Below are positions 1 through 64,000 of a stretch of 64,000 nucleotides of DNA, in pieces. Within the stretch, counting starts at the first letter, position 1; each line of letters opens with the position of its first letter. Origin of the DNA: Cryptosporangium aurantiacum (GTDB lineage: Bacteria; Actinomycetota; Actinomycetes; Mycobacteriales; Cryptosporangiaceae); NCBI RefSeq assembly GCF_900143005.1, contig NZ_FRCS01000001.1, forward strand, positions 868,001-932,000. Direction: 5' to 3'. The notes beneath the pieces were generated by a model. It made no database searches and was not told the origin of the DNA. It saw nothing but the letters and a program-made list of their open reading frames with translations. Position numbers and translations under genes: made by a program.

Positions 1-252
1 GACCAGGTGCGGGCCGCGGGCTTCACACTGCTCGCGCTGACCCCGGACCCGGACGCGATCAGCCTGCGCGCGCTCAGCCCCGCGCAGCGGGAACGGCCCG
101 CGCTCCTGCTCGGCGCCGAGGGTCCCGGCCTGTCGGGCGAGGTCCTCACGGCGGCCGACGCCCGGGTGCGGATCCCGATGCACCGGGGCGTCGACAGCCT
201 CAACGTCGCGGCGGCCGCAGCCGTCGCCTGCTACGCGCTGGCGCCGGACTAG
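1..252 (+). CDS. TrmH/SpoU-family RNA 2'-O-methyltransferase, C-terminal part
   Basis: The window opens inside this gene; 83 codons are visible, in frame from base 1. The residues carry the last two SPOUT signature blocks: LLGAEGPGLS, which builds the knot loop that binds S-adenosylmethionine, and RGVDSLNVAAAAAVA, the final knotted helix region. These are typical of SpoU/TrmH enzymes that methylate the ribose 2'-OH of tRNA or 23S rRNA. The substrate cannot be told because the N-terminal RNA-binding part lies outside. The stop overlaps the stop of the convergent acyl-CoA dehydrogenase by a few bases, so no room remains for a terminator between them. Confidence 0.9.
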   Translation, partial: DQVRAAGFTLLALTPDPDAISLRALSPAQRERPALLLGAEGPGLSGEVLTAADARVRIPMHRGVDSLNVAAAAAVACYALAPD

Positions 253-2222
253 ATCTTGCGGCGGACGTTCTCCTTCTCGGACGGGCCCGGCGCAGCGGAC
301 ATGATCCACGGGCCGTCGTCGGACGGATCGAGGATGCCCTCCTCCAGCCACTTGTAGCGCCCGTCCAGGACCCGATCGGCGAGCCGCCGGTCGGTGTCGT
401 CGCTGTTCGTCCAGAGCGCCTCGAACAGCGCGTCGGCCCGTACCGTGGCCTGGCGGCAGAACGCGTCCGCGAGTTCCAGCGCGGTCGCGCCCCGGTGCGG
501 CCCGCCGGTCGTCTTGAGCGACGCCGCCCGCACGCACGCCGCGCTCATCGCGAACAGCTCGGCTCCGATGTCGACGATCCGGGCCAGGAACCGCTGGCGG
601 TGCTCCAGCCGTCCCTGCCACCGCGACATGCCGTAGAACGTCTGGCGCGCGAGCTTGCGGCTGGACCGTTCGACGTACCGCAGGTGCCTGGCGAGCGGCC
701 CGAACTCCGCGAACGAGTTCGGGAGCTGGCCCGCGCCGACCGCCAGCGTGGGTAGCCAGCCCGCGTAGAACTTGCCGGCCTGTGCCGCCGCCTTGCGCTT
801 GGCGCTCAGCGTCGCGTCCGGATCGATGATGTCACCGGCCACCGACAGGTGGGCGTCGACCGCCTCGCGCGCGATCAGCAGGTGCATGATCTCGGTCGAA
901 CCCTCGAAGATGCGGTTGATCCGCTGGTCGCGCAGCGACTGCTCGACCGGGACCGCGCGCTCGCCGCGCGCGGCGAGCGACTCCGCCGTCTCGTAGGCGC
1001 GCCCACCGCGGATCTGGACGAGTTCGTCCGCGACCAGCCACCCCATTTCGGACGCGTAGAGCTTGGCCAGAGCGGCCTCGATCCGGATGTCGTTGCGCTT
1101 CTCGTCCGCCAGTTGGCTGGTCAGGTCGAGTACGGCTTCCAGCGCGAACGCGGTCGCGGCGATGAACGCGATCTTCCCGGCGACCGCGTCGTGCTTGCCG
1201 ACCGGGCGCCCCCACTGCTCGCGGGCGGCGCTCCACTCGCGGGCGATCTTCAGCGACCACTTGGCGGTGCCCGCGCAGATCGCCGGAAGCGAGAGCCGGC
1301 CGGTGTTCAGCGTGGTCAGCGCGACCTTCAGACCCTCGCCCTCACGTCCGATCCGGTTGGCGGCCGGCACCCGGACCTGGTGGAACCGGGTGACGCCGTT
1401 CTCCAGCCCACGCAGCCCCAGGAACGCATTGCGGTTCTCCACGGTGATGCCGGGGGAGTCGGCCTCGACGACGAACGCGGTGATGCCACCGCGTCCGCCG
1501 GTGTACTTGGGAACGCGGGCCATCACGACGAGCAGGTCGGCGACGACACCGTTGGTCGTCCAGAGCTTGACGCCGTCGAGGACGTAGTCCTCGCCGTCGC
1601 GGACCGCGCTGCAGGCGAGCCGGGCAGGGTCGCTGCCGACGTCGGGCTCGGTGAGCAGGAACGCGCTGATGTCGGTCCGGGCGCAGCGGGGGAGGAACTG
1701 CTGTTTCTGCTCCTCGTTGCCGAACAACACGACCGGCTGCGGGACGCCGATCGACTGGTGCGCCGAGAGCATCGCGCCCAGCGCCGGGTTGACGGAGCCG
1801 GCCAGCATCAGCGCTTTGTTGTAATAGACCTGGGTGAGCCCGAGACCGCCGTACGTGGTCGGGATCTTCATTCCGAACGCGCCGAGTTCCTTCAGCGCGT
1901 TGATGACGTCGTCCGGGATCCGGGCGTCGCGCTCGATCTTGGCCGCATCGACACCGGCCAGGAACGTGCCGAGTTTCGCGAGGAAGTTCTCGCCGACCTC
2001 GCGGGCCTCGTCGGTGGGGTGGGGCTCGGGGTGGATGAGCTCGAGCGGGAAGCGTCCGAGGAACAGCTCTTTGGCGAAGCTGGGTTTTGTCCAATCGGTC
2101 TGGCGGGCGGCCTCGGCGACCTGACGCGACTCGCGTTCGGACGGGGCGGGCCCGGAGCCGGGTGGGGCGGTGGTCGGCGCGTCGCTAGTAGGGCCAGGGT
2201 GCACGCGGTCGTCAGTCGTCAT
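249..2222 (-). CDS. Acyl-CoA dehydrogenase, long (VLCAD/ACAD9-like) form
   Basis: A 657-residue flavoenzyme expected to oxidise acyl-CoA thioesters to trans-2-enoyl-CoA in fatty-acid beta-oxidation. The acyl-CoA dehydrogenase core covers roughly residues 75-465, with the FAD-contact motif LLTEPDVGSDPA, the helix ALTTLNTGRLSLPA and the C-terminal signature RDQRINRIFEGSTEIM. The glutamate in GGRAYETAE is the likely catalytic base by analogy with VLCAD. Ordinary family members are about 380-400 residues; the extra C-terminal 170 residues resemble the added helical domain of VLCAD/ACAD9. The N-terminal 40 residues are Pro/Ser/Thr-rich and probably disordered. The ATG at 2222 is preceded by GGAGACG on the minus strand, and a palindrome lies just upstream (2246-2261). 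Chain-length preference cannot be read from sequence. Confidence 0.92.
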   Translation of the reverse strand: MTTDDRVHPGPTSDAPTTAPPGSGPAPSERESRQVAEAARQTDWTKPSFAKELFLGRFPLELIHPEPHPTDEAREVGENFLAKLGTFLAGVDAAKIERDARIPDDVINALKELGAFGMKIPTTYGGLGLTQVYYNKALMLAGSVNPALGAMLSAHQSIGVPQPVVLFGNEEQKQQFLPRCARTDISAFLLTEPDVGSDPARLACSAVRDGEDYVLDGVKLWTTNGVVADLLVVMARVPKYTGGRGGITAFVVEADSPGITVENRNAFLGLRGLENGVTRFHQVRVPAANRIGREGEGLKVALTTLNTGRLSLPAICAGTAKWSLKIAREWSAAREQWGRPVGKHDAVAGKIAFIAATAFALEAVLDLTSQLADEKRNDIRIEAALAKLYASEMGWLVADELVQIRGGRAYETAESLAARGERAVPVEQSLRDQRINRIFEGSTEIMHLLIAREAVDAHLSVAGDIIDPDATLSAKRKAAAQAGKFYAGWLPTLAVGAGQLPNSFAEFGPLARHLRYVERSSRKLARQTFYGMSRWQGRLEHRQRFLARIVDIGAELFAMSAACVRAASLKTTGGPHRGATALELADAFCRQATVRADALFEALWTNSDDTDRRLADRVLDGRYKWLEEGILDPSDDGPWIMSAAPGPSEKENVRRKI

Positions 2223-2245
2223 GGACGTCTCCTCGCCGACTCTGT

Positions 2246-2261
2246 GTTACCTGCCGGTAAC
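2246..2261. promoter_or_regulatory. Palindromic operator candidate before the acyl-CoA dehydrogenase
   Basis: GTTACC-TGCC-GGTAAC is a perfect inverted repeat with 6-bp arms, 24 bases upstream of the dehydrogenase ATG. Spacing and position fit a TetR-type repressor site, common for fatty-acid degradation genes in actinobacteria. No regulator gene is adjacent, so assignment to a protein is inference. Confidence 0.5.
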
Positions 2262-2313
2262 CACTCTGCACCCCCGGGTGTGATCACCGCCACACATTCC
2301 GCCGGAAAGACGA

Positions 2314-2339
2314 AAGCCCCCTCCGCGGGGAGGGGGCTT
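2314..2339 (-). terminator. Intrinsic terminator after the sigma factor gene
   Basis: AAGCCCCCTCC / GGAGGGGGCTT forms a perfect 11-bp stem with a 4-base loop, 14 bases past the sigma-factor stop on the minus strand. It is followed by a moderately T-rich stretch (TTTCGTCTTTCC), so it should end the RsbW-sigma transcript. Confidence 0.8.
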
Positions 2340-2352
2340 CCGGTGGGTCGGT

Positions 2353-3261
2353 CTACTCGTCGACGAGCAGGCGTTCGCGCAGCTTGGCGAGCGTCTGTGA
2401 GAGCAGCCGCGACACGTGCATCTGGGAGATCCCCATCCGCTCGGCGATCTGCGACTGCGTCATGTTCCCGAAGAACCGCAGGATCAGGATCTTCCGCTCC
2501 CGCGGCGGCACCTGGGCGAGCAGCGGCTGCAGCGACTCGCGGAACTCGACGTGCTCCAGCGCCGCGTCCTCGTCGCCGAGCGTCTCGGCCAGCGTCGGCA
2601 TCTCGCCGTCGCCGCGCACCGGGTCGTCGAGCGACGAGCTGCGGTAGGCGTTGGCCGCCTCCAGACCCTCCAGGACCTCCTCGCGGGAGAGCTTCAGGTG
2701 CTCGGCCAGCTCGGTCGCGTTCGGCGCGCGTCCGTTGCGCTGGGAGAGTTCCGCGGTGGCCGCGGTCAGCGACAGGTGCAGCTCCTTGAGCCGCCGCGGC
2801 ACCCGCACCGCCCATCCGTGGTCGCGGAAGTGCCGCTTGATCTCCCCGACGACGGTCGGCACCGCGTACGAGAGGAAGTCCGCGCCGCGCTCGGCGTCGA
2901 ACCGGTCGACGGAGTTGATCAGGCCGACGGTGGCGACCTGCACCAGGTCCTCCAGCGGCTCACCGCGGTTGTTGAACCGCCGCGCGAGGTGCCGGACCAG
3001 CGGCAGGTGCATCGTCACGAGCTCGTCCCGGATCGCCTGCCGCCGCGGCGAATCCTCCGGCAGAGCGGCCATCTGCGCGAACAGGGCCGCCGCCTCGCGG
3101 CGCGACTCCGACCGGGCGTCCGCCACCGTGGTGTCGTCGACCTTCTCGACCGTGCTCTCGGTGCTCTCGGTGCTCTCGGGGGCCTCGGGGGCCTCGGTTG
3201 CTTCCTCCCGCGCCGGGTCGTCGATCGCGGCCGTCGGCTGCTCACTCCGTGGCGCGGTCAT
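2353..3261 (-). CDS. sigF: RNA polymerase sigma factor, SigB/SigF/SigG family
   Basis: A 302-residue group 3 sigma-70 factor of the general-stress or sporulation type. Region 2 is recognisable by HLPLVRHLARRFNNRGEPLEDL and the -10 recognition segment around DFLSYAVPTVVGEIKRHFRD. Region 3 follows, and region 4 ends with the helix-turn-helix MTQSQIAERMGISQMHVSRL that reads the -35 element. The first 55 residues are acidic and low-complexity with Glu-Ser-Thr and Glu-Ala-Pro repeats, an unusual but probably disordered extension. The RsbW-like anti-sigma kinase lies 43 bp upstream on the same strand, the usual rsbW-sigF order, so activity is expected to be set by partner switching. Gene name is by family; which paralog this is cannot be decided here. 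Confidence 0.9.
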   Translation of the reverse strand: MTAPRSEQPTAAIDDPAREEATEAPEAPESTESTESTVEKVDDTTVADARSESRREAAALFAQMAALPEDSPRRQAIRDELVTMHLPLVRHLARRFNNRGEPLEDLVQVATVGLINSVDRFDAERGADFLSYAVPTVVGEIKRHFRDHGWAVRVPRRLKELHLSLTAATAELSQRNGRAPNATELAEHLKLSREEVLEGLEAANAYRSSSLDDPVRGDGEMPTLAETLGDEDAALEHVEFRESLQPLLAQVPPRERKILILRFFGNMTQSQIAERMGISQMHVSRLLSQTLAKLRERLLVDE

Positions 3262-3304
3262 ACCGCGGCTCCCCGTTCCGGGCGCCGCGCGGTAGCGCGG
3301 TCGT

Positions 3305-3769
3305 TCACGCGAGCGCCTCGAGTCGGCGCTTGACCAGCTTGATGTGGACGATGTTGTCCTCGCTCGCCCACGCCGTCACCTCGTCGACCAGCGCGGTCAG
3401 CACGCGCCAGCCGAACGTGTTCTGGCCGGGCGTCGCTCCGTCCTTCGTGGCGGCCGACACGGTCACCCGCAGCGCGTCGTCGTCGACCCGGAAGACGCAC
3501 CGCAGCCGGCCGGGACCGGAGGCCTTCGCCACCAGCTCGGCACACGCCTCGTCGACCGCCATCCGCAGGTCGGAGACCTCGTCCAGGTCGTAGTCGAGGC
3601 GGACCGCGAGGTCAGCCGCGAGCGCCCGGGCGACCGGCACGTGGACCGGGTCGGCAGGCAGGGTCAGCTCGATGTCGCTGCCCGCTGCGTCGGGGGCCAG
3701 CGAGTCGCTTCCCGCCGGGGCAGGTGGGGCCGCAGCCGGCTCCGAGCTGGTCCGTTCGGGCACCGCCAT
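3305..3769 (-). CDS. rsbW: RsbW-like anti-sigma serine kinase
   Basis: A 154-residue protein with a GHKL/HATPase_c_2 ATP-binding fold over residues 40-150, the usual length of RsbW/SpoIIAB. Such proteins bind a SigB/SigF-type sigma factor to hold it inactive and phosphorylate a STAS-domain antagonist. The N-box region reads VDEACAELV: the glutamate is kept but the usual asparagine is not, a variation I associate with actinobacterial RsbW homologs. The first 35 residues are Ala/Pro-rich. The start is supported by GAGGAGC seven bases before the ATG. It is followed at once by the sigma factor on the same strand; candidate antagonists are the STAS proteins at 5.3 and 9.4 kb. Confidence 0.88.
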   Translation of the reverse strand: MAVPERTSSEPAAAPPAPAGSDSLAPDAAGSDIELTLPADPVHVPVARALAADLAVRLDYDLDEVSDLRMAVDEACAELVAKASGPGRLRCVFRVDDDALRVTVSAATKDGATPGQNTFGWRVLTALVDEVTAWASEDNIVHIKLVKRRLEALA

Positions 3770-4053
3770 CTAGCTCGCTCCTCATCACACCGTCGTCGAA
3801 CCCGGTGGGGAACCGGGTAGTGGCCGGGGCGCGAGTGGGGTCGGCGCCTCCGGCACACGCGGGCTTACCCCGCCGATGCTCGCCCGAACCTACCGCTCGG
3901 AAGCCACCGATGTGTGGTCGGCCCTGACCTCGACTCCACGCCCACGATCCGTGGCAAGGTTGACGGGGCTGGCCAGGGGGTACAGCGTCCGCGCGCCGCA
4001 CGGGCGGGTACCTCCCGCGGGCCGGGCGGGTGCTGTGGTGGGGAGGAGCGGTG

Positions 4054-4506
4054 GTGGCGTCGGAAACCGGTGCGAAGACGGTCGACAGTGGTAACGGTGC
4101 GAAGCCCCGGCCTGCGGTCGAGCGGGCGCGGGAACCCTCGATCGGACAGTTGGTCAGCGACGTCGCGGCCGGGCTCTCGAGCCTGGTGCAGCACGAGATC
4201 GCGCTGGCCAAGGCGGAGCTGCGCCTGGAGGCCCAGAAGGCGGTGGCCGGGATCGCCGGACTGGCGGTCGCCGCAGCTGCCGGGCTGATGATCGTCCCGC
4301 TGCTCTCGCTGGCCGCGGTGTACGCGCTGTCCGAGGTGATGGCAGGCTATTGGGCTGCACTGATCGTGGCAGGCGTCTGGGCGTTGATCGCCGGGATCGC
4401 CGGGCTGCTCGGTGCGTTGCGCCTGCGTCGGGTCAACCCCGTCCCGACGCAGGCGATCGAAGCGGTGAAGGAGGATGTGCGGTGGGTCCGCGACCGGAAG
4501 AGTTAG
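4054..4506 (+). CDS. Phage-holin-3-6 family (DUF1469) small membrane protein
   Basis: About 150 residues: a polar N-terminus, an amphipathic helix around SLVQHEIALAKAELRLEAQK, then two hydrophobic segments (about residues 63-90 and 97-120) and a short basic tail. This is the layout of the actinobacterial DUF1469/holin-X family, whose role is unknown; the name does not imply lysis. Several GTG codons are possible. GGGAGG at 4041-4046 is spaced seven bases from GTG 4054 and four from GTG 4051, so 4054 is preferred over the far upstream GTG at 4030. The next gene overlaps its 3' end, indicating translational coupling. Confidence 0.82.
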   Translation: MASETGAKTVDSGNGAKPRPAVERAREPSIGQLVSDVAAGLSSLVQHEIALAKAELRLEAQKAVAGIAGLAVAAAAGLMIVPLLSLAAVYALSEVMAGYWAALIVAGVWALIAGIAGLLGALRLRRVNPVPTQAIEAVKEDVRWVRDRKS

Positions 4507-4778
4507 AACGCGAGATCGCGTTCGCCCGCGATCAGCTACGGCGGGACGTGGACGAGCTGGTGGCGAGGGTCAGCCCGCGCGCGGTGGCCCAGCGCCAGGC
4601 CGACCGGGTCGCGAGCGAGGCACAGCGGATCTCGGCGCAGGCGGTCGCGACCGTCGTGCCGCTTCTGCGCAACGGGCGTGACCAAGTGCTCAGCCGTCCC
4701 GCGCTGCTCGGGATCGGTGCCGGACTGACCGTGTTGTCGCTCGCTACCGTGCTCTGGCGCGTTCGCGCGCGGCACTGA
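4482..4778 (+). CDS. DUF3618 family protein
   Basis: A 98-residue protein with the DUF3618 signature at the N-terminus (RPEELEREIAFARDQLRRDV, an amphipathic helix) and one C-terminal transmembrane helix near LLGIGAGLTVLSLATVLW. The family regularly follows a DUF1469 gene in actinobacteria, as here, and probably forms a membrane-associated pair; function is unknown. The GTG start lies inside the preceding gene (25-base overlap) and has AAGGAGG seven bases upstream at 4468-4474. Codon 8 is the rare leucine codon TTA. Confidence 0.82.
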   Translation: MGPRPEELEREIAFARDQLRRDVDELVARVSPRAVAQRQADRVASEAQRISAQAVATVVPLLRNGRDQVLSRPALLGIGAGLTVLSLATVLWRVRARH

Positions 4779-4790
4779 GCCGTCGCACGG

Positions 4791-4822
4791 CCGCGGCCGC
4801 CGCTACGTGCGCGCGGCCGCGG
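4791..4822. terminator. Bidirectional hairpin between DUF3618 and chaB-like genes
   Basis: CCGCGGCCGC (4791-4800) pairs perfectly with GCGGCCGCGG (4813-4822) across a 12-base loop. It lies between converging genes and includes the stop of the minus-strand gene. Confidence 0.55.
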
Positions 4823-5207
4823 TCTTCTTGCGGTTCGCCTTCTTGATCGCCTCGACGAGCTCGCTCTTGGTCATCGTCGAGCGGCCCCGGATGTCCAGCG
4901 AACGGGCGACGTCCTGCAGGTGGGACTTGGACGCGTTGGCGTCCACACCCTCCGCGGTCTTGCCGCCGCGGCGCGCCGCGGCGCCGCTCTTCGCCGCCTG
5001 CTTGTCGGACGGGCCCTTGCGGTCCTTCGGCTCCCAGTGGTCGCCGACCTTCTCGAACGAGTGCTTCAGCGAGTCGAACGCGGTGCGATGCGCCCGCTCA
5101 CCCTCGCCGTACTGCTCGACGGCGGAGTCGTGCGTCTTCACCCACGTGTCCTGCGCCTTCTTCGGAGAGCGCTTCAGCGTGGACGGCATTTCCTCGCGGC
5201 CGGGCAT
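4803..5207 (-). CDS. chaB: ChaB-family protein with Rho-N/SAP-like C-terminus
   Basis: A 134-residue protein in two parts. Residues 1-65 match the ChaB domain (PSTLKRSPKKAQDTWVKTHDSAVEQYG, then KHSFEKVGDHWEPK). Residues 95-132 form a Rho termination factor N-terminal or SAP-like helix-extended-helix motif (HLQDVARSLDIRGRSTMTKSELVEAI) followed by a lysine-rich tail, suggesting nucleic-acid binding. ChaB was first named as a cation-transport regulator in E. coli, but this architecture in actinobacteria is of unknown function. The ATG at 5207 has AGGAGG five bases upstream; the frame stays open further 5' but that region forms a hairpin rather than conserved protein. Its place between stress regulators suggests stress-linked expression. 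Confidence 0.85.
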   Translation of the reverse strand: MPGREEMPSTLKRSPKKAQDTWVKTHDSAVEQYGEGERAHRTAFDSLKHSFEKVGDHWEPKDRKGPSDKQAAKSGAAARRGGKTAEGVDANASKSHLQDVARSLDIRGRSTMTKSELVEAIKKANRKKTAAART

Positions 5208-5221
5208 CAGTACCTCCTCGG

Positions 5222-5279
5222 GGGCGGTTTCGTCGTCGACGATCACGGGGTTCCCGTGCCGCCGGTGACGAAACCGCCC
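5222..5279 (-). promoter_or_regulatory. Nested stem-loop in the leader of the chaB-like gene
   Basis: GGGCGGTTTCGTC (5222-5234) is perfectly complementary to GACGAAACCGCCC (5267-5279), giving a 13-bp outer stem. Inside it CACGGG (5244-5249) pairs with CCCGTG (5253-5258). The outer stem ends only three bases before the ribosome-binding AGGAGG of the chaB-like gene and starts 12 bases after the STAS gene stop. It may end STAS transcription, protect the mRNA, or control chaB translation. Confidence 0.6.
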
Positions 5280-5290
5280 GAGAGAAAGGC

Positions 5291-5701
5291 TCAGCTCCCG
5301 ACCGGCGGCAGGTCGGCGAACGACTCGTGGAAGTCGAGGACCTGGTCCAGACCGGTCAGGGTCAGGGGACGACTGACCGTGCGGTTCGCGCACACCAGCC
5401 GGAACTTCGTACCGACCGACTCGGCCTGCTGCGACAGCTCGACCAGCACGCCCAGCCCGTTCGAGCCGAGGAACGTCACCGCATCGAGATCCAGCACGAC
5501 GTCCGAGCCGGGCACGGCCACAACGGGGGTCAGGGCGTCGCGGAGCCGGGGCGCGGTGAGCATGTCGATCTCGCCGCCGACCCGAACTACCTGTCGCCCG
5601 TCGTCCGTCGGCGGTACTTGCTCCACCGACAGCACCGCGTCCGTCGCGTCACCGAGCGCACCGGTCCGTTCTGGGGCCGCCGAACCAGCGGGGTCGACCA
5701 T
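5291..5701 (-). CDS. STAS-domain anti-sigma factor antagonist
   Basis: A 136-residue protein with a STAS domain over about residues 25-130, the fold of SpoIIAA/RsbV. These proteins release a sigma factor by binding the RsbW-type kinase when unphosphorylated. The phosphorylatable serine is expected in VTFLGSNGLGVLVEL, the usual D(S/T)xGLG position. The first 25 residues are polar. It lies between Ku (downstream on its 5' side, same strand) and the chaB-like gene. It is the nearest candidate partner for the RsbW-like kinase at 3.3 kb, but pairing is inference because a second STAS gene lies at 9.4 kb. Confidence 0.88.
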   Translation of the reverse strand: MVDPAGSAAPERTGALGDATDAVLSVEQVPPTDDGRQVVRVGGEIDMLTAPRLRDALTPVVAVPGSDVVLDLDAVTFLGSNGLGVLVELSQQAESVGTKFRLVCANRTVSRPLTLTGLDQVLDFHESFADLPPVGS

Positions 5702-5797
5702 TACGTACTCCCTCCATCGCTGCCACTGAACCCTAGCCCGGACGGCCCAACGCCGCGTGGGTGGCCGGAAGGCACGAGGGAGTAAACCGCATTGCTG

Positions 5798-6799
5798 TCA
5801 GGCTGTCTTGCGCTGGCTTGTGCCCTTCGTGGTGGTTCGTGCAGCGGTTTTGGCGGGAGCCTTCTTGGCCGCCGTCTTCGTCGACGTTTTCTTCGCCGTG
5901 GTCTTCTTCGCGGCCGACGAGCTGCTGGACGCCGTGGCTTTCTTCGGTGCCGCCTTGCGGGGCGCGCTCTTCTTCGCCGGCGTGCTCTTCGCCGCCGGGC
6001 GCGTCTCGCCGACCGCCTCGCCGCGAGCTCGTTTGGCCTCCGCGACGCTCGCTTCCAGCGCCGCCATCAGGTCCAGCACCGCGCCACCGCCCTCAGCCGG
6101 TGCCTCCGGCTGGGTGACCTCGTGGCCCTGGATCTTGGCGTCCACGACCTCGCGGAGCGCCACCGCGTAGTCGTCGCTGAACTCGTCCATGTCCAGGTCG
6201 CCGGTGAGCGTCTGGATGTACGACTCGGCCATCTGCATCTCCTGGGCCCGGACCGTGATGTCCGAATCCGGAGCCAGCTCGGCCGGGTCGCGGATCTCGT
6301 CCGGCCAGAGCATCGTCTGCAGCAGCAGGACCTCGCCGTAGGGGCGCAGCAGGGCCAGCGCTTCGCGCTGCCGCAGCGCGACCTTCACCAGCGCGACCGT
6401 GCCCGCTCGTTCCAGCGCCTCGCGCAGCAGCACGTAGGGCTTCGCGCCGGGCCCGTCGGCCTGCAGGAAGTACCCCTTGGACAGGTACAGGCCGTCGACC
6501 TGCTCGGACGGGACGAACTTCTGGACGTCGATGTTGCGGCCGGACGCGATCGGCAGCTTTTCGAAGTCCTCGTCGTCGAGGACCACGACCTGCCCGTCCG
6601 GGAGCTCGTACCCCTTGGCGATCTCGCTGTAAGGCACCTCGACGTCCTCGGCCTCACAGACCCGGCGGTACCGGATCCGTCCGCCGTCCGCGGCGTGGAC
6701 CTGGCGGAGCTGGACGTCGTGCTGCTCGGTTGCGGAAAAAAGTTTGATCGGGATCGTGACGAGCCCGAACGACACGACGCCCTTCCAGATCGCACGCAT
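5798..6799 (-). CDS. ku: Ku protein, non-homologous end joining
   Basis: A 333-residue bacterial Ku. The N-terminus MRAIWKGVVSFGLVTIPIKL is the family signature, and the beta-barrel core runs to about residue 260. It should form a homodimeric ring on double-strand DNA ends and recruit LigD. The last 80 residues are a Lys/Ala/Thr/Ser-rich, histone-H1-like tail with KKxxAK-type repeats, which in other actinobacterial Ku proteins binds DNA without need of ends. AGGGGG lies eight bases before the ATG. It is divergent from the LigD polymerase gene across 81 bp, so one control region probably serves both. Confidence 0.95.
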   Translation of the reverse strand: MRAIWKGVVSFGLVTIPIKLFSATEQHDVQLRQVHAADGGRIRYRRVCEAEDVEVPYSEIAKGYELPDGQVVVLDDEDFEKLPIASGRNIDVQKFVPSEQVDGLYLSKGYFLQADGPGAKPYVLLREALERAGTVALVKVALRQREALALLRPYGEVLLLQTMLWPDEIRDPAELAPDSDITVRAQEMQMAESYIQTLTGDLDMDEFSDDYAVALREVVDAKIQGHEVTQPEAPAEGGGAVLDLMAALEASVAEAKRARGEAVGETRPAAKSTPAKKSAPRKAAPKKATASSSSSAAKKTTAKKTSTKTAAKKAPAKTAARTTTKGTSQRKTA

Positions 6800-6880
6800 G
6801 GCCGGTGCCCCCTGTGGTTGCTCTCGACGGGACTACTCTGCGATTACCGCCGGGGGGAAGTCCAGCGTGGAGGTGTCGGC

Positions 6881-7822
6881 GTGGCGAGTGCATCGGCGAA
6901 CACGACGGTCGCGGTTGCCGGACGTCAACTCTCCCTGTCGAACCTTTCCAAGATTCTCTACCCGGAGACCGGGACGACGAAAGGTGAGGTGATCGACTAT
7001 TACTCCCGAGTCGCGCCCGTTCTGTTGCCGCATCTGGCCGGTCGTCCGCTCTCGTTGAAGCGGTACCCCGACGGAGTCGCCGGGCAGGGCTTCTTCGCGA
7101 AGAACGTGCCGAACGGTGCGCCCGACTGGGTCCGCACCGAGCGTCTCCCCGCTCCGGGCAGCACCAAGAACCGGGACGAGATCGACTACCTGGTCCTCCC
7201 GGAGGACGAGGGTGACGCGCTGGCCACGCTGGTCTGGATGGCCAACCTGGCCGCGCTCGAGCTGCACGTCCCGCAGTGGCAAGTCGGCCCGCGCGGTGGT
7301 GTCCGTGGCACTGACCTGCTGGTCTTCGACCTCGACCCGGGTGCACCCGCCACCGTCGTCGAGTGCTCCGCCGTCGCACTGCGGCTCCGTGAGGTTTTGG
7401 ACGCCGACGGGCTGCACGCCGTGGCCAAGACGTCCGGATCGAAGGGCATGCAGGTCTACGCGGCGATCAAGCCGGTCGACCCGGGCCGCACGTCGGACTA
7501 CGCGAAGGCGGTCGCTCAGCAGCTGGAGAAGGAGGATCCGCAGAACGTCACGTCGGTGATGCGACGGGCACTGCGGCCGGGCAAGGTCTTCATCGACTGG
7601 AGTCAGAACAACACCGCGAAGACCACGGTCGCGCCGTACTCGCTGCGCGCCCGCCCGGCGCCCACCGTGTCCACCCCGCTGTACTGGGACGAAGTGGCCG
7701 CGTGCCGCCGTCCAGAGGAGCTGGTGTTCCCGTTCGACGCGGTGCTCGCGCGCGCCGCCGACGACGGTGATCTGTTTGCCGAACTGTTGACCGACGACCG
7801 CCCGGCGCTACCGCGGCGATGA
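6881..7822 (+). CDS. ligD: LigD-type polymerase/primase domain protein (NHEJ)
   Basis: A 313-residue stand-alone polymerase domain of the LigD family (archaeo-eukaryotic primase fold). The catalytic aspartates are in LLVFDLDPG and a third is near VFIDWSQNN; KTSGSKGMQVY carries the conserved basic and glycine residues. Such enzymes fill gaps with NTPs at broken ends held by Ku. No ligase or 3'-phosphoesterase domain is attached, so sealing must come from another ligase; an ATP-dependent ligase lies at 12.6 kb. The GTG at 6881 has GGAGG seven bases upstream; the frame is open far 5' only because it is the shadow of ku. Confidence 0.92.
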   Translation: MASASANTTVAVAGRQLSLSNLSKILYPETGTTKGEVIDYYSRVAPVLLPHLAGRPLSLKRYPDGVAGQGFFAKNVPNGAPDWVRTERLPAPGSTKNRDEIDYLVLPEDEGDALATLVWMANLAALELHVPQWQVGPRGGVRGTDLLVFDLDPGAPATVVECSAVALRLREVLDADGLHAVAKTSGSKGMQVYAAIKPVDPGRTSDYAKAVAQQLEKEDPQNVTSVMRRALRPGKVFIDWSQNNTAKTTVAPYSLRARPAPTVSTPLYWDEVAACRRPEELVFPFDAVLARAADDGDLFAELLTDDRPALPRR

Positions 7823-8039
7823 TCGGGTGAACGGTCGGTCTTGCACGTCGGGTCCCGGCGAGGATAATCCGAGCCGTCGTCCGTCCGTCACGATGTGGTC
7901 ACGGGGGGCGAACGAGGCTCCCGGCCCGTTCCGCGCACAGGCGGGGAGTTCCGGCAGGACTTTCGCGCGAGCCGATTAGGCTTGGCGGGAACCGGAGGTC
8001 GGCGTGAGAACACGCTCGGTACAGGAGGAGACCCTGACC

Positions 8040-8081
8040 ATGACCGTTGGCGAGTTGAGCGTGCGCGGAGTGCGATCGTGA
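8040..8081 (+). CDS. Possible 13-residue leader peptide before the SpoIIE-like gene
   Basis: ATG at 8040 opens a short frame, MTVGELSVRGVRS, preceded by a strong AGGAGGAG at 8022-8029. Its TGA (8079-8081) overlaps the GTG start (8078) of the next gene as GTGA. The main gene has only GGAG as its own site, so its translation may depend on this leader. No amino-acid run suggests classic attenuation. It could instead be a chance frame or mark a true N-terminus joined by frameshift. Confidence 0.4.
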   Translation: MTVGELSVRGVRS

Positions 8082-9250
8082 CGTCGATCGAAACGGCGGC
8101 CGCGCTTGACCAGCCCGCACCGTCCGACGGCGATCTCGTGATCGAGCGGAGGGCCCCGGACCCGCGTGCCTGGTGCGAGGCGCTGCCCGCGGCAGCCGGC
8201 CGCACGATCCTGATCTCGGGACGCGTGCTGTCGGACGGTTCGCCGGAGGGCGCCGCCGTCGCGGAGCGCCTCGCCGGGCCGCTGCGAATGGCTGCCCGCG
8301 CGATGGCCCGCGTCGACCTCGCGCCTGCCGAGGCGCTCGGATACCTCGACAGCCTGGTGGCCGAGTGGGAGGAACCGTTCCGCGCACGCCTGCTGTACGG
8401 CGTCTTCGACCCGGTCGACGGCGCGTTCTGCTTCGCCCAGGCCGGGCACCCGGCGCCGGTGATCTGCCCGGTCAAGGGCGCGACGGTGGCTCCGCCCGCC
8501 CCCGACGGTGGCCCGCTCGGCGGCTTCGTGAGCGTCAGCGCGTCCTACGGCGAGCAGACCGTGGCGATCCCGCCGGGCGGCAGCGTGGTGCTCGCGCTCC
8601 CGGCCGAACTCGCGGACGACGTGGCGTTCGCCACCGGAGGCTTCGCGATCGACGCTGACGTGGTGTCTACGGCGCCGTCCGTCGATGGTGTGGCGCCCGC
8701 GCTGGCCGTGGCGCTGGACGGCGTCAGCGACCCGGTGGCGGCCGCGGAGGCGGCACTGGAGAGCGGGCCGGGCGGTACCGTCCTGGCCGCCGGGTGGCCG
8801 ACCGGCCTGACGGTCGGGCCGGTCCGGGTGATCGAGCTGGAGCTCGGCGAGGGGGAGGACCCGACCCGCCGGGCGCGGGCCTTCTGCTACGGCGTGCTGA
8901 GCACGTGGCAGCTGACGCCGCTGGTGCGGGACGACATCGTGCTGGCGGTGTCCGAGCTGGTCGCGAACGCGCTGCTGTATGGCGGTGCGGCGGAGCAGCT
9001 GCGGCTACGTCGCTCGGCGAACCGGATCGTCATCGAGGTGTTCGACCGGGAACCGGCGATGCCCCGGCCGCGGATCGCGGACGCGGATGCCGAGAGCGGC
9101 CGCGGGCTGTTCCTGGTGCGCCGGGTGGCGGCGCGGTGGGGAGCGCGTGCGGTGCCGGGTGGCAAGGCGGTGTGGGCGGAGTTCGACCTCACGGCACCCC
9201 GCTCCGAAGACGAGGAAACCCCCGACCCGGTCGAAGCCGCCGCAGGCTGA
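8078..9250 (+). CDS. Degenerate SpoIIE/PP2C phosphatase fused to RsbW-type ATPase
   Basis: A 390-residue two-domain protein. Residues 20-240 resemble a SpoIIE-type PP2C phosphatase: FCFAQAGHPAPVI and GGPLGGF match the late core. However, the metal-binding motifs (GGDFYD, GDVxGHG, DGxxE) are absent; the GDVxGHG position reads ILISGRVLSDG. Residues 245-372 are a GHKL kinase domain with an intact N-box (SELVANAL) and G2 region (GRGLFLVRRVA). Normally a phosphatase activates the STAS antagonist and an RsbW domain opposes it. Here the phosphatase half looks inactive, perhaps a sensor or scaffold. GTG 8078 is chosen because the fold begins soon after it and because of overlap with the 8040 leader. 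Confidence 0.78.
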   Translation: MTSIETAAALDQPAPSDGDLVIERRAPDPRAWCEALPAAAGRTILISGRVLSDGSPEGAAVAERLAGPLRMAARAMARVDLAPAEALGYLDSLVAEWEEPFRARLLYGVFDPVDGAFCFAQAGHPAPVICPVKGATVAPPAPDGGPLGGFVSVSASYGEQTVAIPPGGSVVLALPAELADDVAFATGGFAIDADVVSTAPSVDGVAPALAVALDGVSDPVAAAEAALESGPGGTVLAAGWPTGLTVGPVRVIELELGEGEDPTRRARAFCYGVLSTWQLTPLVRDDIVLAVSELVANALLYGGAAEQLRLRRSANRIVIEVFDREPAMPRPRIADADAESGRGLFLVRRVAARWGARAVPGGKAVWAEFDLTAPRSEDEETPDPVEAAAG

Positions 9251-9256
9251 GTGCAC

Positions 9257-9358
9257 GGCCCGCCGAGGACGAGGCTGACGGCCGCGCGCAAGGCCTTGAG
9301 ACCACAGCAAGGTCCAGGCGGCCTTGCGCGCGGACGCCAGCCTCGCCCTCGGCGGGCT
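9257..9358. terminator. Long bidirectional hairpin between convergent genes
   Basis: Two 39-base arms (9257-9295 and 9320-9358) are inverted repeats with only four mismatches, around a 24-base loop. It begins six bases after the stop of the SpoIIE-like gene and ends 20 bases before the stop of the convergent STAS gene. No T-run follows on either side. The stem is far longer than a normal terminator. Confidence 0.7.
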
Positions 9359-9378
9359 CCAGGTCCGTAGAAGCAGAC

Positions 9379-9804
9379 CTAAGGGCGGTTGGGGCTCAGA
9401 CCAAGGGCTTCTTCGGCCTGCTCGATGGTGTCGACCAGAGGGACGACGCGGTCGACGCCGGTGAGGCGGAACACCCGGGAGACGATTCCGGGCACGGTCA
9501 CGACGTGCAGCGACCCGTCGCGGTCGCGGAGTCGCTTGTGGTCGCTCACCAGGATGCCCAGTCCGGTGGAGTCGAGAAAGGTGACTTCGCGCAGATCGAC
9601 GACGTGCCGGTGCTTGCGCTGTTCGACCAGTTCGTGGAGCGGCTCGCGCAGTTGCGAGCCGGTGGTGACGTCGACCTCTCCGGCGACGGTGACCAGTGCG
9701 TAGTGCTCGCGGTCGTCGACGGTGACCCGCAGCCGGCCGAAGCTCTCCGGCTTGGACCGAGTGGCGCTACGCGCCCCGACGGCCCGACCCTGACGCTCAC
9801 GCAT
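9379..9804 (-). CDS. STAS-domain anti-anti-sigma factor
   Basis: About 141 residues with a STAS domain over residues 30-130. The phosphoacceptor serine is in VTFLDSTGLGILVSD, the canonical DSxGLG motif of SpoIIAA/RsbV. The protein should be phosphorylated by an RsbW-type kinase and free the sigma factor when dephosphorylated. The first 30 residues are basic. ATG 9804 has AGGAAGG nine bases upstream; an upstream GTG at 9837 is possible but lacks a site. It converges on the SpoIIE/RsbW fusion, which is the most likely partner by position. Confidence 0.88.
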   Translation of the reverse strand: MRERQGRAVGARSATRSKPESFGRLRVTVDDREHYALVTVAGEVDVTTGSQLREPLHELVEQRKHRHVVDLREVTFLDSTGLGILVSDHKRLRDRDGSLHVVTVPGIVSRVFRLTGVDRVVPLVDTIEQAEEALGLSPNRP

Positions 9805-9954
9805 GGAACCCGACCTTCCTCGTACGGCTCGGTGCATCTGTGCTGTCGCACTTCCGGTCGGTCACGCGGGCAGTCTAGTCGCGTAACGGACGGTCATCAC
9901 GCCTCCCTTATCTTTCTCTCAGTACACTCAGATTTCGATCCCAGGTTGGAGGCT

Positions 9955-10752
9955 TTACCCCAACCAGAACCGGAACAGGCTCTGGCCGTAGTCGGCGAGC
10001 CAGCCCGGTACCCCGAGCAGTTCCAAGAACCACAGCACGATCGTGAAGAACGCCCGGTTCACCGGCGGAATGAACAGCAGAACGAACAACAGCAGCACCG
10101 CGTACGGCGCGATCGGCGCGACCTTCCGCAGGATCTTGTTCGACAGGTACGGCTCGATCACCCCGAATCCGTCCAGCCCCGGGACCGGCAGCGAGTTCAG
10201 CACTGCGGCGGTGACCTGCAGGAACGTCAGGAACGCCACCGCGGCCCAGAACTCGACGTGGACGGCGTCGGAAGAGCCCCACCCGGCGAGCGCGATCGCG
10301 AGCACGGCCGCGAACACCACGTTGGTCAGCGGACCGGCCAGCGAGACCAGGCTGTTGGCCAGCCGGCTGCGCAGGTACCGGCGGTCGACGAACACCGCGC
10401 CTCCGGGCAGGCCGATGCCGCCCAGCAGGACGAAGAGCAGCGGCAGCAGGATGCTGTACACGAAGTGCGTGTACTTGAGCGGGTCCAGCGTCAGGTAGCC
10501 GCGTTCGGCCACCGACCGGTCACCGCCCTGGTAGGCGACCACCGCGTGCGCGAACTCGTGCAGGCAGAGCGAGACCACCCAGCCGGCCGCGACGAACAGG
10601 AACGCGAACAAGCCGGCCGAGCCGTAGCCGGTCCAGAGCGCCCACCCGGACACCACGGTGGTCAGCACCAGCCCGACGAAGAGCGGACTCGGCCACCGGC
10701 TCGCCGTGGACTCCCGGCGCTGGCGTACCGGTTCTCCGGTCGCTTCCGTCAC
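9955..10752 (-). CDS. Site-2-protease-type M50 membrane metalloprotease
   Basis: A 265-residue membrane protein with about six hydrophobic segments. The zinc motif HEFAH sits in CLHEFAHAVVAYQGG at the end of an early membrane helix, and the third ligand lies in NSLPVPGLDGFGVI, the NxxPxPxLDG motif of the family. This compact group (SpoIVFB/YwhC-like without PDZ domain) cleaves substrates within the membrane, often releasing a sigma or transcription factor. The substrate is unknown; the neighbouring stress-regulator region makes a signalling role plausible but unproven. The ATG at 10752 has GGAGGAT upstream. Confidence 0.9.
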   Translation of the reverse strand: MTEATGEPVRQRRESTASRWPSPLFVGLVLTTVVSGWALWTGYGSAGLFAFLFVAAGWVVSLCLHEFAHAVVAYQGGDRSVAERGYLTLDPLKYTHFVYSILLPLLFVLLGGIGLPGGAVFVDRRYLRSRLANSLVSLAGPLTNVVFAAVLAIALAGWGSSDAVHVEFWAAVAFLTFLQVTAAVLNSLPVPGLDGFGVIEPYLSNKILRKVAPIAPYAVLLLFVLLFIPPVNRAFFTIVLWFLELLGVPGWLADYGQSLFRFWLG

Positions 10753-10868
10753 AGTTCTCCGATCCTCCTACCGATCCGTCCATCCTGCCTCGCGCGCGCA
10801 GGTTCTGCCGGGCGGCTGACGCGGTGGCCCCCGGACCGGGGTCTTGACGGGCCCTTCGGACAACGAAC

Positions 10869-10902
10869 GGGGGCGGCCACCGGGTGCCCGGTGGCCGCCC
10901 CC
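10869..10902 (-). terminator. Terminator after the MFS transporter
   Basis: GGGGGCGGCCACCGGG and its exact complement CCCGGTGGCCGCCCCC are separated by two bases; in practice the loop is about six bases. It is 35 bp past the stop of the minus-strand MFS gene at 10937. Confidence 0.7.
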
Positions 10903-10936
10903 GAAACCGTTCTGGACGCTGATTTACCTTGTCTTT

Positions 10937-12460
10937 TTACGTGCCGTCCGTGGGTCGGGTGGCGGGGGTGCCGGCGGCCGCGTCGGCCACCCGCGTCTTC
11001 ACGATGCCCAGCGGCTTCGCGATCGATTCCAGCGACTTCCGTTCGGCGTCCACACCGAGGTAGAACGCGACCAGACCGCCGACGATCATCAGGCAGGCAC
11101 CCAGCAGGTAACCGCCGAACAGCGGTCCGCGGCTCTCGCCGTCGCCGATCAGCGCACCGAACAGCGCCGGCGCGATGACACCACCGCAGAACTGGGAGAT
11201 CGCGAAGAAGAACGCGATCGCCTGGCTCCGCAGCTCCAGCGGGAAGATCTCGCTGACCGTGAGGTAGCCGGAAGAGGCCGCCGCCGACGCGATGAAGAAG
11301 ATCACGCACCAGAGGATCGTCTGGGTCACCGCGGTCAGGACGTCGGCGTAGAACAGGTAACCGGTGATCGCCAGCAGGATGCCGGAGCTCACGTAGGTAC
11401 CGCCGATCATCTTCCGCCGTCCGACCGTGTCGAAGAACGGGCCGAGCACCAGCGGACCGATCAGGTTGCCGATCGCGAACGGGAAGAAGAAGTACGGGAT
11501 CGTCCCGCTGTCCACGTCGTAGAACGTCCCCAGCACCAGCGCGTAGGTGAAGAAGATCGCGTTGTAGAGGAACGACTGCGTGGTCATCAGCGCGAACCCG
11601 AGGATCGACCGGCTCCGGTACTGCTTGAACATGATCCGGGCGATCTGCCGGTAGGTGACCGGGGGATGCGGTTTGACTTCGCTGGCCTCGGACTCCGGGA
11701 CCGGCGTGACCTCCTTGCCGCTCGCCCGGACACGCGCCTCGATCTCATCGACCGTGCGTTCGGCCTCCTCGGCCTTGCCATGGGTCATCATCCAGCGAGG
11801 GCTCTCCGGGATGTGGCGCCGGAGCGGCCAGATCGCCAGACCGATCAGCGGGCCGAGGAAGAACCCGAGCCGCCATCCGATGTTGTCGGAGAAGATGTCC
11901 GGGTGGAGGAAGACGATCTGTGCGGCTGACGCCAGCGCGGCGCCGCCCCAGTACGTGCCGCTGATCGCCAGGTCGACGCGGCCGCGGTAATGCGAAGGGA
12001 TCAACTCGTCGATCGCTGAGTGGATCGCCGCGTACTCACCGCCGATGCCCATACCGGCAAGGAATCGGAACAGCAGGAACTCGTAGAACGTGAACGAGAA
12101 ACCGGTCAGGCCGCTGGCGACGAGATAGAGCGTCAGCGTGATCAGGAACAGTTTCCGACGCCCGAGCCGGTCGGCTAACCGGCCGAACCAGAGCGCGCCG
12201 ACGACCTCGCCGAACAGGTAGACCGATGCGGAGATCGTCACCTGCTGGGCACTCAGGCCGAGCGTGCCGTCCTCGGTGAGCTTGTCGGCGACCGTGGACG
12301 CGATCTGGATCTCGAGCCCGTCGAGGATCCAGGTGACGCCGAGCGAAATGACGACCAGCCAATGGAAACGGGACCATGGCAAGCGGTCCATCCGGGCTGG
12401 TACCAAACTCCGGAATGTTCTTTCGGATTGCGGTGCGCTGGCCGCTTCAGTTGACGTCAT
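10937..12460 (-). CDS. MFS transporter, sugar/metabolite:proton symporter type
   Basis: A 507-residue major-facilitator permease with about 12 membrane helices. The loop 2-3 signature appears as GRLADRLGRRKLFL, and GMGIGGEYAAIHSAIDELIPSHYRGR matches the helix 4-5 region of the sugar/aromatic-acid symporter group. A cytoplasmic loop of about 70 residues divides the halves. FFDTVGRRKMIGG repeats the signature in the second half. ATG 12460 has GGAGG six bases upstream, so the in-frame methionines 5' of it are not used. It is divergent from the DNA ligase. Substrate cannot be named; no catabolic genes are adjacent. Confidence 0.88.
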   Translation of the reverse strand: MTSTEAASAPQSERTFRSLVPARMDRLPWSRFHWLVVISLGVTWILDGLEIQIASTVADKLTEDGTLGLSAQQVTISASVYLFGEVVGALWFGRLADRLGRRKLFLITLTLYLVASGLTGFSFTFYEFLLFRFLAGMGIGGEYAAIHSAIDELIPSHYRGRVDLAISGTYWGGAALASAAQIVFLHPDIFSDNIGWRLGFFLGPLIGLAIWPLRRHIPESPRWMMTHGKAEEAERTVDEIEARVRASGKEVTPVPESEASEVKPHPPVTYRQIARIMFKQYRSRSILGFALMTTQSFLYNAIFFTYALVLGTFYDVDSGTIPYFFFPFAIGNLIGPLVLGPFFDTVGRRKMIGGTYVSSGILLAITGYLFYADVLTAVTQTILWCVIFFIASAAASSGYLTVSEIFPLELRSQAIAFFFAISQFCGGVIAPALFGALIGDGESRGPLFGGYLLGACLMIVGGLVAFYLGVDAERKSLESIAKPLGIVKTRVADAAAGTPATRPTDGT

Positions 12461-12621
12461 TGTCCACCTCCCCATGGAACTGGGAGTTGGCCTACCCAAC
12501 TGAACTTCTCGTGAATCCTGGGGTGCCGGGAGGCGCCACCCGCCGTATGCGGGTCACCGAAGCGAAGTCGCGCGAGCGCGTGGGCGGGCCGAACTGTCGG
12601 TGTGGGGAGTGACAATGGGCC

Positions 12622-14160
12622 ATGCTTCTCGCCGACATCGCCGCGACCGGGCGTGACGTCGCCGCGGTCAGCTCACGCAAGGCCAAGGTCGAGCGGCTGG
12701 CCGCGTGCCTCAAGCAGCTCTCCGACGACGAGGTGGTGCCCGGCGTCGCCTGGCTCTGCGGTGAGCTGCGGCAGCGGCAGATCGGTGTCGGCTGGGCCGC
12801 GCTCCGCGACTTGCCCGACGTCGCCGCCGAGGACCCGACGCTCACGGTGACGGCCGTGGACGCCACGTTCGCGGAGATCGGCGCGCTCGCGGGGCCCGGC
12901 TCGCAGGCCGCCCGCCGGGCGGCGCTCGCGGCACTGTTCGCCCGTGCCACCGGGCCCGAGCAGGCGTTCCTCCGCGCGCTCCTGGTCGGCGAGGTCCGTC
13001 AGGGCGCGCTGGCCGGCGTCATGGCGGACGCCGTCGCGGCCGCCACCGGCCTGCCGCTCACCGCGCTGCGCAGAGCCGTGCTGCTCCGTGGCGACCTGCG
13101 GGTAGTGGCCGAGACCGCGCTCCGCGACGGTGCCGAGGGGCTGGCGGCGTTCCGATTGCAGGTCGGGCGTCCACTGGCGCCGATGCTCGCCCAGCCCGCC
13201 GAAGATCTGGCCGACGCGCTGACCCGATCCGGCCCGGCCGCGGTCGAGGAGAAGCTGGACGGCGCCAGGGTTCAGGTCCACCGCGACGGCTCCGACGTCC
13301 TTGTCGTCACCCGGAGCCTGGACGACATCACGGCCCGGGTGCCCGAGGTCGTGGAGGCCGCGCTCGCGCTCCCCGTGCGCACGGCGGTGCTCGACGGGGA
13401 GGCGATCGCGCTCCGGCCGGACGGGCGCCCGCAGCCGTTCCAAGTCACCGCGTCCCGAGTGGGCAGCCGGGCGGACGTAGCGAAGGCGAGGGCCGCCACG
13501 CCGCTCTCCGCGGTGCTCTTCGACGCGCTGCACCTCGACGGCCAGGACCTCCTCGACGGACCGGCCGCCGATCGGTTCGCCGCACTGAGCGCGGTGGCTC
13601 CCGCCGAGAGCATCGTGCGCAGGGTCGCGGTGCCCGAGGAGGACGCTGCGGAGTTCCTGGCCGCGACCCTGCGCCGGGGGCACGAAGGCGTCGTCGTGAA
13701 GTCGCTGGCCAGCCCTTATGCGGCGGGAAGGCGCGGCGGCGGCTGGTGGAAGGTCAAGCCGCGGCACACGCTCGACCTGGTCGTGCTGGCGGCGGAGTGG
13801 GGCCACGGGCGGCGTCGCGGATGGCTCTCCAATCTGCACCTGGGTGCCCGCGATCCGTCCGGCCTGGTGGGTGACGCGGGTGGCTTCGTCATGCTCGGCA
13901 AAACGTTCAAGGGCATGACCGACGCGATGCTGAAGTGGCAGACCGAGTTTCTGCTCGAACGCGCGGTGAGCCGCGACGCGTACACCGTCTACGTGCGACC
14001 GGAACTGGTGGTCGAGATCGCGTTCGACGGGGTGCAGACCAGCCCGCGCTATCCGGGCGGTGTGACGCTGCGGTTCGCCCGGGTGAAGGGCTACCGCACC
14101 GACAAACGGGTCGACGAGACCGACACGCTCGAGGCCGTGCGAGCGCTGCACGTCTCGTAG
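12622..14160 (+). CDS. lig: ATP-dependent DNA ligase
   Basis: A 512-residue ligase of the type known as LigB in mycobacteria. An N-terminal alpha-helical DNA-binding domain (about 1-190) precedes the nucleotidyltransferase domain. Motif I is [14 protein letters not shown] with the AMP-accepting lysine at residue 211. Motif III is near [11 protein letters not shown], motif IV at [13 protein letters not shown] and motif V at [10 protein letters not shown]. An OB-fold follows to the C-terminus. It seals nicks using ATP; the main replicative ligase of actinobacteria is NAD-dependent, so this is probably for repair, perhaps with the stand-alone LigD polymerase at 6.9 kb. Length matches the family. 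Confidence 0.94.
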
Positions 14161-14177
14161 GCGGCGATGACGCGGGG

Positions 14178-14229
14178 GAGAGTGGACCCGCTTGGGCGCG
14201 TTATAGCTGGCCCAAGCGGGTCCGCTCTC
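14178..14229 (+). terminator. Terminator after the DNA ligase
   Basis: Arms 14178-14197 and 14210-14229 (GAGAGTGGACCCGCTTGGGC and its near-perfect complement, one mismatch) enclose a 12-base loop, 18 bp after the ligase stop. Confidence 0.75.
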
Positions 14230-14540
14230 ACGGCAGCGGTGTTCCGCCCAGGATCTGGGCGTGCGGTCTCGAAATGCGGGCAGGTAGGTCCGAAACCCGC
14301 TGGACGCCGCCCGGTTCGTCGCCCGAGTCCCGTTTGCGAGTAGGCGCGCCGCGCATGGATGTCCCGCGGTGGGTGCGTACACCCCCATCCCGGGTCAACC
14401 ATTCACCGCCCACCCGCAGATCGCGTGATCGCCGGACACGCGGGCAGCGGTCAGTACGCGGGCTGCCGGGCCGGCGATCCGTGCGGACGATCGGCGCACG
14501 GGCGGTGTGGACACTGCACCCCGCTCCGCGCGTTCCCACA
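14230..14540. other. Gene-poor stretch
   Basis: About 310 bases between the ligase terminator and a tandem repeat. Frames exist on both strands because of high G+C, but none has a ribosome-binding site with a plausible protein. I see no promoter or RNA structure that I can defend. Confidence 0.5.
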
Positions 14541-14702
14541 GCGCGGCGCGGAGTGCGGCGTCACTGGGTGGTGCGGAGGGCGGCGTCGCGTTCGGCGCGG
14601 CGCGGAGTGCGGCGTCGCTGGGTGGTGCGGAGGGCGGCGTCGCGTTCGGCGCGGCGCGGAGTGCGGCGTCACTGGGTGGTGCGGAGGGCGGCGTCGCGTT
14701 CG
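14541..14702. repeat. Three tandem copies of a 54-bp unit at a gene's 3' end
   Basis: Units 14541-14594, 14595-14648 and 14649-14702 are nearly identical. In the frame of the coiled-coil gene on the minus strand each encodes an 18-residue unit around ERDAALRTTQ. Units 1 and 3 carry TCA (a TGA stop on the minus strand) where unit 2 has TCG (an arginine codon). The gene ends at the stop in unit 3; the other two units lie beyond it. Confidence 0.9.
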
Positions 14703-16282
14703 GCCCGGTATTCGGCTAGTCGCTCCGAGTAGGACGCGCGGAGGTCGGCGAGCCGCTGTTCGGCGTGTTCGGCCGCCGCGGCCAGCTGGGCACGGGCGGC
14801 GTCCCGCTCGGCGGCGGCCGTGGCCAGTTCGGTGCGGACCGCGGCCAACTCGGCCCTGGTCGACTCGACCGCGGCGTCCGCGACGTCGCGGCGGCGTTCC
14901 GCCTCGTCCCGGACCGCGGCGGCGCGGGCGTTCTCGGCGGTGACCCGGGCGACTTCGCGGTCGGCGTCGGCGCGGGCCTCGGAAGCGGCATCCCGCTCGG
15001 CGTCAGCGCGCGCAGCCCGACGTTCGGCGTCTGTAGCTCGGCGTTCGGCGTCGCTGGCTCGGCGGTCAGCGTCCGCGGCCTGGCGCTCCGCGTCTGCGGC
15101 GCGGCGGTCGGCCTCCTGGGCTCGGCGGTCGGCGTCGCGTTGGGCGGTGGTTGCTTCTTCGGCGCGGGTGACGGCGCCGTCGAGGTCGGCGCGGAGGCGG
15201 TCGAGCTGATCGCGCAGCAGGGCCAGCGCCTGCTCGGCGTGCCCAGTGCGTTCCTCGGCGAGCGCGCTGCGGCGCTCGGCGTCGGCGGCTGCGGCGCGCT
15301 GTGCGTCGGCGTCGCGCTCGGCGGCGTCGGTCTGGGCGCGGTGCCTGCTCTCGGCGGCCTGCGCGGCTGCGGCCCGCTCGTCGGCGTTGGCACGTTCGAT
15401 CTCGGCCTGCTCCAGCGCCAGCTGTACCGACGCGAGTTCACCGGTGAGTTCGTCGACCCGCGCCAGGGCGGCGTCGCGGGCCGTCTCGGCCTGCCTTCGG
15501 GCAGCGCGCACCTCGCTCGCGGCGTGTTCGATCTGCAGCGCCCGCGCCTCGGCGGCGGCCACCGCAGCGTCGGCGGCGGCGCGGACCGCGGTGACCTCGG
15601 TGGCCATCGCGGCCGGGTCGCGGCCGGTCGCCAGGTCGGACAGGACACGTTCGCCGAGGTCGCGGAGGTCGGTCGCGGCGGCGGCGAACCGCTCGATCGC
15701 GCGCTCCATCCGTGCGCCCGCGGCGGTGACCGGACGGTCGCCGGGAGTGGGGTGGGCGTGACCGCCGTCGGCGGGTTGCTCGGCCGCCTGGTCGAGCGCG
15801 CGCCGCCGTCGCTCCGCGAACGCGGCGGCCCGGTTGTGCCCCGGATCGGCGCAGTACTCGGGCGCGCGTCCCGGCCCGGAGGCGGGCGCCGCCGGCCGGT
15901 CGCACCCCGGATACCGGCACGGACGCGCCCCGGCCGCCCGGGACACCCCGGTCTCAGCGGAGGCCCCAGCCACAGGCACCCCGACCGAGGACGTTCCGGC
16001 CGCGGGTGTCCCGGTGGCGGGCGCGCCAGCGCCGGACGGTTGGGCCGCGGGCGTCCCGGCAGTGGACGCTTGGGTCGCGGGTGTCCGGGTGACGGGCGCG
16101 GCGCCGGACGCTCCGGTCGCGGATGTCCCAGCGGCGGTCAGGGGTGTCTTGGACGCAGCGGGTTGGGCCGCGCGGGCCGCGGGGACGGACGTGCGGCCGT
16201 CGGGAGTGTCCACGGGCTCAGGGCGCCCGGTGGCTGCCGCCGGCCCGATCGCGCAGCGTCCGCACGCGACCGGCGACTGCAC
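14669..16282 (-). CDS. Coiled-coil protein with N-terminal Cys/His motif
   Basis: A 537-residue protein I cannot name. Residues 20-115 are Ala/Pro/Thr-rich low-complexity sequence. Residues 119-150 hold a compact CRYPGC...YC..PGHN cluster that could bind zinc. From about residue 180 to the end it is a nearly unbroken coiled coil rich in Ala, Arg, Glu and Asp with 7-residue repeats such as ADAERRA. No membrane segment is visible. Zinc-finger-plus-coiled-coil layouts like this occur in actinobacterial proteins of unknown role; KfrA-like DNA binding is one possibility. The GTG at 16282 overlaps the upstream gene by 65 bp; an alternative GTG at 16213 would remove the overlap but lacks a ribosome site. 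The last residues lie in a tandem repeat. Confidence 0.72.
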   Translation of the reverse strand: MQSPVACGRCAIGPAAATGRPEPVDTPDGRTSVPAARAAQPAASKTPLTAAGTSATGASGAAPVTRTPATQASTAGTPAAQPSGAGAPATGTPAAGTSSVGVPVAGASAETGVSRAAGARPCRYPGCDRPAAPASGPGRAPEYCADPGHNRAAAFAERRRRALDQAAEQPADGGHAHPTPGDRPVTAAGARMERAIERFAAAATDLRDLGERVLSDLATGRDPAAMATEVTAVRAAADAAVAAAEARALQIEHAASEVRAARRQAETARDAALARVDELTGELASVQLALEQAEIERANADERAAAAQAAESRHRAQTDAAERDADAQRAAAADAERRSALAEERTGHAEQALALLRDQLDRLRADLDGAVTRAEEATTAQRDADRRAQEADRRAADAERQAADADRRASDAERRATDAERRAARADAERDAASEARADADREVARVTAENARAAAVRDEAERRRDVADAAVESTRAELAAVRTELATAAAERDAARAQLAAAAEHAEQRLADLRASYSERLAEYRAERDAALRTTQ

Positions 16283-16568
16283 GGAATGCGGTGCGTCCGC
16301 GTTCCACGGCCGCGGTGCGCACCGCGGCCACGCGGCCTGTCTCGGCGTGCGGTGACGGGGCCACTACGTTGCGGCTCAGTCCGAGGCCCGGGGTGGCGTC
16401 GTCGGCCGTCGATTCGCGGGACGCCGCGTCGTCGATCCGGCTATGCAGGCGCGCGCGGATCTCGTCCGGCGTGTACGCGCGCCGTCGACGCTCTGACCGC
16501 GCAACCGCGACCCCGGTCGCCGCGACGCCGGCCAGGCCGGCGAGACCCACCACTTTCCACCAACGCAT
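16218..16568 (-). CDS. Small single-pass membrane protein, unknown function
   Basis: A 116-residue protein. Residues 4-23 (WKVVGLAGLAGVAATGVAVA) form one N-terminal membrane helix, followed by a basic stop-transfer segment SERRRRAY and a polar, Arg/Ala-rich cytoplasmic tail. YTPDEIRARLHSRI recalls short conserved tails of actinobacterial membrane proteins, but I do not recognise the family. It is followed by, and overlaps, the coiled-coil gene, so the two may be co-translated. A FliA-like promoter (16611-16638) lies upstream. Confidence 0.65.
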   Translation of the reverse strand: MRWWKVVGLAGLAGVAATGVAVARSERRRRAYTPDEIRARLHSRIDDAASRESTADDATPGLGLSRNVVAPSPHAETGRVAAVRTAAVERGRTAFRAVAGRVRTLRDRAGGSHRAP

Positions 16569-16606
16569 CTTAAATGTCCCCGTCCTGCACGTGGTCGCCG
16601 CGTGAC

Positions 16607-16612
16607 TAGGCT
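16607..16612 (+). promoter_or_regulatory. -10 element of a probably leaderless transcript
   Basis: TAGGCT lies six bases before the ATG at 16619, the spacing expected when transcription starts at the start codon. No Shine-Dalgarno sequence precedes that ATG, which supports leaderless translation. Confidence 0.5.
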
Positions 16613-16638
16613 ATCGGCATGCCCGGCAACCGGATGAC
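16611..16638 (-). promoter_or_regulatory. FliA-like promoter candidate
   Basis: On the minus strand GTCA-N16-GCCGATAG reads toward the membrane-protein gene starting at 16568. The -10 octamer matches GCCGATAA at seven of eight positions. It resembles the site at 54086-54113; both contain TCATCCGG at the -35 end. It overlaps the first codons of the divergent gene. Confidence 0.4.
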
Positions 16639-17317
16639 CCTGACCGAGGCGGTCGAGCAGACTCGCACCGGCGATCTCTGGCTCTTCCGGGGGCGCACGG
16701 TCGCTGACCGGGCAATTCAGACACTCACTAACAGCCCGGTCAACCATGTCGGCATGGCGGTGACGATCGACGACATGCCGCCGCTGATGTGGCACGCCGA
16801 GCTGGGCCGCTCGCTGCCCGACGTGTGGGCCGGGACGCACCTGCGTGGCGTCCAATTGCACCTGCTCGCCGACGCGGTGCAGGTCTGGGGCAACCGGTAC
16901 GGGCAGCGGGCCTGGCTGCGGCAGCTCGAGGCGCCGGTCAACCGCGAGATGGAGGACGCGGTCCTGCGCACGATCGCCCGGCTCGACGGCACGCCGTTCC
17001 CGTCGACGGCAGGGCTGGCCGGACGCTGGGCACGCGGACGGAGCAGGCAGCGCGTCCGCTCGTTGCGCGAGGCGGCGCGCACGGCGTTCGGCGCCTCCCG
17101 GGACACAGGAGACGCCGCGCTCCGGCTGGACAACGCGCTCGAATCGGCCTATTGCGCCGAGGTCGTCGCGCTGACCTACCAGGCCATGGGCCTGCTTCCG
17201 GCGAACCGGCCGTCCGACTCGTACGACCCGGGCAGCTTCTGGAGCGGAGACAAGCTCGATCTCCAGCTCGGAGCGCGCCTCGGCGACGAGATCGAGGTCG
17301 TCCTGCCCGACCAGTGA
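16619..17317 (+). CDS. Permuted papain-like (YiiX/NlpC-P60 superfamily) protein
   Basis: A 232-residue soluble protein with circularly permuted papain-fold motifs. The putative catalytic histidine is in NSPVNHVGMAVTI near residue 42, and the cysteine in ESAYCAEVVALTYQAMGLL near residue 180. An N-terminal TGDLWLFRGRT strand and the order His-before-Cys are typical of the YiiX/DUF830 branch, whose members hydrolyse amide or acyl bonds in cell-wall or lipid substrates. No signal peptide is seen, so it may be cytoplasmic. It is divergent from the 16.2-16.6 kb membrane protein, and its mRNA is probably leaderless. Substrate unknown. Confidence 0.72.
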   Translation: MPGNRMTLTEAVEQTRTGDLWLFRGRTVADRAIQTLTNSPVNHVGMAVTIDDMPPLMWHAELGRSLPDVWAGTHLRGVQLHLLADAVQVWGNRYGQRAWLRQLEAPVNREMEDAVLRTIARLDGTPFPSTAGLAGRWARGRSRQRVRSLREAARTAFGASRDTGDAALRLDNALESAYCAEVVALTYQAMGLLPANRPSDSYDPGSFWSGDKLDLQLGARLGDEIEVVLPDQ

Positions 17318-17323
17318 CCGACA

Positions 17324-17486
17324 GCCCAGAGGTCCGACCCAGAGGTCAGCGACCCAGGGCCAGAGCATGCCTAGGTCAGCGACCCAGAGGTCAGCGACCC
17401 AGCGGCCAGTGCGCCCAGGTCAGCGACCCAGAGGTCAGCGACCCAGGGGCCAGTGCGCCTAGGTCAGTGAGCCCAGAGGTCAGCGC
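17324..17486. repeat. Compound tandem repeat between convergent genes
   Basis: About nine copies of AGGTCAGCGACCCAG-like 15-mers fill the gap between two converging genes. Two 44-bp higher-order units (17373-17416 and 17417-17460) are nearly identical, and partial units flank them. The repeat reaches the stop codon of the minus-strand gene at 17480. Confidence 0.85.
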
Positions 17487-17959
17487 CGCCGGGAGACGTG
17501 GAGCACGGTGCCGTCGGCGCCGGTGACCACGGTGAGGCCGGCACCGGAGAACCGGGTGCGATCGGGGTTGTCCTGCTCGGGCGCGACCCGGGACGGTGCC
17601 GCGAGGACGTTCGCCACCTCGGCGTCCGTGATACCGAAGTCGGTGGCGGAGCGCCGCGCACCGCGGGTCATCTTCACCCCGCCCGCGCCGTCGGCGCTTG
17701 CGGTGGGTGCGTGCGACCCGGCTGAGCGGGGGTTGCGAGTGCCACCGGCCGCACGGCCGGAGTTGCGGCGGCGTTGGCCGCCGTCCCGCGCAGTGTCGCG
17801 GCCACCGACGGCCCGGCCCGGCGCGGCATCGCGTCGGCGCTGGGTGGGCGGTGTGTCGGTGTACCCGGCGGAGTCGTCGCCGTCGACGGACGGAGCGCTC
17901 GGCGGGGCGAGGAACAGCATGGCAGGAGCTGCGGGCGGTGCAGACGAGCGTGAGGGCAT
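17480..17959 (-). CDS. Low-complexity protein with DUF4258-like C-terminus
   Basis: About 159 residues. The first 95 are Arg/Ala/Pro/Ser-rich and look disordered. The last 60 form a compact segment, TDFGITDAEVANVLAAPSRV followed by RTRFSGAGLTVVTGADGTVL. This resembles the fold of DUF4258/BrnT-like small proteins (helix with a VxxVLxxP motif, then a beta pair), some of which are toxins; the similarity is weak. ATG 17959 is preceded by AGAAGGGA. The frame is open to 18070 but the added residues have no site. No antitoxin-like partner is adjacent. Function unknown. Confidence 0.55.
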   Translation of the reverse strand: MPSRSSAPPAAPAMLFLAPPSAPSVDGDDSAGYTDTPPTQRRRDAAPGRAVGGRDTARDGGQRRRNSGRAAGGTRNPRSAGSHAPTASADGAGGVKMTRGARRSATDFGITDAEVANVLAAPSRVAPEQDNPDRTRFSGAGLTVVTGADGTVLHVSRRR

Positions 17960-18262
17960 AACGTCCCTTCTGGTCGACGCGTCGGTGCGCTGGCGTGCCA
18001 CGGCCGTGCCCCGGATCAAAGGGAGCAGGGCGGTTTTGGCGTCTCGAGGACGGCCAGCGCGCCGTCTCATAGGGTTCGAGGCCTCATCGGGACCTCGGGG
18101 TTGCCAGGGTCAGTGTCGCCTCGAGTCAGGGTCGCCGACGGTGGCACCCAGCACTGTTGAACAGCCACCCGACACCCACCATACCCGCAACGACGCGGTT
18201 CCGCTGGGGTGTGAACGGCGGTCGAGCCGGTGAGCGCCCGCAGTCGGAGTGAGGCAGGTCAC
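17960..18262. other. Intergenic stretch
   Basis: About 300 bases between the basic protein and the sensor kinase, both on the minus strand. It should hold the promoter of the former. A short palindrome CTGTTGAACAG is present near 18156, but I find no convincing gene or terminator. Confidence 0.4.
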
Positions 18263-20437
18263 TCAGCTACGGACGCCGACCAGGTCGGGGGCCTCGGCGT
18301 CGGCGGACCGGGCGCCGGTGCTCATCGGCAGCGTGAACCAGACGAGCGTGCCGCCGCCGGGGTTGTCGACCGCGCCGATCGTCCCGCCGTGGCGCTCGAC
18401 GATGCGGTGGCAGATCGCGAGCCCGAGACCGGCACCGGGGGAGCCGCGGAAGATCCTGGCGTGCTGCCCCGACGGGATGCCGATCCCGTGGTCGGCGATC
18501 TCGATCCGCACCCAGTTGTCCTCCCCGGGTACCGGTCGCGCCCGGACGGCGATCCGCGGCGCCTCGTCCGGTGGGGTGTAGGTGACCGCGTTGCCGAGGA
18601 GGTGGGTCAGCAGCCGGCGGAGCAGCGCACCGTCGGCGCGCACGGTCGGCAGCGGACGCACGACGACGTGCGGCGGGTTCGTTCTCTCCGGCCGCAGTAC
18701 CGCGGGAAAGACGTCGCTCACCAGCGCGTTGAGGTCGACGTCGCCGAGCTGCAGCGTGGCGTCGCGGGCCGCGGCGTAGGTCAGCAGATCGTCGATCAGC
18801 CGGCGCATCCGGTCGGCGCCGGTCCGGACCCGGGCCAGGTGGCCGAGCGCCGTCGTCACGCCGCGGGGCTGCCGCCCGAGCGTCCGGATCTCGGCCAGGT
18901 CGTCCTCCGCCAGGTCCAGGTAGCCGACCAGCGTGGCCAGCGGCGCCTGCAGGTCCTGTGCGGCGAGGCCGGCGAACGCCGCCAGGTCGGCCTCGCAGGC
19001 CCGCAGCGCGGTGACGTCCCTGGCGACCGCCAGCGCTCCGCGCCGGTCCGGCCCGAGGTCGAGCGGCTGCGCCGAAACCCGCACGCGGACGCCGTCCGGC
19101 CGCGCGGCGTTGCGGATGACGAACTCGTCCGTGCAGGCGGTGCCTTCCAGCGCCCGGCGCAGCGGCAGCTGCTCGGCGGGGTACGGCGTGACACCGTCCA
19201 CCCGGTAGAGGCCGTAGTGCTGCTGCCGCTCGTCCGGACCGGCGGTCGCCGGAACCGCGAGCGTCGCCTGGGCGGACGGGTTGAGCATGACGAGCGACCC
19301 GTCCGCGTCGGCGACCGCGATGCCGTCCTCGACGCCGTGGAGCACGGCATGGAGCAGCGCGGCCTGCTGCCGGGCGGACCGCTCGGTGTGGCGCAGCTCC
19401 GCGGTGACGGCGGCGACCTGAGCGCGGGCGCGGGCCCGGCCACCGGCCAGCCCGTACACCAGCAGCGCGAGCAGGATGCTCACCGCGACGCCGGTGACCA
19501 GCGCGATCTCGTCCAGATGAACGTCGATACCGAACAGGGTGGCAGCGGAGCTGCCGGACCGGAGCCGCAGCTGCCAGGCCTGCCGGCCGACCGCGAGGCG
19601 GGCCGTCCGCACCACGGCTGACCCGTCGTCGTCGCGAAGGGCGACCGTGCCGAGCCGGGCGGTGCGCCCGCCGGTGCCGGTCGCGGTGAGCGAGATCCCG
19701 GCCAGACCCTGCGACGCGTCGCGCAGCGTCGTCTCGAGGAAGTCGCGGCCATGCAGAGCGAGGTGCACCCAGCCGACGAACCGGCGTGTCGCGGTCGTCG
19801 ACCGGTAGATCGGGGCGACCAGCGCGACCGAGGTCTGACGCCGGGCGGCGGGCAGGTTCCGGTCGGGGAGCAGCACGTGGGCGTCGGTGACCACCAGGTC
19901 GCCGGAGACCCGGGCGGCCTCCAGCGCGGCCACCGCCTCGGGCGCTGCCGCGAGGTCGAGCCCGACCTGGGGTGTGGTGCCGCCCCAGCGGCGGTCGAGC
20001 ACTGCGAAGTAGTGCTTCGGAGCGTCCGGTACCGCGGTCAGGTCGGCCCGCCAGGCGCGCTGCACCGCGGACACCTGCGCGGTGGTCGCGGGGACGACGA
20101 CGCTCAGCCCGGCGGCCCCCGCGAGCGTCGCGTCGGGCACCACCGCGGCGAACCGGCTCTCGTCGAGGGTCTCCAGCGCGCCGAGGGACGCCGCGAGCTG
20201 CCGCGCGGTGTCGGTGTACCGGCGGATCTCCGCCGCGACCGCGGTCCGGGCGAGCGTGCTCTGCCGGTCCATCGCCCGGTCGACACCGTGCCGCTCGACG
20301 TCCCGCAGCCCCTCGGCCAGCAGTACCGAGAGCGCGACCCCCAGCACCGCGACGGTCGCTGCGAGCAGCGTCCCCCGGGTGCGCTCCCCACCGGCGCGCC
20401 GGTGCATCCCGCTCTGCTCGTCGGTGGGCGACGTCAT
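18263..20437 (-). CDS. CHASE-domain sensor kinase lacking its phosphoacceptor histidine
   Basis: A 724-residue membrane sensor. A helix at about 23-42 and another near 315-335 bracket an extracytoplasmic CHASE-type ligand domain. A PAS domain follows (LHGVEDGIAVADADGSLVMLN), then HisKA and HATPase domains. The HisKA motif reads FAGLAAQDLQAPLA: the expected histidine is Gln494 (codon CAG). ATP-binding motifs are intact: LLGNAVTYTPP (N-box), ADHGIGIP (G1), GAGLGLA (G2). It therefore probably cannot autophosphorylate on the normal residue and may act in a heterodimer with, or as a modulator of, the paralog at 24.3 kb. No response regulator is adjacent. Confidence 0.88.
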   Translation of the reverse strand: MTSPTDEQSGMHRRAGGERTRGTLLAATVAVLGVALSVLLAEGLRDVERHGVDRAMDRQSTLARTAVAAEIRRYTDTARQLAASLGALETLDESRFAAVVPDATLAGAAGLSVVVPATTAQVSAVQRAWRADLTAVPDAPKHYFAVLDRRWGGTTPQVGLDLAAAPEAVAALEAARVSGDLVVTDAHVLLPDRNLPAARRQTSVALVAPIYRSTTATRRFVGWVHLALHGRDFLETTLRDASQGLAGISLTATGTGGRTARLGTVALRDDDGSAVVRTARLAVGRQAWQLRLRSGSSAATLFGIDVHLDEIALVTGVAVSILLALLVYGLAGGRARARAQVAAVTAELRHTERSARQQAALLHAVLHGVEDGIAVADADGSLVMLNPSAQATLAVPATAGPDERQQHYGLYRVDGVTPYPAEQLPLRRALEGTACTDEFVIRNAARPDGVRVRVSAQPLDLGPDRRGALAVARDVTALRACEADLAAFAGLAAQDLQAPLATLVGYLDLAEDDLAEIRTLGRQPRGVTTALGHLARVRTGADRMRRLIDDLLTYAAARDATLQLGDVDLNALVSDVFPAVLRPERTNPPHVVVRPLPTVRADGALLRRLLTHLLGNAVTYTPPDEAPRIAVRARPVPGEDNWVRIEIADHGIGIPSGQHARIFRGSPGAGLGLAICHRIVERHGGTIGAVDNPGGGTLVWFTLPMSTGARSADAEAPDLVGVRS

Positions 20438-20487
20438 GACGCCGATTGTGTCGTTTAAGTCCCCTTATGGGAACTTTCTCGCCGCGG

Positions 20488-21717
20488 TCAGTCGACGGCA
20501 GGCTGCGGGGTCGGCCCGACGATCGACGCCGATGACTCCTCCCGGCGGCGGACGAACAGCCGACGCGAGGGCCGCTTCGACCGGTCGAGGTCCGACAGCC
20601 GGGCCAGCAGCGGACCGGACACGACGGTGATCAGCACGTACGCGGTGGCGAGGGCACCCAGCTCCGGGTCGACCCCCGCCGCGACGGCCAGGCCCGCGAT
20701 GACGATCGAGAACTCGCCGCGCGGCATCAGCGCGAGCCCGGCACGCAGACGACCCTTCGAACCGATCCCGGCGCGGCGGGCGGCGTACCAGCCGGTCAGC
20801 ACCTTCGTCCCCATCGTGACGACCGCCAGGGCGAGCGCGGGCAGCAGCACCGGCGGGATCGTCTCCGGGTCGGTGGACAGCCCGAAGAACACGAAGAAGA
20901 CCGCGGCGAACAGGTCGCGCAACGGGCTGAGAAGCGCGTTCGCCGAGTGTGCGACCTCGCCGGAGAGCGCGATGCCGACCAGGAACGCGCCGACGGCGGC
21001 CGACACCTGCAGTTCGGACGCGATGCCCGCGACCAGCAGCGTCAGGCCCAGGACGCCCAGCAGCAGCGCCTCCGCGTCTTCGGCGGAGACCAGCTTGGTG
21101 ATCCAGTGGCCGAACCGCAGCGCCATGACCAGCACGATCGCGACCGTGCCGAGTGCGATCCCGAGGACCACCGACCCCTTCGCGAACCCGACGCCGGCCA
21201 GCAGCGCGGTGAGGATCGGCAGGTAGAGCGCCATCGCCAGGTCCTCGATCACGAGGACGCTCAGCACGGTCGGCGTCTCCCGGTTACCGAGGCGGCCGAG
21301 GTCGGCGAGCGTCTTGGCGATGACGCCGGACGACGAGACCCAGGTGACGCCGGCCAGCGCGACCGCGCCCACCGGGCCCCAGCCGAGCGCCAGCGCCAGC
21401 ACCGCACCCGGGACCGCGTTGAGCAACGCGTCCACGACGCCGGCCGGAGCCGCCGCGCGGACGTTCGACACCAGCTCGGACGCGGAGTACTCCAGGCCCA
21501 GCGTGACCAGCAGCAGGACGACGCCGATCTCGGCGCCGACCTCGATGAATCCCTCGCTGGCCGACAGCGGCACCAGCCCACCGTGGCCGAACGCCAGACC
21601 CGCGAGGAGGTAGAGCGGGATGGGGCTGAGCCCGATCCGCCGTCCGGCGCGACCCAACAGGGCCAGCGCCAGCAGAATCCCGCCGACCTCGATCAACAGC
21701 GTCGCGGAGGAATGCAC
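20488..21717 (-). CDS. khtU: Cation:proton antiporter, CPA2 family (KhtU/KefB-like)
   Basis: A 409-residue membrane protein with about 12-13 helices of the Na+/H+ exchanger fold. LLAGLAFGHGG, VSSSGVIAKTLADLG and SVLVIEDLAMALYLPIL are the conserved transport-core segments, the last with the key aspartate pair region. There is no fused TrkA-N domain; instead a separate TrkA-C protein is encoded upstream on the same strand, the arrangement of the Bacillus KhtTU potassium/proton antiporter. Expected role: K+ or Na+ efflux in exchange for protons during alkaline, electrophile or osmotic stress. GTG start at 21717 has GGGAGG upstream. Confidence 0.85.
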   Translation of the reverse strand: MHSSATLLIEVGGILLALALLGRAGRRIGLSPIPLYLLAGLAFGHGGLVPLSASEGFIEVGAEIGVVLLLVTLGLEYSASELVSNVRAAAPAGVVDALLNAVPGAVLALALGWGPVGAVALAGVTWVSSSGVIAKTLADLGRLGNRETPTVLSVLVIEDLAMALYLPILTALLAGVGFAKGSVVLGIALGTVAIVLVMALRFGHWITKLVSAEDAEALLLGVLGLTLLVAGIASELQVSAAVGAFLVGIALSGEVAHSANALLSPLRDLFAAVFFVFFGLSTDPETIPPVLLPALALAVVTMGTKVLTGWYAARRAGIGSKGRLRAGLALMPRGEFSIVIAGLAVAAGVDPELGALATAYVLITVVSGPLLARLSDLDRSKRPSRRLFVRRREESSASIVGPTPQPAVD

Positions 21718-21876
21718 CGGCCTCCCTCGTCCTGCTCAGTCCGCTTCTGTCATTTCCGGGCCCCCGGGCCACGGCACAGCACGCCGCCACCGCGTGGGTG
21801 CAGCTCACCGCCGGACCGGCACGGTCCGGTGTCTTCCTGGCGGTCGCCGCCCGGCGGCGCCGCGTAAAACTGCTGC

Positions 21877-22368
21877 TCAGGCCTCGCCGCGGAGGATCGC
21901 GGCGACGCCGTCGATACCGTCTCGGGTTCCGACCACGACCATCATGTCGCCCGGAGCGAATACGAACGACGGCCCCGGTGACGCAACGACTTCGGCCTGC
22001 CGCAGCACGGCGACGATCGAGGCGCCGGTTCGCGTCCGGGCCTGCGTGTCGCCGAGCGGACGGCCGGCGAACGCCGAGCCTTCCAGGACCGGCAGTTGCT
22101 CAGTGAGGACGCCGGTCACCTGCTGCTGGAGCTCGGCGAGGTGCCGGACCAGCTGCGGTGCACCGAGGAGCTCCGCGAGCGCGTTGGCCTCGTCGCCGTT
22201 CAACGGGATTGTGTCGCTCGCGGCGTCCGGGTCGTCCACGTCGTAGACCACCAGTTCGCGGTGACCATCGCGGTGCGTGAGCACGCCGATGCGGCGGCCC
22301 TTCCGAGTCACTACGTCCTGGCAGACGCCGATCCCGGGGAGGGCCCGCTGCTCTACCCGCGCACTCAT
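21877..22368 (-). CDS. khtT: TrkA-C regulatory subunit of the antiporter (KhtT-like)
   Basis: A 163-residue cytoplasmic protein. The N-terminal half (MSARVEQRALPGIGVCQDVVTRKGRRIGVL) matches the KhtT N-domain, and residues 85-162 are a TrkA-C (RCK-C) domain, with AGRPLGDTQARTRTGASIVAVLR and FVFAPGDMMVVVGTRDGI. KhtT-type subunits bind cyclic-di-AMP or other nucleotides and control the antiporter. The antiporter follows on the same strand after 159 bp. The ATG at 22368 has GGAGG about six bases upstream; in-frame sequence 5' of it is the antisense of the divergent ogt gene. Confidence 0.85.
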   Translation of the reverse strand: MSARVEQRALPGIGVCQDVVTRKGRRIGVLTHRDGHRELVVYDVDDPDAASDTIPLNGDEANALAELLGAPQLVRHLAELQQQVTGVLTEQLPVLEGSAFAGRPLGDTQARTRTGASIVAVLRQAEVVASPGPSFVFAPGDMMVVVGTRDGIDGVAAILRGEA

Positions 22369-22484
22369 CCTGGTCCTCCGGCTCATAACCCCCGGCCCCC
22401 CGAGTCGTCCGACCAACCCTAACCTGTTCGATCCGGCCGCTGAGCAGGGAGCGTCTTGTCGGACCCGGGAGATACCGTGCCGGG

Positions 22485-23039
22485 GTGACGGTTGAACCTC
22501 CAGCTGAGGACGAGACGCGGGCGACCGTGGAACTCTCCACGCCGATCGGGCCACTCGGTGTGGTCGTGACCCGGCGGGGCGTGCTGGCGGTCGGGCTCGA
22601 CGGCCTGCCCGGCGCGGAGTCGGCGGCCGAGGCCCTCGAGCTACGGCCGGGCGCGCTGCCGGCGGCGGTGGAGCGCGTGCGGGCGGAGTTCGGCGCCTAC
22701 TTCGACGGTCGGCTGCGCCGTTTCTCGTTGCCGATCGACTGGCGGCTGAGCAGCGGATACGCCAGGGAGGTGCGGGAGAAGCTGTACGCGACCGTCGGCT
22801 ACGGCGAGACGATCAGCTACGGCGGGTTGGCGCGGCGGGTCAACGACACCGAGGTGGAGGGCGAATTCGGGGCCGCGCGTGCGGTGGGGCGGGCGATGGC
22901 GACGAACCCGGTGCCGGTGATCGTGCCGTGTCACCGGGTGCTGGCCGCCGACGGCAGCCTGCACGGGTTCGGTGGCGGCCTGGAGATGAAGCGGCGCCTG
23001 CTGGCCCTGGAAGGAGCGGTCCCCGACACCCTGTTCTGA
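22485..23039 (+). CDS. ogt: Methylated-DNA-[protein]-cysteine S-methyltransferase
   Basis: A 184-residue suicide repair protein that takes the alkyl group from O6-alkylguanine onto its own cysteine. The active-site motif is VIVPCHRVLAADGSLHGFGGG, with the acceptor cysteine in PCHR. The helix-turn-helix segment with the arginine finger is near EFGAARAVGRAMATNP. Length and layout fit Ogt/MGMT. GTG at 22485 begins 116 bp from the divergent khtT-like gene. No Ada-type regulator is nearby. Confidence 0.93.
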   Translation: MTVEPPAEDETRATVELSTPIGPLGVVVTRRGVLAVGLDGLPGAESAAEALELRPGALPAAVERVRAEFGAYFDGRLRRFSLPIDWRLSSGYAREVREKLYATVGYGETISYGGLARRVNDTEVEGEFGAARAVGRAMATNPVPVIVPCHRVLAADGSLHGFGGGLEMKRRLLALEGAVPDTLF

Positions 23040-23044
23040 CCGCG

Positions 23045-23179
23045 TTACGCCTCGCCGAGTAGCTGCCGCAGATCGACGAGAACGGTGCCCACTCCGAACG
23101 ACGGTTCCGCCGAAGCCGGTAGATCGGTGTCATCGAGCCCCAGCTGGGCCACGTGGCGGTACGTCCGGTACGAACTCAT
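23045..23179 (-). CDS. Possible 44-residue small protein
   Basis: A short frame MSSYRTYRHVAQLGLDDTDL...LLGEA ends six bases past the ogt stop on the opposite strand. Its amino-acid mix is sensible and third positions are GC-rich. There is no clear ribosome-binding site and I do not recognise it. It may be real or chance. Confidence 0.35.
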   Translation of the reverse strand: MSSYRTYRHVAQLGLDDTDLPASAEPSFGVGTVLVDLRQLLGEA

Positions 23180-23251
23180 CGCGGCGCGGTCGCCGGGACT
23201 GCGGCCTCCAGCAGGTTGGCAAGCCGGTGGCAGATTGCTGGTGAGGGCGGG

Positions 23252-24232
23252 TCAGGCCGGGGACACGGCTCGGATCGCGGCCAGCACGCCCTCGGGGGTG
23301 CCGATGTCCGGCGTCGGCAGCAGCGCCGCCACCGGGGTCGTGACGCCCGCGTCGACGTACGCGCGCAGGTGCGCCCGGCACTCGTCCGGGGTCCCGTGCA
23401 CGACCAGTGCGTCCACCACCTCGTCCGGGATCGCGGCGTTGGCCGCCGCCCGGTCGCCGGCCTCCCACGCGTCCCACATCGGGCCGAGCGCGTCGCCGCG
23501 CCCGAGCCACTCGTGGAACGCCCGGTAGGCGGGCACGGTCAGGTACGAGCTGATCAACCGCCGGGCCAGCACGCCGACGAACTGCCGGTCGGTGGTCGGG
23601 CAGACGAAGATCCGGGCCGCGACCTCCTTCTCGGCGGTGCCCAGCTCCGCGACGGCCTTCGGCACGTCGGTGACGGCCAGCCAGTTGAGGATCGCGCCGT
23701 CCGCCTCCTGCCCGGCGAGCCGGAGCATCCCGGGGCGCAGCGCCGCGAGCAGGATCGGTGGCTGCTGCTCGGGCACCCGCTGCAGCCGGAAGCCGCGCAC
23801 GGTGAACGTCTCGTAGGCCTCGTCGATCTTCTCGCCGGCCAGCGCCCGGCGGAGGAACCGCAGGGTGTCGCGGACGCGCTGGTACGGCTGCTCGAACGGC
23901 AGCCCGTTCCACGACTCGACGATCGCCGGCGACGACGCCCCGAGGCCCAGCGCGAACCGGCCGGGGGCGGCGTCGGCGAGGGCGGCGGTGCTCATCGCCA
24001 GCAGCGCCGGGCCGCGGGTCTGCGCGGGTGCGATCGCGGTGCCCAGCCGCAGCGTCGGGGACCACGAGGAGAACAGCGCGAGCGGGGTGAACGCGTCGGC
24101 GCCGGCGGTCTCGGCCGACCAGACGTCGGTGAAACCGAGTTCGGCCACCGCGTCGATCAGCGGGCGGTGTCGGTGCAGCGGGACGCCGTCGAGCGGCAGC
24201 GTGAGGCCCCAGCGGGGGACGAGGGTCGGCAC
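23252..24232 (-). CDS. LLM-class F420- or flavin-dependent oxidoreductase
   Basis: A 326-residue bacterial-luciferase-fold enzyme. Signature segments include DAVAELGFTDVWSAETAGAD, RLGTAIAPAQTRGPALLAMS and GRFALGLGASSP. The layout is that of the F420-dependent group abundant in actinobacteria. It probably transfers hydride between F420H2 and a small organic substrate that cannot be predicted. The GTG at 24232 is preferred since the conserved strand PRWGLTLPL starts six residues later. It is divergent from the sensor kinase at 24.3 kb across about 60 bp of unusually AT-rich sequence. Confidence 0.88.
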   Translation of the reverse strand: MPTLVPRWGLTLPLDGVPLHRHRPLIDAVAELGFTDVWSAETAGADAFTPLALFSSWSPTLRLGTAIAPAQTRGPALLAMSTAALADAAPGRFALGLGASSPAIVESWNGLPFEQPYQRVRDTLRFLRRALAGEKIDEAYETFTVRGFRLQRVPEQQPPILLAALRPGMLRLAGQEADGAILNWLAVTDVPKAVAELGTAEKEVAARIFVCPTTDRQFVGVLARRLISSYLTVPAYRAFHEWLGRGDALGPMWDAWEAGDRAAANAAIPDEVVDALVVHGTPDECRAHLRAYVDAGVTTPVAALLPTPDIGTPEGVLAAIRAVSPA

Positions 24233-24295
24233 CGCGCGACCGTAGCAGGGGTCCGTCGCACTGCTTTGGCACCTATATTTCGTTAAGCTCCTATT

Positions 24296-26140
24296 ATGTC
24301 CGTATACCCGGCTGTAGCCGGACGACATGCGCGGCTGCCGCACTGGGCGTCGCTGCCCGTCGTCGTGGGAGTGGTCGGGCTGAGCGTCGCACTGCTGATC
24401 ACCGGCGTTCTGCACCAGGCTGAGCAGCGACGGGCCGTGGCCCTGCTCGACCGGCAGGCGACGGAGATCGAGGCCGCGGTGACCGCGGAGTCCAACCGGT
24501 ACGTCGACACGCTGACCGACCTGACCGCCGCGATCGGCGCGCAAACCAGCCTGACCCCGGCGGACTTCGCCGCGATCATGTCCGGGCTCAGCGCGGAGCG
24601 GCTCTACGGTGCCTCGGCGGTGTCGCTGGTCATGCCGTCCGCGGGCGCCGAACTACCGGACCTCGCCGAGGAGTGGAACCCGGACGAGCGGGCCGACGCG
24701 CTGGTACCGGACCTACTCGCGCTACCGCACCGGTTCGTCGTCCTCAACCGCACGTTGGACGGATCCGCCGCGCGGATCGGCCGCGACGCGGCCGCGATCG
24801 CGCCCGCACGGGAGGCGATGGACCTGGCCGTCCAGCGCGGGCAGCCGACCGCCAGCCGGACGTACGTGCTCAGCAAGGACGTCGAGCTGGTGCCCGCCGC
24901 CCAGCGGCAGCTGTCGTTCGTCGTCACCGCGCCGGTCCGGTCGGCGGGCAACGCGGGCGACGGAGAGCTGCGGGGCTGGCTGGTGATGGGCCTTCGCGGC
25001 CAGGATTTCCTCGAACGGACGCTGCGGCGCGCGGCGGCCGGGCAGGTGCAGGTCGAGCTGAGCGACGTCGACGGTTCGGCCGTCCGGCGCGTCGCCGGCT
25101 GGCCGCGGCGGCAGTCGAGCCTGGTCCCCGAGGGTGGGATCGCCGGTCGCGCGGAGGCCGCGGAGCGGATCGGGATCACCCCCTCGCCGAGCTGGCGGAC
25201 CGCCGGGGTCGAGCACCGGTGGGTGGAGGTCGCCGGACGGACCTGGCTGCTCTCGGTAGCTCCGGTCGACGGGTACATCCAACCGGACAGCACGCTGGAC
25301 AGCGTCGTCCTGTTCGCCGGGACCGTGATCGCGCTCCTGCTCGCCGCGCTGGTCGGCGTCCTCACCCGGTCGCGCGACCGAGCGCTGGCCGACGTCGAGC
25401 GTGCGACCGCCGCACTGCGGGCCGACGTCGCCCGGCGCGAGGAGGTCGAGCTCGAGCTACGACGCCGGGAACGGGAACTGGCCGGGTTCGCCGGTGTCGC
25501 CGCGCACGACCTGAGGTCACCGCTGACCGCGGCGTCGGCCTACCTCGAGGTGCTGGCCGACGACGAGAGCGACCGGCTGGACACCCAAGGGCAGGAGTTC
25601 CTCGGCCGGGCCCGTTCGGCGGTGGCCCGCACCGACCGGATGCTCACGGACCTGCTCGAGTACGCCACCGCCGAGAACAAGGAGCTGAACCGCGCCCACG
25701 TGGACCTCGCCGTGCTGGCCGCCGACGTGATCGCCGAGCGGACCGACCGGTTGGAGCCCGATCCGTACCGGGTGACGCTCGGTGAGCTGCCGGTGGTCTC
25801 CGGCGATCGGGGCATGCTCTGCCAGGTCCTCGACAACCTGATCGGCAACGCGCTGAAGTACACCGCGCCGGGCCGACCGCCTCGGGTCGCGGTGGGCTCG
25901 CGCCGGATCGAGGGCGGCTGGCGGATCGAGGTCGCCGACCGCGGGATCGGCATCCCGTTCGTCGAGCGCGAGGGTGTGTTCGACGCGTTCCACCGGGGTG
26001 ATGGGAGCGCGGGGTTCTCCGGCAGCGGTCTGGGGCTCGCGATCTGCCGCCGGATCGTCGAACGACATGGCGGGACGATCGGCATCGACGACAACCCCGA
26101 GGGAGGCAGCGTGTTCTGGTTCACGCTGCCCGATGCCTAG
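24296..26140 (+). CDS. CHASE-domain sensor histidine kinase
   Basis: A 614-residue kinase paralogous to the one at 18.3-20.4 kb. A helix at about 20-40 and another at 335-358 flank the extracytoplasmic CHASE domain, which shares RQATEIEAAVTAESNRYVDT-type sequence with its paralog. There is no PAS domain. HisKA reads FAGVAAHDLRSPLTA with the phosphoacceptor His404. The HATPase carries LIGNALKYTAP, ADRGIGIP and GSGLGLA. It senses an unknown external ligand and should phosphorylate a response regulator encoded elsewhere. The gene stops three bases before the stop of the convergent serine hydrolase. The region before the ATG is AT-rich. Confidence 0.92.
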   Translation: MSVYPAVAGRHARLPHWASLPVVVGVVGLSVALLITGVLHQAEQRRAVALLDRQATEIEAAVTAESNRYVDTLTDLTAAIGAQTSLTPADFAAIMSGLSAERLYGASAVSLVMPSAGAELPDLAEEWNPDERADALVPDLLALPHRFVVLNRTLDGSAARIGRDAAAIAPAREAMDLAVQRGQPTASRTYVLSKDVELVPAAQRQLSFVVTAPVRSAGNAGDGELRGWLVMGLRGQDFLERTLRRAAAGQVQVELSDVDGSAVRRVAGWPRRQSSLVPEGGIAGRAEAAERIGITPSPSWRTAGVEHRWVEVAGRTWLLSVAPVDGYIQPDSTLDSVVLFAGTVIALLLAALVGVLTRSRDRALADVERATAALRADVARREEVELELRRRERELAGFAGVAAHDLRSPLTAASAYLEVLADDESDRLDTQGQEFLGRARSAVARTDRMLTDLLEYATAENKELNRAHVDLAVLAADVIAERTDRLEPDPYRVTLGELPVVSGDRGMLCQVLDNLIGNALKYTAPGRPPRVAVGSRRIEGGWRIEVADRGIGIPFVEREGVFDAFHRGDGSAGFSGSGLGLAICRRIVERHGGTIGIDDNPEGGSVFWFTLPDA

Positions 26141-26143
26141 CCC

Positions 26144-26971
26144 TCACAGCCCTCGGAACAGCATGCGGTTGACCTGGGACGTGGTCTCGACGCCGCTGGC
26201 GTAGCTGCCGCGGGAGCGCTGGTCGGCCATCACCGCCACCAGGTACCGCTGGCGGCGGCCGACGAACCCGGCCGAGTTGATCACCCACCCCGCGCGGTAC
26301 CGGAACCACCCGTTCTTGTTGCCCCGCACCCAACCGGATCCGGCCGCCCACACTCCCCACTGCTGGTTGCCCGCGACACCGCGCATCCGCGCGATCAGGT
26401 ACTGCCGCACGTCGCTCGGCGCCTCCCGCACCACGTACCGGGTCAACCGGCGCAGGTCCGCCGCGGTCGTCTTCATCGCACCCCAGTGCCGGGCGAGGCC
26501 GGGCACGAAGCCGGTGTCGGTCATCCCGTAGTCCTGCCAGCGCGCGACCATCGACGCGCCACCGTAGCGGCGCCAGAGCTGGTTCGCCGCGCCGTTGTTG
26601 CTGGCCACCAGCGACGTGTAGAGCCACCGCCAGTCGTTGGTGGACAGCCGTACCTCACCCCGGTGCCTGCGCATCAGGATGTCCAGCGCGATCGCGAGCT
26701 TCGCGGTCGAGGCGGCGTAGATCTTGCGATCGGCGTACTCGTTCCGCCAGACCCGGTTCCGCCAGCCGTCCGAGACGGCGAGCCCGGTGTAGCCGGGACG
26801 GGTGGCGAGGTAGGCGTTCACGCGCTCGAGCCGGGCGGCGAAGTCGCAGTCGAAGCCGGTGGCCTCGTCGACGCACCCGGCGGCGCGGGCCACGTGGTCG
26901 GCCGCCGGCGTCAGGAACCACCCCCCGACCAGCGCCGTGACGAGAAGACAGATCGACAGCCGTACGCGCAC
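26144..26971 (-). CDS. Exported beta-lactamase-fold serine hydrolase
   Basis: About 275 residues. The N-terminus from GTG 26971 is a signal peptide (MRVRLSICLLVTALVGGWFL) preceded by GGAGG five bases upstream; the open frame to 27010 adds residues that would spoil it. The mature domain has the class A beta-lactamase/penicillin-binding motifs: SxxK in YAASTAKLAIALD, SxN in LVASNNGAANQLW, and KNG in GNKNGWF in place of KTG. Substrate could be a beta-lactam or cell-wall peptide. The usual Glu166-type omega loop is not obvious, which argues for a peptidase or lipoprotein-like role over true beta-lactamase. Confidence 0.8.
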   Translation of the reverse strand: MRVRLSICLLVTALVGGWFLTPAADHVARAAGCVDEATGFDCDFAARLERVNAYLATRPGYTGLAVSDGWRNRVWRNEYADRKIYAASTAKLAIALDILMRRHRGEVRLSTNDWRWLYTSLVASNNGAANQLWRRYGGASMVARWQDYGMTDTGFVPGLARHWGAMKTTAADLRRLTRYVVREAPSDVRQYLIARMRGVAGNQQWGVWAAGSGWVRGNKNGWFRYRAGWVINSAGFVGRRQRYLVAVMADQRSRGSYASGVETTSQVNRMLFRGL

Positions 26972-27171
26972 GGTCCCCTCCGGTGCCCGGTGGATCCTTG
27001 AAAGTGACACTAATACCTATTCGTTACGATTCTGAGGACCGCTCGCGGCGGGTCGTGCAGCTCGCTGTGGCGCCCCGGGCACGCGTCCGAAACAGGCATT
27101 TGCCGGTACAGGCGACCGGTGAGGGGTACGAAGGATGGGGACGCTCGAGGGGAATCCAGGGAGGTAGCACG

Positions 27172-28548
27172 GTGCCGATCGCGACGATCGACCCGACCGA
27201 CGGTCGGGTGCTCAAGACCTTCGAACCGCTGACCGAGGCGCAGGTCGACGCGAGCCTGGCGCGGGCGGCCGAAGGGTTCGCGGCGCTTCGCGCCACGACG
27301 TTCGAACAGCGGGCGACGTGGCTACGGGCCGCCGCCGATCTTCTGGACGCCGAGCGCGACGACGTCGCCCGGACGATGACCGTCGAGATGGGCAAAACGC
27401 TCGTCGCGGCGAAGGCCGAGGTCGCCAAGTGCGCCACCGCGTGCCGCTTCTACGCCGAGCACGCCGCGGCGTTCCTGGCCGACGAGCCGCTCGACGATCC
27501 GTCGGCGGTGAAGGCCAGCCGGGCCTACGTGCGGTACCAGCCGCTCGGCCCGGTGCTCGCGGTGATGCCGTGGAACTTCCCGCTCTGGCAGGCGATGCGG
27601 TTCGCCGCGCCCGCGCTGATGGCCGGTAACCCGGGCCTGCTCAAGCACGCGTCGAACGTCCCGCAGACCGCTTTGTACCTGGGGGAGTTGTTCGAGCGGG
27701 CCGGGTTCCCGGCGGGTGCGTTCCAGACCCTGCTGATCGGCTCCGGCCAGGTCGAAGCCGTGCTCAGCGACCGGCGGGTCGCGGCCGCGACGCTCACCGG
27801 CAGTGAGGGTGCGGGCCGGGCGGTTGCCGCGATCGCCGGCCGGGAGCTGAAGAAGACCGTGCTGGAGCTGGGTGGCAGCGACCCGTTCGTGGTGATGCCG
27901 TCGGCCGACATCAACCGCGCTGCCGAGGTCGCAGTCACCGCACGCTGCCAGAACAACGGCCAGTCGTGCATCGCCGCGAAGCGGTTCATCGTCCACACCG
28001 ACGTGTACGACGCGTTCGCGACGGCGTTCGTCGACCGGATGGCCGCGCTCACCGTCGGTGATCCCCAGGACGAGAAGACCGACGTCGGACCGCTCGCCAC
28101 CGAGCAGGGGCGGACGGACGTCGCGGAGCTGGTCGAGGACGCGGTGGCGAAGGGTGCCACGGTTTTGTGCGGTGGTACCGCTCCGGAGCGTCCGGGGTGG
28201 TGGTACCCGCCGACGGTCGTCGCGGACCTGACGCCGGACATGCGGATGTACCGCGAGGAGGTGTTCGGGCCGGTCGCCGGGTTGTACCGGGTCTCGTCCT
28301 ACGAGGAGGCGATCGAGGTCGCGAACGGAACCGACTTCGGGCTCGGCTCCAACGCGTGGACCGGCGACGCCGCCGAGCAGGAGCGCTTCGCCACCGACCT
28401 GGAGGCGGGCGCCGTGTTCGTCAACGGCATGGTGACGTCGTTCCCGCACCTGCCGTTCGGCGGCATCAAAGTCTCCGGCTACGGCCGCGAACTGTCAGCC
28501 CAGGGCATCCGCGAGTTCTGCAACGCCAAGACTGTCTGGATCGGCTAG
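27172..28548 (+). CDS. gabD: NAD(P)-dependent succinate-semialdehyde dehydrogenase
   Basis: A 458-residue aldehyde dehydrogenase. GPVLAVMPWNFPLWQ binds the cofactor, LELGGSDPFVV carries the general-base glutamate and NNGQSCIAAKRFIVH the nucleophilic cysteine. EEVFGPVAGLYRV and the short form (about 455 residues, PIATIDP start) match the GabD1-type succinate-semialdehyde dehydrogenases of actinobacteria. It would oxidise succinic semialdehyde to succinate in GABA or related catabolism. GTG 27172 has AGGGAGG seven bases upstream. No transaminase is adjacent. Its stop overlaps by four bases that of the convergent serpin-like gene. Confidence 0.88.
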   Translation: MPIATIDPTDGRVLKTFEPLTEAQVDASLARAAEGFAALRATTFEQRATWLRAAADLLDAERDDVARTMTVEMGKTLVAAKAEVAKCATACRFYAEHAAAFLADEPLDDPSAVKASRAYVRYQPLGPVLAVMPWNFPLWQAMRFAAPALMAGNPGLLKHASNVPQTALYLGELFERAGFPAGAFQTLLIGSGQVEAVLSDRRVAAATLTGSEGAGRAVAAIAGRELKKTVLELGGSDPFVVMPSADINRAAEVAVTARCQNNGQSCIAAKRFIVHTDVYDAFATAFVDRMAALTVGDPQDEKTDVGPLATEQGRTDVAELVEDAVAKGATVLCGGTAPERPGWWYPPTVVADLTPDMRMYREEVFGPVAGLYRVSSYEEAIEVANGTDFGLGSNAWTGDAAEQERFATDLEAGAVFVNGMVTSFPHLPFGGIKVSGYGRELSAQGIREFCNAKTVWIG

Positions 28549-29759
28549 GCCTCGGACGGCTCGGCGACCCACGCGGAGAAGACCGGCACACCGTGCCAGG
28601 GCCCCCTCCTCCGCTGCTGCGCCACCGCCACCACCGCGTACGGCCGCCCGAAGCGCAACGCGGCCCGGCGTAACAACCCGGGCCGCGGCGCCGGCGGCAT
28701 CCCGGCGAGCCGGATCCCCAGCGCGGTCACCGCCGCGGCCTTGAACCCGACCCGGGAGTAGGCCGCCATCGCGCTCTGCACTGCCTCCACCGCGAACCCC
28801 TCGGGCTGCGGTGGCAGCAGCGGCACCAGCGCCGCGGCGGCCTCCGCGAACCCGGTGCGCGGATCCCGCAGCAGGTCGTGCGTGCTGCGCGCGGACCAGG
28901 CCGGCAGCGTGGCGGCGAAGCGCTCCTCCCGTCCGTCGCGGGCGTGCGTCTGCGTCGGCTCTTCGGTGATCGTCCACGCGTGGCCCTCGCCCAGCGGCAG
29001 GTCGAACAGCGAGAGCCGAGGGGCGAGGCCGGCGACGTGGTCGGACGCGATCCGGTGGGCCGCCGCGAGCACGGCGGGCGGCGCGACGTCGGGTGCCGCG
29101 ATCACCGAGACGACGACGAGCGGGTCGTCGTCCGCGCTGTCGGCGGCGTGCACGGCGACGGTCCCGGCGTCACGGGTGAGGGCCAGGAAACACCGGTGAA
29201 TACTCGGGGCTCGCAGCGCGGTCGTCACCCGGCCGGCCCACGGGCTGTCGGCCCCGAGCTCCGCGGCCGGCACCGTGTCGAACGGCGTCCCCCACGACAC
29301 GTCGGTGGCCAGCGCCGACGCCAGCACGAGCAGCGTCCGGGCATCAACCTGGATCGGGAACTCGTCGATCAGCCCGCCGGTCCGGTCGGCGGCCCACGCG
29401 TTCGCCCCCTCCTGGGAGGGCACCGCGCCGCGCTCGACGACGTCGGCCAGCCCGGACTCCCACGCCTGCAGCGCGGGCGTGCGCTGGTCGGCCCTGGTCC
29501 AGAGCGCGGCAGCCGCGGCGACCGCCGGGTGCGGCTCGGCCAGCAGACGCCCGGCGCGGGCAGCGGCCGCCTGGGCCGGTTCGCCCAGGACGTCCTCCAG
29601 CGTGGCGCGGACGGATCCGGTCGCGGCCGGTGCGGCCAGCGCCAGCACGAGCCAGGCACCCAGCGGCGAAGCCACCTGGTGGCCGGGGCTCAGGGCGAGG
29701 TGCAGGCGCTCCGCATAGCGGGCGACGAGCTGCGGGAAGCGGTCGAGCTGCTGCGGCAT
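28545..29759 (-). CDS. Divergent serpin-like protein
   Basis: A 404-residue protein with weak but ordered similarity to serpins. LALSPGHQVASPLGAWLVLALAA matches the serpin N-terminal SP..v..aL segment. NAWAADRTGGLIDEF followed by LLVLASALATDVSWGTPFD matches the TxGxI...LvLvnaiyFkgxW block. RVGFKAAAVTALGIR resembles the reactive-centre hinge (EGTEAAAAT). The last segment FGRPYAVVAV...GVPVFSAWV resembles the C-terminal rPFlf...lFxGxV strand pair. No signal peptide is visible. If active it would trap a serine protease; hinge changes may instead make it non-inhibitory. It is divergent from the DasR-like regulator and shares that promoter region. Confidence 0.68.
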   Translation of the reverse strand: MPQQLDRFPQLVARYAERLHLALSPGHQVASPLGAWLVLALAAPAATGSVRATLEDVLGEPAQAAAARAGRLLAEPHPAVAAAAALWTRADQRTPALQAWESGLADVVERGAVPSQEGANAWAADRTGGLIDEFPIQVDARTLLVLASALATDVSWGTPFDTVPAAELGADSPWAGRVTTALRAPSIHRCFLALTRDAGTVAVHAADSADDDPLVVVSVIAAPDVAPPAVLAAAHRIASDHVAGLAPRLSLFDLPLGEGHAWTITEEPTQTHARDGREERFAATLPAWSARSTHDLLRDPRTGFAEAAAALVPLLPPQPEGFAVEAVQSAMAAYSRVGFKAAAVTALGIRLAGMPPAPRPGLLRRAALRFGRPYAVVAVAQQRRRGPWHGVPVFSAWVAEPSEA

Positions 29760-29815
29760 CGGTTCAGTGTCGCGCGGCTGTCCAGCGGAGGCGCTCTTGA
29801 CGACCAGGTCATCCA

Positions 29816-29831
29816 AGTGGTCTAGTCCGGG
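29816..29831. promoter_or_regulatory. DasR-type operator (dre-like) before the GntR regulator
   Basis: AGTGGTCTAGTCCGGG matches the Streptomyces dre consensus ACTGGTCTAGACCAGT at 12 of 16 positions. Its complement matches the second site at 32187-32202 at 13 of 16. It lies between the divergent serpin-like and regulator genes, 31 bp before the regulator ATG, suggesting autoregulation. Confidence 0.65.
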
Positions 29832-29861
29832 CTGGACCAGAGCTGCACGAGGTCGGAGGCC

Positions 29862-30638
29862 ATGCTGAGCGCCGTGAACAACCCCGGAGACACACCGAAC
29901 GTGATCGACGCCCGCAGCCCCGTGCCGAAGTACTACCAGCTGCGCGAGATCCTCCTCGACCTGATCGAGCGAGAACTCACCGTCGACGCGCCGGTCCCGT
30001 CCGAACGCGAGCTGGCCGCCCGCTACGGCCTCTCCCGGATGACCGCGCGGCAGGCGATCGAGCACCTGGTCAGCGAAGGCAAGCTCTACCGCGTCCAGGG
30101 CCGCGGGACCTTCGTGGCGCGGCCGAAGATCGTCATGCCGCTGCGCCTGACCTCGTTCAGCGACGACATGCGTGCCCGCGGCATGGTCCCGGGCGCCCGT
30201 GACCTGGGCCGACGCGCGATCGACGCGCCCGCAGCCGTGGCCCGCGAACTGGGCGTCGAGGCCGGTGCCCCGCTCTATGTCGTCGAGCGCCTCCGCACCG
30301 CGGACGGCGTCCCGATGGCGCTGGAACGGTCGCACCTGCCGGCGCGGCTCGTACCCGGGCTGCTCGACCAGTCGCTCGCCGACCGCTCGCTCTACCAACT
30401 GCTCGCGGCCGAGTACGGCCTGGCCCTGGACCGCGGGGACCAGGTGATCGAGGCGGGCATCGCCGACCGCGGTGACGCCGAGCTGCTCGCGCTCGCCCCC
30501 GGTAGCGCGGTGCTCCGGCTCCAGCGCCGGTCGTGGGCGGGCTCGGTGCCGGTCGAGTACGTCGTCTCCACCTACCGCGCCGACCGCTATCAGCTGCGTG
30601 CGTCGCTGGACATCGATCCACCCGGAGGGGGAGCCTGA
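29862..30638 (+). CDS. dasR: GntR/HutC-family regulator, DasR-like
   Basis: A 258-residue repressor. Residues 20-90 form the winged helix-turn-helix (VPKYYQLREILLDLIE, PSERELAARYGLSRMTARQA, RVQGRGTFVARPK), and residues 95-250 the UTRA effector domain with LTSFSDDMRARGMVPGARDL and EYVVSTYRADRYQL. The order and wording are close to Streptomyces DasR, whose effectors are glucosamine and GlcNAc phosphates. Adjacent NagZ, importer, MurQ and NagA genes fit that role, as do dre-like sites at 29816 and 32187. The stop overlaps the start of the next gene (TGATG). Orthology to DasR rather than a paralog is likely but unproven. Confidence 0.85.
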   Translation: MLSAVNNPGDTPNVIDARSPVPKYYQLREILLDLIERELTVDAPVPSERELAARYGLSRMTARQAIEHLVSEGKLYRVQGRGTFVARPKIVMPLRLTSFSDDMRARGMVPGARDLGRRAIDAPAAVARELGVEAGAPLYVVERLRTADGVPMALERSHLPARLVPGLLDQSLADRSLYQLLAAEYGLALDRGDQVIEAGIADRGDAELLALAPGSAVLRLQRRSWAGSVPVEYVVSTYRADRYQLRASLDIDPPGGGA

Positions 30639-32110
30639 TGAAAGAGCTGGTCGACCGCGTTCTGCTGGTCGGGTTCGAGGAACCGGACCCGCCGGAGTGG
30701 CTCCGCCGGGCTGCGCCCGGCCTCGGGGCGGTGGTCCTGTACGGCCAGAACCTCCTCGTTGATACGGACGCCGCGCGCCTGGCGGAGTTGCTGCACACCG
30801 AGTCGGACGTCGTCCTCGCGGTGGACGAGGAGGGCGGCGACGTCACCCGGGTGCACTACCGCGAGGGCAGCCCCACGCCGGGCAACTACGTCCTCGGCGC
30901 CGCCGACGACGTGACCCTCACCGCGAAGGTGGCCGAGAGCATCGGCGTCGGCCTGCGGACGGCCGGCATCGGCTGGAACCTCGCGCCGGACGTCGACGTG
31001 AACTCGGCACCGGAGAACCCGGTGATCGGCGTCCGGGCGTTCGGAGCCGATCCGAAGCTGGTCAGCGCACATGCGTCGGCCTGGATTCGCGCGCTGGAGG
31101 AGACCGGCGTCGCGGCCTGCGCGAAACACTTCCCGGGGCACGGCGACACGCGCGCCGACTCGCACCACGCGCTGCCGGTCGTCGACTGCAGCGAGGCCGA
31201 GTGGCGCCGCGTCCATCTGCCGCCGTTCGTCGCCGCGGTCGAGGCCGGCGTCCGCTCGGTGATGACCGCGCACGTCGTGGTCCCCGCGCTGGACGCTGCT
31301 CCGGCCACGATGAGCCGCCGGTTGCTGACCGGCGTCCTCCGGCGCGAGCTCGGCTACGACGGCGTGATCGTCACCGACGCGCTGGACATGGGGGCGATCC
31401 GGGACGGCGTCGGGACGGAGGCCGGTGCCGTCGCCGCGTTGCGGGCCGGCGCCGACGCGCTGTGCCTCGGCGCGATCGGTGGGGAAGGGCTCTACCTCCG
31501 GGTCCGGTCGGCGGTGCTGGCCGCGGTCGAGGACGGGTCGCTGCCCCGTGCCCGGCTGGAGGAGGCCGCCGAACGCGTCGAGGCCCTGCGTGGCTGGCTC
31601 CGGGAGGCTCCGCCCCGGCCGGATCCCGAACCCGGCTGGGTGTGCGGCTCCGCGAGCCTGAACGGCTGGGACGACCCGGGCCTGGAGGCCGCTCGCCGCG
31701 CCGCGCTCGTCCTGGGTGCTTCGCCGCTGGCCGCGCGGCCGATCGTCGTCGAAATGCGCGACACACCGAACCTCGCGGTCGGCGAGGCGTACTGGGACCT
31801 GGCCGGGCCGCTGGCGGCCGTGGGCCGCGAGCCACTGGCCGTCCACCGGCTGACCAGCGACGCGGTCCCGCTCACGCTCGATCTGCCCGACGGCCTTCCG
31901 GTCGTCGTCGTCGGCCGCGACGTGGCCCGCTCGGCATGGCAGCGGGCCGCCTGGCAGACGGTATACGAGCGGCGTCCCGACGCCGTGCTCGTCGACATCG
32001 GACTGCCACGCCCGGACGTGCTCACCGAGGGACCGCGCGTGTTCGTCGGCGGTGCCGGCCGTCCGAATCTGCGGGTGGCGGCCGAGCTGTTGGCCGGCAT
32101 CCGGCTGTAA
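30638..32110 (+). CDS. nagZ: Glycoside hydrolase family 3, NagZ-type beta-N-acetylhexosaminidase
   Basis: A 490-residue GH3 enzyme without signal peptide, so probably cytoplasmic. The NagZ signature KHFPGHGDTRADSHHALP contains the Asp-His acid/base dyad loop, and VIVTDALDMGAI the nucleophilic aspartate. AVDEEGGDVTR and GWNLAPDVDVNSAPENPVIG are further NagZ blocks. Residues 340-490 are an added C-terminal domain as in the two-domain NagZ of Gram-positives. It should release GlcNAc from GlcNAc-MurNAc fragments or chito-oligosaccharides brought in by the importer. Translationally coupled to the regulator (TGATG), with GGAGGGGGAG upstream. Confidence 0.9.
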   Translation: MKELVDRVLLVGFEEPDPPEWLRRAAPGLGAVVLYGQNLLVDTDAARLAELLHTESDVVLAVDEEGGDVTRVHYREGSPTPGNYVLGAADDVTLTAKVAESIGVGLRTAGIGWNLAPDVDVNSAPENPVIGVRAFGADPKLVSAHASAWIRALEETGVAACAKHFPGHGDTRADSHHALPVVDCSEAEWRRVHLPPFVAAVEAGVRSVMTAHVVVPALDAAPATMSRRLLTGVLRRELGYDGVIVTDALDMGAIRDGVGTEAGAVAALRAGADALCLGAIGGEGLYLRVRSAVLAAVEDGSLPRARLEEAAERVEALRGWLREAPPRPDPEPGWVCGSASLNGWDDPGLEAARRAALVLGASPLAARPIVVEMRDTPNLAVGEAYWDLAGPLAAVGREPLAVHRLTSDAVPLTLDLPDGLPVVVVGRDVARSAWQRAAWQTVYERRPDAVLVDIGLPRPDVLTEGPRVFVGGAGRPNLRVAAELLAGIRL

Positions 32111-32115
32111 GCGGT

Positions 32116-32140
32116 GGCCGCCGGGACTGTTCCGGCGGCC
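32116..32140 (+). terminator. Hairpin after nagZ
   Basis: GGCCGCCGG and CCGGCGGCC pair perfectly around a 7-base loop, six bases after the nagZ stop. It separates the dasR-nagZ unit from the importer operon, which has its own operator-like site. Confidence 0.65.
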
Positions 32141-32186
32141 GTTACCGAACTGACTCCTTGACGCCACATAGGGGCTGTGCCACAGT

Positions 32187-32202
32187 CCCGGGCTAGACCG
32201 GT
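32187..32202. promoter_or_regulatory. DasR-type operator (dre-like) before the sugar importer
   Basis: CCCGGGCTAGACCGGT matches the dre consensus at 12 of 16 positions, with an intact CTAGACC core. It lies 76 bp before the binding-protein GTG and is the expected control point for the importer operon. Confidence 0.68.
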
Positions 32203-32278
32203 ATGGACCACTCGCCGAGCACGGCGCGGCCACCAGTCAGACCGATCGAGGTCGGACCGAACCTAAGAAGGAGGCGAC

Positions 32279-33574
32279 GTGGGCGTTCGCCGAGCGTTGA
32301 CCGTGGGGATCACCGCACTGGTCACCGCGTCCCTGGCGCTATCGGGCTGCAGCAGCAGCGACGACAGCGCGGGTGACGGCGGGACGAAGAAGCTCACCGT
32401 CTGGCTGATGACCGGCTCCGCGCCGGACGCGTTGGTCGACGAGATCAACACCGAGTTCACCAAGGCCCACGAGGGCTGGACCGTCGACTACCAGGTCCAG
32501 CAGTGGGACGGCATCCAGGACAAGCTCACCACCGCGCTGGCCAGCAACACGCCGCCGGACATCGTGGAGCTGGGTAACACCCAGGCGCCGCGGTTCGTCG
32601 AGTCCGGCGCGCTGGCCGACCTGACCGACGCCAAGTCCGACCTGGGCGGCGACAACTGGCTCGAGGGCCTCGCCGCGACCGGTGAGAAGGACGGCAAGAC
32701 GTTCGCGACGCCGTTCTACGCCGCGAACCGGATCGTCGTCTACCGCAAGAGCATGTTCGCCAAGGCCGGCATCACCGCGCCGCCGAAGACGATCGACGAG
32801 CTGATCGCCGCCGGCAAGAAGCTGCAGACCGCGAACGCGTCCAACAAGCAGTTCCAGGCGCTCTACCTCCCCGGCCAGTCGTGGTACACGCTGCTGTCGT
32901 GGGTCTGGGCCCGCGGTGGCGACGTCGCCAAGCAGGACGGCGACAAGTGGACCGGCACGCTGGACACGCCGGAGGCGCAGCAGGGCTTCACCGACTACGC
33001 CAACATCTACAAGGCGCTGTCGAAGGGCCCGGTCGACCAGGACGAGGCCAACCCGCAGCAGTCGACGGTGTTCGCCAAGGGCAACGTCGCGATGTTCATC
33101 GGTCTCCCGTGGGAGATCGCGACCGCCACCGCGGCCGAGGGCGGTAACCCGAAGCTGGCCGACGACATCGCCACGTTCGCGATCCCCGGCCCGACCGGTC
33201 CGGCCCCGGTGTTCCTCGGTGGTTCGAACCTCGGCGTCGCGGCGGCCAGCCCCAACCAGGACGCGGCCACCGACTGGCTGAAGCTGATGCTCAGCGAGAA
33301 GCACCAGACGACGCTGGCCGGCGCGGGCGTGGTCCCGGCGCTGGACAACCTCGGTGACGGGATCTACGGCGACAACGAGGCCGCGAAGGTCATGGCGTCG
33401 GCGGCCACCAACGGCGGCAAGGTCACGCCGGTCACCCCGGCCTGGGCCGCGGTGGAGAGCGGCACGAACCCGATCAAGAACGCGATGACCAAGGTGCTCC
33501 GCGGCACCGACGTGGCCACCGCGTCCAAGGAAGCCAGCACCTCGATCACCGAGACGATGGCGAAGGCCAAGTGA
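32279..33574 (+). CDS. dasA: ABC sugar-binding lipoprotein (DasA-like)
   Basis: A 431-residue extracellular solute-binding protein (family 1). The signal peptide ends in the lipobox LSGC, so the cysteine near residue 23 is lipidated. The mature protein has the usual two-lobe features, e.g. PPDIVELGNTQAPRFVESGAL and AFAIPGPTG-type blocks toward the C-terminus. In a DasR-type context with NagZ, MurQ and NagA the ligand is probably chitobiose, GlcNAc or a muropeptide-derived disaccharide; sequence alone cannot decide. GTG start has AAGGAGG upstream. The two permeases follow. Confidence 0.87.
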   Translation: MGVRRALTVGITALVTASLALSGCSSSDDSAGDGGTKKLTVWLMTGSAPDALVDEINTEFTKAHEGWTVDYQVQQWDGIQDKLTTALASNTPPDIVELGNTQAPRFVESGALADLTDAKSDLGGDNWLEGLAATGEKDGKTFATPFYAANRIVVYRKSMFAKAGITAPPKTIDELIAAGKKLQTANASNKQFQALYLPGQSWYTLLSWVWARGGDVAKQDGDKWTGTLDTPEAQQGFTDYANIYKALSKGPVDQDEANPQQSTVFAKGNVAMFIGLPWEIATATAAEGGNPKLADDIATFAIPGPTGPAPVFLGGSNLGVAAASPNQDAATDWLKLMLSEKHQTTLAGAGVVPALDNLGDGIYGDNEAAKVMASAATNGGKVTPVTPAWAAVESGTNPIKNAMTKVLRGTDVATASKEASTSITETMAKAK

Positions 33575-33589
33575 GTCTCTGAGGTCAAG

Positions 33590-33617
33590 GCCGCCGGGTC
33601 CGTTCGGGCCCGGCGGC
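33590..33617 (+). terminator. Intra-operon hairpin after the binding-protein gene
   Basis: GCCGCCGGGTCC pairs with GGGCCCGGCGGC (one G-U pair) around a 4-base loop, between the binding-protein and permease genes. Such hairpins often raise the level of the binding-protein mRNA over that of the permeases. Confidence 0.55.
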
Positions 33618-33644
33618 ACCTATCTGTCAAGAGGAGTCGAGCCG

Positions 33645-34598
33645 ATGAGCGTGCCGACGCCGACCGTGTCGCGGCCGGCTCCGGACGGCGCCGACGTGGC
33701 GCCGCCGAGCGAGCCGCCCGCCGCGAAGGGGCGGCGCGAGCCGCTGCCGTACATCCTGATCGTGCCGAGCATGGTCGCGCTGGTCGCCCTGTTCGGATAC
33801 CCGGTCTTCCTGCTGTTCCGGATGTCGTTCCAGCAGCTCGGCTTCGGCGAGCTGGTCCGCCGGGTGACGATCTGGACCGGCGTCGACAACTACACCGAAC
33901 TCCTTGGTGACCCCGAGTTCTGGCAGGTCGTCGGCCGGACCGTCGCGTTCACCGCGGTCTGCGTCACGCTCACGATGACGCTCGGCACCGGAATCGGGCT
34001 ACTGCTCGTCCGGCTGGGCAAGAAGATGCGGATCGCGGTGTCGATCTCGCTGGTCGTGGCCTGGGCGGTGCCGATCGTCACCGCGACGACGCTGTTCCAG
34101 TGGCTGTTCGACGTGAACTACGGCGTCGTCAACTGGGTCCTCGGGACGCCGAACCACGACTGGTTCGCCACCGGGATCTCGACGTTCGGCGTCATCGTGA
34201 CGGTCATCGTCTGGCAGGCCGTGCCGTTCGTGGCCTTCACCGTGCAGGCCGGGGTGCTCTCGATCCCGGAGGAGTACTACGAGGCCGCGCGGATGGACGG
34301 CGCCGGACCGGTCCGGGCGTTCCGGACGATCACGCTCCCGATCCTCCGCTCGATCCTCGCCGTGCTGGCGTTCCTGTCGACGATCTGGGACTTCAAGGTG
34401 TTCACCCAGGTCTGGGCGATCCGGCAGGGCGGACCGGACGGCGCGACGACCACGCTGCCGATCTACCTCTACGACGTGGGCATCGCGTCCAGCCGCTACG
34501 GGCTGGCCGCCGCGGGCGCCGTCGTGATGGTGCTCATCCTCGCCGTCGGGATGGTGTTCTACCTGCGGCACATGCTGAAGACGGAGTTGGACTCATGA
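33645..34598 (+). CDS. dasB: ABC sugar permease, MalF-type (DasB-like)
   Basis: A 317-residue inner-membrane permease with six predicted helices after a 35-residue polar N-terminus. The cytoplasmic EAA loop reads EYYEAARMDGAGPVRAFRTI, which contacts the ATPase. It pairs with the next gene product. No ATPase gene is present in the operon; as in Streptomyces DasABC a shared MsiK-type ATPase encoded elsewhere is likely. AAGAGGAG precedes the ATG. The stop overlaps the next start (ATGA). Confidence 0.9.
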   Translation: MSVPTPTVSRPAPDGADVAPPSEPPAAKGRREPLPYILIVPSMVALVALFGYPVFLLFRMSFQQLGFGELVRRVTIWTGVDNYTELLGDPEFWQVVGRTVAFTAVCVTLTMTLGTGIGLLLVRLGKKMRIAVSISLVVAWAVPIVTATTLFQWLFDVNYGVVNWVLGTPNHDWFATGISTFGVIVTVIVWQAVPFVAFTVQAGVLSIPEEYYEAARMDGAGPVRAFRTITLPILRSILAVLAFLSTIWDFKVFTQVWAIRQGGPDGATTTLPIYLYDVGIASSRYGLAAAGAVVMVLILAVGMVFYLRHMLKTELDS

Positions 34599-35419
34599 GG
34601 CTCGCCAGGAAGGCATGGCCCAACGCGGTGGCGCTGGTCGTCATCCTCTTCTTCGCGTTTCCCGCGTACTGGATGCTCCGGACCGCGTTCCTGCCGACGA
34701 TCGACATCCAGAGCGACCCGCCGGTGCTCTTCCCGACGAGCCCGACGCTCGACCACTTCGCCACGGCGGTCGAGCGGCCCGGCTTCTGGATCTACGTCCG
34801 CAACAGCCTGTTCGTGACGCTGGCCGCGGTCGCGCTCTCGACCGTGACGGCGCTGCTGGCGGCGGTCGCGGTGGCACGGTTCCGGTTCCGTGGCCGCAAG
34901 GCGTACCTGATCCTGATCCTGGCCGTGCAGCTGGCACCGTTCGAGGCGCTGTTCATCCCGTACTTCCTGGTGTTCCGGCAGTTCGACCTGCTGGACCGGC
35001 TGCCCGCGCTGATCCTGGTGTACTTCGTCTCGATCCTGCCGTTCACGATCTGGACGCTGCGCGGGTTCGTTGCCGCGGTGCCCGCCGAGCTGGAGGAGGC
35101 CGCGCTCGTCGACGGCTGCACCCGCTGGCAGGCATTCCTGCGGGTCGTGCTGCCGCTGCTCGGCCCCGGCCTGGTCGCCACGTCCATCTTCGGTTTCATC
35201 ACCGCGTGGAACGAGTACCTGTACGCGTTCGTGTTCATGCGCAGCGAGGACCACTACACGCTGCCGGTCTGGCTGGCGACGTTCCGCACGGCGTTCGGCG
35301 ACGACTGGGGTGGCGCGATGGCCGGATCGACGCTGTTCACGCTGCCGGTGCTGATCTTCTTCCTGATCGTCCAGCGCCGGATGGTCGGCGGGCTGACCGC
35401 GGGCGCGGTGAAAGGATGA
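34595..35419 (+). CDS. dasC: ABC sugar permease, MalG-type (DasC-like)
   Basis: A 274-residue permease with six membrane helices. The EAA loop reads ELEEAALVDGCTRWQAFLRV, and GFITAWNEYLYAFVF is the conserved MalG-group segment. It forms the heterodimeric channel with the preceding permease. Coupled on both sides by ATGA overlaps, so the importer genes and the following SIS gene form one translational chain. Confidence 0.9.
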   Translation: MRLARKAWPNAVALVVILFFAFPAYWMLRTAFLPTIDIQSDPPVLFPTSPTLDHFATAVERPGFWIYVRNSLFVTLAAVALSTVTALLAAVAVARFRFRGRKAYLILILAVQLAPFEALFIPYFLVFRQFDLLDRLPALILVYFVSILPFTIWTLRGFVAAVPAELEEAALVDGCTRWQAFLRVVLPLLGPGLVATSIFGFITAWNEYLYAFVFMRSEDHYTLPVWLATFRTAFGDDWGGAMAGSTLFTLPVLIFFLIVQRRMVGGLTAGAVKG

Positions 35420-36507
35420 CGCAGGTGACGAACGAGACGAATACGGACGCGGCCTCCGACGGGATCGATCCAGGCCCGGCGCGAGGTGGCGCGAGCGCGC
35501 CGGCGCAGCCGGGCGCGCTGATGGGCGCGGAGATCGCCGAGCAGCCCTCGATCCTCGCTTCGCTGTTGACGACCGCCGACGCGATCGCCGAGGTCACCGA
35601 GGTGGTGCGCGCCCGTGCGCCGCGGTTCGTGCTGCTGGCCGCCCGCGGCACCAGCGACCACGCCGCGCTCTACGCGAAGTACCTGATCGAGACCCGGCTC
35701 GGTCTCCCGGCCGGGCTCGCGTCCCCGTCTACGATGACGCTCTACGGCAGCCGCCCCGACCTCCGGGACGTGCTGTTCCTGGGCGTCAGCCAGTCCGGCG
35801 CCTCGCCCGACCTGGTCGACTCGCTGACCGTGGCGGGGGAGTGCGGGGCCACCACGGTCGCGGTCACGAACGACCCCGGTTCGGCGCTGGCCTCGGCCGC
35901 GGAGTTCTCGGTGGACGTCCGGGCCGGCGCCGAGAACGCGGTCGCCGCGACCAAGACGTACACCGCTGAGCTGCTGGCGCTCTACCTGCTGCTCGGCGGC
36001 TCCGCGTCGGACGCGGCGGCGCTGCCCGACGCGGCCGCCGCCACGCTCGCCCGCGAGGACGCGATACCGGTCGCCGCTGCCCGGTACCGCTTCGCCGAGC
36101 GGCTGGTCACCACCGGCCGCGGGTTCGGCTACCCCACCGCCAGGGAAGCCGCGCTCAAGTTGATGGAGACCAGCTACCTCTCCGCGCAGGCCTTCTCCAC
36201 CGCCGACCTGCTGCACGGCCCGCTCGCGATGATCGACTCCGGCGTGCCGGTGATCGCGGTGGCGACGCCGGACGCGGGCGGCGACGCGGTCACTCCGGTC
36301 GTCTCGCAACTGCGGACCTCCGGTGCGGACGTCCTGGTGGTCGGAGAAGGCCAGGAACTACCGGTCGTGCGCGACGGCGTCCCCGCGGCGCTCGCACCGG
36401 TGCTCGACATCCTGCCGCTGCAGCGGCTCGCCAGGCAGATCGCCCTCGACCGGGGCGAGAACCCGGACCGACCTCGCGGCCTCTCGAAAGTGACCCACAC
36501 CCGATGA
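35416..36507 (+). CDS. SIS-domain amino-sugar phosphate isomerase/deaminase
   Basis: A 363-residue protein with two SIS domains, the fold of the GlmS isomerase half but without a glutaminase domain. LLAARGTSDHAALYAKYLIE and LGVSQSGASPDLVDSL bind the sugar phosphate in the first domain; EAALKLMETSYLSAQAFSTADLLHGP is the second. This matches NagB-II/AgaS-type enzymes converting glucosamine-6-phosphate to fructose-6-phosphate plus ammonia. That would complete the route MurQ/NagA to glycolysis in this cluster, as no classical NagB is seen. GlcN-6-P deaminase activity is inference. Starts at ATG 35416, overlapping dasC. Confidence 0.85.
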   Translation: MTQVTNETNTDAASDGIDPGPARGGASAPAQPGALMGAEIAEQPSILASLLTTADAIAEVTEVVRARAPRFVLLAARGTSDHAALYAKYLIETRLGLPAGLASPSTMTLYGSRPDLRDVLFLGVSQSGASPDLVDSLTVAGECGATTVAVTNDPGSALASAAEFSVDVRAGAENAVAATKTYTAELLALYLLLGGSASDAAALPDAAAATLAREDAIPVAAARYRFAERLVTTGRGFGYPTAREAALKLMETSYLSAQAFSTADLLHGPLAMIDSGVPVIAVATPDAGGDAVTPVVSQLRTSGADVLVVGEGQELPVVRDGVPAALAPVLDILPLQRLARQIALDRGENPDRPRGLSKVTHTR

Positions 36508-36562
36508 ACTGTGTTTCCCGGCTACCGCTCCCACTCGCCGGCGCTCGCTTCGGCGGTGCCTC

Positions 36563-37426
36563 GTGACCGGTGATCTCCCGCTCGACCAGCTCTCCGCACA
36601 CGGGGTGGCCGAGCGACTCTTTGACGCCGAGGCGCGGGTTCTGCCCATGGTGCGCTCGGCGACCCCCCGGGTGGCGGACGCCGCCGAGCTGATCGCCGCC
36701 CGGATGGCCGACGGCGGCAAGCTGGTGCTGATCGGCGCCGGGACGTCCGGTCGGCTCGCGGTGCTGCAGGCGGCCGAGCTGCCCGGCACGTTCGGGCTCT
36801 CCCGTGACCGGGTGGCTGCCCGCACCGCGGGCGGCGGGCCCGGCGGGCTGACCGGCACCGACGGCGACGAGGACGACGTGGACGCCGGGCGCCGGGACCT
36901 GACCGAGACCGGGTTCGGGTCCGGAGACGTGCTGGTCGCGGTCGCGGCCAGCGGCCGGACGCCGTACACGCTCGCCGCGGTGGAGCTGGCCCGTTCGCTG
37001 GGCGGTGCGGTGGTCTCGGTGACCACCGTGGCGGCCTCGCCGCTGGCCGCGGCGGCCGACGTCGCGATCGAGGTGCCGGTCGGCCCGGAGGTGCTGCGCG
37101 GCTCCACCCGGCTGACCGCAGGCACCGCGCAGAAGCTGGTGCTCGACGCGTTGACCACGGCGGCGATGGTGCGGCTCGGCCGCGTACACGGCGACGTGAT
37201 GATCGACGTGGTCCCGGCGAACGCGAAGCTGCGGGCCCGCAGCGCCGGGCTGGTGGCCGAGATCGTCGGCTGTCCGCCCGACCAGGCTCTCGGGGTGCTC
37301 GACGAGTGTGAGGGCAATGCCAGGGCGGCCGTGCTGCGGCTGACCGCCGGCCTGACCCCCGCCGAGGCCGCCGCGCTCGCCGCCGGTCACCGCACGCTCC
37401 GCTCGGCGCTGGCGGCGTCCCGGTGA
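36563..37426 (+). CDS. murQ: N-acetylmuramic acid 6-phosphate etherase
   Basis: A 287-residue SIS-fold lyase that removes D-lactate from MurNAc-6-phosphate to give GlcNAc-6-phosphate. LIGAGTSGRLAVLQAAELPG is the family signature; its glutamate corresponds to a catalytic residue of E. coli MurQ, and the acidic DGDEDDVDAGRRDL block holds the second. VAVAASGRTPYTLAAVE and GPEVLRGSTRLTAGTAQK complete the core. It supplies substrate to NagA, whose start overlaps its stop (GTGA). The GTG at 36563 has no good Shine-Dalgarno sequence. Presence of MurQ shows the cluster handles peptidoglycan sugars, not only chitin. No MurNAc kinase or PTS is seen. Confidence 0.9.
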   Translation: MTGDLPLDQLSAHGVAERLFDAEARVLPMVRSATPRVADAAELIAARMADGGKLVLIGAGTSGRLAVLQAAELPGTFGLSRDRVAARTAGGGPGGLTGTDGDEDDVDAGRRDLTETGFGSGDVLVAVAASGRTPYTLAAVELARSLGGAVVSVTTVAASPLAAAADVAIEVPVGPEVLRGSTRLTAGTAQKLVLDALTTAAMVRLGRVHGDVMIDVVPANAKLRARSAGLVAEIVGCPPDQALGVLDECEGNARAAVLRLTAGLTPAEAAALAAGHRTLRSALAASR

Positions 37427-38550
37427 CGCTGCTCATCGGCGCCCGGGTGGTGACCCCGTCGGGCGTCCTGGACTCCGGCTGGGTATCCGTCGAGGGCTCG
37501 ACGATCACCGACCTGGGTACCGGGCCCGCGCCGGGCGGCGCCGGGCCGGTGGTCGATCTCGGCGGCGGTTGGCTGCTGCCGGGCTTCGTCGACCTGCACG
37601 TTCACGGCGGCGGCGGGCACGACTTCACCACGTCCGCGGACGACCTGGCGGCCGGCGTGGCGTTCCACGCGTCCCGCGGCACCACCCGGACGCTGATCTC
37701 GCTGGTCACCGCGCCGGTCGACGCGCTGGCCGAGCAGCTGCGCTGGGTCGCTGACGCGGTGGCCGCCGGCTCGACCGTGGTAGGTGCCCACCTGGAAGGT
37801 CCGTTCCTGGCCAGTGCCCGCTGTGGAGCGCAGAACCCGGCGCACCTGATCGACCCCGACGCCGGTGCGCTCCGGAAGCTGCTGGACGCCGGGCGCGGCA
37901 CCGTACGGGTGGTCACGGTCGCGCCGGAGCGGCCGGGTGGCCTCGAGCTGATCGACCAGCTGGTCGCGGCCGGTGTGGTGGCGGCGGTCGGCCACACGGA
38001 CGCCGACTACGCGACGACGTTGGCCGCGTTCGAGCGCGGCGCGTCGATGGTCACGCACGCGTTCAACGGGATGCGCGGCGTCCACCACCGGGAACCGGGG
38101 CCGGTGCCTGCCGCGCTCGACGCGGGGGTGGCGTGCGAGCTGATCAACGACGGTGTGCACGTCCATCCCGCGGCGGCCCGGCTGCTGCTGCGCCGCGCGG
38201 ACCGTCTCGTGCTGGTGACCGACGCGATCGATGCGACCGGTGTCGGCGACGGGACTTACGTGCTGGGCGGCCAGGACGTCGTGGTGAGCGACGGACAGGC
38301 CCGGCTGGCGTCCAACGGGTCGCTGGCCGGCAGCACGCTGACGATGGACGCCGCGCTGCGCCGGGCGGTCACCGAGGTCGGCATGGACATCGTCGACGCG
38401 TCGGCGGCCGCGTCCGGGACGCCGGCCCGGCTGATCGGGCTCGCCGACCGCTGCGGCGCGATCGCCCCCGGCCTGGACGCGGACCTGGTGCTGCTCGACG
38501 ACGACCTCGAGCTGGCGCGCGTCCTGCGCCAGGGCGCCTGGCTGAGCTAG
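37423..38550 (+). CDS. nagA: N-acetylglucosamine-6-phosphate deacetylase
   Basis: A 375-residue amidohydrolase giving glucosamine-6-phosphate and acetate. Metal and substrate residues are in VDLHVHGGGGHD (HxH), GAHLEGPFL (glutamate), VGHTDADY (histidine), VTHAFNGM (histidine) and LVTDAIDATG (catalytic aspartate). Length fits NagA. It is translationally coupled to murQ and ends the amino-sugar cluster. The product feeds the SIS-domain enzyme upstream or cell-wall synthesis. Confidence 0.94.
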   Translation: MTLLIGARVVTPSGVLDSGWVSVEGSTITDLGTGPAPGGAGPVVDLGGGWLLPGFVDLHVHGGGGHDFTTSADDLAAGVAFHASRGTTRTLISLVTAPVDALAEQLRWVADAVAAGSTVVGAHLEGPFLASARCGAQNPAHLIDPDAGALRKLLDAGRGTVRVVTVAPERPGGLELIDQLVAAGVVAAVGHTDADYATTLAAFERGASMVTHAFNGMRGVHHREPGPVPAALDAGVACELINDGVHVHPAAARLLLRRADRLVLVTDAIDATGVGDGTYVLGGQDVVVSDGQARLASNGSLAGSTLTMDAALRRAVTEVGMDIVDASAAASGTPARLIGLADRCGAIAPGLDADLVLLDDDLELARVLRQGAWLS

Positions 38551-38564
38551 GCGCCCCACGATCT

Positions 38565-38612
38565 GCCGGGTTATCGGGGTCCTTCCGGCGGCCAAAACCC
38601 CGATAACCCGGC
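38565..38612. terminator. Bidirectional terminator between nagA and chrA
   Basis: GCCGGGTTATCGGGGT (38565-38580) pairs perfectly with its complement at 38597-38612 across a 16-base loop. It ends both the amino-sugar transcript and, from the other side, the chrA transcript. Confidence 0.82.
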
Positions 38613-38616
38613 GAAC

Positions 38617-40035
38617 TCAGTTGATCGCCGCGTCGATCAGGCCGGCTGCCAGCCCGAGCGCGGCGCTGACCCCCAGGACGCGAAGCACCGGCCATTTCAG
38701 CCAGAAGATCAGCACCGCGGCGACCACGGCGATCCCCAGCGACACCGGCCGGAGCGTCGTGACGTCGGGCAGATCCAGGCGCAGCGGGCCAGTCGTGACC
38801 GTGTTGCTCTCCGCGAAGAGGGTGTGGACGGCGAAGTAGAGGCCCAGGTTGGCGATCACCCCGACGACGGCGGCGGTGATGCCGGTCAGCGCCGCCGAGA
38901 GGGCCTGGTTTCCGCGCAGCCGCTCGACGTAGGGGGCGCCGAGCAGGATGAACAGGAAGCAGGGGACGAACGTCACCCAGGTCGTCAGCAGCGAGGCGAT
39001 CACGCCGGCGACCCACGGGTTGAGATCGCCCGGATGGTGATAGGCGCCGAGGAACGCCACGAACTGCACGACCATGATCAACGGACCCGGCGTGGTCTCG
39101 GCCAGCGCGAGGCCGCGAACCATGTCCCCGGCCGAGAGCCATCCGTAGTGCTCCACGGCCCGCTGCGCGACGAAGGCGAGGACCGCGTAGGCGCCGCCGA
39201 AGGTCACCACGGCCGTACCGGAGAAGAAGAGGCTCTGCTGCGTGAAGATGCTGCCGACCCCGGTGAACGCCGCGACCACCGCGACCGGGAGCGCCCAGAC
39301 GAACAGCCCGACGGACAGGATGATCGCGGCTCGCCGCCGGGAGGGCCGATCGTGGTGCAGGGCGTCGTCGGCGATGAGCGGGGGCGGGCCCTCGTCCTTG
39401 TCGCCATGCCCCCCGGCCGAGGCCACCGAGTCGGGCCGCCAGCGGTGCAGTGCCCAGCCGGCCGCCGCGGCCAGCGCGATCACGATCGGGAACGGCACCC
39501 CGAAGACCGCCAGCGCGACGAACGCGGCGACCGCGAACCCGATCAGCGCCGGACTGTTCAGCGCCCGCGAACCGACCCGCCAGACCGCCTGGACGACGAT
39601 CGCCACGACTGCCGGGGCGAGGCCGGCGAAGATCGCGGTGACGACCGTCGTGTCGCCGTAGCCGGCGTAGATCGCCGAGAGCGCCAGCAGCGCGACCAGG
39701 CCGGGTAGCACGAACAGCGTCCCGGCGACCAGGCCACCACGCAGCCCGTTGAGCAACCATCCGATGTAGATCGCCAGCTGCTGCGCCTCCGGGCCGGGCA
39801 GCAGCATGCAGTAGTTCAACGCGTGCAGGAACCGCCGCTGGCCGATCCAGCGGCGGTCATCGACCAGGTGCCGTTGCATGACCGCGATCTGCCCGGCCGG
39901 ACCACCGAAGGTCTGCAGCGAGATCAGGAACCAGGTGCGGACGGCCTGCCGGAACGGAATGAGGTCCGGCCCGCCACTCGCCGCCGCCGACGCTTCGGGT
40001 TCAGTGCTCAGCGGGCGGCTAACCGAAGCATCCAT
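38617..40035 (-). CDS. chrA: Chromate transporter, two-domain ChrA
   Basis: A 472-residue long-chain CHR-family membrane protein with two homologous halves and about 12 helices. TFGGPAGQIAVMQRHLVDDR and LNYCMLLPGPEAQQLAIYIGW mark the first CHR domain; VVTFGGAYAVLAFVAQ and ALAETTPGPLIMVVQFVAF the second. It is expected to export chromate in exchange for or with protons; some members affect sulfate instead. A soluble loop of about 40 residues joins the halves. No ChrB is adjacent, but a perfect palindrome lies 10 bp before the start codon. Confidence 0.92.
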   Translation of the reverse strand: MDASVSRPLSTEPEASAAASGGPDLIPFRQAVRTWFLISLQTFGGPAGQIAVMQRHLVDDRRWIGQRRFLHALNYCMLLPGPEAQQLAIYIGWLLNGLRGGLVAGTLFVLPGLVALLALSAIYAGYGDTTVVTAIFAGLAPAVVAIVVQAVWRVGSRALNSPALIGFAVAAFVALAVFGVPFPIVIALAAAAGWALHRWRPDSVASAGGHGDKDEGPPPLIADDALHHDRPSRRRAAIILSVGLFVWALPVAVVAAFTGVGSIFTQQSLFFSGTAVVTFGGAYAVLAFVAQRAVEHYGWLSAGDMVRGLALAETTPGPLIMVVQFVAFLGAYHHPGDLNPWVAGVIASLLTTWVTFVPCFLFILLGAPYVERLRGNQALSAALTGITAAVVGVIANLGLYFAVHTLFAESNTVTTGPLRLDLPDVTTLRPVSLGIAVVAAVLIFWLKWPVLRVLGVSAALGLAAGLIDAAIN

Positions 40036-40044
40036 ACCGGCGAT

Positions 40045-40058
40045 GTAACCATGGTTAC
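40045..40058. promoter_or_regulatory. Perfect palindrome at the chrA start
   Basis: GTAACCATGGTTAC is a perfect 14-bp palindrome beginning 10 bp upstream of the chrA start codon and overlapping the stop codon of the MFS gene behind it. With its flank it reads ATGTAACCATGGTTAC, similar to PadR-type operators. Candidate repressor site for chrA. Confidence 0.55.
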
Positions 40059-41314
40059 GGCCCGGGGAAAGCCGCTGCCGCCTCGGTGGTGCGGTCCGGT
40101 ACGGCTCGGGGCTCAGGGTGGCGGGGTAGCAGCAGCGGGCTGGCGAGGATGAGCAGGCCCGCGACCGTGACGGCCGCGCGTGGGCTGGTGGCTTCGGCGA
40201 GCAGCCCGCCGAGCGCGCTGAGGACGGCGATGGCCGCGCCGCTGCTGATCGACCAGGCGGACAGCGTGCGGACGACGCGGTCCTTCGGAGTGTGCTCCAG
40301 CCGGTAGGTCGCGAGCACCGGGTTGTACAGGCTCATGCTGACGATGATCGCCAGCTCGACCGCGATCACCGTGGCGAGCCCGACGACGCCGGGCTGGACG
40401 AACGCGAGGCCGATCAGCCAGATCGCGCGCAGCGTGCCCACGGTGCGCAGAACGCGGTGCTGGCCGTACCTGGCCACGACCCGAGGCGCCAGGCGCGAGC
40501 CGATCAGCCCGCCGACGCACGGTGCGGCGAACGCGAGCCCGTACTGCCAGGGTGCGAAGCCGAGATCGCCGAGCATCAGCACGGCCAGCAGCGGCTCGGT
40601 GGCCATGATCAGCCCGGCGACGAGCACCTGGTTGAAGTAGAGCGCGCGCAGACCGGGCCGGCTCAGGAGGTGCCGCCAGCCGTCGAGGAGCTCGTTAGCC
40701 CGGACCCGGTTGGTGCCGGTGCGCTGCGGGGGTTCCTCGCGGTCGCGGATCGCCGCGATGCCCAGCGCGGAGAGCAGGTAGCTCAGGGCGTCGGCCAGGA
40801 TCGTGACCACCGGTCCGAACAGGCCGACCGCCGCCCCGCCCAGCGGTGGTCCGACCGCGATCGAACTCCACGTCGTCGACTCGAACCGGGCGTTGGCCAC
40901 GAGCAGGTCCGCCGGCCGGACGAGGGACTTCAGGTAGGCGCCGCTCGCCGCGCTGAACGCGATCTTGGCCGCCGCGACCACGGCCGACACGACCAGCAGG
41001 TGGACGAAACTCAGCCGGCCCAGCGCGTACGCGACCGGGATCGTCAGCAGGACCGCGAACCGGGCCAGGTCCATCCCGATCATCACCGGCCGCTTGCGCC
41101 GGAACTCCACCCACGGCCCCAGCGGCACGGCGATCAGCGCGCCCACGGCCGGCCCCACCGCGGACAAGGCGGACACCTGGGCGGGACCGGCGTCCAGCAC
41201 GAGCACGGCGATCAGTGGCAAAGCGCCGAACCCCAGGCCGGAGCCGTACGCGCTGACCGCGTACGCCGTCCAGAGCCATCCGAACTGCCGCCCCAGGGAT
41301 CGTCTCGCCGCCAC
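40055..41314 (-). CDS. MFS exporter, MDR-type
   Basis: A 419-residue major-facilitator protein with about 12 helices. WLWTAYAVSAYGSGLGFGALPL opens helix 1, GPWVEFRRKRPVMIG is the loop 2-3 signature and RFESTTWSSIAVGPPLGGAAVGLF is typical of the enterobactin/macrolide-exporter-like group of actinobacteria. GTG 41314 is preceded by GGAGG at six bases; the frame to 41350 has no site. It lies 19 bp upstream of chrA on the same strand, so the two may be co-transcribed. Substrate unknown. Confidence 0.86.
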   Translation of the reverse strand: MAARRSLGRQFGWLWTAYAVSAYGSGLGFGALPLIAVLVLDAGPAQVSALSAVGPAVGALIAVPLGPWVEFRRKRPVMIGMDLARFAVLLTIPVAYALGRLSFVHLLVVSAVVAAAKIAFSAASGAYLKSLVRPADLLVANARFESTTWSSIAVGPPLGGAAVGLFGPVVTILADALSYLLSALGIAAIRDREEPPQRTGTNRVRANELLDGWRHLLSRPGLRALYFNQVLVAGLIMATEPLLAVLMLGDLGFAPWQYGLAFAAPCVGGLIGSRLAPRVVARYGQHRVLRTVGTLRAIWLIGLAFVQPGVVGLATVIAVELAIIVSMSLYNPVLATYRLEHTPKDRVVRTLSAWSISSGAAIAVLSALGGLLAEATSPRAAVTVAGLLILASPLLLPRHPEPRAVPDRTTEAAAAFPGP

Positions 41315-41452
41315 ACCACGCCTCCCGCCGGAAACAACCCGGGGGATCAAAGCAAGGCCCGAGATACCGGATCAAACAACCGAATCGACGGGCTCCCACA
41401 ACCAGAGGTTGTCCGGCGCGGATCCGGCGGCTGCCGGGGTAGCGTGCGGCCC

Positions 41453-41965
41453 GTGGTGAAAGAGGCGACGGCGACCGTTTTTGTGTTCGGACTGGTCGAG
41501 GGGCGGTACTGCCTGGGGCTGGTGTTCCACCCGCGGCTCGGCGTCTGGATCCCGCCCGGCGGTCACGTCGAGCCGGACGAGACGGCGGCCGAGGCGGCGC
41601 TGCGCGAGGTGACCGAGGAGACCGGCCTCACCGCCGCACTCCTGCCCCCTCCGCACGAGAAGCTCCCGGACGGCTATCCGCACACGCCGGTGTCGCCGCC
41701 CTGGTGGACGGTCGAGATCGCGGTCGGCCCCGACCGGCACACCCCGGCCGACCACGTCCACGTCGACCACCAGTACGTCGCGCTCGCCGCGTCGAGTGTG
41801 CCCGCGGAGACCGACCACCCGTTCGTCTGGCGCACCGAGGCCGACCTGAGCGAGCCGGACGCGATCATCGCGGACGCCCGCGGACAGGCGAGGGCCCTGT
41901 TCGGCCGGCTGCCGGAGCTGATGCTGTCGCAGCCCGGCTGGCCCGCGGGAAACCGACATTTCTGA
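41453..41965 (+). CDS. NUDIX hydrolase
   Basis: A 170-residue NUDIX-fold pyrophosphohydrolase. The Nudix box GGHVEPDETAAEAALREVTEETGL matches GX5EX7REUXEEXGU fully, so it should bind Mg2+ and hydrolyse a nucleoside-diphosphate-linked substrate. The strand VFVFGLVEGRYCLGLVFHP precedes it; HTPADHVHVDHQYVAL follows, as in the ADP-ribose/dNTP-type group. Two GTG codons are possible (41453, 41456). Substrate cannot be told. Confidence 0.86.
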   Translation: MVKEATATVFVFGLVEGRYCLGLVFHPRLGVWIPPGGHVEPDETAAEAALREVTEETGLTAALLPPPHEKLPDGYPHTPVSPPWWTVEIAVGPDRHTPADHVHVDHQYVALAASSVPAETDHPFVWRTEADLSEPDAIIADARGQARALFGRLPELMLSQPGWPAGNRHF

Positions 41966-42092
41966 ACCGATCGAGTCCCGCCTTCGGTCAGATGACTGTT
42001 CTTCCCGGCCCACCGCCGTCGCACCGCGATCCGGCGGGGCAGACTAGGGGACGGTCGGGGCGCGTGGGCGTCCTGCGTGTCCGGGAGGGCTG

Positions 42093-43760
42093 ATGGGCAA
42101 GCCGGTTTTGCTCACCGTCGACGACGACCCGTCCGTGTCGCGTGCCGTAGCGCGTGACCTGCGGCGTCGGTACGGCGAGGACTACCGGGTCATGCGCGCG
42201 GACTCCGGTCCGCAGGCCCTGGACGCGCTCAAGGAGATCAAGCTGCGCGGCGACCGGGTGGCGGCGATCCTCGCCGACTACCGGATGCCGCAGATGAACG
42301 GCATCGAGTTCCTCGAGGCCGCGATGGACCTGTTCCCGCGGGCCCGCCGCGCGCTGCTCACCGCGTACGCCGACACCGATGCCGCGATCCAGGCGATCAA
42401 CGTGGTCGACGTCGACCACTACCTGCTCAAGCCCTGGGACCCGCCCGAGGAGAAGCTCTACCCGGTGGTCGACGCGCTGATCGCGACCTGGCAGGCCGCG
42501 GGCGACTCGCCGGTCGACGAGATCAAGGTCGTCGGGCACCAGTTCTCGCCCGCGTCGTTCGAGCTGCGGGACTTCCTGGCCCGCAACCAGGTGCCCTACC
42601 GCTGGTACTTCGCCGACTCGTCCGAGGGACGGCGGCTGCTGGAGTCGGCTGACGCCGATCCCGAGGAGCCGGACGTGATCCCGCTGGTGGTGACGCCCGA
42701 GGGTGAAGTACTGCGCAGTCCGACGCCGTCCGAGCTGGCGAGCCGCGTCGGCCTGGCCACCAACCCGGCGGAGAAGTTCTACGACGTCATCATCGTGGGC
42801 GGCGGACCGGCCGGGCTCGGCGCCGCGGTCTACGCGGCCTCCGAGGGGTTAAGGACCGTTCTCGTCGAGCAGCAAGCCACCGGCGGCCAAGCCGGGCAGA
42901 GCTCTCGCATCGAGAACTACCTCGGCTTCCCGGACGGCGTCAGCGGCGCCCAGCTCACCGAGCGCGCCCGGCGCCAGGCGATCAAGTTCGGCGCGGAGAT
43001 CCTCACCACCCGCCGGGCCTGCGAGCTGATCGTCAAGGGCTCGGCCCGCGGCGTGAAATTCGAGGACGGCACCGAGATCGCGGCACACGCCGTCGTGCTC
43101 GCAACCGGCGTGTCCTACCGGCGGTTGGCGGCCGACGGCATCGACGACCTGACCGGGCGCGGCGTCTACTACGGTTCCGCGGCGGTGGAGGCCCCGGCGT
43201 GCGCCGGTCAGGAGGTCGTCATCGTCGGCGGCGCCAACTCCGCCGGTCAGGCCGCGGTGTTCTTCTCCAAGCACGCGTCGCGGGTGCGGCTGGTCGTCCG
43301 CGGTCCGTCGCTCGAGGCGTCGATGTCGGCGTACCTGATCAAGCAGCTGGACGAGATCGACAACGTCATCGTCCAGACCCGGACGACCGTGTGCGCGTGC
43401 CTCGGCGAGGGGCGGCTGCAACGGATCGACCTGAGGAACGGCGACACCGGCGAGATCGAAGCGGTCGACGCCGGGTTCTGCTTCGTGTTCATCGGAGCCG
43501 CCCCGCTCACCGACTGGATGGACGGTGTGGTGGCCCGCGACGAGGCCGGATTTGTCCTGGCGGGCACCGACCTGCTCGGCGACGACGGCGCACGGCCCGC
43601 CGGCTGGACCGTGGACCGGGATCCGTTCCCGCTGGAGACCAGCATCCCGGGTGTGTTCGTGGCCGGTGACGTCCGCTCGCAGTCGGTGAAACGGGTGGCC
43701 TCGGCGGTCGGCGAAGGAGCGATGGCGGTGACGCTCGTCCACCGCTACCTCAGCGCGTGA
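42093..43760 (+). CDS. Response-regulator receiver fused to thioredoxin-reductase-like flavoprotein
   Basis: A 555-residue three-domain protein. Residues 1-130 are an intact CheY-type receiver: acidic pocket VDDDPS, phosphoacceptor Asp62 in LADYRMPQMNG, Thr90 in ALLTAYAD, Lys113 in YLLKPWD. Residues 143-222 form a glutaredoxin-like domain without cysteines (VGHQFSPASFELRDFLARNQ). Residues 228-555 are a TrxR-like FAD/NAD(P)H domain: IIVGGGPAGLGAAVY for FAD, VIVGGANSAGQAA for NAD(P)H and VFVAGDVR near the flavin. The CxxC redox pair of true TrxR is missing (GVYYGSAAVEAPA there). Phosphorylation probably controls an oxidoreductase whose electron acceptor is unknown. Residue 253 uses a TTA codon. 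The sensor kinase follows within 40 bp. Confidence 0.88.
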   Translation: MGKPVLLTVDDDPSVSRAVARDLRRRYGEDYRVMRADSGPQALDALKEIKLRGDRVAAILADYRMPQMNGIEFLEAAMDLFPRARRALLTAYADTDAAIQAINVVDVDHYLLKPWDPPEEKLYPVVDALIATWQAAGDSPVDEIKVVGHQFSPASFELRDFLARNQVPYRWYFADSSEGRRLLESADADPEEPDVIPLVVTPEGEVLRSPTPSELASRVGLATNPAEKFYDVIIVGGGPAGLGAAVYAASEGLRTVLVEQQATGGQAGQSSRIENYLGFPDGVSGAQLTERARRQAIKFGAEILTTRRACELIVKGSARGVKFEDGTEIAAHAVVLATGVSYRRLAADGIDDLTGRGVYYGSAAVEAPACAGQEVVIVGGANSAGQAAVFFSKHASRVRLVVRGPSLEASMSAYLIKQLDEIDNVIVQTRTTVCACLGEGRLQRIDLRNGDTGEIEAVDAGFCFVFIGAAPLTDWMDGVVARDEAGFVLAGTDLLGDDGARPAGWTVDRDPFPLETSIPGVFVAGDVRSQSVKRVASAVGEGAMAVTLVHRYLSA

Positions 43761-43800
43761 GAGCGCACACTGGAAGTACCGCGCGAGGAAGGACGCTGTG

Positions 43801-45255
43801 ATGACCGACCGGGTGAGCCCCGACGAGCTGAAACAACTGTTCCTGTTCGAGGCGCTCAGCCCCGAGCAGCTCACCTGGCTGGCCGAGCACGGGGCGAGGG
43901 AGGAGCGCGAAGCGAACTCCGTCGTCTACGGCGAGGGCGACCCGGCGACGTGCTTCTTCGTGCTGCTCTCCGGCACGATCAAGCTCAGCCGGACGGTCGG
44001 CGGCGCGCGGGTGGAGATCTCCCGCACCGACAAGCCGGGTGCCTACGCCGGGTCCTATATGGCCTACCTCGGTGACCGGGTCCCGCAGCGGTACCTGCAG
44101 ACGATGACCGCGCTCACCCCGTCCACGTTCTACGTGCTGCCCGCCGAGGACTTCGCGACGGTCGTCAGCACCTGGTTCCCGATGACCGTCCACCTGCTGG
44201 AGGGCCTCTACTTCGGCGGCCAGGCCAACCAGGCCACGGTCGGCTCGCGGGAGCGGCTGCAGGCGCTCGGGTCGCTCACCGCCGGGCTGACCCACGAGCT
44301 GAACAACCCGGCCGCCGCCACCGCGCGGGCGGCGTCGCTGCTGCGCGAGCGGGTCGCGAAGTCGCGGCACAAGCTCGCCGCACTGGCGCGCGGCGACATT
44401 CCCCGCGAGCGGCTGGCGGTCCTGGTCGACCTGCAGGAGGACGCGGTCGAGCGGTGCGCGAAGGCCAAGGAACTGTCCCCGGTGGAGGCGAACGACCGCG
44501 AGGACGAGCTGGGTGACTGGCTCGAGGAGCGGGACGTCCCGATGGCCTGGGACCTCGCGCCGACGCTCGTCGCGGCCGGGATCGACATCGACTGGGTGGA
44601 GGACGCCGAGGAGCGGCTCGGCGGCAAGCACCTGGACAGCGCGCTGCACTGGATCGGCTACACGCTCGAGACCGAGCAGCTGATGATGGAGATCTCGCAG
44701 GCGTCGGGCCGAATCTCCGAGCTGGTCACGGCCGCGAAGCAGTACTCCCAGCTCGACCGGGCACCGCACCAGTGGATCGACGTCCACGAAGGCATCGACA
44801 GCACGCTGGTCATGCTCTCCGGGAAGATCAACAAGAAGGAGATCTCGGTCGTCAAGGAGTACGACCGGACGCTCCCGCAGATCCCGGCGTACCCCGGTGA
44901 GCTCAACCAGGTCTGGACGAACCTGATCGTCAACGCGATCTCGGCGATGGGCGGCAAGGGCACGCTGACGATCCGCACGAGCCTGCGGCGGCCGGAGGAC
45001 CCGGACAGCCCGGTGCAGGTCGAGGTCTGCGACACCGGGCCAGGCGTGCCGGAGGAGATCCAGGAGCGGATCTTCGAGCCGTTCTTCACGACCAAGCCGG
45101 TCGGCGAGGGTACGGGCCTGGGGCTGGACATCTCGTGGCGGATCGTGGTGAACCGGCACGGTGGCGACCTGAGCGTCCAGAGCGTGCCGGGGGACACCCG
45201 GTTCATCGTCTGCCTGCCGCGGAACGAGCCCCAGCATCCGGGGCCTGCACGGTAG
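43801..45255 (+). CDS. Cyclic-nucleotide-binding-domain histidine kinase
   Basis: A 484-residue soluble kinase. Residues 8-130 are a CRP-type cNMP-binding domain (LFLFEALSPEQLTWLAEHG, YGEGDPATCFFVLLSGTIKL), the sensor. HisKA follows with LGSLTAGLTHELNNPAAA, phosphoacceptor His165. The HATPase has NQVWTNLIVNAISAMGG, CDTGPGVP and GTGLGLD. The arrangement matches kinases paired with receiver-TrxR flavoproteins; here the partner lies directly upstream. Ligand may be a cyclic nucleotide or a redox/oxygen signal; the classic phosphate-cassette arginine-serine pair is not evident. ATG 43801 has AGGAAGG eight bases upstream; GTG 43798 is possible. Confidence 0.88.
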   Translation: MTDRVSPDELKQLFLFEALSPEQLTWLAEHGAREEREANSVVYGEGDPATCFFVLLSGTIKLSRTVGGARVEISRTDKPGAYAGSYMAYLGDRVPQRYLQTMTALTPSTFYVLPAEDFATVVSTWFPMTVHLLEGLYFGGQANQATVGSRERLQALGSLTAGLTHELNNPAAATARAASLLRERVAKSRHKLAALARGDIPRERLAVLVDLQEDAVERCAKAKELSPVEANDREDELGDWLEERDVPMAWDLAPTLVAAGIDIDWVEDAEERLGGKHLDSALHWIGYTLETEQLMMEISQASGRISELVTAAKQYSQLDRAPHQWIDVHEGIDSTLVMLSGKINKKEISVVKEYDRTLPQIPAYPGELNQVWTNLIVNAISAMGGKGTLTIRTSLRRPEDPDSPVQVEVCDTGPGVPEEIQERIFEPFFTTKPVGEGTGLGLDISWRIVVNRHGGDLSVQSVPGDTRFIVCLPRNEPQHPGPAR

Positions 45256-45279
45256 GCGCCTCTCGCGCCGGCGCCTACC
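45251..45279 (+). terminator. Terminator at the end of the kinase gene
   Basis: GGTAGGCGCC and GGCGCCTACC pair perfectly around a 9-base loop. The kinase stop codon lies inside the first arm. A second GC-rich hairpin (arms 45324-45338 and 45355-45370) follows. Confidence 0.65.
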
Positions 45280-45442
45280 GAACAGGCCGGCCCCCCCCGG
45301 GTCCGGCTTCCCCCACCTCACCCCCCAGGCCGGGCCGGAGCGGCCCCTAGCTGGCCGGCCCGGGCCTGGGCGGTGCGCTTAGAAACCTACGGTGGGCCGG
45401 TGTCGTCGCGATACGGAGTCCGGCCCGGGACTTTCCGGCTTC

Positions 45443-45619
45443 TCACCCTGGGGTGGTGTCCGGCTCCCCGGTCGGCTTTCCGGCGCGCAGAAGCTGCTCC
45501 AAAACCCCTACCAGCTCGACGACGCCCTCAAAAGACAGCTCGTTGGACGAGTTGGGGCGTGCGACGCTGCCCTCGAGCCGACCCTGTGCGGTCTGACTCA
45601 GCTCAATGATGAGACGCAT
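45443..45619 (-). CDS. Small protein of unknown function (58 residues)
   Basis: MRLIIELSQTAQGRLEGSV opens with an alternating strand pattern, followed by FEGVVELVGVLEQLL, an amphipathic helix. This beta-beta-helix pattern resembles a family of tiny actinobacterial proteins (RxVVExxxxxGRxxGxV...PFxGWLELLRLLE), which I know only as hypothetical. The ribosome-binding site is weak (GGGGGCCGGA). It lies alone between the sensor kinase terminator and the LuxR-type regulator. Confidence 0.58.
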   Translation of the reverse strand: MRLIIELSQTAQGRLEGSVARPNSSNELSFEGVVELVGVLEQLLRAGKPTGEPDTTPG

Positions 45620-45727
45620 TCCGGCCCCCGTTGCTGCCACTCGGGGGCCAGCGTAGGAACGATGACCCCCCGCTGTCTTCCGGGGTCGACCCTGGGAATC
45701 CGCGGCGCCGACCCTGGGGTGGGCCGA

Positions 45728-48556
45728 TCAGCGCGCGGCGAGAGCGCGCAGCTCGCCCCGACCGTCCACACCGAGCTTGCGGTAGATCGCGGTGAGGTGG
45801 CCTTCGACGGTCTTGACGCTCAGCGAGAGCTCGACGGCGATCTGCTTGTTCGTGCGGCGGGCGCCGATCAGCCGGGCGATGCTCAGCTCGGTCGCGGTGA
45901 GCCCGGCGAAGACCGCCTCCGGCGTCTCGATCGAGAGCCCGAGCGTGCGGGCGGCGTCCGCGGCCTGGGTGACGTAAGCCGTCGCGCCGAGCGCCCTGGA
46001 CTGCAGTAGCGCGGTGCGCAGCGCGGCGACCGCAGGGGCCCGCCGGTCCAGCGCGGCCAGGCAGCGGCCGGTCAGCAGGTTGATCCGGACGACCTCCAGC
46101 GGCAGCCCGATCTCGGTGGCCAGCGCGAGCGCCTCGGTGCACGCGGTCAGGGCCTCGCGGTGCGCGCCGCGGGCCAGCGCGATCCGGGCGCGGACCCGGG
46201 CGACGCCGAGCCGGGCGGATCGTCGCTCCGGACGGGCCAGTTTGGACAGGTACGTCGCGAGGGCCGCGTCCGCGTCGTCGGGGCGGCCGAGCTGAGCCAG
46301 GGCGTCCGCGCGCAGCGGCCCGAACAGGTGGGTGCCCGGCTCCTGCGAGTCGTAGTGCTTCTCGATGTCCACCGCGGCCGCGAGCAGCGCGGTGGGGTCG
46401 TCCTTGGCCTGGGCGATCGCGGCGAGCCCGCCGGCGGCGTAGGCCAGGCCGGTGCTCGCGCCGATCAGCCCGGCCCAGTGCGCGGCGGCGCGGACGTGGG
46501 CGTCGGCGGCGGACCACTCGGCGCGGGCCGCGCGGGGATAGCAGGCCAGCGCGTGCAGGATCGCGTACTCCCAGACCCGGAGGCTCTCCTCGGCGTCGCC
46601 GAGCGCGAGTTCGGCGTGCAGCACCGCGTCGGTGAGCTCGCCGCGGCGGTACTCGACCTCGGCGAGGTAACCCAGCGCCTGGCCGATGCGCAGCGCCTCA
46701 CCGGCGGTGGCGCGCGCGACCGACTGACGCAGGTCGCGGTCGGCGTCGGCCAGGCGATCGGTCCAGAGCGCGATCATGCCGCGGGCGCAGAGCGCGTCGA
46801 GCGCACCGGCGGCTCCGGGGGCGTCGGCGTCGGCGAGCGCGGCGATCGCCTCCTCGGCCCGGCCGGACAGGGCCAGCCCGATCGCGCGGGCGAAGTGCGC
46901 GTAGGCGGCGACCCAGGGTTCGGTCGCCGGTGCCTCGACCGCCTCGACGCCGTACCGGATCATGTCCCGGTAGTCGAGCGTGAGGATCGCGATGATCGCG
47001 AGCTGCGCCGCGATACGAGCTTGGAGATCGCCGGCGGTCGGCTGACCCGCGAGAGCGCCACCGTCGGGCCGAGCCTGGAGATCGCCGGCGGTCGGCTGAC
47101 CCGCGAGAGCGCCGGCCGTGGGATCGGGCTCGCGGACCGTGGCCAGTGCGCGGTCGAGGAGGGTTTTCGCCTCGGGGATCCGGCCGGAGAGCAGCAGTTG
47201 GTACCCGGCGACGTAGTCGCGCCACGGCCCGTCGGGCGCGGTGCCGACGTCGCTCTCGTAGTCCTGCGCGCCGGCCGCGTCGCCGGCGACCAGCAGCGCC
47301 TCGACGGTGGTGAGTACGCGGGCGGCTCGCACCGGCCCGCGCGGGGTGAGTTCGACGGCGTGCCGGTACAGCGCCGCGGCCGCGGTCAGCTCCCCGCGTC
47401 GCCAGCGTTCCCGGGCGGCGTGCTCGGCGTCGTCGGCCAGCTCCGCGTCCAGGCCACCGGCCGCGGCGGTGAGCCGGTGATCGAGCACGTTCGGCCCGCC
47501 CAGCCGCGCCGCCCGCCGGTGCAGCTCCTGCCGGTAGGACAGCGCCCGGTCGTGGTAGAGCGACGAGCGGGTCAACCGGTCGGCGAACACGAACTCGCGC
47601 CCGCCGCTGCCCGGCACCTCGACGATCAGCCCGACGGCCAGCGCCTCGGTGGTCGCGGCGGTCAGCGGGCCCCCGGCGAGCTCGGCGATCGCGGCGGCGT
47701 CGGCCAGCCGGAACCGTTCACCCAGGACGGCCGCGGCCGACACCAGCTCTCTGGCCGGCGCGTGGCACGTCGCCAGCTGGGAGGCGATCGTCGCCGAGAT
47801 CGAGTGCGGTGCGGGCAACGGGCTACTGTCCGCGGCCAGCGTCCGCATCGAGAGCTGAGGCAGCAGGTGACGGACGTGCAACGGGTTTCCGTCGGTCAGC
47901 TGCCAGAGCCTGGCCGCACCGGCTGGCGAGAGCCCGGCCCGGCCCTCCAGGGCCGCGAGCTGCATCAGCTCGTCGGGTGCGAGCCCACCGAGCTCCAGTT
48001 CGACGCCCCGGTCGGACTCCACCATCCGGCGCCAGCCGTCCGGCAGACCCGGGTTCGGGCGGCCGTCCGGGATCCGCCGCACCGCGCCGGGCGGGTGGTG
48101 GATCACCACGACGAGGACCGGCGCCGACGGCATCCGCCTCGCGGCGTACCGGATCGCCTCGATCGAGGCGCGGTCGGCCCAGTGCGCGTCGTCCACGACC
48201 ACCACGGTCGGGCCGGCGCGCTGCAGGTCGGTGGCGAGCGCGTCGCCGACGAACACCGGGTTCGCCCCCGGATCGGGCGTCCGGATCGACTCGGCGGTCG
48301 CCGAGGACGGCAACCGCGCGACGGCCTGCCGGAGAATCTCCCACTGCCGGTCGACCTCGTTCTCGTCGGCCGCCAGCCAGAGCGTCGACGCGCCCGGCAG
48401 CCCGGCGAGGAAGTGTTCGACCAGGCGCGTCTTCCCGGTGCCTGGTGCGCCGGTGACGCTGACCACCCGCGGGTCACCGGCCTGCGTCGACCGCCATGCT
48501 TCGCCCAGGACCACCGTCTCCGGGCCGCGTCCGACGAAGGAGCGACTCGTGTCCAT
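45728..48556 (-). CDS. Large ATP-binding LuxR-family regulator (LAL/MalT-like)
   Basis: A 942-residue transcription factor. An AAA/NB-ARC-type ATPase occupies the first 300 residues with Walker A VTGAPGTGKTRLVEHF and Walker B-like TVVVVDDAHWADR. A long helical TPR-like region runs from about 370 to 860. The C-terminal LuxR helix-turn-helix is LTATELSIARLIGARRTNKQIAVELSLSVKTVEGHL. Such LAL proteins activate secondary metabolism or sugar genes on binding a small ligand. Residues near 500 contain an 18-residue tandem duplication (GALAGQPTAGDLQAR twice). Its target is unknown; it may act on itself or on neighbouring membrane genes. Confidence 0.92.
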   Translation of the reverse strand: MDTSRSFVGRGPETVVLGEAWRSTQAGDPRVVSVTGAPGTGKTRLVEHFLAGLPGASTLWLAADENEVDRQWEILRQAVARLPSSATAESIRTPDPGANPVFVGDALATDLQRAGPTVVVVDDAHWADRASIEAIRYAARRMPSAPVLVVVIHHPPGAVRRIPDGRPNPGLPDGWRRMVESDRGVELELGGLAPDELMQLAALEGRAGLSPAGAARLWQLTDGNPLHVRHLLPQLSMRTLAADSSPLPAPHSISATIASQLATCHAPARELVSAAAVLGERFRLADAAAIAELAGGPLTAATTEALAVGLIVEVPGSGGREFVFADRLTRSSLYHDRALSYRQELHRRAARLGGPNVLDHRLTAAAGGLDAELADDAEHAARERWRRGELTAAAALYRHAVELTPRGPVRAARVLTTVEALLVAGDAAGAQDYESDVGTAPDGPWRDYVAGYQLLLSGRIPEAKTLLDRALATVREPDPTAGALAGQPTAGDLQARPDGGALAGQPTAGDLQARIAAQLAIIAILTLDYRDMIRYGVEAVEAPATEPWVAAYAHFARAIGLALSGRAEEAIAALADADAPGAAGALDALCARGMIALWTDRLADADRDLRQSVARATAGEALRIGQALGYLAEVEYRRGELTDAVLHAELALGDAEESLRVWEYAILHALACYPRAARAEWSAADAHVRAAAHWAGLIGASTGLAYAAGGLAAIAQAKDDPTALLAAAVDIEKHYDSQEPGTHLFGPLRADALAQLGRPDDADAALATYLSKLARPERRSARLGVARVRARIALARGAHREALTACTEALALATEIGLPLEVVRINLLTGRCLAALDRRAPAVAALRTALLQSRALGATAYVTQAADAARTLGLSIETPEAVFAGLTATELSIARLIGARRTNKQIAVELSLSVKTVEGHLTAIYRKLGVDGRGELRALAAR
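47022..47129. repeat. 54-bp in-frame tandem duplication inside the LuxR-type gene
   Basis: The segment around GGAGATCGCCGGCGGTCGGC occurs twice with a 54-base period (TGGAG at 47022 and 47076). It adds 18 residues and keeps the frame. The two copies are nearly identical, so the event is recent. Confidence 0.85.
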
Positions 48557-48708
48557 CGTGCTCCCGGAGCGCTACGGCACGTGTTCGCGCCTGTGCGGAC
48601 AGTGGCTCCGCCGCGAAGCGAAGGGCTGATCCGGGCCAGGATAGGAACCCCTACGACGGTTGGCCAATCCGGCGAACGGCCCGCCCCGGTGTCCGAAAGG
48701 CACAGGCG

Positions 48709-49113
48709 TCAGCGTTCCGGACGCGACTTCCACAACCAGAGCAACCCGAGCACCGGCAGTATCAGCGGGATGAAACCGTAGCCGCTGCCGTAGTCGGACC
48801 AGACCGTCGCATCCGGGAATTCCTCGGGCACCACCAGGCTCGCGGTGCCGACGGCCAGGACACCGATCAACTCGATCGAGCAGCAGACCAGGGCGACCAG
48901 CCACCAGCGCGGTCCCGACCGGGCCAGCGCGACCGTCGCACCCACGTACACCAGCGCGGCGAACGCGGAGAGCAGGTAGGCAACCGGCGCGTCGCCGAAG
49001 CGGGACGCGATCTGGACGCCCGCGCGGGCACCGGCGGCGAGCGCGAACAACCCGTACACCGCGACGAGCACCCGCCCCGGCCCGTGGGCGGTGCCGGTGG
49101 GCTGCTCAGACAC
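48709..49113 (-). CDS. Four-helix membrane protein, unknown function
   Basis: A 134-residue integral membrane protein with four hydrophobic stretches, e.g. VLVAVYGLFALAAGARAGVQ, YLLSAFAALVYVGATVALA, WWLVALVCCSIELIGVLAVG and GFIPLILPVLGLLWLW. A PEEFPDATVWSDYGSGYGF loop lies between helices 3 and 4. Similar proteins are common and uncharacterised in actinobacteria. Its start overlaps the end of the next gene upstream by eight bases, so the two are probably co-translated subunits or sequential genes of one operon. Confidence 0.78.
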   Translation of the reverse strand: MSEQPTGTAHGPGRVLVAVYGLFALAAGARAGVQIASRFGDAPVAYLLSAFAALVYVGATVALARSGPRWWLVALVCCSIELIGVLAVGTASLVVPEEFPDATVWSDYGSGYGFIPLILPVLGLLWLWKSRPER

Positions 49114-49462
49114 TCCACACCTGGTTCATGCGCACGACGAGTACCGGGATGACAAGGCACGCCACGCCGACGACCGCGGTCGCCGAACGGTTCTTCTCCG
49201 ACCACGCCCAGAAGTAGCCGACCGGAAGGATGATCAGCGAGGCGATCAGGTACCCGAGGAACGTCGCCAGCTCGTCGGGGGTCCGGTCGGTCACCAGCTT
49301 CACCACCGCGACGACGAGTTGGACGACGAGCAGCGCCTCCAGGCCGACGACGCCGACCAGCAGCGGCTTCCGCGGTGCGAAACCACGAAGAACCTCGATC
49401 AGCGCCCAGGCCGCCAGCGCGAGCGCGACGACCGTCACCGCAGTCGCCAGTCCGTCGACCAC
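49106..49462 (-). CDS. Small polytopic membrane protein, unknown function
   Basis: About 118 residues with four hydrophobic segments (TAVTVVALALAAWALIEVL, LLVGVVGLEALLVVQLVVAV, FLGYLIASLIILPVGYFWAW, AVVGVACLVIPVLVV). GTG 49462 is preferred because GGGAGG lies six bases upstream; GTG 49477 would include that site in the coding region. It pairs with the following four-helix protein. Family not recognised. Confidence 0.75.
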   Translation of the reverse strand: MVDGLATAVTVVALALAAWALIEVLRGFAPRKPLLVGVVGLEALLVVQLVVAVVKLVTDRTPDELATFLGYLIASLIILPVGYFWAWSEKNRSATAVVGVACLVIPVLVVRMNQVWSV

Positions 49463-49480
49463 CTGCGTCCTCCCCACAGA

Positions 49481-49513
49481 GTTCGGCCCGGACCCATCGG
49501 GTCCGGGCCGAAC
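49481..49513 (-). terminator. Terminator after the FAD-protein gene
   Basis: GTTCGGCCCGGACCC and its perfect complement are separated by three bases (practical loop larger). It lies about 100 bp past the stop of the FAD protein and just before the small membrane genes on the same strand. Confidence 0.78.
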
Positions 49514-49610
49514 CTACTACGCGTTGTCGTCACTCTCCCCGTGGGGAGCCGTTCTCAGCTCTTCGGAAGCCCCTGCGGGTTGATCTCGGACTTCGGCAGC
49601 GCCTCGTTCG

Positions 49611-50816
49611 TCAGGTGGCCACCCCGGCGAGAACCGCCACCCCGGTGAGAACGGCCAGGACGTGGCGGGCGGCGACGTCGTTCTCGGTGGCGAGCGCGGT
49701 GCCGGTCAGAGTATCCGCACCACCGACGAGCGGGCCGTACGCGAAGCGCCGCGGATGGGCCACGCCGTGCCGGTCGAGCAGCGCACCGCTGCCGCTCCAG
49801 CCGGCCAGTTCACCCCGCTCGGCCAGCGCGCGGAGCAGCGGATCGTCGGACGAACGCAGCGGGCCCCACGCGGTGTCCGGCTCGATCAGCGTGCGCGCGG
49901 CCACCGCTGCGGCGCCGGTGCCCAGCACGAACGCGTTGCGGGTGGCGTCCGGCACGACGACGTCGGAAGCGGGATGCGGCACCACGACCCCGGCGTCCAC
50001 CAGCGCGGCGCGGCGTTTCTCCCACGCGGCCGCGGCCGCGGGCCGCCGGACCGGCGCGAGGTCGGGACGGGCCGGGGACCGCAGGTGGATCCGCGGTTCG
50101 GCCCCGGTGGGCCGGTAGGTGTCGCCGACGTACCGGCCGCCGCGAGCGACGGTCAGCAGCGCCACCAGGTCACCGGTGACCGGTCCGGCGTCTCGGATCA
50201 GGACGTCGACCCCGGCCGGAACGCCGTCGAACGAGAGCGTGTCACCGTCGCGGGGGCGCTCGTACCGCAGCCCGCGCCAGTCGGCGAAGTCCGCCAGCTT
50301 CCACTGTTCAGCGGTGGGGCGGGTCCCCGCACGGCCCTGCGCGAGCACCACGACGTCGGCGGTCAGCTCGGCGCCGGTGTCGAGCACGACGTGCTGCGGG
50401 CCGTCCGGTTCGCCGACGACGTCCACCGCGGAGCCCAGGTGCGTCCGGATCGTCACGCCGGCCGGAGCGGTCCGGACCGTGTGCCAGAACGCCCACGTCA
50501 GATAGTGGCCGAAGGCCTGCCTGCCGAGCGGCTCCCCGGCGGGGGCGCCACCCCACCGGGCGTGAGCGGCGGCCCACGCGCGTGCGGACGGCTCGCCGGG
50601 CAGGATCGCGGTGTCGTCCACTGAGTCCAGCCGGTCGACGCCGGCACGCTCGGGCTGCCAGATCCGGCCGGGCCCGAACGGGAACGGGTCCACGACGTGC
50701 AGGTCCAGCGGCCGGTCGGACAGCAGCGCGGATGCGTGCGCGGTGAGCCGTTCGAGCAGGCCGGTACCGCGGGGACCGGCACCGACGAGGACGACGCGGA
50801 CCGGGGTGCTCGCCAT
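49611..50816 (-). CDS. FAD/NAD(P)-binding protein (PF13454-like)
   Basis: A 401-residue flavoprotein. RVVLVGAGPRGTGLLERL is the dinucleotide-binding fold of the FAD-NAD(P)-binding family also seen in HI0933/lysine-hydroxylase-like proteins; PFPFGPGRIWQPE and TADVVVLAQGRAGTRPT are further blocks. The protein is shorter than most members (about 600 residues) and may lack a C-terminal part. ATG 50816 has GGAGGAG upstream; the open frame beyond it has no site. It is divergent from an LLM-type enzyme with about 90 bp between, so the two may serve one oxidative pathway, possibly organosulfur or siderophore metabolism. Reaction unknown. Confidence 0.75.
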   Translation of the reverse strand: MASTPVRVVLVGAGPRGTGLLERLTAHASALLSDRPLDLHVVDPFPFGPGRIWQPERAGVDRLDSVDDTAILPGEPSARAWAAAHARWGGAPAGEPLGRQAFGHYLTWAFWHTVRTAPAGVTIRTHLGSAVDVVGEPDGPQHVVLDTGAELTADVVVLAQGRAGTRPTAEQWKLADFADWRGLRYERPRDGDTLSFDGVPAGVDVLIRDAGPVTGDLVALLTVARGGRYVGDTYRPTGAEPRIHLRSPARPDLAPVRRPAAAAAWEKRRAALVDAGVVVPHPASDVVVPDATRNAFVLGTGAAAVAARTLIEPDTAWGPLRSSDDPLLRALAERGELAGWSGSGALLDRHGVAHPRRFAYGPLVGGADTLTGTALATENDVAARHVLAVLTGVAVLAGVAT

Positions 50817-50862
50817 GCGTGTTTCTCCTCCGCCGACGGCTGGGACGAACGCCACTCTACGA

Positions 50863-50897
50863 CTATCCCTAGCGAACCGATAGGAATTGTGGCTATC
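50863..50897. promoter_or_regulatory. GATAG/CTATC repeats in a divergent promoter
   Basis: CTATC (50863), GATAG (50879) and CTATC (50893) alternate in orientation between the FAD protein and the LLM enzyme. They could be half-sites for a shared regulator; the region is AT-richer than its surroundings. Confidence 0.35.
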
Positions 50898-50905
50898 ATG
50901 TGTCC

Positions 50906-51724
50906 ATGACTGCGCCGCTGCTGTTCGGAATCCGTATCCCGGTCGGACGAACCGGCCGGCCGCAGCTGTCGCCATCCGTGCACCGTGACGCGGCCGTCGC
51001 TCAGGCCCGCCGCCTCACCGCGCTCGCCGACATCCTCGGGCTCGACTACGTGTTCAGCGGTGGTGATGCGGGCCTGTCCAGCGAGACGACGCTCGCCCTG
51101 CTCGGCGCGGCTCGCCGGCTGACGGTCGTGGCCCCGATCTCGGTCGCCGCCTGGCATCCGGCGCTGCTGGCGCGGTTCGGTGCGGTCGCCGCCCGGCTCT
51201 CCGGCGGACGGTTCGCGATCGACCTCCGCAGCGGCCCGCACCCCGACGACCACCGGGCGGAGGAGTTCGCCCGCATCGTGCGTGGGCTCTGGACCGGTGG
51301 CCGCGTCGACGTGGACGGCGAACACTTCCGCGCCCGCGGGCTGCGGCCCAGCGTCCGGCCGGACGTGGCACCCGAGATCGTCGTTTCCGGCGGTTGGCGC
51401 GCCGCGGCGTCGCTCGCCGCCCGCACCGGCGACTGGTACCTGCACCCGGGAGCCGGGCCGGATGAGGTCCCGGCGCAGGTCGCCGCGCTGGACGGCGAGG
51501 CGGCGGGCACCGGACGCGAGGTCGGGTTCGCCGTGTCGGTCGCCGCGACGCTCGAGGAGCCCGACGCGGTGGCCGCGCGGCTGGTGAAGTACGGGCGTTC
51601 GGGCGCCGGGCTGGTGGTGCTCGACCTGGCCGACCCGGAGGTCGACCTCCCGGTGTTCGCCCGCGAGGTCGTGCCCCGCGTGCGGGAGCTGGAGCGCGCT
51701 CGGACGCTGGTCGCCGTTCGCTGA
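50906..51724 (+). CDS. LLM-class flavin-dependent monooxygenase
   Basis: About 272 residues with the bacterial-luciferase fold. LTALADILGLDYVFSG, TVVAPISVAAWHPALLARFGA and RLSGGRFAIDL are the conserved strands; WTGGRVDVDGEHFRARGLRP is the segment before the substrate loop. It is shorter than typical SsuD/NtaA enzymes (about 340-380) and lacks some of the C-terminal barrel. FMNH2 or F420 cofactor cannot be assigned. ATG 50906 is preferred over GTG 50900; no strong ribosome site precedes either. Confidence 0.82.
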   Translation: MTAPLLFGIRIPVGRTGRPQLSPSVHRDAAVAQARRLTALADILGLDYVFSGGDAGLSSETTLALLGAARRLTVVAPISVAAWHPALLARFGAVAARLSGGRFAIDLRSGPHPDDHRAEEFARIVRGLWTGGRVDVDGEHFRARGLRPSVRPDVAPEIVVSGGWRAAASLAARTGDWYLHPGAGPDEVPAQVAALDGEAAGTGREVGFAVSVAATLEEPDAVAARLVKYGRSGAGLVVLDLADPEVDLPVFAREVVPRVRELERARTLVAVR

Positions 51725-51728
51725 CCCG

Positions 51729-51761
51729 TCCGCGGCCCCGAATCCCTGGCGGGGCCGCGGA
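51729..51761 (+). terminator. Terminator after the LLM enzyme gene
   Basis: TCCGCGGCCCC and GGGGCCGCGGA form a perfect 11-bp stem around an 11-base loop, four bases after the stop. Confidence 0.75.
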
Positions 51762-51783
51762 TGCCCGGGCGCGGAGTGCCACG

Positions 51784-52548
51784 ATGGTTGCCGTGGCTCC
51801 CGCCGACTCGCGCCGCGCGTCCCGCTCCTCGATCGGGCGGGCGTTCACGCTGCTCAACGCGTTCGGGCCGGACCACTCCCGGCTGACGCTGACCGAACTC
51901 GCCCGGCGCGCGGACCTGCCGCTGACCACCGCGCACCGGCTCGCGGGCGAACTCGTGGCCTGCGGCGCGCTGGAGCGTGACGACGGCGGCCGCTACCGGA
52001 TCGGGCTCCGGCTCTGGGAGCTGGCGTCGCTGGCGCCGCGCGGTCTCGGGCTCCGCGAGCTCGCGCTGCCGTTCCTCGAGGACCTCTACGAGGTGACCAG
52101 GGAGAACGCCCAGCTTGCCGTGCGGGACGGCGTCGAGGTGGTGTTCGTCGAGCGGATCACCGGGCGCCACGCGGTGCCGGTCCGGACCCGGGTCGGCGGA
52201 CGCTGGGCGATGCATTGCACCGGGGTCGGGCTGGTCCTGCTCGCGTACGCGCCCACCGACGTCCAGGAGCAGGTGCTCGGGCAGCCGCTGGAGCGGTACA
52301 CCGAGCGGACGGTCACCGCTGCGGACGAGCTGCGCCGGACGCTGGCGTCGGTGCGGCAGCGCGGATACGCGGTGAGCGACCGCCAGGTCACGATGGACTC
52401 ACTGTCGGTAGCGGCCCCGATCCGCGGCGCGGACGGCACGGTGGTGGCCGCGATCTCGCTGGTCGTGCACTCCGACGGCGCCCAGCCGGTCGCGCTGGCG
52501 CCGGCCGTCCAGGCGGCGGCGCGCGGAGTGTCCCGCGCGCTCCGCTGA
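51784..52548 (+). CDS. IclR-family transcriptional regulator
   Basis: A 254-residue regulator. Residues 15-75 form the winged helix-turn-helix (SIGRAFTLLNAFGPDHSRLT, LARRADLPLTTAHRLAGELV). Residues 90-250 are the IclR effector-binding domain with LEDLYEVTRENAQLAVRDG, WAMHCTGVGLVLLAYAP and GYAVSDRQVTMDSLSVAAPI. Ligand and target are unknown; IclR proteins commonly control a neighbouring catabolic gene, but the nearest candidates here are the LLM enzyme and the aldo/keto reductase. Confidence 0.92.
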   Translation: MVAVAPADSRRASRSSIGRAFTLLNAFGPDHSRLTLTELARRADLPLTTAHRLAGELVACGALERDDGGRYRIGLRLWELASLAPRGLGLRELALPFLEDLYEVTRENAQLAVRDGVEVVFVERITGRHAVPVRTRVGGRWAMHCTGVGLVLLAYAPTDVQEQVLGQPLERYTERTVTAADELRRTLASVRQRGYAVSDRQVTMDSLSVAAPIRGADGTVVAAISLVVHSDGAQPVALAPAVQAAARGVSRALR

Positions 52549-52549
52549 C

Positions 52550-52650
52550 GCGGAGACGGACGCTGCGGGGACGAGCGCTGCGGGGGACGAACGCCGCGGA
52601 CACGGACGCTGCGAGGGACGGCCGCCGCGGGACGAACGCCCCGCGGGGAC
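52550..52650. repeat. Degenerate 15-bp tandem repeat after the IclR gene
   Basis: About six imperfect copies of a CGGGGACGAACGCTG-like unit follow the IclR stop. Copies vary in length by one to two bases. No coding role is apparent. Confidence 0.6.
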
Positions 52651-52777
52651 GAAGTAGACGGAGCGGTCGACACGCCGGGAATCCGGTGACACGCCAGGGA
52701 CGCGCATCAATCCGTGAGGTCGCGGGTAACGCTCCGGGCGACGCGGCGCCGGGCCGCGATCGTCTCCGGGAGGCGTG

Positions 52778-52912
52778 ATGTTCTTCGTCGTATTACTGGT
52801 GGCACTCGCCGTAGCCGTCGTCGCGATGCTGACCGCCCTGCCCTGGATGGAAGGCCGGCTGGCCGAGGACCTCGCGCCGAGCTCGGCGGAGGCGCCCACC
52901 GGCAACCCGTAA
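52778..52912 (+). CDS. 44-residue single-helix membrane peptide
   Basis: MFFVVLLVALAVAVVAMLTA forms one N-terminal membrane helix, followed by a 24-residue polar tail (LPWMEGRLAEDLAPSS...). GGGAGG lies four bases before the ATG. Codon 6 is TTA, rare in this genome type. Similar short membrane peptides are often missed in annotation; function unknown. Confidence 0.6.
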   Translation: MFFVVLLVALAVAVVAMLTALPWMEGRLAEDLAPSSAEAPTGNP

Positions 52913-53030
52913 CCGTCGCTCCCTGTTTCCGAGTGCACCCGGACGTGGTGCGCAAACACCCGCGTGGGTCACGCACGGTAGTGTGGGGCCTCAGGCGGTG
53001 TCCGGACGCGGCCGGGGAGGGACGCAAACC

Positions 53031-54005
53031 GTGAACATGCCGATGAGGGCGTTGGGGGCGTCCGGAATCACTGTGAGCCGACTCGGGCTCGGGTCGTGGC
53101 GGACGTTCGAGCGCATCAGCCGGGACGAGGGTGTCGCTGTCCTGCGTGCGGCTCACGAGGCCGGCCTGACGTTCCTCGACGACGCCCGGTACGACGACGA
53201 GACGGGCGGCGCGCCGATCCGCACCGGCTACTCCGAGGTCGTGTTCGGTGAGCTGTTTCGCGCCGCGGGCTGGCCGCGCGAGCAGGCGGTCGTCGCGAAC
53301 AAGCTGTGGTGGGAGTTCTGGCCCGAGCAGACGCCGGACCAGGAGCTGGACGCCTCGCTCGGCCGGATGGGGTTTGACGACGTCGACCTGATCTACACCG
53401 CGCCACCCCCGGACGGCCTGGACGTCGCCGAGGCGGTGGAGCGGATCGTCGCGCTGATCGAGGCCGGTAAGGCTCGCGCCTGGGGTGTCCTCAACTGGTC
53501 CGCCGCGCAGGTGCTGGAGGCCGCGCAGATCGCCGACATGCGGGGCTGGCCCGCCCCGGCGGCGGCCCAGCTGCCGTACAGCCTGGTCCACCGGGACGTC
53601 GTCGAGGACGACCACCTGATCCGTGCGCTGGCGGCCGCGAACACCGGGGTCGTGGCGTCCTACGCGCTGGTCGGCGGTGTTCTGACCGGCAAGTACGACG
53701 CCGGGGCGGACGGGCGGCACCCGGAGGCGCTCACCGAGCCGCGCCTGGCAGCCGCGGTGGCGGCCGGCCGCGAACTCGCCGCGCTCGCGGCCGAGCTGAA
53801 CACCCCACCGGCCGCGCTCGCGCTCGCGTTTCCGCTGCTCAACCCGGTTGTCGCCAGCCTGCTCACCGGGGCGACCCGGCCCGAGCAGGTGCACGCGAAC
53901 CTCGCGGCGCTGACCCTGGTCGAGACGCTGGACGAGTCCGTGGCCGCGCGCCTGCGGTCGATCGGCGCCCCGTCCGACGTCGAGACCACGGTTACTGCCC
54001 AGTAG
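53031..54005 (+). CDS. Aldo/keto reductase family protein with altered active site
   Basis: About 324 residues with the (beta/alpha)8 fold of the NADPH aldo/keto reductases: MRALGASGITVSRLGLGSWR at the start, AHEAGLTFLDDARYDDE with the Asp and Tyr, VVANKLWWEFW with the Lys. The usual catalytic histidine after DLYQ-H is missing; this segment reads DVDLIYTAPPPDG. ARAWGVLNWSAAQV and the C-terminal NADP segment are near normal. It may reduce an unusual substrate or have lost reductase activity. GTG 53031 has GGGGAGG ten bases upstream. Confidence 0.82.
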   Translation: MNMPMRALGASGITVSRLGLGSWRTFERISRDEGVAVLRAAHEAGLTFLDDARYDDETGGAPIRTGYSEVVFGELFRAAGWPREQAVVANKLWWEFWPEQTPDQELDASLGRMGFDDVDLIYTAPPPDGLDVAEAVERIVALIEAGKARAWGVLNWSAAQVLEAAQIADMRGWPAPAAAQLPYSLVHRDVVEDDHLIRALAAANTGVVASYALVGGVLTGKYDAGADGRHPEALTEPRLAAAVAAGRELAALAAELNTPPAALALAFPLLNPVVASLLTGATRPEQVHANLAALTLVETLDESVAARLRSIGAPSDVETTVTAQ

Positions 54006-54036
54006 GGTTCCTCGGCCGATCGGGGGATCGGGAACC
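54006..54036 (+). terminator. Imperfect hairpin after the aldo/keto reductase
   Basis: GGTTCC and GGAACC enclose an inner CCGATC/GATCGG stem, starting directly after the stop codon. Confidence 0.5.
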
Positions 54037-54085
54037 GCCGTCCGGCGCGAGGTCGGGCCCAACGGCGGAAATCCGGGAATGAGTC

Positions 54086-54113
54086 CTCATCCGGCTATCG
54101 GAACTGCCGAAAC
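54086..54113 (+). promoter_or_regulatory. FliA-like (sigma-28 type) promoter candidate
   Basis: CTCA-N16-GCCGAAAC, 64 bp before the ATG at 54178. I recall CTCA-N15-17-GCCGATAA as the FliA-dependent consensus in the zoosporic actinomycete Actinoplanes. The -35 matches fully and the -10 at six of eight. It would drive the two small coiled-coil genes. Confidence 0.45.
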
Positions 54114-54177
54114 CTCTCTTGCAACGCTCGGACCGCTGGCACGGATGCCGCGGCCGGATTGCCCCGAGGAGGTTGTC

Positions 54178-54441
54178 ATGTCCGTAGGCGGAGTTTCATT
54201 ATCCGGGACGCAGTTCGCCCCAGTCCGGTCGACGGGCAGTAACAGCCGTGTCGACGAGGCAAGCCGGCAAGTCAGGCTGGATCAGCAGAAGGTGGACGAG
54301 CGGAAGGCCGAGACCGACCGCAAGGCGCAAACCGCCGCACGGGCGGCCGCCGAGCTCAAGGACGCCAAGGCCGAAGTCGCCAAGGACCAAGCGGAGCTCA
54401 ACGCAGCAAAGGCAGAAGCGAAGCTCGACGTCTACACGTGA
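54178..54441 (+). CDS. Small coiled-coil protein A
   Basis: An 87-residue protein. The N-terminus MSVGGVSLSGTQFAPVRSTG is polar and flexible. Residues 25-80 form a charged coiled coil (RQVRLDQQKVDERKAETDRK, AKAEVAKDQAELNAAKAEAK), and it ends in LDVYT. GAGGAGG lies five bases before the ATG. Codon 8 is TTA. The downstream neighbour has the same layout and a related end (LNVYA), suggesting ancient duplication. I do not recognise the family. A FliA-like promoter upstream suggests a link to motility or spore dispersal. Confidence 0.68.
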   Translation: MSVGGVSLSGTQFAPVRSTGSNSRVDEASRQVRLDQQKVDERKAETDRKAQTAARAAAELKDAKAEVAKDQAELNAAKAEAKLDVYT

Positions 54442-54496
54442 GCCCGCCCCCGCCCGAGCCGCACTCCCACCCCCTGTTGCCCAGTCAGGAGCAGTG

Positions 54497-54751
54497 ATGT
54501 CCAGCTTCGCCATCTCCGGATCCTCGGATCCCCGTCCTGCCGCCTACGCGTTAGCCCGCGCAGCGTCACAGGACCGGGCAGGGCAGAACGCCGCCGTCCG
54601 CCAATCGCGAGCGGACGAGCAGCAACGCGTCGCCGAAGTCGCGGTAGCACAGCAGTCCTCGGCAGTCCAGGAACGGCAGGCGGAAGCCGCCCGCCAACAG
54701 GCCGCACTGGTCCAAGCCACGACCGGTGCCGTCCTGAACGTCTACGCCTAG
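54497..54751 (+). CDS. Small coiled-coil protein B
   Basis: An 84-residue protein with a short flexible start MSSFAISGSSDPRPAAYALA, an Ala/Gln/Arg-rich coiled coil over residues 20-75 and the C-terminus LNVYA. It parallels protein A in size, helix position and last residues. AGGAG precedes the ATG. Codon 19 is TTA. It lies 55 bp after gene A and before a strong terminator, so both form one small operon. Function unknown. Confidence 0.66.
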   Translation: MSSFAISGSSDPRPAAYALARAASQDRAGQNAAVRQSRADEQQRVAEVAVAQQSSAVQERQAEAARQQAALVQATTGAVLNVYA

Positions 54752-54779
54752 AGAAGGAAAGGACCCCGCTAACGCCCGT

Positions 54780-54811
54780 GGCGCCGCGAGTCGGGCAGGA
54801 CTCGCGGCGCC
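54780..54811. terminator. Terminator between small-protein operon and MFS gene
   Basis: GGCGCCGCGAGT pairs perfectly with ACTCGCGGCGCC around an 8-base loop, 28 bp after gene B and before the stop of the convergent MFS gene. Confidence 0.8.
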
Positions 54812-54863
54812 GTCCGGGCCCGGCCGGGGGTGACGTGAGCACGTCCGTCACCCTCGGTCGTCG

Positions 54864-56810
54864 TTATGACCCCCGCTGCTCGTGGAGGGCGGCGAGTTCG
54901 CGCGCGACGGCCTGCTCGTGCAGCTGGGCGTCGCGCATCGCGCGCGCCGGGTTCCACCGTCCGGTGAGGAGGAAGACGAACGGCAGGAACACGATCTGGC
55001 CGGCGAACGCGACCCACCACCACCGCTGCCACTCGTGCGGTGCGGCCTCCCGGGCACGGGCGACGTCCGCGCCGTGCGCCTGCAGATACGCCAGGTCGTC
55101 CGCCGGAACCCGGCTCAGCGCGACCAGCTGTGAGGCCGCCGCGTTCACCCGCTGGCCGTACTTCACGGTCGCGTCGAGGTCGGCGTCCGGCGGTGGGTTT
55201 CGCAGCTGGCTCAAGGCTCGCTGGGCCCTGGCCACATCCTCGTCCATCGCGGTCAGCACCTGCCCCCAGATGATCGCTTGCACCTCGGGCGTGCCGACGT
55301 TGTACGTGAAGTACGTGCCCAGCGGCTTGCGGAGCGACGTATAGGCCTTCAGCAGGTCCGGATACTTCTGCTGCGTGATGAGCACGGCCGCGACCGTGGT
55401 GACCGGGAGGTCCGCGATCTCGGCGACCGCGACCGCCTGCACGACGGGGTTGTCCGGGTCGCTCGCGAGCGTGTCCGCGGTCGGCGCGGAGAGCTTCGCG
55501 GCGGTCGCGACCTCGGCTTCGTACTTCGCCGCGAGCTCCCGCACCTCCGGCCCGTGGTCGACGAGCGCGTTCGCGGACGGGACCGCGATGACCAACCCGA
55601 TCAACGACACGGTGACGACGCCGCGCAGCACGCTGCCCCAGATCGCGAGCCCGGTCGCGGTGGCGGCCGGGTCGTGCTTCTCGACGGTCTCGGTGAACGC
55701 GGCCATCCAGGCGCAGTACGCGATGCCGCCGCCGCTGGCGATCATGACCAGCAGCCAGGCGAACGTGTAGTAGCTGGTCTCCGGGCGGGTGGTCAGGATC
55801 GCGAACATCGCGACGCCGCTCGCGCTGACCAGGCCGCCGAAGATCATGAACGGCTTGCGGACCTGGAACGCGTCCGACGTGATGCCCGCGACCACCAGCG
55901 CGAGCGCATTCGCCACCCAGTACCAGTTCGCGAGCGCGTTCGCCCGCGCCTCGGAGTAACCGAACTGGATCGCGTAGTAGACGACGAAAAAGCCGACCGC
56001 GAAGTAGTAGAAGAGCAGGAACACGCTGATCGCGAACGCCGGCCAGACGACGTCGGCGCGGAACACGCGGCGCCAGCGGTCGCGGTCGGTCTCGCGCTCC
56101 GGGTCGATGCCCGCGGCCCTGGCCTCGATCAGCGTCCGGTCACGCAGGCTGACCATCAGCTGGTCGCGCAGCCGGGGCGACAGCTCGCGCAGGCCGATCA
56201 GCGCCAGCCCGAACGCGCCGAGCCCGACCAGGCCGCAGACGACGAACTGGAACCGCCAGTCCGGGTGGGTCGGGAGCGTCCGGCTGGAGACCGTCGACAC
56301 GACGAGGCTGCCGAGCACCGGGCCGAGCGTCCAGAACCCCATCGCGGACGCCCGGCCGAGCTGCGGCGAGAAGTCGCGGATCAGCGCCGGGGTGGCGACC
56401 AGCACCATGCCTTCGACGAAACTCAGCGCGGTGAACAGCAGCGTGTAGCTGTTGCGGTCGGTGGCGTTCGGCAGTCCGATCAGGATGATCAGCGCGGTGA
56501 TCAGCAGCCCGACGACGACCAGGTTCGCCCGCCCCCACCGGTCGGCGAGCCCGGCGATGACCGAGGCGAGCGCGCCGGCGGCGTTGCCGACGATCGCGAC
56601 GACCACGAAGTAGCGCAGCGTCATGTCGAACTCGTCGATGATCTGCGTCGCGACCGCGCCTTGGACGTACAGCTCGTAGTACAGCGTGATCGTCGCGATG
56701 ACGACGATCGTCAGGTACCACGCGCGTGGGCCGGTGGCGGGGTAGTGGTCGAGCTTGCGTCGCCAGAGACGGGTGAACAGCGGGGGGTGGCGCAGAGCGG
56801 AATCGGTCAT
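54864..56810 (-). CDS. MFS transporter with large extracytoplasmic C-terminal insert
   Basis: A 648-residue permease, 200 longer than usual. Helices 1-11 occupy residues 28-435, with ADRWGRANLVVVG in loop 2-3 and RDFSPQLGRASAMGFWTLGPVLGSL in helices 4-5. Between the late helices lies a soluble domain (about 440-600), rich in Ala and Asp, with a predicted helical bundle (VRELAAKYEAEVATAAKLSA, MDEDVARAQRALSQLRN). A final helix, VAFAGQIVFLPFVFLLTG, closes it, so the domain should face outside. Substrate unknown; such domains may bind ligand or protein. Confidence 0.85.
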   Translation of the reverse strand: MTDSALRHPPLFTRLWRRKLDHYPATGPRAWYLTIVVIATITLYYELYVQGAVATQIIDEFDMTLRYFVVVAIVGNAAGALASVIAGLADRWGRANLVVVGLLITALIILIGLPNATDRNSYTLLFTALSFVEGMVLVATPALIRDFSPQLGRASAMGFWTLGPVLGSLVVSTVSSRTLPTHPDWRFQFVVCGLVGLGAFGLALIGLRELSPRLRDQLMVSLRDRTLIEARAAGIDPERETDRDRWRRVFRADVVWPAFAISVFLLFYYFAVGFFVVYYAIQFGYSEARANALANWYWVANALALVVAGITSDAFQVRKPFMIFGGLVSASGVAMFAILTTRPETSYYTFAWLLVMIASGGGIAYCAWMAAFTETVEKHDPAATATGLAIWGSVLRGVVTVSLIGLVIAVPSANALVDHGPEVRELAAKYEAEVATAAKLSAPTADTLASDPDNPVVQAVAVAEIADLPVTTVAAVLITQQKYPDLLKAYTSLRKPLGTYFTYNVGTPEVQAIIWGQVLTAMDEDVARAQRALSQLRNPPPDADLDATVKYGQRVNAAASQLVALSRVPADDLAYLQAHGADVARAREAAPHEWQRWWWVAFAGQIVFLPFVFLLTGRWNPARAMRDAQLHEQAVARELAALHEQRGS

Positions 56811-56879
56811 GTCCGGGCGCCCTTCGTCGGACGAGGTGGCGGTCGTCCGCTCCCAGCGGCGCCGCCGAGTGCGAGCACG

Positions 56880-56892
56880 CTAGCAGTGCTAG
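56880..56892. promoter_or_regulatory. Palindrome upstream of the MFS gene
   Basis: CTAGCAGTGCTAG is a perfect palindrome around a central G, 70 bp before the MFS start and about 60 bp before the divergent membrane protein. Candidate operator for either. Confidence 0.45.
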
Positions 56893-56952
56893 TTAAACCG
56901 TGTAGCGAGAACGCCCAACCCCGTGCAACCGGAAGGCTCTAGGCTCCGGGCC

Positions 56953-57768
56953 GTGTCCGAACAGCGCCTGGAGCCGGATCCGATCGGCCGGCTCCACCGC
57001 AACCCGGGGCAATTGCTCCTGCTCGTGGCGGCCCGCCCATCGGTCTGGCTCCTCGGCCTCGGTTTGACCGTGCTGGGCAACGCGGTCTTCCTGCTGGTTT
57101 TCCCGCCCTGGGTCTGGGGGCTCGGTGGAGCGTTCTACTTCGGGGCGGTCGTTGCTCCGTTCTGCGTCTGGCGGATGCGCGTGCTCGACCGGCGGGCGGT
57201 CGCCGAGGGGCGGCTGGGTGTCCCGGACCCGCGGCGCCTGCCGATCGACGTCCGTGAGCCGACGCCGGAGGCGCTGGTCGCCACGGCGGACGCGACGCTG
57301 CGCCGTCTGCGCCGGATCGTGGCCTGGAGCCGGGGGATCGCGCTCGCGATGACGGTCGGGTTTCTGGCCGCTCTGCCGCTGGATCCGGGTGATCAGATGC
57401 CGCGGCCGATCTTTGTGGTGACGTGCCTCGTGGGTGCGGCCTGGCTCGGGTGGTACGGGCAGTACCGGGTACCGCGGTTCGCCGCCGCTGCCCGCGCCGC
57501 GCATGCGCGTGTCGTCGCCGGTAGCGCGCCGCGGCACGTCGTGCGGGTGGTGGAGGTCGAGGCGAATGAACCGGTCGTCGAACCGGAGGGTGGTGGTGGC
57601 CGGCTCCGGATCCGATTCGCGGTGGTGGGCATTCCGTGGCTTCGCGTCGACGACGAGCTGGTGGTGGTCGGCGAGTGGACGGTCGGCGCGGCCGTGCTGG
57701 CGACCGGTCCGGGCCGCCGCGGGCCGCGGAGCGCGTGGGGTGATCTTCGGCCGCCGCCGAGCGTCTGA
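56953..57768 (+). CDS. Membrane protein of unknown function
   Basis: About 271 residues. Two hydrophobic pairs lie at roughly 25-75 (VWLLGLGLTVLGNAVFLLVF, WGLGGAFYFGAVVAPFCVW) and 125-170 (IALAMTVGFLAALPL, IFVVTCLVGAAWLGWYG), followed by a soluble C-terminal beta-rich region (VRVVEVEANEPVVEPEGGGG, IPWLRVDDELVVVGEWTV). I do not recognise it. GTG 56953 is tentative; GTG 56923 adds ten residues. It stands alone between the MFS gene and a lipoprotein. Confidence 0.65.
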   Translation: MSEQRLEPDPIGRLHRNPGQLLLLVAARPSVWLLGLGLTVLGNAVFLLVFPPWVWGLGGAFYFGAVVAPFCVWRMRVLDRRAVAEGRLGVPDPRRLPIDVREPTPEALVATADATLRRLRRIVAWSRGIALAMTVGFLAALPLDPGDQMPRPIFVVTCLVGAAWLGWYGQYRVPRFAAAARAAHARVVAGSAPRHVVRVVEVEANEPVVEPEGGGGRLRIRFAVVGIPWLRVDDELVVVGEWTVGAAVLATGPGRRGPRSAWGDLRPPPSV

Positions 57769-57889
57769 GCCGGAGGCCGTTGTGTCGCTTCTGCGTTAAG
57801 TGTCCGCGTGTTCCCCGCCGTACGAGCGTTTCCGCTGGTTCAATGCGCTCAACAGGGGTGCTGGAGATTCCGGCCGTGCGGGAGGGCTG

Positions 57890-59335
57890 ATGCACCGGAC
57901 GCGACGGCTGGTGCCGGCGATCGCTGCGATGGTGGCGGGCGCCGTTCTGGCAGCCGGCACCGTCTCCGCCTGCCAGGCGGATCAGAAGCCGGAACCGGAG
58001 CAGAGCGCCGCCGCGCCGGTGGTGCCGGCGGCGCCGACGCCGACACCCCTGCCGAGCGCGGCTCCCGGCACCGCGGGACCCGACGCGGAGCGCTCCGCCT
58101 GGCTCGGCGAACAGCTGCGGGAGATCGTCGACGCCCAGCACTTTGACGACGTCGTCAACGCGAAGACCGGCAAGCGCCCGCCCGCGATGCCCAACGTCGA
58201 CGTCGCGGTGATCGAGCTCGACGACACCGGTCGCCCGGTGGCCGCCGCGAACACGCTGCTCACCCAGAAGCACCCGCACGGCGTCGCGGTGCCGGTGACC
58301 AGAGACCTGTCCGCGCCGGGCGTCCGCTGGACGCACTGGAGCAACTCGGTGTGGGCCGCGAAGAAGTCGACCGAGCCGCTGCTCGCCGACCGCGGCGACG
58401 CGCCGCTGGAGTTCATGACCCCGTACCCCGCGTCGGTGTTCAAGCTGATCGTCGCGTTCGGGGTCGCGCGGCTCGCCGACCGGGGCGGCGTCCGCTACGA
58501 CGAGGTCTACGACTACCGGCCCCGGAAGGCGACCTGCCCGGACGGCCGCAAACCTGGTAAGCACTCGGTGTCCTGGTGGCTGGACGCGATGCTCACGTAC
58601 TCGAGCAACACCGCGACGTGCGCGCTGCTGATGATGCTGCACGAGCGCGACGGCGTCGCTCCGATGAACGGTGCGCTCCGCTCGCTCGGGCTGCCGACGC
58701 TCCGGGTGGTCAACACCGATCCGGCGGACGGCGGCGGCTGGTCGTTCTGGGGCCTCACGATGACCGCGCTGGACACCTCCCGGCTGCTTCTGCTGTTCAC
58801 CGAGGCACCGGGCACGCTCTGGCGCACACCGAAGGGCGATCCGGTGACGGTCGGCGTCCTCAAGCGGTCGTCCCGGGCCACGCTCCGGAAGATGCTGCGG
58901 GACCAGGGGCTCAACCAGGCACTGTCCACCGCGAACTGGTGCGGGCAGGACTACCCGGCGCAGGGGATCCCGCACGCGGTGCCGAAGCGGTGGATCGACC
59001 CGGCGACCGGGGTCGTGCACGTCGAGGACCGCACGTACCGCGGCGACGTGCGGAAGTGCGCGGACGATGCCGAAGTGGAGTTCGCGCACAAGACCGGGCT
59101 GGTGCCGAGCGCCGGTGCGGACGCCGGGATCGTGACCGCGCTGCCCGGTGCGAAGCCGCGGCGGTACGTGATCTCGGTCTTCTCGAACCTGGGGTGCACC
59201 TACGTGGACTTCGTCGGCGCGTACGACGGCGCGTGCCGCTACACCGAGAAGCTGGCCACACTCGGCGCGGCGGTCGACGCCCTGATGACGAAGACCGCCG
59301 GCCGCGCGACAGCGACGCTGGTATCAGGCGGTTAG
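57890..59335 (+). CDS. Penicillin-binding-fold serine hydrolase lipoprotein
   Basis: A 481-residue exported protein. The signal peptide ends near GTVSACQAD, with a cysteine that could be lipidated, then a Pro/Ala/Thr-rich linker. The transpeptidase/beta-lactamase fold shows SxxK in PYPASVFKLIVAFG, SxN in LTYSSNTATCALL and KTG in FAHKTGLVPSAG. Five or more cysteines in the mature part suggest disulfides. It may be a D-alanyl-D-alanine carboxypeptidase or relative. ATG 57890 is preceded by GGGAGGG; the GTG at 57800 is not supported. It overlaps the convergent GH127 gene by 12 bp. Confidence 0.82.
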   Translation: MHRTRRLVPAIAAMVAGAVLAAGTVSACQADQKPEPEQSAAAPVVPAAPTPTPLPSAAPGTAGPDAERSAWLGEQLREIVDAQHFDDVVNAKTGKRPPAMPNVDVAVIELDDTGRPVAAANTLLTQKHPHGVAVPVTRDLSAPGVRWTHWSNSVWAAKKSTEPLLADRGDAPLEFMTPYPASVFKLIVAFGVARLADRGGVRYDEVYDYRPRKATCPDGRKPGKHSVSWWLDAMLTYSSNTATCALLMMLHERDGVAPMNGALRSLGLPTLRVVNTDPADGGGWSFWGLTMTALDTSRLLLLFTEAPGTLWRTPKGDPVTVGVLKRSSRATLRKMLRDQGLNQALSTANWCGQDYPAQGIPHAVPKRWIDPATGVVHVEDRTYRGDVRKCADDAEVEFAHKTGLVPSAGADAGIVTALPGAKPRRYVISVFSNLGCTYVDFVGAYDGACRYTEKLATLGAAVDALMTKTAGRATATLVSGG

Positions 59336-61195
59336 CGGGATCCAGACCCGCATCGCGCCGGGCGAGCGGTTCGCCCACAGGAAGTACGGCACGGCGGTCA
59401 GTGCGATCGGTGTTCCCGGTGCGCTCGCGGCGAGTGGCTCATAGAGCGGCGTCCCGGCCGGGTCGCGATGGGTGCCGGCGACGCGCAGCACGACCGGCGC
59501 GAGGTCACCGGCGCCGACGTCCACCGCGGCCCTGGCGTCCAGCGTCACGTCGTCCACCAGGACGTCGTCCGGCAGATCGGCCTGTTCGAGACAGTAGACC
59601 AGCGGGCCCCGCAGCAACGCGGCGCAGCCGCGGACCGCATCGACGCGCGGATGCCCGGCGACGACCCGCGCCGGCATCGCGAGCTCCAGCCGCACCACGT
59701 CCCCGGGCTCCCAGACGCGGTTGACCTCGGCGTACTCGCCGGTGACCGGCACCCCGTCCAGGGTCGCCGACTCGCACCAGCCGGGGATCCGCAGCGCGAG
59801 CGTCCACGCGGCGCCGGGCGTCGCCGGGGTCACCGAGACCGTCACGCGGCCGTCCCAGGGGTATTCGGTCCGGATCGCGAGTTCCCCGTGCGGTGTGGCG
59901 ATCCGGCCTGCGGTGTGGAGGTGCACCTGCACCCCCGCCTCCGTCGTGGTGGCGACGTACGACTGCAGGGACGCCATGAGCCGCGCCAGGTTCGGCGGGC
60001 AGCACGCACAGGAGTACCAGCTCAGCCGCTGCGACGGGGCGTCCTCGTGGGAGCCGTCGTGCCCGGTCCGCAGGTGCAGCGGGTTGGAGTAGAAGAAGTG
60101 CGTGCCGTCCAGCGAGGTCGAACCCGCGATTCCGTTGTAGAGCACGCGTTCGAGCTCGTCGGCGTACCGGTGGCCGCCGGTCGCCAGCAGCATCCGCCAG
60201 TTCCAGGCGAAGCTGGCGATGGCCGCGCAGCTCTCCGCGTAGGCGCGGTCGGGCGGCAGTTCGTACGGGTCGCCGAACGCTTCGTCGCGGTGGCGCGAGC
60301 CGTGCGCGCCGGTCAGGTACGTCTTGGTGTCGAACGCCGACTCCCACAGGCGGGTGGCGGCGTCCAGCAACGACGCGTCGCCGGTCTCCACCGCGACGTC
60401 GACGACCCCGGCCAGCAGATAGAGCTGCCGGACCGCGTGGCCGGCGACCTCGTCGGCGTCCCGGACCGGAGTGTGGTCCTGGTAGTAACGCGCGCCGAAC
60501 TTCGGTTCGTCACCGAGCAGGCCGTGCCCGCGCAGGTCGACGAAGCGGGCGGCGAGGTCGAGGTACGGGCGGTGCCCGGTGACCCGGTACAACTCGACGA
60601 GCGCGGTCTCGATCTCCGGGTGCCCGCAGACGCCGTCCGTGCCGCCTTCCCCGAACCGATCGACGAGCAGGTCGGCGAAGCGCCGGGCCACCCGGAGCAA
60701 CCGGTCGCCGACGCCGGACCGCGCCGCGGCCACCGCGGCCTGGATCAGGTGGCCCGCGCAGTACAGCTCGTGGCTCCAGACCAGCTCGGCCCACTGCTGG
60801 TCGCGGTGGTCGGTCTGGAAGTACGAGTTGAGGTAGCCGTCGGAATCCTGGGCTCGTTCGAGGAGCGCCGTCGTCGCGTCGAGGAACTGCTCGAGCGCGG
60901 TGTCCGGGCGGCGCCCGAGTTCCCAGGCGACGGCTTCGAGCGTCTTGTACACGTCGGAGTCGGCGAACCACATCCCGCGGAAGGCGGCGGGCGCGGAGTC
61001 GGTGATCCGCCGCAGGTTGTCCAGGTTGCCGCTCTCCTCCAGCTGCTTCAGGCAGTGCGACAGCGTCGCGTCGGTGTTGCGGCGCTGCCAACTGCCGAGC
61101 AGACCGCCCTCATCGAGCGTCACCGCGGTCAGGCCGAGCGGCCGGAGCGCGCCCGTGGACGGCGCGGCAGTACCCGCGATCGTGGTTTCCGACAT
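59324..61195 (-). CDS. GH127 beta-L-arabinofuranosidase
   Basis: A 623-residue glycoside hydrolase of family 127 (HypBA1-like). Zinc and catalytic residues are visible: AYAESCAAIASFAWN has the Glu-x-Cys and YSCACCPPNLARLM the vicinal cysteines, of which one is the nucleophile in the characterised enzyme. The N-terminal (alpha/alpha)6 barrel and two C-terminal beta domains fit the length. It should release L-arabinofuranose from plant hydroxyproline-rich glycans taken in as oligosaccharides. No signal peptide, so cytoplasmic. Starts at ATG 61195; an ABC importer lies immediately upstream on the same strand. Confidence 0.9.
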   Translation of the reverse strand: MSETTIAGTAAPSTGALRPLGLTAVTLDEGGLLGSWQRRNTDATLSHCLKQLEESGNLDNLRRITDSAPAAFRGMWFADSDVYKTLEAVAWELGRRPDTALEQFLDATTALLERAQDSDGYLNSYFQTDHRDQQWAELVWSHELYCAGHLIQAAVAAARSGVGDRLLRVARRFADLLVDRFGEGGTDGVCGHPEIETALVELYRVTGHRPYLDLAARFVDLRGHGLLGDEPKFGARYYQDHTPVRDADEVAGHAVRQLYLLAGVVDVAVETGDASLLDAATRLWESAFDTKTYLTGAHGSRHRDEAFGDPYELPPDRAYAESCAAIASFAWNWRMLLATGGHRYADELERVLYNGIAGSTSLDGTHFFYSNPLHLRTGHDGSHEDAPSQRLSWYSCACCPPNLARLMASLQSYVATTTEAGVQVHLHTAGRIATPHGELAIRTEYPWDGRVTVSVTPATPGAAWTLALRIPGWCESATLDGVPVTGEYAEVNRVWEPGDVVRLELAMPARVVAGHPRVDAVRGCAALLRGPLVYCLEQADLPDDVLVDDVTLDARAAVDVGAGDLAPVVLRVAGTHRDPAGTPLYEPLAASAPGTPIALTAVPYFLWANRSPGAMRVWIPLTA

Positions 61196-61220
61196 GGTGG
61201 TTCCCTTCGAGGTACGAGAA

Positions 61221-62030
61221 TCAGCCCTTGAGGGCGCCGGCGCTGAAGCCGCTGACGTAGTAGCGCTGGAGCAGCAGGAACACCGCGACGCACGGCACCG
61301 CGGCGGTGACCACACCGGCCTGCAGCGCGCCGAAGTCGACCGAGCCGAGGTTGCCGGACTGCAGGTTGAACAACGCGACCGGCAGCGTGAACTTGCTGCC
61401 GTCGGTCAGGAAGATCAGCGGCGCCACGAACTCGTTCCAGGACGCGAGGAACGAGAACAGCGCGACCGTGACCATGCCCGGCGCGACCCCGCGCAGCAGG
61501 ACGCGACGCAGCGCCCCGCCCGGCGTGCAGCCGTCGATCAGCGCCGCCTCCTCCAGCTCGGGCGGCAGCGCCTCGAACGAGTTGCGCATCATGAACAGCC
61601 CGAACGGAAGCTGGAACATCGCCAGCACAAGGCCCAGCCCGATCAGCGAGTTCTGCAGGCCGAGCCAGCCGAGCACGATGTAGAGCGGGATCAGGATCGT
61701 CGTGTACGGCACCATCAGGATCGCGAGCGTCACCAGGAACAGCAGGTTCTTGCCGGGGAACGAGAGCCGGGCGACCGCGTAGCCGCCGAGCGTCGTCGCC
61801 ACGACCGTGACCGCGACCGTCACCAGCGCGACGACCGTCGTGTTGAGCACGTAGGACCAGAGCCCGTCGCCGTAGGCGACCAGCCGCTCGTAGTTCGCCA
61901 CGCCCCAGCCGTCCCGGCCGTCGGCCGCCCGGGTGCCGTGCACCGAGGAGTACAGCGTCCAGACCATCGGCAGCAGGAACAGCACCGCGAGCGCGGACGA
62001 CGTGCTGAGGTGACCTGCCCTCCGGAGCAT
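61221..62030 (-). CDS. ABC sugar permease, MalG-type
   Basis: A 269-residue permease with six membrane helices. The EAA loop reads ELEEAALIDGCTPGGALRRV, and FSFLASWNEFVAPLIFL is the MalG-group segment. It partners the upstream MalF-type permease, coupled by TGATG overlap, and is preceded by AAGGAGG. No ATPase is encoded here; a shared MsiK-type subunit is likely. Substrate is probably an arabinose-containing oligosaccharide from its link with GH127. Confidence 0.9.
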   Translation of the reverse strand: MLRRAGHLSTSSALAVLFLLPMVWTLYSSVHGTRAADGRDGWGVANYERLVAYGDGLWSYVLNTTVVALVTVAVTVVATTLGGYAVARLSFPGKNLLFLVTLAILMVPYTTILIPLYIVLGWLGLQNSLIGLGLVLAMFQLPFGLFMMRNSFEALPPELEEAALIDGCTPGGALRRVLLRGVAPGMVTVALFSFLASWNEFVAPLIFLTDGSKFTLPVALFNLQSGNLGSVDFGALQAGVVTAAVPCVAVFLLLQRYYVSGFSAGALKG

Positions 62031-62956
62031 CAGTTGTCCTCCTTCCGTCGTAGCAGCCGCAGCTGTGCGCCGTTGATCACGATCAGCACCACCAGCAGCG
62101 CCACCGAGATCGCGGCGGCCCGGCCGAGGTCCTGGGAGAGGAACGCCTCGCGATAGATGTCGATCGCCACCGTGGCCGTGTCGTGCCGCCCACCGGTGAG
62201 GATGAAGAACTGGTCGAACGCGAGCAGCGAGCCGGTGACCGAGAGCACCATCATCAGCGCGAGCGTCGGCCGGAGCAGCGGCAGCGTGACGTGCCGCATC
62301 GTCTGCCAGCGGGTCGCGCCGTCGGTGCGCGCCGCCTCGTAGAGCACCGGATCGATGCTCTGCAGGCCGGTCAGCAGGATGAGCATGTAGAACCCGGCGA
62401 AGCGCCAGGTGATCATGCCGACCGTGGACGACAGCGCGCTGCTGTTCGTCCCCAGCCAGTCGACCGAGTCGATCCCGACCCACCGCAGGACCGCGTTCAA
62501 CGGCGAGGACTCGGTGTTGAACAGGCCGTAGAACAGCAGGCTCGCCGAGGCGAGCCCGACCGCGGCGGGCAGGAAGTAGACGGTCCGGAAGAAGCCGACG
62601 CCGCGCCGGGCCTCCTGCACCAGCAGCGCCATGCCGAACGCGACCAGGCTCAGGACGACGGTCGTCACCAGCGTGTACTTCAGCGTGAACCACAGTGCGC
62701 GGACGAACAGCGGGTCGGAGAGCGCCCGGTAGTTCTCCACGCCGTTCGGGCGGGACGCGCCGAGCAGCGGCCAGTGGTTGACCGACATCCAGACCATCAG
62801 CACCAGCGGCAGGACGAAGAACACCAGCACGAGAACGGCCATCGGCGCCGAGTAGATCAACCCCAGCCGGGCCCGGCGGCGGCCGAGCCCGGCCGGCGCG
62901 GCCCGGCGGGAGGACCGCCGAGCCGCGTCGGTGGGGCGGGAGAGCGTCGAAACCAT
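62030..62956 (-). CDS. ABC sugar permease, MalF-type
   Basis: A 308-residue permease with a basic N-terminal 30 residues and six helices. The EAA loop is VLYEAARTDGATRWQTMRHV. Its gene begins four bases after the binding-protein gene ends, and overlaps the MalG gene downstream. Together they form the membrane channel of the GH127-linked importer. Confidence 0.9.
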   Translation of the reverse strand: MVSTLSRPTDAARRSSRRAAPAGLGRRRARLGLIYSAPMAVLVLVFFVLPLVLMVWMSVNHWPLLGASRPNGVENYRALSDPLFVRALWFTLKYTLVTTVVLSLVAFGMALLVQEARRGVGFFRTVYFLPAAVGLASASLLFYGLFNTESSPLNAVLRWVGIDSVDWLGTNSSALSSTVGMITWRFAGFYMLILLTGLQSIDPVLYEAARTDGATRWQTMRHVTLPLLRPTLALMMVLSVTGSLLAFDQFFILTGGRHDTATVAIDIYREAFLSQDLGRAAAISVALLVVLIVINGAQLRLLRRKEDN

Positions 62957-62959
62957 GCG

Positions 62960-64000
62960 CTAGCCGCCCGTGGACAGCGACTCGGTGATGCTCGGGTTGT
63001 GCTTCGCGAGCGCGTCCGCCGAGCTACCGGTGCCGAAGACCGCGTCGATGATCGTGGCGGTCCACGGTCCGTTCGGGTCGTTGTACGTCTTGCCGAAGTT
63101 GACCGAGATCGGCGTCTGGCCCTTGGACGCGAGGTCGTTGAACGTGCCGAGCCGCGGGTCCTGCTGGGCGTACTTGTTGTCGGCCAGGTCGCTGCGCACC
63201 GTGATGTTCTTGTTCTTGGCGATGACCTCGACCTGCGCCTCCTCGGACAGCGTCCAGGAGATGAAGTCCCACGCCTGCGCGGCCTTCTTGCTGTTCGAGC
63301 TGATGCCGAGCACGTCACCGCCGACGAACGAGTTGCTGCCGCCGGTCAGGCCGGGGATCGGGGCGACGCCGATCTCGAGCGCCGGACCTTCCTTCATCGT
63401 CTGGAGTGCGGTGGCGCCGAGCGGCTGGATACCGATCTTGCCTTCGGTGAACGCCTGGACCCAGGTCGGGCCGCCCTCGTTCTTCGCCGCGGTGGGTACG
63501 AGACCTTCCTTGTACATCTTCTTGTAGAGCTCGTAGACCTCCGCCGCGGCCGGGTTGTCGACCGTCGACTCGGTGCCCTTCTCGTTGAGCACGGTTTCGC
63601 CGGAGGCCCAGATCATCGGCCAGGTCGTGAACAGCGTGCAGCCGGGGCAGGCACCGCCGAAGAAGTACCCGTCGACGCCACCGCCGAGCGCGTCGATCTT
63701 CTTCACCTGCGTGTAGAGCTCGGCCAGTGTGGTCGGTGGCTTCTCCGGGTCGAGGCCGGCCTTGCGGAACAGCACCTTGTTGTAGAAGACCGCGGACAGG
63801 TCGATGTCGTGCGGGACGCCGTAGACCTTGCCGTCGTAGGTGGCGGTCTTCATGTGGGCCGGGGCCAGCGTGTCCTTGAACGACAGCGTGTCCACCCGGT
63901 CGGTGAGGTCCTGGAACACGCCCTTGGAGGCGTAGTTCGGCGCGTACACCACGTCGGCGGCCAGGATGTCCGGCAGCTGCTTCGCGCCGCTCGCCGAGCC
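62960..64000 (-). CDS. ABC sugar-binding protein, N-terminus beyond the window
   Basis: 347 codons are visible, in frame to the window edge; signal peptide and N-terminal part are missing. It is a family 1 extracellular solute-binding protein: KVYGVPHDIDLSAVFYNKVL and FTEGKIGIQPLGATALQTM are conserved lobe segments. The C-terminus with WDFISWTLSEEAQVEVIAK is typical. A CPGC in FGGACPGCTLF may form a disulfide. Ligand likely a plant arabino-oligosaccharide from the neighbouring GH127 gene. Confidence 0.9.
   Translation of the reverse strand, partial: GSASGAKQLPDILAADVVYAPNYASKGVFQDLTDRVDTLSFKDTLAPAHMKTATYDGKVYGVPHDIDLSAVFYNKVLFRKAGLDPEKPPTTLAELYTQVKKIDALGGGVDGYFFGGACPGCTLFTTWPMIWASGETVLNEKGTESTVDNPAAAEVYELYKKMYKEGLVPTAAKNEGGPTWVQAFTEGKIGIQPLGATALQTMKEGPALEIGVAPIPGLTGGSNSFVGGDVLGISSNSKKAAQAWDFISWTLSEEAQVEVIAKNKNITVRSDLADNKYAQQDPRLGTFNDLASKGQTPISVNFGKTYNDPNGPWTATIIDAVFGTGSSADALAKHNPSITESLSTGG

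Follow-up and report, generated by a model that had tools for sequence, protein, structure and literature searches.

Two adjacent genes in the window (the whole stretch of Cryptosporangium aurantiacum DNA that was analyzed, 64,000 nucleotides) probably encode a dedicated two-component pair controlling a non-thioredoxin flavoprotein, in which phosphorylation would alter either hydride transfer or the docking of a partner. The pair is a further example of a catalogued kind; the data on its pairing across genomes, on an insert in its kinase, on receiver decay in homologues without a kinase, on the loss of the CxxC pairs, on a recurrent UBP-type zinc-finger (zf-UBP) neighbor, and on the missing cAMP motif of the sensor are new here.

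Results

The first gene (42093–43760, + strand; 555 aa) encodes a response regulator belonging to the class catalogued as "TrxB" and composed of a receiver (REC), a glutaredoxin-like (Grx), and a thioredoxin reductase (TrxR)-like flavoprotein part. It is followed, on the same strand and after 37 bp, by the gene for a histidine kinase (43798–45255, + strand; 485 aa), for which the ATG at 43801 is a possible alternative start. Pfam matches above cut-off were Response_reg (residues 7–118) and Pyr_redox_2 (230–542) for the regulator, and cNMP_binding (38–123) and HATPase_c (368–476) for the kinase, in agreement with the sequence-only reading, which had placed a soluble kinase with a CRP-type sensor directly downstream. 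The mean pLDDT of the AlphaFold2 models was 87 (regulator) and 86 (kinase). A promoter scan of the locus returned nothing; a terminator scan returned two hits (0.9 expected), neither of them directly 3′ of the kinase gene. The two proteins are conserved in different genera and even phyla, so that the architecture of the locus is not due to chance.

The receiver domain (residues 7–118; 42111–42446, + strand; PF00072, 53.9 bits) has D10, D11, D62, T90, and K113 intact; the complete CheY receiver with Asp62, Thr90, and Lys113 that had been proposed earlier is thus present, with each residue in its place. Both features of the REC-TrxB class, that is, a receiver joined to a TrxR-like domain (as judged by Pfam) and an intact set of phospho-acceptor and switch residues, were found in the window protein.

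The regulator contains only five cysteines (310, 370, 434, 436, and 463). Its glutaredoxin-fold domain (residues ∼141–222; 42513–42758, + strand) was delineated by profile search and by the secondary structure of the model, which reads b-a-b-a-b-b-a between residues 144 and 218. The window sequence of this region alone found nothing in Pfam; when an alignment profile (which includes two CxxC-bearing relatives) was used, mycoredoxin-1 (2lqo) was the nearest solved relative (E 1.3e-10). The domain has neither the CxxC nor the single nucleophilic Cys of a glutaredoxin or mycoredoxin: the motif is replaced by S152-P-A-S155, and no Cys precedes residue 310, as expected from the earlier description of a cysteine-less glutaredoxin-like domain.

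CxxC is also missing from the TrxR-like FAD/NAD(P)H domain (residues 229–555; 42777–43757, + strand), which was recognized by Pfam and by structure match and has the TrxR fold with its FAD and nucleotide motifs. The former dithiol loop (Y360-G-S-A-A-V-E366-A-P-A-C370; 43170–43202, + strand), located by motif and cysteine alignment, reads Y360-G-S-A-A-V-E366 at the CxxC site. In a structure search that covered mostly residues 225–555, the best match, on a par with other TrxRs, was a TrxR in the FR conformation (5mh4; 27% identity, Z 35.0, rmsd 1.8 over 301 residues). The scores against NCBIfam TIGR01292 (TrxR; 216.7 versus a cut-off of 343.45 bits) and TIGR03140 (AhpF; 156.5 versus 502.9 bits) were below threshold. 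The top Foldseek match for the regulator was AhpF (4o5q; E 1.1e-31), but with a TM of ∼0.4 and an rmsd of 28. No solved chain combining a receiver with TrxR was present among the 60 listed of 160 phmmer matches.

The cysteine pairs are lost throughout the signaling groups examined: of the 147 rows that make up the REC, pseudo-REC, and cNMP-fused groups, none has CxxC in its Grx or its TrxR segment. In contrast, the stand-alone relatives L192, L193, and L058 carry CxxC in both domains. Because both pairs are missing in the signaling groups examined and kept in the stand-alone relatives, "thioredoxin reductase" is a misnomer for the former, and the view that thioredoxin is unlikely to be the direct acceptor was borne out. 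The glycines of the FAD and nucleotide motifs are retained. G236, G238, G241, and D526 of the FAD motifs are invariant in 113 paired regulators, and so are G379, N382, A384, R403, M411, S412, and Y414 (113/113). M411-S412-x-Y414 is conserved, and VRGxSL stands at the position of HRRxxxR, which in TrxR is the motif for the NADPH 2′-phosphate; HRR is present in the relatives L195, L197, and L198, and the window protein reads VRGPSLEA. This change of the NADPH 2′-phosphate motif had been overlooked earlier.

A single cysteine near the old active site, Cys370, had also been overlooked; it is common but not universal. Of the 112 kinase-paired REC proteins, 104 have it, compared with 11/11 CxxC-less proteins that lack REC and 1/25 full-length proteins that lack a kinase. 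Cys370 was considered as a new catalytic residue and rejected, as it is missing in six deep-branching members of the phylum sample (L151, L152, L153, L157, L158, and L159) and also in L045, in the close relative L041, and in L199, a Deinococcus protein whose kinase is present.

The kinase carries the residues of the H-box, N-box, and G-box, with H166, N370, N379, D412, G414, and G416 conserved in all 113 full-length relatives aligned, and its HATPase_c catalytic domain spans residues 368–476 (44899–45225, + strand; Pfam). HisKA scored below cut-off (14.3 versus 26.9 bits), probably on account of an insert within the hairpin: in the AlphaFold2 model and the alignment, the phospho-acceptor helices (127–197 and 279–321) are separated by a helical insert of ∼80 residues (residues ∼198–278; 44389–44631, + strand). 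Spacing between H166 and R305 is 128–148 residues in the 113 kinases. The insert alone, used as query, retrieved no solved structure. A query of both helices and the insert together (176 aa, residues 150–325; E ≤ 1e-6, tandem copies counted) gave 30 matches in 24 of the 197 genomes of a phylum sample, and 29 of the 30 were in a REC-TrxR locus, the sole exception being G036:C1:1217276. In two genomes (G181 and G229), three kinases bearing the module stand in tandem. At L045, the same module occurs on a kinase with a different N-terminus, PAS-like by eye.

The sensor of the kinase has a cNMP/CRP fold (residues 38–123; 43909–44166, + strand; PF00027, 45.3 bits versus a cut-off of 27.5). The phosphate-binding cassette for cAMP follows the pattern GE...R(S/T)A; this canonical motif was found in only 4 of the 113 kinases, all distant ones, and is absent from the window kinase, a point likewise overlooked before. 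With phmmer, the sensor matched the DNR regulator (2z69; E 6.8e-6), a protein that binds heme.

Pairing of the two genes was assessed in two sets of genomes. A kinase match lies downstream of the regulator in all of the 80 nearest named loci, a set that is not unbiased because it consists of the closest matches; the gap between the matches was 6–173 bp in 79 of them, and in L063 a TnpB gene stands in between. In the phylum sample, the 197 genomes were searched with each protein, yielding a regulator-family match in 49 (E ≤ 1e-50) and a match to the kinase in 24 (E ≤ 1e-40). Of the 25 homologues at least 49% identical, which comprise 24 full-length regulators and one truncated at a contig end, 24 have an adjacent kinase. 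The sequence-only reading, which would fall if the two genes rarely co-occurred, thus survived in both sets. The exception, L156 (genome G228), has an intact receiver; its assembly, which is 93% complete, yielded no kinase match at all, and its contig ends 539 bp downstream; the lack may reflect missing sequence or a real exception. Outside the 25, G191 has a fragmented regulator gene interrupted by stops, with 55% identity across residues 1–246 and a kinase match next to it. This class of regulator was found in Streptomyces, Mycobacterium, Deinococcus, and Nostoc, and plasmids of Deinococcus aetherius and Nostoc sp. C052 carry the same pair with all switch residues kept. Together with the domain composition, the pairing supports the earlier proposal of a cognate pair with a flavoprotein-type rather than a DNA-binding output. 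When residue coupling was analyzed over 110 pairs, the 100 top-ranked couplings were enriched in those between REC and the phospho-acceptor region (13 versus 4.2 expected) and to an equal degree in those between REC and the sensor (22 versus 7.0), which points to shared ancestry.

Receiver integrity goes along with the presence of the kinase. Wherever the locus of a full-length homologue includes a kinase, D62, T90, and K113 are kept (112 of 112). Among the full-length homologues of the phylum sample, split by hand, they are intact in 23/23 with a kinase, compared with 2/21 without; each of these two, L156 and L162, lies at the edge of a contig. For this count, partial or odd rows (L175, L182, L189, L191, and L196) and the contig-cut L146 were set aside, and L156 and L162 were retained as kinase-less; absence of the kinase was judged on the fetched flanks, to which the whole-genome search added no further kinase at its threshold. 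A tree was built without the receiver from 93 rows, among which no more than 12 of the 80 named loci are represented. In it, the proteins with decayed receivers group together (SH-aLRT 99), and a separate clade (support 90, not starred) holds the kinase-paired proteins together with L156 and the odd, REC-less L191. The tree requires two changes for receiver integrity and four for kinase presence; one of the four is L047, whose kinase is 2.3 kb away behind inserted genes. Repeated, correlated receiver decay and kinase loss was therefore rejected: the tree holds approximately one evolutionary event, and an independent-pairs sign test is without power, so that the Fisher value for the split overstates independence.

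Among the 80 named loci, 39 contain a gene for a zf-UBP protein, and 38 of the 39 have it on the same strand directly after the kinase; it was not seen in the other 41 as fetched, some of the stretches being short. It also adjoins pseudo-REC (L173), cNMP-fused (L184 and L202), and plain (L206) versions of the flavoprotein, and is found in 12 of 64 loci of the phylum sample as fetched. Genome-wide, zf-UBP occurs in 34/42 genomes with a CxxC-less family member versus 12/155 others (Fisher 1.5e-20, 197 genomes), a test that ignores genome size and kinship and for which the genome lists were merged by hand. Of 61 closer relatives, 39 have a family match (one of them of the CxxC type), and 36 of these 39 also carry zf-UBP, versus 8 of the 22 without a match; the lists were again merged by hand. 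Each of the six cysteines of zf-UBP is conserved in 61 of 62 copies. In the window genome, the only zf-UBP gene is unlinked and stands beside a Na+/H+ exchanger. A link unique to the REC-TrxR family was rejected, as zf-UBP is also fused to Na+/H+ exchangers; zf-UBP may be a general accessory.

Discussion

Systems of this kind have been catalogued. SCO7297/SCO7298 is given as a response regulator–histidine kinase pair of type TrxB in PMC9739842, a "Mycobacterium-like" combination of REC and thioredoxin reductase is named in a passage of PMC5847659, and the class TrxB forms a table row in PMC9953108. Expression data come from two reports: trxB3 (sco7298) is induced by polysulfide, also in the absence of AdpA (PMC9952706), and SCO7298 is upregulated by acid shock (PMC2631018). 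Passages of PMC3164672 are unrelated to the pair. The literature search, with most subscription journals beyond its reach, yielded catalogue entries and expression reports but no work in which the pair had been studied biochemically or genetically. The verdict "poorly described" thus stands for function but not for existence, given that the class and SCO7298/SCO7297 are catalogued and SCO7298 transcription has been reported. SCO7298 is presumably the orthologue of the window regulator.

Like the REC-TrxB regulators (P2CS class "TrxB"; SCO7298 with SCO7297), the window protein has a receiver fused to a TrxR-like domain and a kinase partner; in the published catalogues, the output goes by the name of TrxB or thioredoxin reductase, to which the present work adds the missing CxxC pairs, the dead Grx domain, the kinase insert, and the zf-UBP neighbor. 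With low-Mr thioredoxin reductase TrxB, it shares the two-domain FAD/NAD(P)H fold but differs by lacking CxxC, by the changed HRRxxxR, and by the additional REC and Grx domains. As in AhpF, a thioredoxin-fold N-terminal part precedes the TrxR-like core. However, the N-terminal part of AhpF consists of two thioredoxin folds, and CxxC pairs are present, whereas the window protein has one cysteine-less Grx fold and a receiver. The same module of Grx and CxxC-less TrxR occurs in proteins that bear the NCBI product name cNMP-domain-containing thioredoxin-disulfide reductase (zf-UBP adjoins L202 and L184); these have the cNMP sensor fused in cis, whereas the window system uses a kinase and a receiver instead.

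In the best-supported mechanism, the soluble kinase with its degenerate CRP-fold sensor would autophosphorylate on H166, and the phosphate would pass to D62 of the regulator, presumably aided by the kinase-specific insert in the phospho-acceptor hairpin; pairing and residue conservation argue for this first half. For the second half, we infer that the output is an FAD- and probably NAD(P)H-binding module of TrxR fold, likely descended from an active glutaredoxin–TrxR fusion. Loss of both cysteine pairs means that thioredoxin-type dithiol exchange cannot take place. Phosphorylation would most likely shift the domain arrangement and thereby affect hydride transfer to a non-thioredoxin acceptor or the docking of a partner, for which the zf-UBP protein is the best candidate.

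The main and serious rival is a non-catalytic scaffold, that is, a flavoprotein without turnover whose shape is set by FAD/NAD(P)H occupancy and receiver phosphorylation and whose output is partner binding. The missing CxxC pairs, the lack of any invariant cysteine, and the changed NADPH 2′-phosphate motif all fit such a pseudo-enzyme, as do the paralogues that lost their receiver residues yet kept the flavoprotein sequence. The invariance of G379, N382, A384, R403, M411, S412, Y414, and D526 in 113/113 regulators, however, seemingly goes beyond what a bare scaffold needs, and we regard this explanation as somewhat unlikely. If the zinc finger is instead an electron acceptor, the system would be a three-component redox relay under kinase control, with electrons passing from NAD(P)H via FAD to the zinc-thiolates of zf-UBP. 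The zf-UBP gene in 39/80 named loci, its occurrence beside pseudo-REC, cNMP-fused, and plain forms of the flavoprotein elsewhere, the strong co-occurrence, and the six cysteines (each conserved in 61/62 copies) favor this, but the cysteines may all be zinc ligands, and in the window genome zf-UBP is unlinked, beside a Na+/H+ exchanger; such a relay appears unlikely.

In the S. coelicolor literature, SCO7298 is named as a thioredoxin reductase (TrxB3); that the regulator works as such an enzyme is hardly credible. The absence of CxxC and the TIGR01292 score (216.7 versus 343.45 bits) speak against it, and the protein L121 of S. violaceoruber NRRL S-981, presumably close to S. coelicolor, also lacks CxxC with the pair and the zinc finger present. 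What remains in its favor is the TrxR fold and the induction of SCO7298 by polysulfide and acid shock, reported together with thioredoxins in PMC9952706 and PMC2631018.

It is conceivable, though improbable, that such a phosphorylation-controlled flavoprotein, free of cysteine pairs, signals by its flavin/nucleotide state instead of dithiol exchange and acts on UBP-type zinc-finger modules. If this were true, a cytosolic cue would be linked by the pair to ion or pH homeostasis through zf-UBP modules, which in other settings stand next to Na+/H+ exchangers or are fused with them; a loose parallel for the control of ion transport by a flavoprotein is KefF, which acts on KefC. A catalogued class is labeled thioredoxin reductase and is grouped with thioredoxin systems in expression studies, yet is devoid of the defining cysteines. 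Correction of the label, together with a dedicated type of kinase and a recurrent zinc finger, turns this class into a concrete question, namely, what role a receiver-controlled flavin domain plays.

The kinase gene of the pair converges in the window with a gene for a large AAA/LuxR-type regulator (45728-48556, minus strand). Among the fetched loci of relatives (L-numbers; positions within the locus follow the colon), regulator and kinase are separated by an inserted IS605 TnpB-like gene in L063 (L063:11668-12930), and in L047 (L047:5633-7764) by opposite-strand genes of the DUF485 and solute symporter types. At L147 and L149, one REC-TrxR gene is followed by three cNMP-type kinases in tandem, which perhaps represent multiple inputs into a single regulator.

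The Deinococcus plasmid locus carries a second cNMP-type kinase upstream, and a gene for LtrA (low temperature requirement A) lies close to the pair on this plasmid (L199:13334-14563) and on that of Nostoc (L200:11148-12323) alike. The cis-fused cNMP/TrxR version resides in a Streptomyces angustmyceticus plasmid island (L202:1-7299; dnaK-grpE-dnaJ-cbpM-clpB-trxA-zfUBP-cNMP/TrxR), which is a protein-quality-control context. Two actinobacterial genomes that were inspected encode fusions of UBP-type zinc fingers (zf-UBP) with Na+/H+ exchangers, and in the window's own genome the zf-UBP gene is oriented divergently from a Na+/H+ exchanger gene (zf-UBP/exchanger coordinates: L214:241-2409, L215:2752-4956 and L207:4839-6978).

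Glutaredoxin (Grx)-TrxR fusions standing alone occur at L192, L193, L194 and L058; at L192, L193 and L058, the Grx domain bears CPDC or CSDC and the TrxR domain CATC. Such stand-alone fusions are apparently living relatives of the ancestral active enzyme.
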